A stretch of DNA of 25,532 nucleotides, taken from NCBI GenBank assembly GCA_018398765.1, contig JAHBMJ010001841.1, positions 1 through 25,532 of the forward strand, written 5' to 3'. The stretch comes from Chromera velia (taxonomy: Eukaryota > Sar > Chromeraceae). A program made the position numbers and the translations under genes. Positions within the stretch are counted from its first letter, which is position 1; each line of letters opens with the position of its first letter. Under the pieces are notes generated by a model. The model was not told the origin of the DNA. It was given only the letters and a program-made list of their open reading frames with translations, and did no database searches. Shown one piece after another: positions 1-25,532 of the stretch.

Positions 1-673
1 CTCTCCCCCCCCCCTTCCTCGACAAGATCTCCCTCTCCTCCCCTCCTCTTCCTCCCCTAAGGCTCCCCTTCCTCGATAAGAATCTCCCTAAAGCGAATGA
101 AGGATCGAACGCGTTGACGTCAGCGCCCCCCCCGTAGAGAGAGAGAGAGAACTTGTACTTCTGCGTTCACTTTGACCCGGCCTCTGCATGGCTCGATCGA
201 TACTCTCCCTCCCCCCCCTCCTTCAAGTCGGACTGGACCCTTGCGCCTCTCCCCCTTCCCTCATCTCGAGACAAATGACACAAGAACGAACGCCTTCCTA
301 GCCCGTAGGGGGAAGAACGCGGCTCAAAACACAAGCGCGTATGCAGTTGCACCACACAAACCCAACAGTCTCTCCCTTGACATAGACTTCATGTGTGTAC
401 GGAGTTCGAGCCCACTGGGATGCGACCAATTTGGAAAAAAAGAGCGACAGAAAAAGGAATGAACTCACTGGATAAACAACCGAGGAGAAGTCGCAGAAAA
501 GAGTAGAGACAGCCTACTTTTACTCCTCCAGTGTCTTACACATGAATTGAAATCGACGTTTCTCACCCTTCTGTGCAAGGAGAACTTCATACACGCAGCA
601 AGTCGACCTGACATGTCTGTCATCGGGCCTTGCCTGAAATGCCCCCAGTGCACAATGGTGAAATCAAATGAAA
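1..673. other. Left-edge region, no supported gene
   Basis: No coding exon can be supported here. It presumably holds the 3' untranslated and downstream sequence of the minus-strand acidic-protein gene. Positions 14-36 and 68-90 carry an imperfect direct repeat of a CCTTCCTCGA-type pyrimidine-rich unit, which may be the edge of another repetitive exon outside the window. A TGACGTCA palindrome lies at 115-122 and a short GA run at 138-150. Short open frames on both strands show no recognisable domain. Confidence 0.4.
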
Positions 674-2324
674 TCAAGCTGCTAGGAAGCAATTGTGAAT
701 AAAATGAGTAGGCAACGAACGATCAAACATGCAGGTTGTTGGTTTCTTATCGACAGACAGACAGACTGACATGCGCTGGTCGGACACCTTTTGGTTGGAA
801 GTTTTTGCTCTCTTTTTTCCCGTTTTCGATTCCTGAGAGAAGAGAGGAGGCAGTCCAGACAAAACGTGAAAAGCATTTGTCATTTGGGTATGTTCACACA
901 ACCCTATATCGATGAAAAAAGAGACCGAATACTTTTCGAACAACACTGTCAGGCAACAAGGGCTCTCTCTACATGTACAAGAGGATTTTGTGAGACGAAA
1001 GGACGGAAGTCAAGGCGTTGTGCATGAGGACAAACATCGATCAGGCAAGTCTATCACTGCATGACAGGCCGGCGAACGAACAAAAAATGACCGAAAGACC
1101 AAGCATGCATGCATGGAGGCAGGCAGGCAGGCAGGCATATGCACAAGAAACCGTCGCTGCACAAATGAACGGACGAACTCAATCTAGCTAGCTCACCTGG
1201 TCGGACTCCGAGTCGCTGGAGGCCCCCTCTGCACTGTTGCCAATGGCTGAGTGCGTGTGGCTGCCGAGGAGAGAAAAGCGGCGTTCTGTGAAGAGAGAGA
1301 GAGAGGGAAGCGCGCTACCTGTGACGATCTCCCTCTGTCCCAATCTGACGCTCCCTTCCTCCTCCTCTTCCCCTTCTTCCTGTCCCAACCTGACGAGAAA
1401 GTCAACCCCCCCTGCGGACATGCACACACGCATGCAGGTCACTGGTCAGATACACACAGCCAAGACTGACGCTACTGACACACATGCAGGAAGCCTGTCC
1501 GATCTTCTCCCCGAAACAACTTTTTCTCTCAATTGACCTACAAAATCATTGAGGTTCGAGCCCCCCCTTTGCTCTTTCTTTCGGTCAGAGAAGACGGGGA
1601 CGGAAGAGAAGCGGCGGGGGAAGATGAAAGAGAAGAAAATCACATCCAGACCACTAACCTGCACTCTTGGGTTTGGGCTTTTCTTCAACGGCTTTGGCAG
1701 TCGGCGCGGTCTTTTTTTCTGTTCCTGAAAAGGCCGTGCTGTTGGTCTCAACTTCCGTCTCTTTTGCTGGAGAGCCCGTGTCCTGCTTGTCCTCCTCTAC
1801 GCCTGCGCCTTCGGCAAGCGAAGTTATTTCCTTCACCTCAACCACCGTTTCATTTCCAGAAGAAATCGTCAGATTTGTCTTTGAGGCCCTCTCTTCTTCT
1901 TTTTCTAATGACATCCTTTTGTCCTCTTCTCCTCCTGCTCCTGCTTCTGCGGGAGGAAGCGTGGTGTTCTTCTTTTCGTCTGAAGGGGCGTTGCTCCCTT
2001 CCTCCTTCTCTCCCTCTTCTTCCTGTCCCAACCCGACGCTCCCTTCCTCCTCCTCTTCCTCTTCTTCCTGTCCCAACCTGACGCTCCCTTCCTCCTTCTC
2101 TTCCCCTTCTTCATGTCCCAACCTGACGCTCCCTTCCTCCTCCTCTTCCTCTTCTTCCTGTCCCAACTCCACACCGTCGTCCTCTCCCTCCTCTCCACCC
2201 CCCCAACCGTCGAAGGGGGGGGGGGTCTATGGGAATGGGAATATGGCCATGGTGCTCTTGATCATCGTGCCATCTGGGCCTTGATCTGCGCAAACCTTTT
2301 CCACGACGAATATAGGGGCTTTTC
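674..2324 (-). CDS. Acidic Glu-rich repeat protein, multi-exon, 5' end unresolved
   Basis: I do not recognise the family. The minus-strand model has exons 2226-1659, 1411-1197 and 832-674, with a tentative 29-nt exon at 2324-2296 upstream. Donors are GTTAGT after 1659 and GTGAGC after 1197. Acceptors are GTCCGCAG before 1411 and a pyrimidine-rich CTCAG before 832. Phases agree: the first junction splits a Gly codon, the second falls between codons. The first large exon starts with four 15-residue acidic repeats (EEGSVRLGQEEEEEE type), then a Lys/Glu/Thr/Ser-rich stretch ending KPKPKSAG. The next exon carries one more repeat and ends SDSESDQ. The last exon has a basic, NLS-like KTGKKRAK followed by 40 ordinary residues and TGA. 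An intrinsically disordered, possibly nuclear protein is a reasonable guess. No start codon lies in frame upstream of the repeats, so at least one 5' exon is missing from the model. Confidence 0.5.
1338..1394 (-). repeat. Detached copy of the 45-bp coding repeat
   Basis: Positions 1350-1394 match the 45-bp unit at 1993-2172, and 1338-1349 begin another copy. Translated on the minus strand this gives VRLGQEEGEEEEEGSVRLGQ in the same frame as the main array, across a predicted intron. That supports this stretch being an exon of the same gene. Confidence 0.8.
1993..2172 (-). repeat. 45-bp tandem repeat, four copies, coding
   Basis: Copies start at 1993, 2038, 2083 and 2128, an exact 45-bp period. 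On the minus strand each unit encodes 15 acidic residues around the core GSVRLGQ. The copies differ at a few positions, mostly Glu-codon interruptions giving Gly or Lys. A fifth copy lies at 1350-1394 in the next exon, with the start of a sixth at 1338-1349. Confidence 0.9.
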
Positions 2325-3551
2325 CTGCAAAAATGAACAACACCGACAAGGAAGCCCACGTAAAAGCAGTAAGCAAGAAAGCAATGAAGGTTTCCAAACT
2401 CATGTGACAAGTGTGCCTCGAGAATGCTGAGTTCCTGCATGGATGCTTTGTTCAAAGCCGAAACAACAGCCTGCAGTAAAGCTAGTTGCTCGGAACTTGC
2501 TCCTCAAATGCAACCCACTGCAAGTGCGCATCAATGTTTTCAGATCTGACTACATGCATGAGCGATTGTGGAAACCGATCTGTTTGCATGGCCGGCGACG
2601 TTTGATGTCCAGCAAGACAATGAGCTTGCCTTCAGATCAGGAAACAAGACATGTGGATTTACAAGATTCAGACTGAAGAGAAAGGTGCACGTGGATAGCA
2701 GCTAGTGGAAGCTTGCTCAACGGCACGCAAGCAGACGCGAAAGACATGCGAAGGACGGACCGATGATTCTCCATCTTTCTACTTGCTCGTGCAGAACGCT
2801 CTCGGAGGCCTTTGATGAGGCAAAAAACGTTCGGGAAGAGTCAAAGTAGACAAACAAAGAAGATCATGGAGTCATGTTGGTTCAGTGGAGCTTCTGCCCG
2901 TACTTTTCTTCTTTTCCATGTCACAGAGAAACTGGCTTCTGACGGAAAACATCCAACTGTTGGAACCCCAACAACGCGCCAGAGCGGTTTCGCGTAGCAA
3001 TTCTTTGGGTCCATTCATGGTCCATTCTTGGTTGAAGGCCAAATGCTCTTTTTAGTGTTGCGCTGATGTCCATGCATCCAATTGGAGAGGAACATGGCCG
3101 GGTCCGACCAGTATTACGCGGCCCGCGCGGCCCTCCATGCATGCATCGCATATATTCATATATGCGCATTTCTGACTTCAACCCCGGCCCAGCAGTCACC
3201 GCGCGATAAACGATCGATTAGACGACCACTCACTCGGACCAAGCATGGACCAAGCAGCCTCGCTCTCCACCGACACACTGATCACAAGACGCTCACGTGC
3301 AGAGTCAGGTTGATGGACCTGAATGGCAGCTTTGGGTAAGAGCCGTGCTGAAGTCCAGAAGGCGTGCGATGAATTGTCTGTCAATGGCGAAGAGTGAGAC
3401 GGAACTGATGACGGAGGGCGGAGCAACGTCTCGTCTTGATTGCACAATACACACGGAGTATCCCTGAATGAAAAGTACATTTCAATGTCTGGAGCTGTCA
3501 GTACTCAAAAGTAGCCCCGTATATTCTACACAGTACGATAGCTTGTGACTC
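2325..3551. promoter_or_regulatory. Divergent intergenic region between the acidic-protein gene and the kinase gene
   Basis: No supported exon was found. The region should hold the 5' end of the minus-strand gene and the promoter and leader of the plus-strand kinase gene. It has mixed base composition, a GC-rich patch at 3096-3135 next to ATGCATGCATCGCATATAT-type alternating sequence, and only short open frames without domain signals. An in-frame TGA at 3546-3548 sits immediately upstream of the kinase ATG. Confidence 0.4.
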
Positions 3552-7306
<3,755 letters not shown>

Positions 7307-9439
7307 GGTGAGTTCTTTCTACCATTTTGTGTGTTCTGTCTTTCTACCTTCTTGTGTGCCTCCCTGCCAGCCTCCGGTTTGCCTGCTGCCCTTGGCAGAA
7401 CCGTCCGGAAGGCGAACGAACCTTCGCTTGAGTGAGCCACTTACCCTGCCTTCCTTTGACCGACGTGAACAACAGACGGGAAGTTGTGAGGAAGCGGAAG
7501 AAGAATAACAACACAAGAAAGAGGTCAGATCATGGGGAGGCATGTCAATGAAGCGGTCCAAAGGAGAACGAAAACAGGAAAGTCGCAACGAGGGACGGAA
7601 AGAAAGAGAGCAACAGGAGGAACGCCGGTACCCCTCAAGAGAGAAATGGACCTTTGTTTGTTTGTTTGTATTCTTTCATTCATTGATTTGATCGTACCTT
7701 TTGATTCTGACTTGGGGGTTGCGAGAGAACAAAGAAGCAAACCAAAAAGAAATGGTTTGTCGACTTCATTCATTCTTTCTCATGAGAACACCAACTCCTT
7801 TGTCTGTCACTTCTTTTTCTTTCCCCCCCTTCTCCCTTCTATCTATCCTGCTCCAAGTATGTCTACATGGCTCCCCTCCCTTTTCTCTTTACTGGCTGTT
7901 TGAAATGAAAGTCACGGCGATGGAGCCTCCTCCTTTGATCCCCTTTCTCCGCCCCCACTTCGTGAAGGGAAGGGGATCAAGAGGTGAGCGACCAGATAAC
8001 AAAAAGGACACACAAACAATCGTGATGAAGCCGCCCCTCACGTGCGTGCGTCAGAAGTCACATGCATCATATCCCTCTCTCCATACTTGGCTGCCAAGTG
8101 TGGGGACATTTTCTTCGCATGAGCCGGTTTGACAGAAGGCCAGAGAAGAATGATGAGAAAGAAGAAAGTCGATGTGGATGGATCAGCTGCTGGCAGAAAG
8201 CTCAAGCTGGCTTACCCTGTGAAATATGTAATGGTAAATCTCGCACGCAGTGGCTTCTTAGTAAGATCCTTTTGGCTGCTGCGAAGGCAAAAGAAGGGAG
8301 GGAGAGGGAAAGAAGAAAACAAACGAAAGGAGGGAGCATGGAGGGAATGGCGTGACACACACACAACCTTTTCTGTCATGAATAACAATTTTCTTGTCTC
8401 TTGCTGGTTCCTCTAGCTGTCTCTTCTTTTCCCCTCTCTTCTATCCGGCTGCATGTCGTTCTTTCTTTCTGTCAACCTTCGTCTCTCTTTCTAGCATCTC
8501 CCTTTGTTCAGAATGTCAATCGAAAGAAAGTGTTTTGTACAACAGAGCTGGCATGCAGCTGTAAGGAGAGAGGTTTTTCTTCTCTGCTGATGGAGTGACT
8601 GTCTGTGCATGGGATGGGATGGGTAGGGGAGCAGAGAGGGGTTGCTGAGGAGAGGAGACACGCACAGCAGTAGGAGGATTGGGCACAGCAATAGGGGACT
8701 TACAGTATTGTAATCCATGATACATTTGTCCAACCAGTAGTTGGCGCACAGGTTTTCTCTAAACCTGCACATGCATGTGCCTGCTGTCGAGTGCTTCAAA
8801 TGAGAGCCTCTTTTTGAGATGATGCAGTCAAGAAATCTCTCGGTCAAAGGATCGAGGGAGAGCTTTTTCGTTGTCAACTACTAAAGCCGCAGACCAAAAA
8901 CAGCTGGCCTGTTGGAATGAATGGGGAAAGGAGAAAAAACAACGGGGAGGGTGAAGGAAGTGAAGAAACATGAACTCAGAATTCGAGAGAGAATTGAAGG
9001 AGGACATCTAACTGGGATTATCGAGAGAAGGTTTTCTCGGTGGGATGCTGGCTTTGTCGCAGTCTAATGTGTTCCCGCTCTCTGCCAGCATCCCAGCGAA
9101 TCAATCGCGAATGACGTACCTCTTCAGACTTCAGTAGGTGCTTCCTCCATCGTCACGCAAGGAATTCGGCCTGGGTAGGCCTCGGACAGGAGTTTGATCT
9201 AAAGAACCTTCACATCAGGAACGTTGTCGATCGATCTTCATCTGCAGGTGAATTGAATTCGTTTCAGTATTACCTCATGCAAGTCTCCGTTCAAGCCAGA
9301 ATTTGCAGAGCGTCCGGAGCCCCCTTCTCCGTGTGGTGGCGTTCTATGACGCTCAATGGTAAAAAGAAAGAAAAAATGGAATGTCGAACGAGAAAAACGA
9401 TTCGAACATATTCAAAGCTGGCCGTTGTAATTCGTTTTA
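7307..9439. other. Region downstream of the kinase gene, no supported gene
   Basis: This probably begins with the kinase 3' untranslated region. Positions 7371-7508 could be one more kinase exon but do not decide the frame. Open frames at 8129-8416 (plus) and 8491-8877 (minus) have no recognisable domain. The latter contains a good minus-strand GTAAGT near 8700, so an exon there cannot be excluded. A strong hairpin lies at 9037-9099. Confidence 0.4.
9037..9099. other. Long-stem inverted repeat (hairpin)
   Basis: TGGGATGCTGGC at 9041-9052 is the exact reverse complement of GCCAGCATCCCA at 9084-9095. After one G/G mismatch, TCG (9037-9039) pairs with CGA (9097-9099). The stem is thus 15 pairs with one mismatch around a 31-nt loop. 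No T tract follows and no known RNA family was recognised. It could be a structured RNA, a cis element or a remnant of an inverted-repeat element. Confidence 0.7.
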
Positions 9440-10080
9440 ACTACCTTTCATTCTCTCTAATGGTATTAGATAGTATTAGATAATTTAGATTAAAAATCAA
9501 TGATACTATCAATCACATTAATTGACTTTCGTGTATAAGAACACATTTAATAATTACACAAAGTTTTGTAAATTTAGTTTTGCAACTTTGTATAGATTTG
9601 ATTGATTTTAAAGTTATAGGTTAAATTATAAAGGAAACAATATAATGAATGAATGAATGATCTAATATATTCTGACAATTTAAAACGGTTTTAATTAACT
9701 TAAAACTTAGCTTAAAATGGAGAAGGAATAAAAAATTTATTGGTGTCTGGCGACTGTCCGTATGCAAACACTAGCGCTGTTTCCGGTGTTTCGTCCTTAC
9801 TAGTCGTCTATAAACTTGGCCCTAAAGTACCCTAAAGCAAAGAGTAGAGAGTCTCCGTTCCTCATCACTAAGGCATCAGACCGCCCCTGCACAGCCCGTC
9901 TCAAATCTTTTCCAACTCGTGGTGACTCGTGGTTAACTACTCGTGGTCAATAAATTTTTTTATTATATTAATTGTATAAAACACAACGTTGAAGAATCTG
10001 ATGACTATGAATCATTTTAAAACTCAAACTCTATCTAACTCTATCACACAAACTGAGATAAACTGACCGTCTTCTACTCG
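9440..10080. other. AT-rich island 1, intergenic
   Basis: The base composition changes abruptly to AT-rich. It contains (ATGA)n at about 9645-9661 and three copies of CTCGTGGT at 9916, 9926 and 9940. No open frame, intact terminal repeat or target duplication was found. It resembles decayed mobile-element or intergenic filler sequence. Confidence 0.5.
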
Positions 10081-10223
10081 CAAGAAGATTCATTTGTTCT
10101 TTTTGGGGGTAATTGGGGCTGGTCTGGGACTCTGGGTGCCACTTTAGGGGCCACTGTCCCGGCCATAGGGGCAGGCCCGCCGGGGGCAGGACGTACAGCC
10201 ACGTACGTACGCGTACGCGCGTC

Positions 10224-10249
10224 AAATTGCGCCGGCCGGCCGTCAATTT
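10224..10249. other. Dyad-symmetric GC-rich element
   Basis: AAATTG and CAATTT (10224-10229 and 10244-10249) flank a 14-nt core holding the palindrome GGCCGGCC. It sits in a CpG-rich patch (about 10140-10280) with alternating CGTACG sequence, about 370 bp upstream of the LRR-gene ATG. A promoter-proximal protein-binding site is possible; no specific factor can be named. Confidence 0.4.
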
Positions 10250-10620
10250 CCACCGCGCCCCCGCCGCGATCGTCCGCCGGCGGCCCATGCATGCACTCCG
10301 AATCAATCACTTTAATTGTGCAATCATCGATCAGTGAATGTCACTGACATGACAGTGACTCACAAAAGTCGATCGAAGGGAACCGTACTCTCTGTTCATC
10401 TGTACTCTCGCCTTCGATTTTCAGTTGACCTCCAGTTCGCTCTGGACGAACTTGTGTAGCCCGGTTGCTGTCGCATCGAGGAAAGTAGAGAAAGAACCAT
10501 GAGCTGATGGACTAGTGGGAGAGAAATCAGTGCTCAGTCTGCCTGGACTCGCTGGAGTCTGGGGAGAGCAGAAGCAGAGCATTCTCGTCTTCGATCTTCA
10601 TTTCGCAATCTTCAAACAGT

Positions 10621-11410
10621 ATGGACGCAAGAGAGGATGGGAAGACATCTGAAGGTCAGCAAACAGAAAGCAGTGGCCAAATTGTGCGCCGGTACAAACT
10701 CCCCAATTTCGCAATTTCCTTTAAGTGTTTTTGGTTATGGTCGATCTGTGTGCAGAATCAGATACCAAAGATGACCATAAGCCACCCGACTTTCTGCGTA
10801 TTCTTCTCAAGCACGGACGACCCTCTTCTCAAGTGAGTCGCGACCTACAGCAATTTACATTCATGCGTCTATAGCCGAGGTCAGATGCCTATTGACACGG
10901 CCACCTCAATCTTGTGCGCTGGAGCCAGTCAGCAAAACCAAATTCGCGTGTACAGAGAACGCGACTTTCCGTCTTTTTTCTACCACCCTTCCCTGGCTCC
11001 ACTCCTGTTCTCTTGGCTGTGCACTCTGATGACACTGCCTGCCCAAAAATGCTTGTCGCTTGCACCCATGCAGTCCTAGGGAAAGCTGATTGTATCATGC
11101 AATCTTCAAAAGGTAACTTGGATATGTTGCTGGCTGCTTGTTTCTTCTCTAAGTGCATGGCCAGGCCACACCATCCATCCATCTATCCAGGAAGTTGCTG
11201 CTTCATGGCATCACACGTGTTTTCTTTTCTTCCTCCGCACATGCAGCTGCTCTCCCAGCTGACATGGAACCCTGAGGCCTTCGGTATGGCCTGGCTGGTT
11301 CTCTCGTCCTTCAAGAAGGTGGGCACGTTTTGTTATTCGTGCTGCGTGGTTTTGGCTTGCATCCTCCTTCTTTGTGATTATTGAGTTGACGGAGGTGTCA
11401 GAGGACAGCC

Positions 11411-11454
<44 letters not shown>

Positions 11455-14400
11455 CACTGCCTGGTGACTGGATCGAGGGGTCAGGCGGCAGTCCAGCCTG
11501 GCAGTCCCCCTCGATGTTTGTTTGTGCCTTTGTCATTCACGGGGCGGATCGAGTTTGCCTGCCTGTTGTTTTTCTCCCACTCTGTTCCTACCTGCATGTT
11601 CGACTTGCGAGGGAGTGCATGTAGAGGCCATGCAATTGGGAGAGCACTGACTTTAACAACCTGTTTTCCCTTGTATGCAAGTATGTATCCACATCCGTGC
11701 GTACAAGTCGTTGCAGGCCTACGTGTCTCTTCCCCTCAAGGGGCTCGACCTCTCTGGTAAGAACCAAACTTAACTCACAAAAACCAGAAAAAAGTCCGAA
11801 GATAAAGCAAAACTTGAGCGCACAGGTGTTTGGGCAAGTTGATTGCTGTGCATGAATTCAGCCGCTTCTTTCTTTGCTCTCTCTTGACTTCTTCTTGCAC
11901 AGTGCCTTATTCACCCTCTCTCTGTGCAAGTGTGTGCTTCTGCCGACCCCTTCTTGTCCTGTCGGACCGTGGTTTCACAGTCTTTTTTCTTCGGTTGCGC
12001 ATTCAAGACCACTCTTTTCTTCGCAGAAACTGATTGCGGACCATGTAAATTTCTGCATGCAGGCTGCAAGCTTTCTCCGAGGCGGACCTTTTTCCTGTTG
12101 GCCCTGCTACCCCGCAGTGTTGAGACACTCATCTTCGGTTGGTCGATTCTGAGGTCTGGATACAGAAGTGACAAAAGAAGGGGGCAAAGCAAAGAGAAAA
12201 TGGAAACAACGGAAGAAGGAACAAGCAGACCAGAAATCTCATGTGCACTAGTCTGAATGTGGTAATCTGTGTATGCAATCCCGCTTTCTGCTTCGAGAAT
12301 GAGTGCAGGCAGTTCAACTGTGAGAGGCGCGGCTCTTCCCCTCCTCTGTCACTTCCTCCGTGAGCGTCTCGGGCCGTGCGGTACCCTTTCTGGAGACGGC
12401 AAGGAAAGAGGGGGGACTGCTGAAGGTCTTCCCACGCACGTGAAACAGCTTCATTTCTCCGGTGGGTGAGTGGGGGGGTGGGTGAATGTGTGGATAGATC
12501 GATGCATGCATGCATGGGTAAGTTGGTTGAGCGAATCAGTAGCTTGGAGGGCGCACGGGTGGATGCTTCAGTGTCAGCCTTGATGAGAATTGCTGCAGGT
12601 TGCAGGTGTGCTTGCGACCTTCACCTTCCCTCATCAGCTTGATTCAATTGATCGAGACAGAATGTCATGCGTGAATCGGAAAGCTAGAGCCCCCCTCTGG
12701 CCTCAGAATCGAAGGAACTATCACCAGCCCCCCGTTCCAATCATTCATTCCTTCCTTCCTTCCTCCCTTGCTTTCTTCCTTTCTTCCTTTCTTCCTTCAT
12801 TCCCTTCTTTGTTCCTTCCATTCTTCCTTTCTTCATTCATTCATCCATTCATCCATCCACCCATTCAGTCCGCTCTTTGTTTTGATCGGCATGATCGATT
12901 CGGTGCATGCAGCGGGCAGCGTCGGAGCGGAGGAAGCGGAGGCAATCATGGAGGCTCTCCCCGTCCTCCCCGAGACCCTCTTCCTAGACGGTCAGCCAGC
13001 CTGCCTGCTTGCTTGCTTGCTTGCCTCACAAGTCTGGCTTACGTCTTTGGCCTGCCTTCTATTCATATACTTGCGTCATGCGATTGTCGATGCAGCTTTA
13101 ATTATCTTGATGAGAGGCTGAAAGTGGAAGACCTGCATGACCTCCCTTTGATGTTGCAAAGATGTGCATGCCGCGTGCGGGTGAGTAACTGCATGTTGAT
13201 GGTGACTTAATTCGTTGTGCAGGAAATCCACTGGGAAGAGGGGGAGCTGCAGCAATCGCAGCGGCGGTGAGAGGGGGAATGGCTTCTTCTCTCCTGATGC
13301 TGTCCCTCGATGATACGAAGATCGGCAAAGAGGGGTTGGGGCTCTTGTGTGCCTCCTTCCTCTCCGCCAAGCCTCTCCCTCTGCAGACCCTGATGCTCCT
13401 CCAGACCCCGCTTTGCAGGGAGGGGCTGTCAGAGCTGTGCGCTGTGTTTGAGGGGGGAGCGTTGCCTTCCTTGATCCGACTAGGGATGGGGCCCGTGACG
13501 TGGGGAGCCCTGCGCAGCGCCTGGCCGAGGTTCGTTGGTGTGTTGAAATCGGGCAAGCTGCCATCCTTGCAGTCATGGCACTTGATGGATGCCGCCCTCA
13601 ATGACGATGCTGCGGTCGCCCTTGCGGAGGTCCTCCGAAAGGAGTTCCTTCCGAATCTGGTCAGCTTCTCGCTTCTCTACACCGGAGCCGCGTTTATTGC
13701 AAGGGAGAGGGGTGCAGGAGCCCTAGTTTCCGCACTTTCTTCCGAATCCCGGCCGCCCCTGCAGAGATCCCACCTGGGGCTGAGGATTGTCACCGAGGAG
13801 CATGCGAGGATGTTGGCAAGTCCGACTGCGTTCCCATTCCTCCGTTTCGGATCTCTGCAGTTGAAGATGACACCGAATCCCGCCCGAACGTTCTTCGCTT
13901 CGTTGATGGAGCGTCCCTCTGCAGTAAACCAACTCGACCTGGAGCTCGTGGGGGAAACCCCATTCAACCCTGCGGTTCCCCCTCCAGTGGTCACAGCGCT
14001 GGCGTTTGCCATTGCGAAGAAGCGATTGCTGTGTCTGCGGCGACTTGCCACATCAGGCCGCGCCGCCCAGCACGAGGGTTTTGGCCCTGGCTGGGAGGAA
14101 GCAAAGACTTCGCTGCTGCACGCCCTCCGTTCTGTTCGATGCCTCAAACTGGGTGAACTCAGCCTTGTCAGAATGGGGTTGGGGGATGCGGACGTTGCGA
14201 TGCTGGGGGATGCAGTTGCAAATCTGTGCTTCCCACTTTTGACCCAACTGTGCTTGTCAGGAAACGATTTCGGCAAGGAAGGCATGGAGGGTCTGATGAG
14301 GGGCGTTTCCAACAGAGGCCTCGTGGTCCTCCTTCACCTGCAGGCCAACCAGACGAGGGGGGGGGAGGGGTTGGTCTCCGTTGCCTCTGCTCTCCGACTG

Positions 14401-15306
14401 TGGAGGATGCCGAACCTTCGACATCTGTCCCTTCGTGACAGCGGTGTCGCGGATGAAGGGATGTGTGCGTTGGGCCAGGCTGCAAGTGAGGGTCGCCTCC
14501 AGAAACTGCAGAGTCTGGATGTAGGGCACAACCCTCTGATCGGAAAGATGGGAATGAAAGGTTTCATGGCAGGCGTATCCGAGGGGGGACTGCCTGGTTT
14601 GAAGGAATTGTCACTGAACCACACGAGGGCAGGGGAGGGGGTTGCCTCGCTGGCAGCTGCCTTGATGGTGGGGAGACTTTCTCGGATTGCCACAGTCGAC
14701 CTAGAATCCTCAGGCGTGAATGCTGAGGGTATCCGTGTGCTGGGCAAGGCAGTGAGAGGTGATCACCTTTCGAAAATCCTGTCCCTGTCTCTTGCATCGA
14801 ACGAAACGGATGAAGAAGGGGTGGAGAGTTTCCTTGGAGACCTAGCAGAGAGTGCGTTGGGGTTTCCATCCCTTCAGAAACTTGATCTGTCCAACATGCC
14901 CATCGGGGGCAAGGGAATCACTCCGCTTGCTGCTGCGATCGCGGCCTCGAAACTGTCGAACATGCAGACGCTCGCACTGCACAGCTGCAGTCTCTCTGAC
15001 CCCGACCTTCGGGTGTTGGGCGGAGCATTCCACGCACATCCCATGCAGAGCCTCCAGATGCTCTCTCTTGAGGGCAACCAGAAGATCGGAGTAGAGGGCC
15101 TCGGTGCGTTCCTTGAGGCCCTCAGTCCGGAGTCTCTCCCCAAACTCCGAATCCTCAATATGGAGTCTGCTGAGAACCTGAACTCGGGGGGGGGCACAGA
15201 CCTGGTCCGGGCGGCGAAGAGCAGCGGGAAGGTGCGCAGTCTGTTTTGGCCTGGGTTGGGGATCGCGGCTGCCGCACCTGCCGTGGTGCCGCCGGCTGCG
15301 GAATGA
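10621..15306 (+). CDS. Ribonuclease-inhibitor-like leucine-rich-repeat protein
   Basis: Eight exons: 10621-10654, 10756-10832, 11247-11318, 11717-11756, 12063-12137, 12309-12461, 12913-12990 and 13223-15306; 870 residues, every junction phase-consistent. After about 60 N-terminal residues (acidic start, then DFLRILLKHGRPSSQ and LTWNPEAFGMAWLVLSSFKK) the protein is LRRs of the RNI type, with units such as LKGLDLSG, VETLIFG, ETLFLDGNPLGRGG and SLQKLDLSNMPIGGKGI. The 2,084-nt last exon carries most repeats without interruption; those around residues 250-380 are irregular. There is no signal peptide, transmembrane segment or catalytic domain, so an intracellular protein-binding scaffold is likely. 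The partner cannot be deduced. Introns 4-7 are all phase 1 and fall at the same LRR position (residues 75, 100, 151, 177). The ATG at 10621 is the best start seen, but an upstream exon is not excluded. TGA is at 15304-15306. Confidence 0.85.
11411..11454 (+). repeat. (GA)n microsatellite in LRR-gene intron 3
   Basis: A purine dinucleotide run, interrupted once by AAA, within intron 11319-11716. Most other intronic runs in this window are pyrimidine or TG on the sense strand, so the orientation is opposite here. Confidence 0.9.
12743..12866 (+). repeat. TTCC/TTCAT tetranucleotide-rich tract in LRR-gene intron 6
   Basis: Degenerate (CTTC)n grading into (CATT)n and (CATC)n, pyrimidine-rich and ending about 45 nt before the ATGCAG acceptor at 12912. 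Confidence 0.85.
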
Positions 15307-15925
15307 ATGAGCAGAAGGAAGGGCTTGTGCATATTGTATTAGGGCAGTGAGTGAGTTCCTGGCGTCCACTGAACGCTAGACTGAACGTCACGGAAGGCTC
15401 GCCCCGTAGTGCGTGCCTTCTCGCTCAGCTTCATTAATTAAAAACGCTTCATCCCTTTAGGAGAAGGGAGATCTGCCACTGCACTGCAGGCAGTCCTCTT
15501 TTCCTCCCTCCTTTCGTTCCTTCCCCCATTCGTTCGTTCTTTCGTTTCCGTTCGTTCCCTCATTCCTTTCTTCTGCCCGCGCAAGACGGATAAAGGTGTG
15601 CACCATCATTCACTTATTGAATTCATCGAGTCGTACATGTAATCATCTTTCTCCGAATCCGTTCGTGTTGTCGATCGACTCTAGCTAGCTGAGGTGGATC
15701 CTCAAATTGAATCTTAATTAATCCATGCCAATGTGTGTGCCAAGACATGCGCTTGATTCATTGTTGAATGTTTTTTCAGACTGTGACTTTTGTCAGACTC
15801 CTGATTGTTTTCAATAATTCACTTTCAACTGTTTGATACACCAATCCTGTAGGGTTGCACAATCACTTTTTTTAAAATGTTTTGTTACACATTTTTCTAT
15901 TAAATAGAATTTTAATGAATGAATT
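15307..15925. other. 3' flank of the LRR gene
   Basis: No gene is seen. The stretch starts with the probable 3' untranslated region, includes a TTCC/TTCG-rich tract at about 15500-15570, and becomes AT-rich from about 15700. No terminator or polyadenylation signal can be assigned with confidence. Confidence 0.4.
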
Positions 15926-15933
15926 AGTACACA

Positions 15934-16542
15934 CTAGGCGACGTACAGTGGTAAAAAAAAAAAAAAAAATAGACCTTTCCAGATTTTTTTTTTTTCTTTT
16001 TTTTTACGAAGGATTTCCTAGAGCACCTCTAGGAGCACCTAGAGGAGCACCTTTTAGAAGTACTTTTAAACTAACTTCCTCGCGAACTTATTACTCAACT
16101 CAAAGTTTTAAACATCTTTCAACCCTAGTTTCAACCCGAGTTCTAGTCCTAGTTGTTATTGTACGTTTGTCTCTATTGGTGTCTCTACTAGTGTCTTCAC
16201 CATTCCATCATCGACTTTGTTGAACACGGACCAACCGATCTTTTTTCCCTTGTTCAACGGCACTATCACCAGACTTTTCTCTCTTCCCTTTGCTGTGTCT
16301 GTTAAAAAAACTAACCATGTCTTCTTGTTTTCCATTCACATTGACTTGCATCCGCCCTTTCTTTCTCGTAAATTCTGCAGTCACTTCAGTATCATCCCTC
16401 TAGATATGATTCAAACTCTAGTTGAAGCTAGTCATTTAACCTTTATTTTTTTTTACATATACAATAAAATTTTAAATAAATAAATAAAAAAGAATAGACG
16501 TTTTCAGATTTTGATTTTTTTTTACTACTGTGCATCGCCTAG
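15934..16542. mobile_element. MITE-like element 1, 609 bp, CTAGGCG termini
   Basis: The left terminus CTAGGCGACGTACAGTGGT followed by poly-A is mirrored at the right end (16515-16542). The reverse complement there matches 25 of 28 positions, and the three differences are all transitions. A perfect 8-bp direct repeat, AGTACACA, flanks the element at 15926-15933 and 16543-16550, as expected for a target-site duplication. Just inside each end is a similar ATAGAC...CAGATTTT motif in direct orientation (about 15969 and 16493). No transposase is encoded; the 88-codon frame at 16217-16483 has no recognisable domain. An 8-bp duplication is typical of hAT-like and some other DNA transposons, so it is probably a non-autonomous element moved in trans. 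Confidence 0.8.
16026..16045. repeat. Perfect short palindrome in element 1
   Basis: CCTCTAGG and CCTAGAGG, separated by AGCA, form an 8-bp perfect stem with a 4-nt loop. It sits in a run of GAGCACC-type repeats about 90 bp inside the left end of the element. Confidence 0.8.
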
Positions 16543-16547
16543 AGTAC

Positions 16548-16680
16548 ACACTTTAGTGTGCAGTAATTGAAACTATCACTTTTAGGAATGCATTAAATAC
16601 GCACTTTAGTGTGCATTAATTCAAACTATCGATCACTTTTAGGAATGCATTATTATACACTTTAGTGTGTATTAATTCCA
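16548..16680. repeat. Tandem 53-56-bp repeats with a palindromic core
   Basis: Three copies of a unit starting ACACTTTAGTGTG or GCACTTTAGTGTG begin at 16548, 16601 and 16657. Each core is a hairpin (CACACT/AGTGTG) followed by AATT, AACTATC and ACTTTTAGGAATGCATTA. Element 1 inserted directly at the edge of the first core. Removing the element and one target duplication restores a nearly perfect palindrome of about 30 bp. Confidence 0.8.
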
Positions 16681-17739
16681 TGTTTTATCTTCGTCTTCTT
16701 CTTCTTGTTCAGGACGGTTTGAGAGTACTGCTTTTAGAGCAATGGTGTCATCAGTAACACGACAGAGAGAACTTTTGAGCACTGGAGGTAAGGGTAAAAA
16801 GAGCAGAGACGGGAGCAGGGAGGGTGCCATGAGAGAAACGGTGGATTTGTCTAGAATTATTGCATACTAATTGTTACACACTTTTATGTGTAATAAGGGG
16901 GGGGTTCAGGAGTAATTGACACTACTAATTATTATACATTTAACTTTGTGTAACACACTAAGATTGGTGTACTGTTTGAAATATAACTAGAAATATAATC
17001 ATCTAAGCGCATACGTGTCATGCATGATACGTCAATGACATTCAATGCGTCATAATTTAAAATGCGCCTAGAAATTCGCTAATTAAAATTTAAGTCTAAG
17101 ATTTGAGTAAATTGAATTTTATTGCATGTAAGTTACAATTTTAAGATCAATTATTATTAACTACTAGTAAGTTGAACTAGAAGTTAAACTAAGTATAGCG
17201 AAAAGCAGTTACGGTTCTATTGTTCTAATTTGAACTTCCCTAGGCGCCGCACATAAAAAAAAAGAATAAAAAAATTAGGCGTCCTCAACTTTTTTTTTTC
17301 TGTTTTCTTTTTTTTTAGGTCAAAAGTTAGGTTCATATTTTGTGTGGAAAAGTAAGTTTCAGAGTTGAAAATGACTCTTTTCCTTTTGGAAGCACTTAAA
17401 ATAAAAAAATAAAAAAAAATAAAAAAGAAATTAGGCCTTCCCAACTTTTTTTTTCTATGTGCGACGCTTAGGAACTTCCAACTAAAATTTAAGATAAAGG
17501 TTTGCCGAAAATTTAGTTAAAAATCTAGCTAGGTAAAAATTTTATTTATGATGTGCATGTTGCCAGCTAGGTTGCCAGTGTGGTTATCATTCATGTATTA
17601 TGTATATGGACATTCCTCTTGTGATATGAATTGTCATGACATATCGCTTTTTAATTCAAAATAATGCCTAGAATAATGACAAAATTTGATTGAACTGTTA
17701 ACATTCACCAATGCATCAATATCAGTGACAGTGTCAGAC
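16681..17739. other. Rest of AT-rich island 2
   Basis: Apart from element 2 this stretch holds AT-rich sequence without genes. It includes further hairpin-like ACACTTTTATGTGT (about 16877) and a possible decayed mini-element at 17003-17070, where CTAAGCGCAT and ATGCGCCTAG are near inverse. No target duplication was found for the latter. Confidence 0.45.
17240..17471. mobile_element. MITE-like element 2, 232 bp, related to element 1
   Basis: The left terminus CTAGGCGCCGCACATA plus poly-A is mirrored at the right end (reverse complement CTAAGCGTCGCACATAG plus poly-A), with three transition differences over about 25 bp. A perfect 8-bp duplication, GAACTTCC, flanks it at 17232-17239 and 17472-17479. 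Like element 1 it has a direct repeat just inside each end: AAATTAGGC...CAAC followed by poly-T, at 17272-17301 and 17428-17456. The shared CTAGGCG start, duplication length and A/T-tract layout make the two elements one family. No open frame of note. Confidence 0.8.
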
Positions 17740-19500
17740 TTATCGCTGCTTTCTGAGAGCCCGGCGTGGATCGACAGTGAATGAAAAAAACGGAAGGCTG
17801 GCCGCTCCACTCGCAGCCCCCTCGCCCTCCTCCTCCCTTTCCATCTCGCTCACGCCCCCCGGAGCCCGATTCGGACTCCCTGGAGATCCCCTGTCTTCTT
17901 CTGTCTCTGCCGGGATTCTCGATGGGGGCTGTGGGGAGGGAGCGGGGCTCCCTTCGGGCTTCTTGCCCCCCCTGTGGAAGTGTGTCAGCGACAGAACAGG
18001 CAACGAGGGGGACCCTGAGGCCCCCGTGTCGGCAGACACCACAGGAGCGGCACCGTTGCCATTGCGGGCCCCTGGGGCCCCGGCATCCTCTGCTCCCTGC
18101 TCACTAACCGCTGCCCTCTCCTGCGCCCTCCTTGCCTGATTGCCATGAATGTCTGGCACTGCTCGCGCTGCGGCTGCACCATCTCCGCACACCAAAGTCT
18201 CCGTCCGCGTGTCAAACCAGAGAACACAGAGGTGTCTCTGTTCTGCACGGAGACGGGAGAAGGCAGGATCATCGTCTTCGTCTTTCATAGCGTACAGCTT
18301 CAAGGGCTCTGAGCGCGTCTGGATGCTCGGCTGACTCGCCGGACCCTTCACCCCTCCTTCTCCTCCCCCTCCTGCTGCCGCTGCTGCTGTTGTCTTCTCC
18401 TTCTCTACAGACAGGTGCAGAGCTACTGACGCGACGCACGCCGCTGCATCGAAAGACGCAAAAATGACCGGGGGAGATGACTTTGTGTCGATCGTCGCGG
18501 AGATGCAACGATGTGATTCCCGCAGCTGCGGGAGCCAGGAACGGATTTGCCACCTCAGAACGAGGGATCCATCCTTCATGTCCCACACACAAAGGGCTCG
18601 GGATGTCATGGCAACTGCGGCTGGGTTTTTGCCCCCTGCAACAGGGAGCACAGCAGCCGCTCGGACTGACTCCGCAGCCCCGTGGAACTCTTTAAGGCAC
18701 TTACCTGATTGGAGGCTGTAGAGCCGTAGAGGGAGGGAAACATCCTCCTGCCCTGTCCCCGGACTGCCCGCAGCTGAAGGGGTGCAGTGCCCCACAAGCA
18801 GCTGCCCTTTCGCTTCGTAGAATGCGATGCAGCTGACAGGAAAATCGGAAGGGGTCGAAATGGAGGGAATGGTGCCAGCCGTTTTCTCTTTATGCTCACT
18901 CTCACTGGCCTCCACCTTTGCCCCGCTTCCCCCGTTACTTGAGGCCCCCGTGCTCGGAGGTGCCTGCACGGTCGGCCTCGGCGGTTTGTACGTCCCTGCA
19001 AGTTCCCCTGTCTCCAAAAAATAAGAGACCAGAGAACCGTCGGCCAACCCCACAACCAGGGCGTTGTTCATCGGACAGGACACGGCGGTGGGCATGTCCG
19101 AATCGTCCGCTAGTTTGATCTGCTTCATCGGTTTGAGTCGTGTGGAGTCAAAAACACGGACCATGAGGTCAGAGCAGACAGCAATGACACAACTGCCAAT
19201 AGAGCACGAAGGGTTGAATGTGCAGCAGAGGGTGCGTGCCTTTGGGGAGCTTCCCGGCTGGAGAAGGCTCATCACCGTCGCGTTGTCACGCGATAGGTTG
19301 CTGTTCACAAACGCCCTCCCTCCTGTCTTCGCACTGAAATTCTCTATGGCATCGTCTGTGACAACGATGATCCCCGAGGATGCGCCCTGACTGGCGTCAA
19401 AGAAAGTGCCCACACAAGCAGGCCGGGAAGGAAGGGGGGTGCTCGCCTTCCCGTACACGATACTGACCGGTCGGACAACCTGCACTCCAGTGTTGCCCAT
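17740..19500 (-). CDS. WD40-like beta-propeller protein, single exon
   Basis: One uninterrupted frame of 586 residues, ATG at 19500-19498 and TAA at 17742-17740. The repeat units are WD40-like: CVIAVCSDLMVRVFD (104-118), ALVVGLADGSLVSYFLETGE (147-166), VSCIAFYEAKGQLLVGH (222-238), LRLYSLQSGKCLKEFHGA (259-276) and ALCVWDMKDGSLVLRW (302-317). Degenerate units flank them (about 25-60 and 395-440). Low-complexity Ser/Gly/Pro linkers occur at 172-218 and 366-395. The C-terminal third (about 445-570) is disordered and Pro/Ala/Glu-rich, ending with the basic tail DPRRALRKQR. No catalytic domain, signal peptide or membrane segment. A scaffold role is likely; the orthologue cannot be named. It is the only multi-hundred-residue gene here without introns. 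It is divergent from the SmB gene, with about 735 bp between the two starts. Confidence 0.8.
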   Translation of the reverse strand: MGNTGVQVVRPVSIVYGKASTPLPSRPACVGTFFDASQGASSGIIVVTDDAIENFSAKTGGRAFVNSNLSRDNATVMSLLQPGSSPKARTLCCTFNPSCSIGSCVIAVCSDLMVRVFDSTRLKPMKQIKLADDSDMPTAVSCPMNNALVVGLADGSLVSYFLETGELAGTYKPPRPTVQAPPSTGASSNGGSGAKVEASESEHKEKTAGTIPSISTPSDFPVSCIAFYEAKGQLLVGHCTPSAAGSPGTGQEDVSLPLRLYSLQSGKCLKEFHGAAESVRAAAVLPVAGGKNPAAVAMTSRALCVWDMKDGSLVLRWQIRSWLPQLRESHRCISATIDTKSSPPVIFASFDAAACVASVALHLSVEKEKTTAAAAAGGGGEGGVKGPASQPSIQTRSEPLKLYAMKDEDDDPAFSRLRAEQRHLCVLWFDTRTETLVCGDGAAAARAVPDIHGNQARRAQERAAVSEQGAEDAGAPGARNGNGAAPVVSADTGASGSPSLPVLSLTHFHRGGKKPEGSPAPSPQPPSRIPAETEEDRGSPGSPNRAPGGVSEMEREEEGEGAASGAASLPFFSFTVDPRRALRKQR

Positions 19501-20235
19501 TGCTTACAAGTGCCGAGAAGACGGGAAAGTGCAGAAGTGAAAAGACGCTTTCAAGCTCTAAGGAAACGTCGAAACAGTCGACTCATGGTCATGCACGTCA
19601 AATGAGAAGAGCAGTGGAACTGTACCCCCTGTACGGTTTGTGTGTACAAGTACATGCACTCTCCTCTCTTGAACGACGTTGCCCTCTTGGCCTGGTGATC
19701 AAGAGCCTCGCTGCCTTGTCCTATTTCTAGGTCGCAGACAGGAAAGGCAAATCCTCCATGAAAGTGCACAGCACGAAGAGTTTACACAAGCCGATCTCTC
19801 GAGAATTAAGAGAAAATGATCGAAGTGTTTAACGGGTGCGCGTCGCCGGGGTATAGGCGGCCGCGGAGCTGTAGAGGCGCGGAAAGAGAATTAAGTTGAC
19901 GCGCCAACTTGACGCACGCACGGGGTGCATGGGCCCCGCAAAGTTCCAATTTCTCTTTGCCGGGCCCCTCACAAGGATCGCCTGTTTTTTTCGATCAGAC
20001 TCAGAACTTCAGAATTTTTTGGGTGATTTCTGTGCGACCGATCAAACGGTTCAGTTGGAGTACTCCTTCCCGCTCAAATCTCACTGCCAGACTGGAGAGC
20101 CAGTGGGCACGAAGTTGGCGACTTTCTTGAATAACGTGCAAAAAAGCTTTCGCTGGGAATTTTGTTTGTTTGCATCCAGGCCTGAGAGGAGGCAGTCAGA
20201 AAGAGCGTCTCTCGTGATCTCTTCACTACCTCAAA
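19501..20235. promoter_or_regulatory. Bidirectional promoter region between the WD40 and SmB genes
   Basis: The head-to-head gene starts leave 735 bp. A GC-rich patch lies at about 19838-19890. It is followed at 19893-19910 by the inverted repeat AAGTTG/CAACTT around ACGCGC, and TTGACGC occurs twice there. On the minus strand the core reads GTTGGCGCG, close to an E2F/DP-type site; that is only a resemblance. The SmB 5' untranslated region must lie at the right end, since its ATG at 20236 directly abuts the first donor. Confidence 0.5.
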
Positions 20236-21022
20236 ATGGTGAGTCGTTCTGCCAGCTCACTGGCGGTTTGATCTGTATTTGTCGGCTTGTAGAACCGCCT
20301 TCCCAATTCTTTTCCTGTGGATCTCGCTGTTTTTCTCCTGAACCTTGCATCTACCCTCTATTTGTATGCTACTTGCAGCCGGGAAGAAACACGCGAATGC
20401 AGCAGTACATCAACTACCGCGTGCGGGCGACCGTCCAGGTTAGTTCGGCCACGCGCTTAGGGCTTCAAACTCTTAGAGGCTTCTGTGGGTGCACAGCAAT
20501 CTGGGAGGACTCTGCCGCCCCTCCGGAATCAATTTCTTGTTCTTGCTGTCTCCCTTCCCTTCCCTCTTTGTTTTCTTGCAGGACTCCCGCATGCTGGTGG
20601 GCACGATGCTGGCATATGACCGTCACATGAACATCGTCCTGGCAGACTGTGAGGAATTCCGGAAGGTGAAACAGAAAGGATCAGGTCGGTCGGTCAGACT
20701 GGCACCACATGCAGTCTTTTCTTTGCTGTGGAGACTGAAGGAGACGGGAGTGGGAAAGTGAGGAGGTTCAAAGGTTCATTTCTTTTGCTTTGCGTTCTTT
20801 GGCCTTCCCATCGCCCATTCACTGGATTATTGTTTGGCCTCCGTGGACCGTTTTTCTCTTCCCGTGCTTCGGTTCTGTGCAGCTCAGGAAAAGGAGTTCA
20901 AGCGGATGCTAGGACTGGTCATGATGCGGGGTGAGAACATCGTGTCCTTGACCGTGGAGGCCCCTCCGGCAGCAGACGTGAGTCTCTTCATTCATGCAGT
21001 GGGTCTCTATCGCTCGCGCACG

Positions 21023-21067
<45 letters not shown>

Positions 21068-22119
21068 ACACACACACACACACACCGCGAGCTGGAAAAC
21101 TGGAGGGTGTAGGGGCGCCCTTGGTTTTTTCTCTGAACCCTCTGTCGCGTCGTTGAGTGACGGATTCGATCTGTGTTTGTGTCTGTACAGAGTCCTGCAC
21201 ATTTCTGCTTTTGGTGTATGAAGAAAAGTAGCGGGGAATGCCATCTGTTCTCTTGGAGTACGCTCTGGGTGTCTTCGTGAATGACTTTGGGATAGTCATT
21301 TGTGTTACCTGCCGACTTGTACAGTGCTCGTGTTCCTGCCTGCCTGCCTGATTGATTGATTTACTGCTTGCAGAGGCGCGCTGGGGAGGGAATGAAGGCA
21401 GGGCCCGGGAAGGCCGTGGCGGCAGGCAGAGGCATGCCCATTCAAGCGATGGGGGCCGCACCCGCAGGTCAGTGAGGGAGCGAAGGAGCGACTTGTGAGA
21501 AAGAGAGAATAAAACGTGTGAAAATTAAACAGACCTCTTTCATCGAGAGCGCTCAAAGTAAGGTGGTGTTGTGTTTTCTCTTAACTGTAGTTTGGTTCTC
21601 ATTCCGGTTCTCGCGAACAGTGGATCTGTGCGTTTTGTCTTGTATCCAGAAGTCATCCTCCACGCAGACAAAGGAGACAGAGGAAAAAGACTGCGGCTGC
21701 AAGCCTACTACTCGACAACCTTGCCCGATCTTTCAGGCGGGAAACTTTCGAGAACAGAGGAGAAGAATCAGAATTCTGTTGATACTGTCGTTCGGTTCTC
21801 TCTTTTCTGTCTGATAGAAGGAATGTTTTGCTGTCCCTTTACAAAACGTTTCCCCTCTCTTTCCGTTCTGGGCTGCCCCGATTGACCTACTCCACGTACT
21901 TCGCTAAGTTGATTTCTCCTTCAGTAGATCTAAGTGGATTTGTCTATCTGTCTGAATGGATGCACTCCTTCCTGCAGGTTTGTCTGGCCCTGTGAGAGGA
22001 GTAGGAGGCCCCGATGCTGGATCCATGATGCCCCGACCAACCATGATGGCTCCTCCTCAGACAGGTCGGTTGGGAGGGGGCAGGGCAGAGGGAGACTGCC
22101 TGCGTTTTTTTGAAAATAA

Positions 22120-22158
<39 letters not shown>

Positions 22159-23701
22159 TTCAACTGGGATCTCACTCTCATCGTTTCGTGTCTGTCTGAT
22201 AAGTTTACTTCGTTAAGCGGCAAAGTTTGTGTGGTCCCCTGCTTCCTACGTAATAGTTTCTTTGTTTCGAGTTCTTTCTTGTTACAGGCACACCATTTTG
22301 TTCTCTTCGATGCGATTTGGTTCCCCCCCATGGCTTTAACATTGGATGGTGGCTTGCTTTTGAAACACAAACATGGCTCCTGCTCATTTCTTCCTTCCTG
22401 CCTTCAGACAACGGTGTACGTAAGTAAATGTCCCGCAAGAGTTGTACAGAGTGTGGAAGACCATGCCGACTTGTGTGACGTGTTCTGTCCTGTCCTGTCC
22501 TGTCCTCCTTGTTGTGTGCTGCTAGCAGTCAGGCCCCCCACAATGGGAGGGCCTCCAGGCATGGGAATGGGAGGACCCCCCCCGATGATGGGGGGCGGAC
22601 CAATGGGGGGACCTCCTCCTATGATGGGCATGCCTCCGTCAGTCCCTCCCCCGCTCTTTCTTTCTTTTCTCTCTCTTTCCGTCTTTGTCTCTCTCCCCCC
22701 TCTCTCTCACTCCGTGTTTCTTCTCTGTCGCTCGCTCTTTCTTCTTCTGTGTCCCCCTCTTGCTCCTCTCTCTCTTTCTCTGTCTCTCTCTCTCTCTCTC
22801 TGTTCATGTGCCTCGAAGGATCTTGTCTCTGATGTCTCAATCAAGTCTGATGTGACAGAGTGGCTGTTCCCCTCTTCTCAACCGACTCTTCATTTCATAC
22901 TTTTGGTCCCGCCGGCTCAGTGGAATGAATTGTTCATGTATGGCTCTCCCTGACGAGACGATCCCTGCCTGCTTCGTGAAGGAGCCAGCCAGCCAGCCAG
23001 CCAGGCGGGGCATTTCAGCATCCCGCTAGCTTAAAAATGCCTCTGTGTGTGTATGTATTAGTATATGCGTGTGTGTGTGTGCGTGTGTGTATGGGTAAGT
23101 GTGTGTGTTTGTCTGTGCGTGTGTGAGCGAGTGCAGGGGCATGGGCCCTCCCGGGATGATGAGACCGCCAATGGTCAGTCAGTAAGTGAGTGCGTGCGTC
23201 AGAAACGAGTGAAGTAGAGAGCTGGGAGAGGGCGTGAGTCAAGGGTCTTGATGGACTTTTCTCTTCTCCTTTCTTTTCTTCTCTTCACTTTTCTGCTTTC
23301 TCCAACCCCTCAGTCAAGTCAGGGTGTGTTCATGGGTTGTCTTTGTCTTTCACTGTCTGAAGTGAAATTTTCAGGGAGTGAAGTCTGCTTTCCTCGTTTG
23401 GAATTCAAGTGCACAGATCTCTTTGCGATGTGCCTCTTTCTTTCGTTCTGTCCTTGTTTTCTTGCCCGCTCCCTTTCCTCGGCTTTCTCCGTTCGTTACC
23501 CTTGGGATGTGGTTTATTTCTCTGCGTGCCTTGTTCCTTGCTGTTCACGCGAACCGTCTTGCTTCCTTCTTCCACTCTGAGGGCGTCAGTTCTTCAATTT
23601 CCCTTCCTCTCTCACTCCATCCTGCCGCCCAATGTGTGCGTGCGTGCGTGCGTGCGTGCGTGCGATGTGTTTGCGTGTGATGTGTGTGTGTGTGTGCGTG
23701 T

Positions 23702-23741
<40 letters not shown>

Positions 23742-24263
23742 TGTGTGTGTGTGAGTGTGTGTGTGTGTGTGTGTGTGCATTCTACAAAAACAAATCTAAT
23801 CTCTGCATGTATGGATTTGATTGCAGGGAATGGGCCCTCCCGGAATGGGAATGGGTCCCGGAGGACCGATGGTCAGTCAGTCTTGTGTTTTGTGTTTTTT
23901 GGTCTTGTCTCACCTTTTTTCCTTCTGTTGGTTTGCTTGGACGCTGCTGTCTTGACCTCGTTGATGTGGGTACGGAGATGGTCTGGTCGTTGCTCTGATC
24001 GAGCGGAAGCCTCCCCACACAATGCGATCGAGAGAAGCGGGGGGATTTGGGGTGTTGCTTCGGTTTTCTGTGTCTTGCGTTTGTCTGTTTGCTCGATAGC
24101 TGGTCTCTTTGCCTGTCGCTGGCGAATGCTGATGCATCTCTGTACCCCTGTTTCTCTATCTGAATTATGTCGATCCTTGTCTGTCTGTTTGAACCTGCAG
24201 GGAGGCCCCCCCGGCGGTCCTCGCGGGCCCCCTGGCCAGGGACCTCCCGGCGGCCCACAGTAG
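20236..24263 (+). CDS. SNRPB: Spliceosomal core snRNP protein SmB/B'
   Basis: Ten coding exons: 20236-20238, 20379-20438, 20582-20684, 20883-20977, 21374-21467, 21978-22064, 22529-22637, 23137-23173, 23827-23871 and 24201-24263; 231 residues, about the length of human SmB. Every junction is GT-AG and phase-consistent. SmB is one of seven Sm proteins forming the ring around the Sm site of U1, U2, U4 and U5 snRNAs. The Sm1 motif is VQDSRMLVGTMLAYDRHMNI with VLADCEEFRKVK. The Sm2 motif is GLVMMRGENIVSLTVE, with the RNA-contacting RGEN. The C-terminal tail is Gly/Pro/Met-rich; GPPGMMRPPM in exon 8 resembles the PPPGMRPP motifs that bind GYF and WW domains in animal SmB. The first coding exon is the ATG only (ATG directly followed by GTGAGT). 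Exons 8 and 9 look like tandem duplicates. Very secure identification. Confidence 0.95.
21019..21085 (+). repeat. (AC)n microsatellite in SmB intron 4
   Basis: About 67 nt of CGCA grading into CA repeat with one TA interruption, within intron 20978-21373. Confidence 0.95.
22119..22154 (+). repeat. (CT)n microsatellite in SmB intron 6
   Basis: A pure CT run within intron 22065-22528. A (TGTCC)n run at about 22486-22505 lies just before the acceptor of the same intron. Confidence 0.9.
22656..22802 (+). repeat. CT-rich tract in SmB intron 7
   Basis: Degenerate (CT)n and TTCTT sequence beginning about 20 nt after the GTCAGT donor at 22638. Confidence 0.85.
23041..23127 (+). repeat. (GT)n-rich tract before SmB exon 8
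   Basis: An imperfect GT/GTGC repeat ending about 10 nt upstream of the GTGCAG acceptor at 23136. A similar GT tract precedes exon 9. Confidence 0.9.
23635..23779 (+). repeat. (TGCG)n and (GT)n tract before SmB exon 9
   Basis: (TGCG)n followed by a long GT run with a few interruptions, within intron 23174-23826 and ending about 47 nt before exon 9. Confidence 0.95.
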
Positions 24264-25088
24264 GAAGACGGTGTCGCAAGAGGGAAGCGAATTCATTCAG
24301 TCTGGGAACTTAGCTCGGTTGAATAGGGAGGGGTGAGAAGACAATTGGTGCGGAGCGAGAAGACCTCAAGAAAAAATTTGGGAGGGCGGGGATTTGTGTC
24401 TGCAAAGAGAATTGAGGACGAGCGGAGGTCACGTTGGGGGCCGACGAGGCGTGGGTGGATCGAGACAAAGGATCGAAGTGGGAGTGGGGGTTTGTTCAAA
24501 AGCCTTTCCAAGCTAGATGAAGAAGGCACTAGCAAGGCCCAGCACTCTTTTGAGAAAGAACCAGGTGCCTAGCCAGGTGCCAAGGTGATTTGAAAAAAAA
24601 AATCATTTCATGCATTCTAAATTTTATGATGTCGCGCCTTCCGTCTAAGTAAATTCATAGTTATAGAATCAATGAATCATAATATAGATCTAGCTCTAGA
24701 TTCCGTTTCGTAGGGTCTTATAACTAGTTTTATAAGTAATTTTCTAGATAGAGTTTCTATACTGGCTTAATTGTTTCTAGAATTGTTTTGGAGTGCGCAG
24801 CACTGTGCGCCTTGAATTAGACGTTTGAAATTTAAATATCTTTATTTGTTCTATACATTTGTTTTTAAATCACGAGTAAAATCACTAGCATATGATGCTA
24901 GATATGATCATCATTATTATTATTTTGATGTTGCTCCTATATTAATTTAATAGAGGAGTACTATAGTAGTTATAGAATAGCTAGGGTTTCAGAATAGGCC
25001 TAGTGGGAAACCTATCAATCAATCATTGATTGATTGATTGATATGTTCCACCCTAGGGCCTTCCCGCTATATCTATCTGTCGCCAGAG
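24264..25088. other. SmB 3' flank and AT-rich island 3
   Basis: The first about 330 bp are GC-moderate and probably include the SmB 3' untranslated region. From about 24595 the sequence is AT-rich, with no gene. No intact terminal-repeat element of the kind seen in island 2 was found. A long inverted repeat lies at 25014-25038. Confidence 0.45.
25014..25038. repeat. Perfect 12-bp inverted repeat
   Basis: ATCAATCAATCA and TGATTGATTGAT, separated by a single T. Outside it, GGCCTAGTGGGAA (from about 24996) and TTCCACCCTAGGGCC (to about 25061) are imperfectly complementary, suggesting a larger nested stem or a decayed inverted-repeat element. Confidence 0.8.
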
Positions 25089-25532
25089 CTAGCAGGGCGG
25101 GGCGTTCCCCAGCCTAAGCTGAGGAGCCTGAGGTAGCAGACCCCACCCTCGGGGCCCGCCAGAGTCTGTTGCCCTGGCCGCTGCTGTATGATTGTTCGTT
25201 GTTCGAGCCACGGCTCTGGATCCGCGTTGGCTTTCCGGCCTGAAAATCGATCTGAAACGGTATGTGATTTGGGCTTCCTCGCTCTTTTTGTTTGCTTTAT
25301 CAATCTTCTTCTGCGGCTCCCTCCTTCCCCACCCTAACGCTCCTTCGGTCGTCTCTAAGTTATCAATTGTCTCCTCATATTCTTTTGTTAGTCTCTCGAT
25401 CGCCCGCTGCCTTCCGGTGATTCCTGCATGTCTGGCCGCCAGAGCGTCTCCCTCTATGTGTCCGTACCGTCCTGGACACTCCTCAAACACCCTCCGTCTG
25501 AATGACGCCCATCCCAAAAACTCATCCACTCC
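25089..25532 (-). CDS. Unidentified ORF, cut by the right edge
   Basis: The frame is open from the window edge to TAG at 25091-25089, about 147 codons, with no ATG in the first part, so the protein starts outside. The visible part begins DEFLGWASFRRRVFEECPGR, then has a Glu/Lys-rich likely coiled-coil region (RQRAIERLTKEYEETIDNLE and KKIDKANKKSEEAQ). It ends in a Gly/Pro/Arg-rich tail that looks less protein-like. I do not recognise it. Its position beside an AT-rich repeat island makes a mobile-element protein or a gene's last exon equally possible. Confidence 0.45.
   Translation of the reverse strand, partial: GVDEFLGWASFRRRVFEECPGRYGHIEGDALAARHAGITGRQRAIERLTKEYEETIDNLETTEGALGWGRREPQKKIDKANKKSEEAQITYRFRSIFRPESQRGSRAVARTTNNHTAAARATDSGGPRGWGLLPQAPQLRLGNAPPC

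Follow-up and report, generated by a model that had tools for sequence, protein, structure and literature searches.

Two multi-copy families of probable non-autonomous DNA transposons with related CTAGGC-type ends in the Chromera velia genome

Two short elements lie close together on contig JAHBMJ010001841.1 of Chromera velia (assembly GCA_018398765.1), each bounded by inverted CTAGGCG-type termini and each flanked by a duplicated 8-bp sequence, and they raise the question of what kind of element they are, how many relatives they have and what moves them. The window referred to below is the whole stretch analysed, 25,532 nucleotides in length. An original prediction made from these letters had treated the two as one family of miniature inverted-repeat transposable elements (MITEs) with two members. 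Our analysis makes it very probable that each belongs to a separate family of non-autonomous terminal-inverted-repeat DNA transposons, that the two families have related ends and that the elements were presumably moved in trans; they are new families of an already known kind. The published assembly of the species, as described in PMC4501334, comprises 193.6 Mb in 5953 scaffolds, with approximately 30 Mb of transposable elements. In the literature searched we found no description of these elements, though an earlier annotation may exist in the supplementary table of transposable elements of PMC4501334.

Anatomy of the window elements

Both elements, here called A (15934-16542) and B (17240-17471), lie in the window where they had been predicted, each with inverted ends and flanked by an 8-bp duplication without mismatch. 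The features are as follows.

15837..16971, plus strand: older element enclosing A, with ends TACACCAATC and 8-bp duplication CTGTTTGA (window scan; relative in locus L066)
15926..15933, no strand: left 8-bp target duplication of A, AGTACACA (window; single copy in the L066 empty site)
15934..16542, plus strand: family A element, an internally deleted copy of 609 bp (window sequence; relatives in the genome)
15970..15992, plus strand: left copy of the A subterminal direct repeat, core and T-tract (by eye; seen in relatives)
16211..16399, minus strand: open-frame remnant in A, 63 aa, longer in longer family A copies
16398..16400, no strand: internal deletion junction of A, equal to positions 459/2398 of the 2539-bp L076 copy and common to L003
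16495..16512, plus strand: right copy of the A subterminal direct repeat, core (by eye; seen in relatives)
16543..16550, no strand: right 8-bp target duplication of A, AGTACACA (window sequence)
17232..17239, no strand: left 8-bp target duplication of B, GAACTTCC (window sequence)
17240..17471, plus strand: family B element, 232 bp (window sequence; relatives in the genome)
17253..17298, plus strand: left copy of the B subterminal direct repeat, 46 nt (self-comparison)
17409..17454, plus strand: right copy of the B subterminal direct repeat, 46 nt (self-comparison)
17472..17479, no strand: right 8-bp target duplication of B, GAACTTCC (window sequence)

On either side of the pair lie a leucine-rich-repeat frame on the plus strand (ending at 15306) and a minus-strand frame (ending at 17740). 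As had been noted at the outset, the paired ends differ by transitions only; across their first 22-24 bases there are three such changes in A and three in B. The predicted subterminal direct repeat is likewise present in both elements, built as an A-tract, a short core and a T-tract. In B its two copies are 87% identical over 46 nt, and in A it reads by eye as TAGAC[C/G]TTT[C/T]CAGATTT at 15970 and at 16495, with the match between left and right ends visible in most of the 25 family A copies compared.

The arrangement had been judged unlikely by chance. When the window was scanned de novo for 8-bp duplications next to 14-nt inverted ends (three mismatches or fewer, spacing 150-1500 bp), there were three hits, namely A, B and the outer element at 15837-16971; 100 first-order Markov sequences taken together also gave three. 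A 33-nt repeat in three imperfect copies, spaced 53-56 bp apart, also occurs at 16545-16686 of the window, within the older element.

Copy number in the genome

The assembly from which the window comes (177,833,721 bases, or 177.8 Mb, in 4040 contigs) was searched with whole elements and with their ends. Whole-element searches gave at least 111 matches for A (best 40 of 436 candidates scored) and at least 75 for B (best 40 of 202 candidates scored). The A end (23 nt, at most three mismatches) occurs 392 + 386 = 778 times and the B end (21 nt, at most two mismatches) 110 + 113 = 223 times, with reversed controls of 0 + 0 in both cases. A third end type, CTAGGCTCCCCATA, occurs 108 + 111 = 219 times (reversed control 1 + 0) and defines a family, here C, of which one copy was checked for its duplication: a 594-bp element at L047 10-603 with CTAGGCTCCCCATA ends and the duplication CACTTTAA. 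Long end pairs are also present in contigs C971 (approximately 22203-26785, with five perfect A ends), C1006 (13555-17620) and C34 (32085-34140, B ends separated by 2056 bp). Another candidate family, with ends of CTAGGCGNCGYACA followed by A or C, was set aside; its 28 sites (control 3) can mostly be explained as single changes of the A end.

A and B have approximately 14 bp of terminus in common (CTAGGCG[A/C]CGCACA). Alignment of their interiors is limited to short stretches at the ends or rich in A/T, and we therefore regard them as separate families with related ends. The idea of a two-member family was therefore wrong: the window holds one copy of each of two multi-copy families, and the third has ends of its own. 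The search for further paired copies that the prediction had called for found many, most of the sampled pairs having 8-bp duplications.

Target duplications and empty sites

For a pairing test that disregarded the flanks, the nearest convergent end pairs were taken from the retrieved loci, giving 58 pairs in the copies most like the queries. A perfect 8-bp duplication flanks 38 of these and an 8-bp duplication with one mismatch another seven; two have perfect 9-bp duplications (L006, L031), and 11 have none that is clear, owing in three cases (L037, L054, L090) to the pairing of an inner end. No pair in the 58 matched at a flank length of 5-7 or 10-12, and when left flanks were combined at random with right flanks, 20,000 such combinations included no perfect match, while 0.06% had one mismatch. 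The duplicated sequence itself varies from copy to copy in this sample.

Empty sites point the same way. The window copy of A sits within the older repeat at 15837-16971, and a relative of that repeat in L066, 83% identical over the first 374 positions, runs ungapped across the join with a single AGTACACA, that is, an empty site. When the flanks of 49 sites were joined and searched for, a join-spanning match was obtained for seven. For four of the 49 (window A, L003, L037 and L043) it lay at a different locus, the L043 site being inside another A copy. The three matches confined to the locus of the site itself, of which L023 has two and L035 one, were left uncounted, and the window A alignment is the one that was inspected base by base. 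The other 42 of the 49 joined flanks, the window B site among them, gave no join-spanning match. The relative of the older element in L066 carries a duplication of its own (GACATGAT/GACGTGAT), and another piece of that element is found in L012.

The genome-wide ends with their control counts of zero, the duplications and the empty sites together back the predicted assignment of A and B to non-autonomous DNA transposons that duplicate 8 bp of target.

Sequence decay

It had been suggested that the differences between paired termini reflect C-to-T decay. This holds in the 465-bp left part of A, where the mean divergence of 40 distinct copies from the majority base is 2.9%. Transitions number 467 and transversions 71; of these 538 changes, 421 are C to T or G to A, and CpG bases have changed approximately five times as often as others (0.1295 versus 0.0239). 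These changes fit decay at putatively methylated cytosines. In the right part of A (55 copies) the pattern is not clear, with 104 transitions against 103 transversions, because of the A and T tracts there, and it is weaker in B, where nine copies show 56 transitions and 29 transversions.

Family A as a series of internal deletions

In clear family A copies that are free of large insertions, the distance between the ends runs from 433 to 2539 bp; in L023, a copy of 240 bp combines A-type ends with an unmatched middle. When copies are mapped on the 2539-bp L076 copy, the main internal deletion exceeds 100 bp in 43 of them, and these deletions fall on 35 distinct junctions when junctions within 8 bp of each other are counted as one (several of these copies are also rearranged or interrupted elsewhere). 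Coverage of L076 falls from 45 copies at both ends to one at approximately 1017-1073, which L076 alone spans, so that L076 may itself carry a deletion and the ancestor may have been longer. Family A is largely derived by internal deletion from a parent element not shorter than 2.5 kb, most sampled copies having a deletion of their own.

The commonest single junction has five members, and the window copy has the same junction as L003 although their target duplications differ; a few deletion forms have multiplied. Most of the deletions probably arose during movement and not afterwards.

The longer copies contain two divergent open frames, one per strand, and the minus-strand frame, of which 63 aa remain in the window copy, reaches up to 224 aa in L023. 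The A frames that were compared with Pfam gave no transposase domain and nothing over cut-off, with one match below it (SBE2_N), the longest ancestor being possibly incomplete. The plus-strand frame had no PDB match at E 0.1.

Search for a transposase

A transposase gene bounded by CTAGGCG termini, which the original prediction had proposed to look for, was not found among the retrieved loci. Two long candidates were examined and rejected. In L089, 4753 bp lie between perfect CTAGGCG ends with the duplication TTTTCAGC; the open frame inside, taken at first for that of an autonomous partner, proved to belong to a nested element (411-4541) with ends TAGTGACT/TAGTCACT, its own duplication CGTACAAT and long internal inverted repeats. 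Against PDB the sole matches of this frame up to E 1 were four Hermes/hAT entries at E 0.08-0.11, against Pfam it had no match, and we otherwise take it to be hAT-like from its motifs. L090 has 6617 bp between perfect ends; here an A copy has received a long foreign insert containing gag- and integrase-like frames, for which Pfam support was weak (rve at E 0.01, which does not reach the cut-off). Inserts in or next to A copies, at L090 130-5754 and L068 5282-8425, have frames resembling gag, integrase and retroelement sequences, with weak Pfam support.

The likeliest single choice of superfamily for the enzyme that mobilises A and B is hAT, which we put forward tentatively, at somewhat short of an even balance. 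The length of the duplications, perfect at 8 bp in 38 of 58 pairs and with one mismatch in seven, is compatible with this part of the original prediction. In the genome the hAT dimerisation domain has seven hits over cut-off, and the hAT-like frame of L089 is multi-copy, with at least 119 matches among those scored of 432 candidates. Against it, the hAT target preference is nTnnnnAn, and T at position 2 together with A at position 7 is found in two of the 38 duplications where 3.5 would be expected; the hAT end consensus is YARNG, which the CTAGG of the A and B ends does not fit in any shift (by eye). The flanks of the seven dimerisation-domain loci, up to 1.5 kb, hold no CTAGGCG-like end (three mismatches of 14), and the L089 frame is part of an element with other ends; no hAT gene bounded by CTAGGCG ends was found in these loci. 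In favour of hAT, subterminal repeats like those of A and B occur also in hAT elements such as Hermes (PMC10368747). In L065 (981-2566) a hAT dimerisation domain lies between ends CATAGTTGC with the duplication AATTAAGG.

A transposase of the Merlin (IS1595-type) superfamily is an unlikely alternative source of the movement. The Merlin domain has 19 hits in the genome, 18 of them over cut-off and several in open frames of 300-390 aa, and Merlin duplications are 8 or 9 bp according to PMC8101967, where our sample has 38 of 8 bp and two of 9 bp. The same paper gives Merlin ends as starting with 5'-GG, however, and the A and B ends start with CTAGG. Nor was linkage seen: among the ends listed, up to 100 places of each kind, no Merlin hit shares a contig with a B end, and the one contig with both a Merlin hit and a listed third-family end (C3527) has them approximately 16 kb apart. 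For the A ends this comparison took in 100 of 778 places, so that family A is hardly covered by it. Contigs with the Merlin domain include C4019, C525, C3817 and C1641.

Other or undescribed superfamilies take the probability that hAT and Merlin leave. A KDZ (Kyakuja-Dileera-Zisupton) model had no genome hits and was also silent in 14 of 14 control genomes, which makes it uninformative. In one more specific version, which we consider rather less likely than even a Merlin source, the CTAGGC ends would mark a group of transposons that duplicate 8 bp of target and use a transposase outside all described superfamilies, encoded in the centre of family A that is missing from nearly all sampled copies; the two divergent A frames, which have no Pfam match over cut-off, would then be the remains or companions of this transposase.

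That the pairing of ends in A and B is a coincidence or an A/T-rich artefact deserves next to no weight: the A and T tracts do lower the complexity of part of the ends, but it is refuted by end counts with zero controls, by duplications that differ from copy to copy and by the empty sites.

Proposed mechanism and significance

For non-autonomous elements moved in trans, cut-and-paste movement is the mechanism that we propose. A transposase supplied from elsewhere would recognise the CTAGGC-type ends, perhaps together with the subterminal repeats of A-tract, core and T-tract, and the element would be inserted across an 8-bp staggered cut. In family A, an ancestor of at least 2.5 kb would have given rise to internal deletions, of which a few forms would then have multiplied.

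The elements document abundant, fairly young non-autonomous DNA transposons with a common CTAGGC end; the literature searched seems to say little about the DNA transposons of this genome. For most readers this is an ordinary, well-founded annotation; family A stands out as mostly a set of different internal deletions, and the missing transposase poses a concrete, testable question.

Comparison with known systems

Families B and C resemble ordinary MITEs as generally understood, being short, A/T-rich and of high copy number, with terminal inverted repeats and duplications and without a transposase (for C, as judged from one copy). Family A is unlike them in its heterogeneity, with 35 deletion junctions in 43 sampled copies.

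The maize Ac/Ds system differs in that its autonomous hAT gene is known, whereas none was found here among the retrieved loci, and the ends and target preference of the Chromera elements depart from the hAT consensus. In maize, according to PMC3260210, the hAT system includes non-autonomous Ds-del elements that arose by internal deletion and Ds-like elements that are alike at their ends alone; short inverted ends in common, 8-bp duplications and one class formed by internal deletion are found in both systems. The Merlin elements described in PMC8101967 have ends that begin GG, unlike the CTAGG ends of A and B, and resemble them in having duplications of 8 or 9 bp, with a Merlin-type domain present in the same genome.
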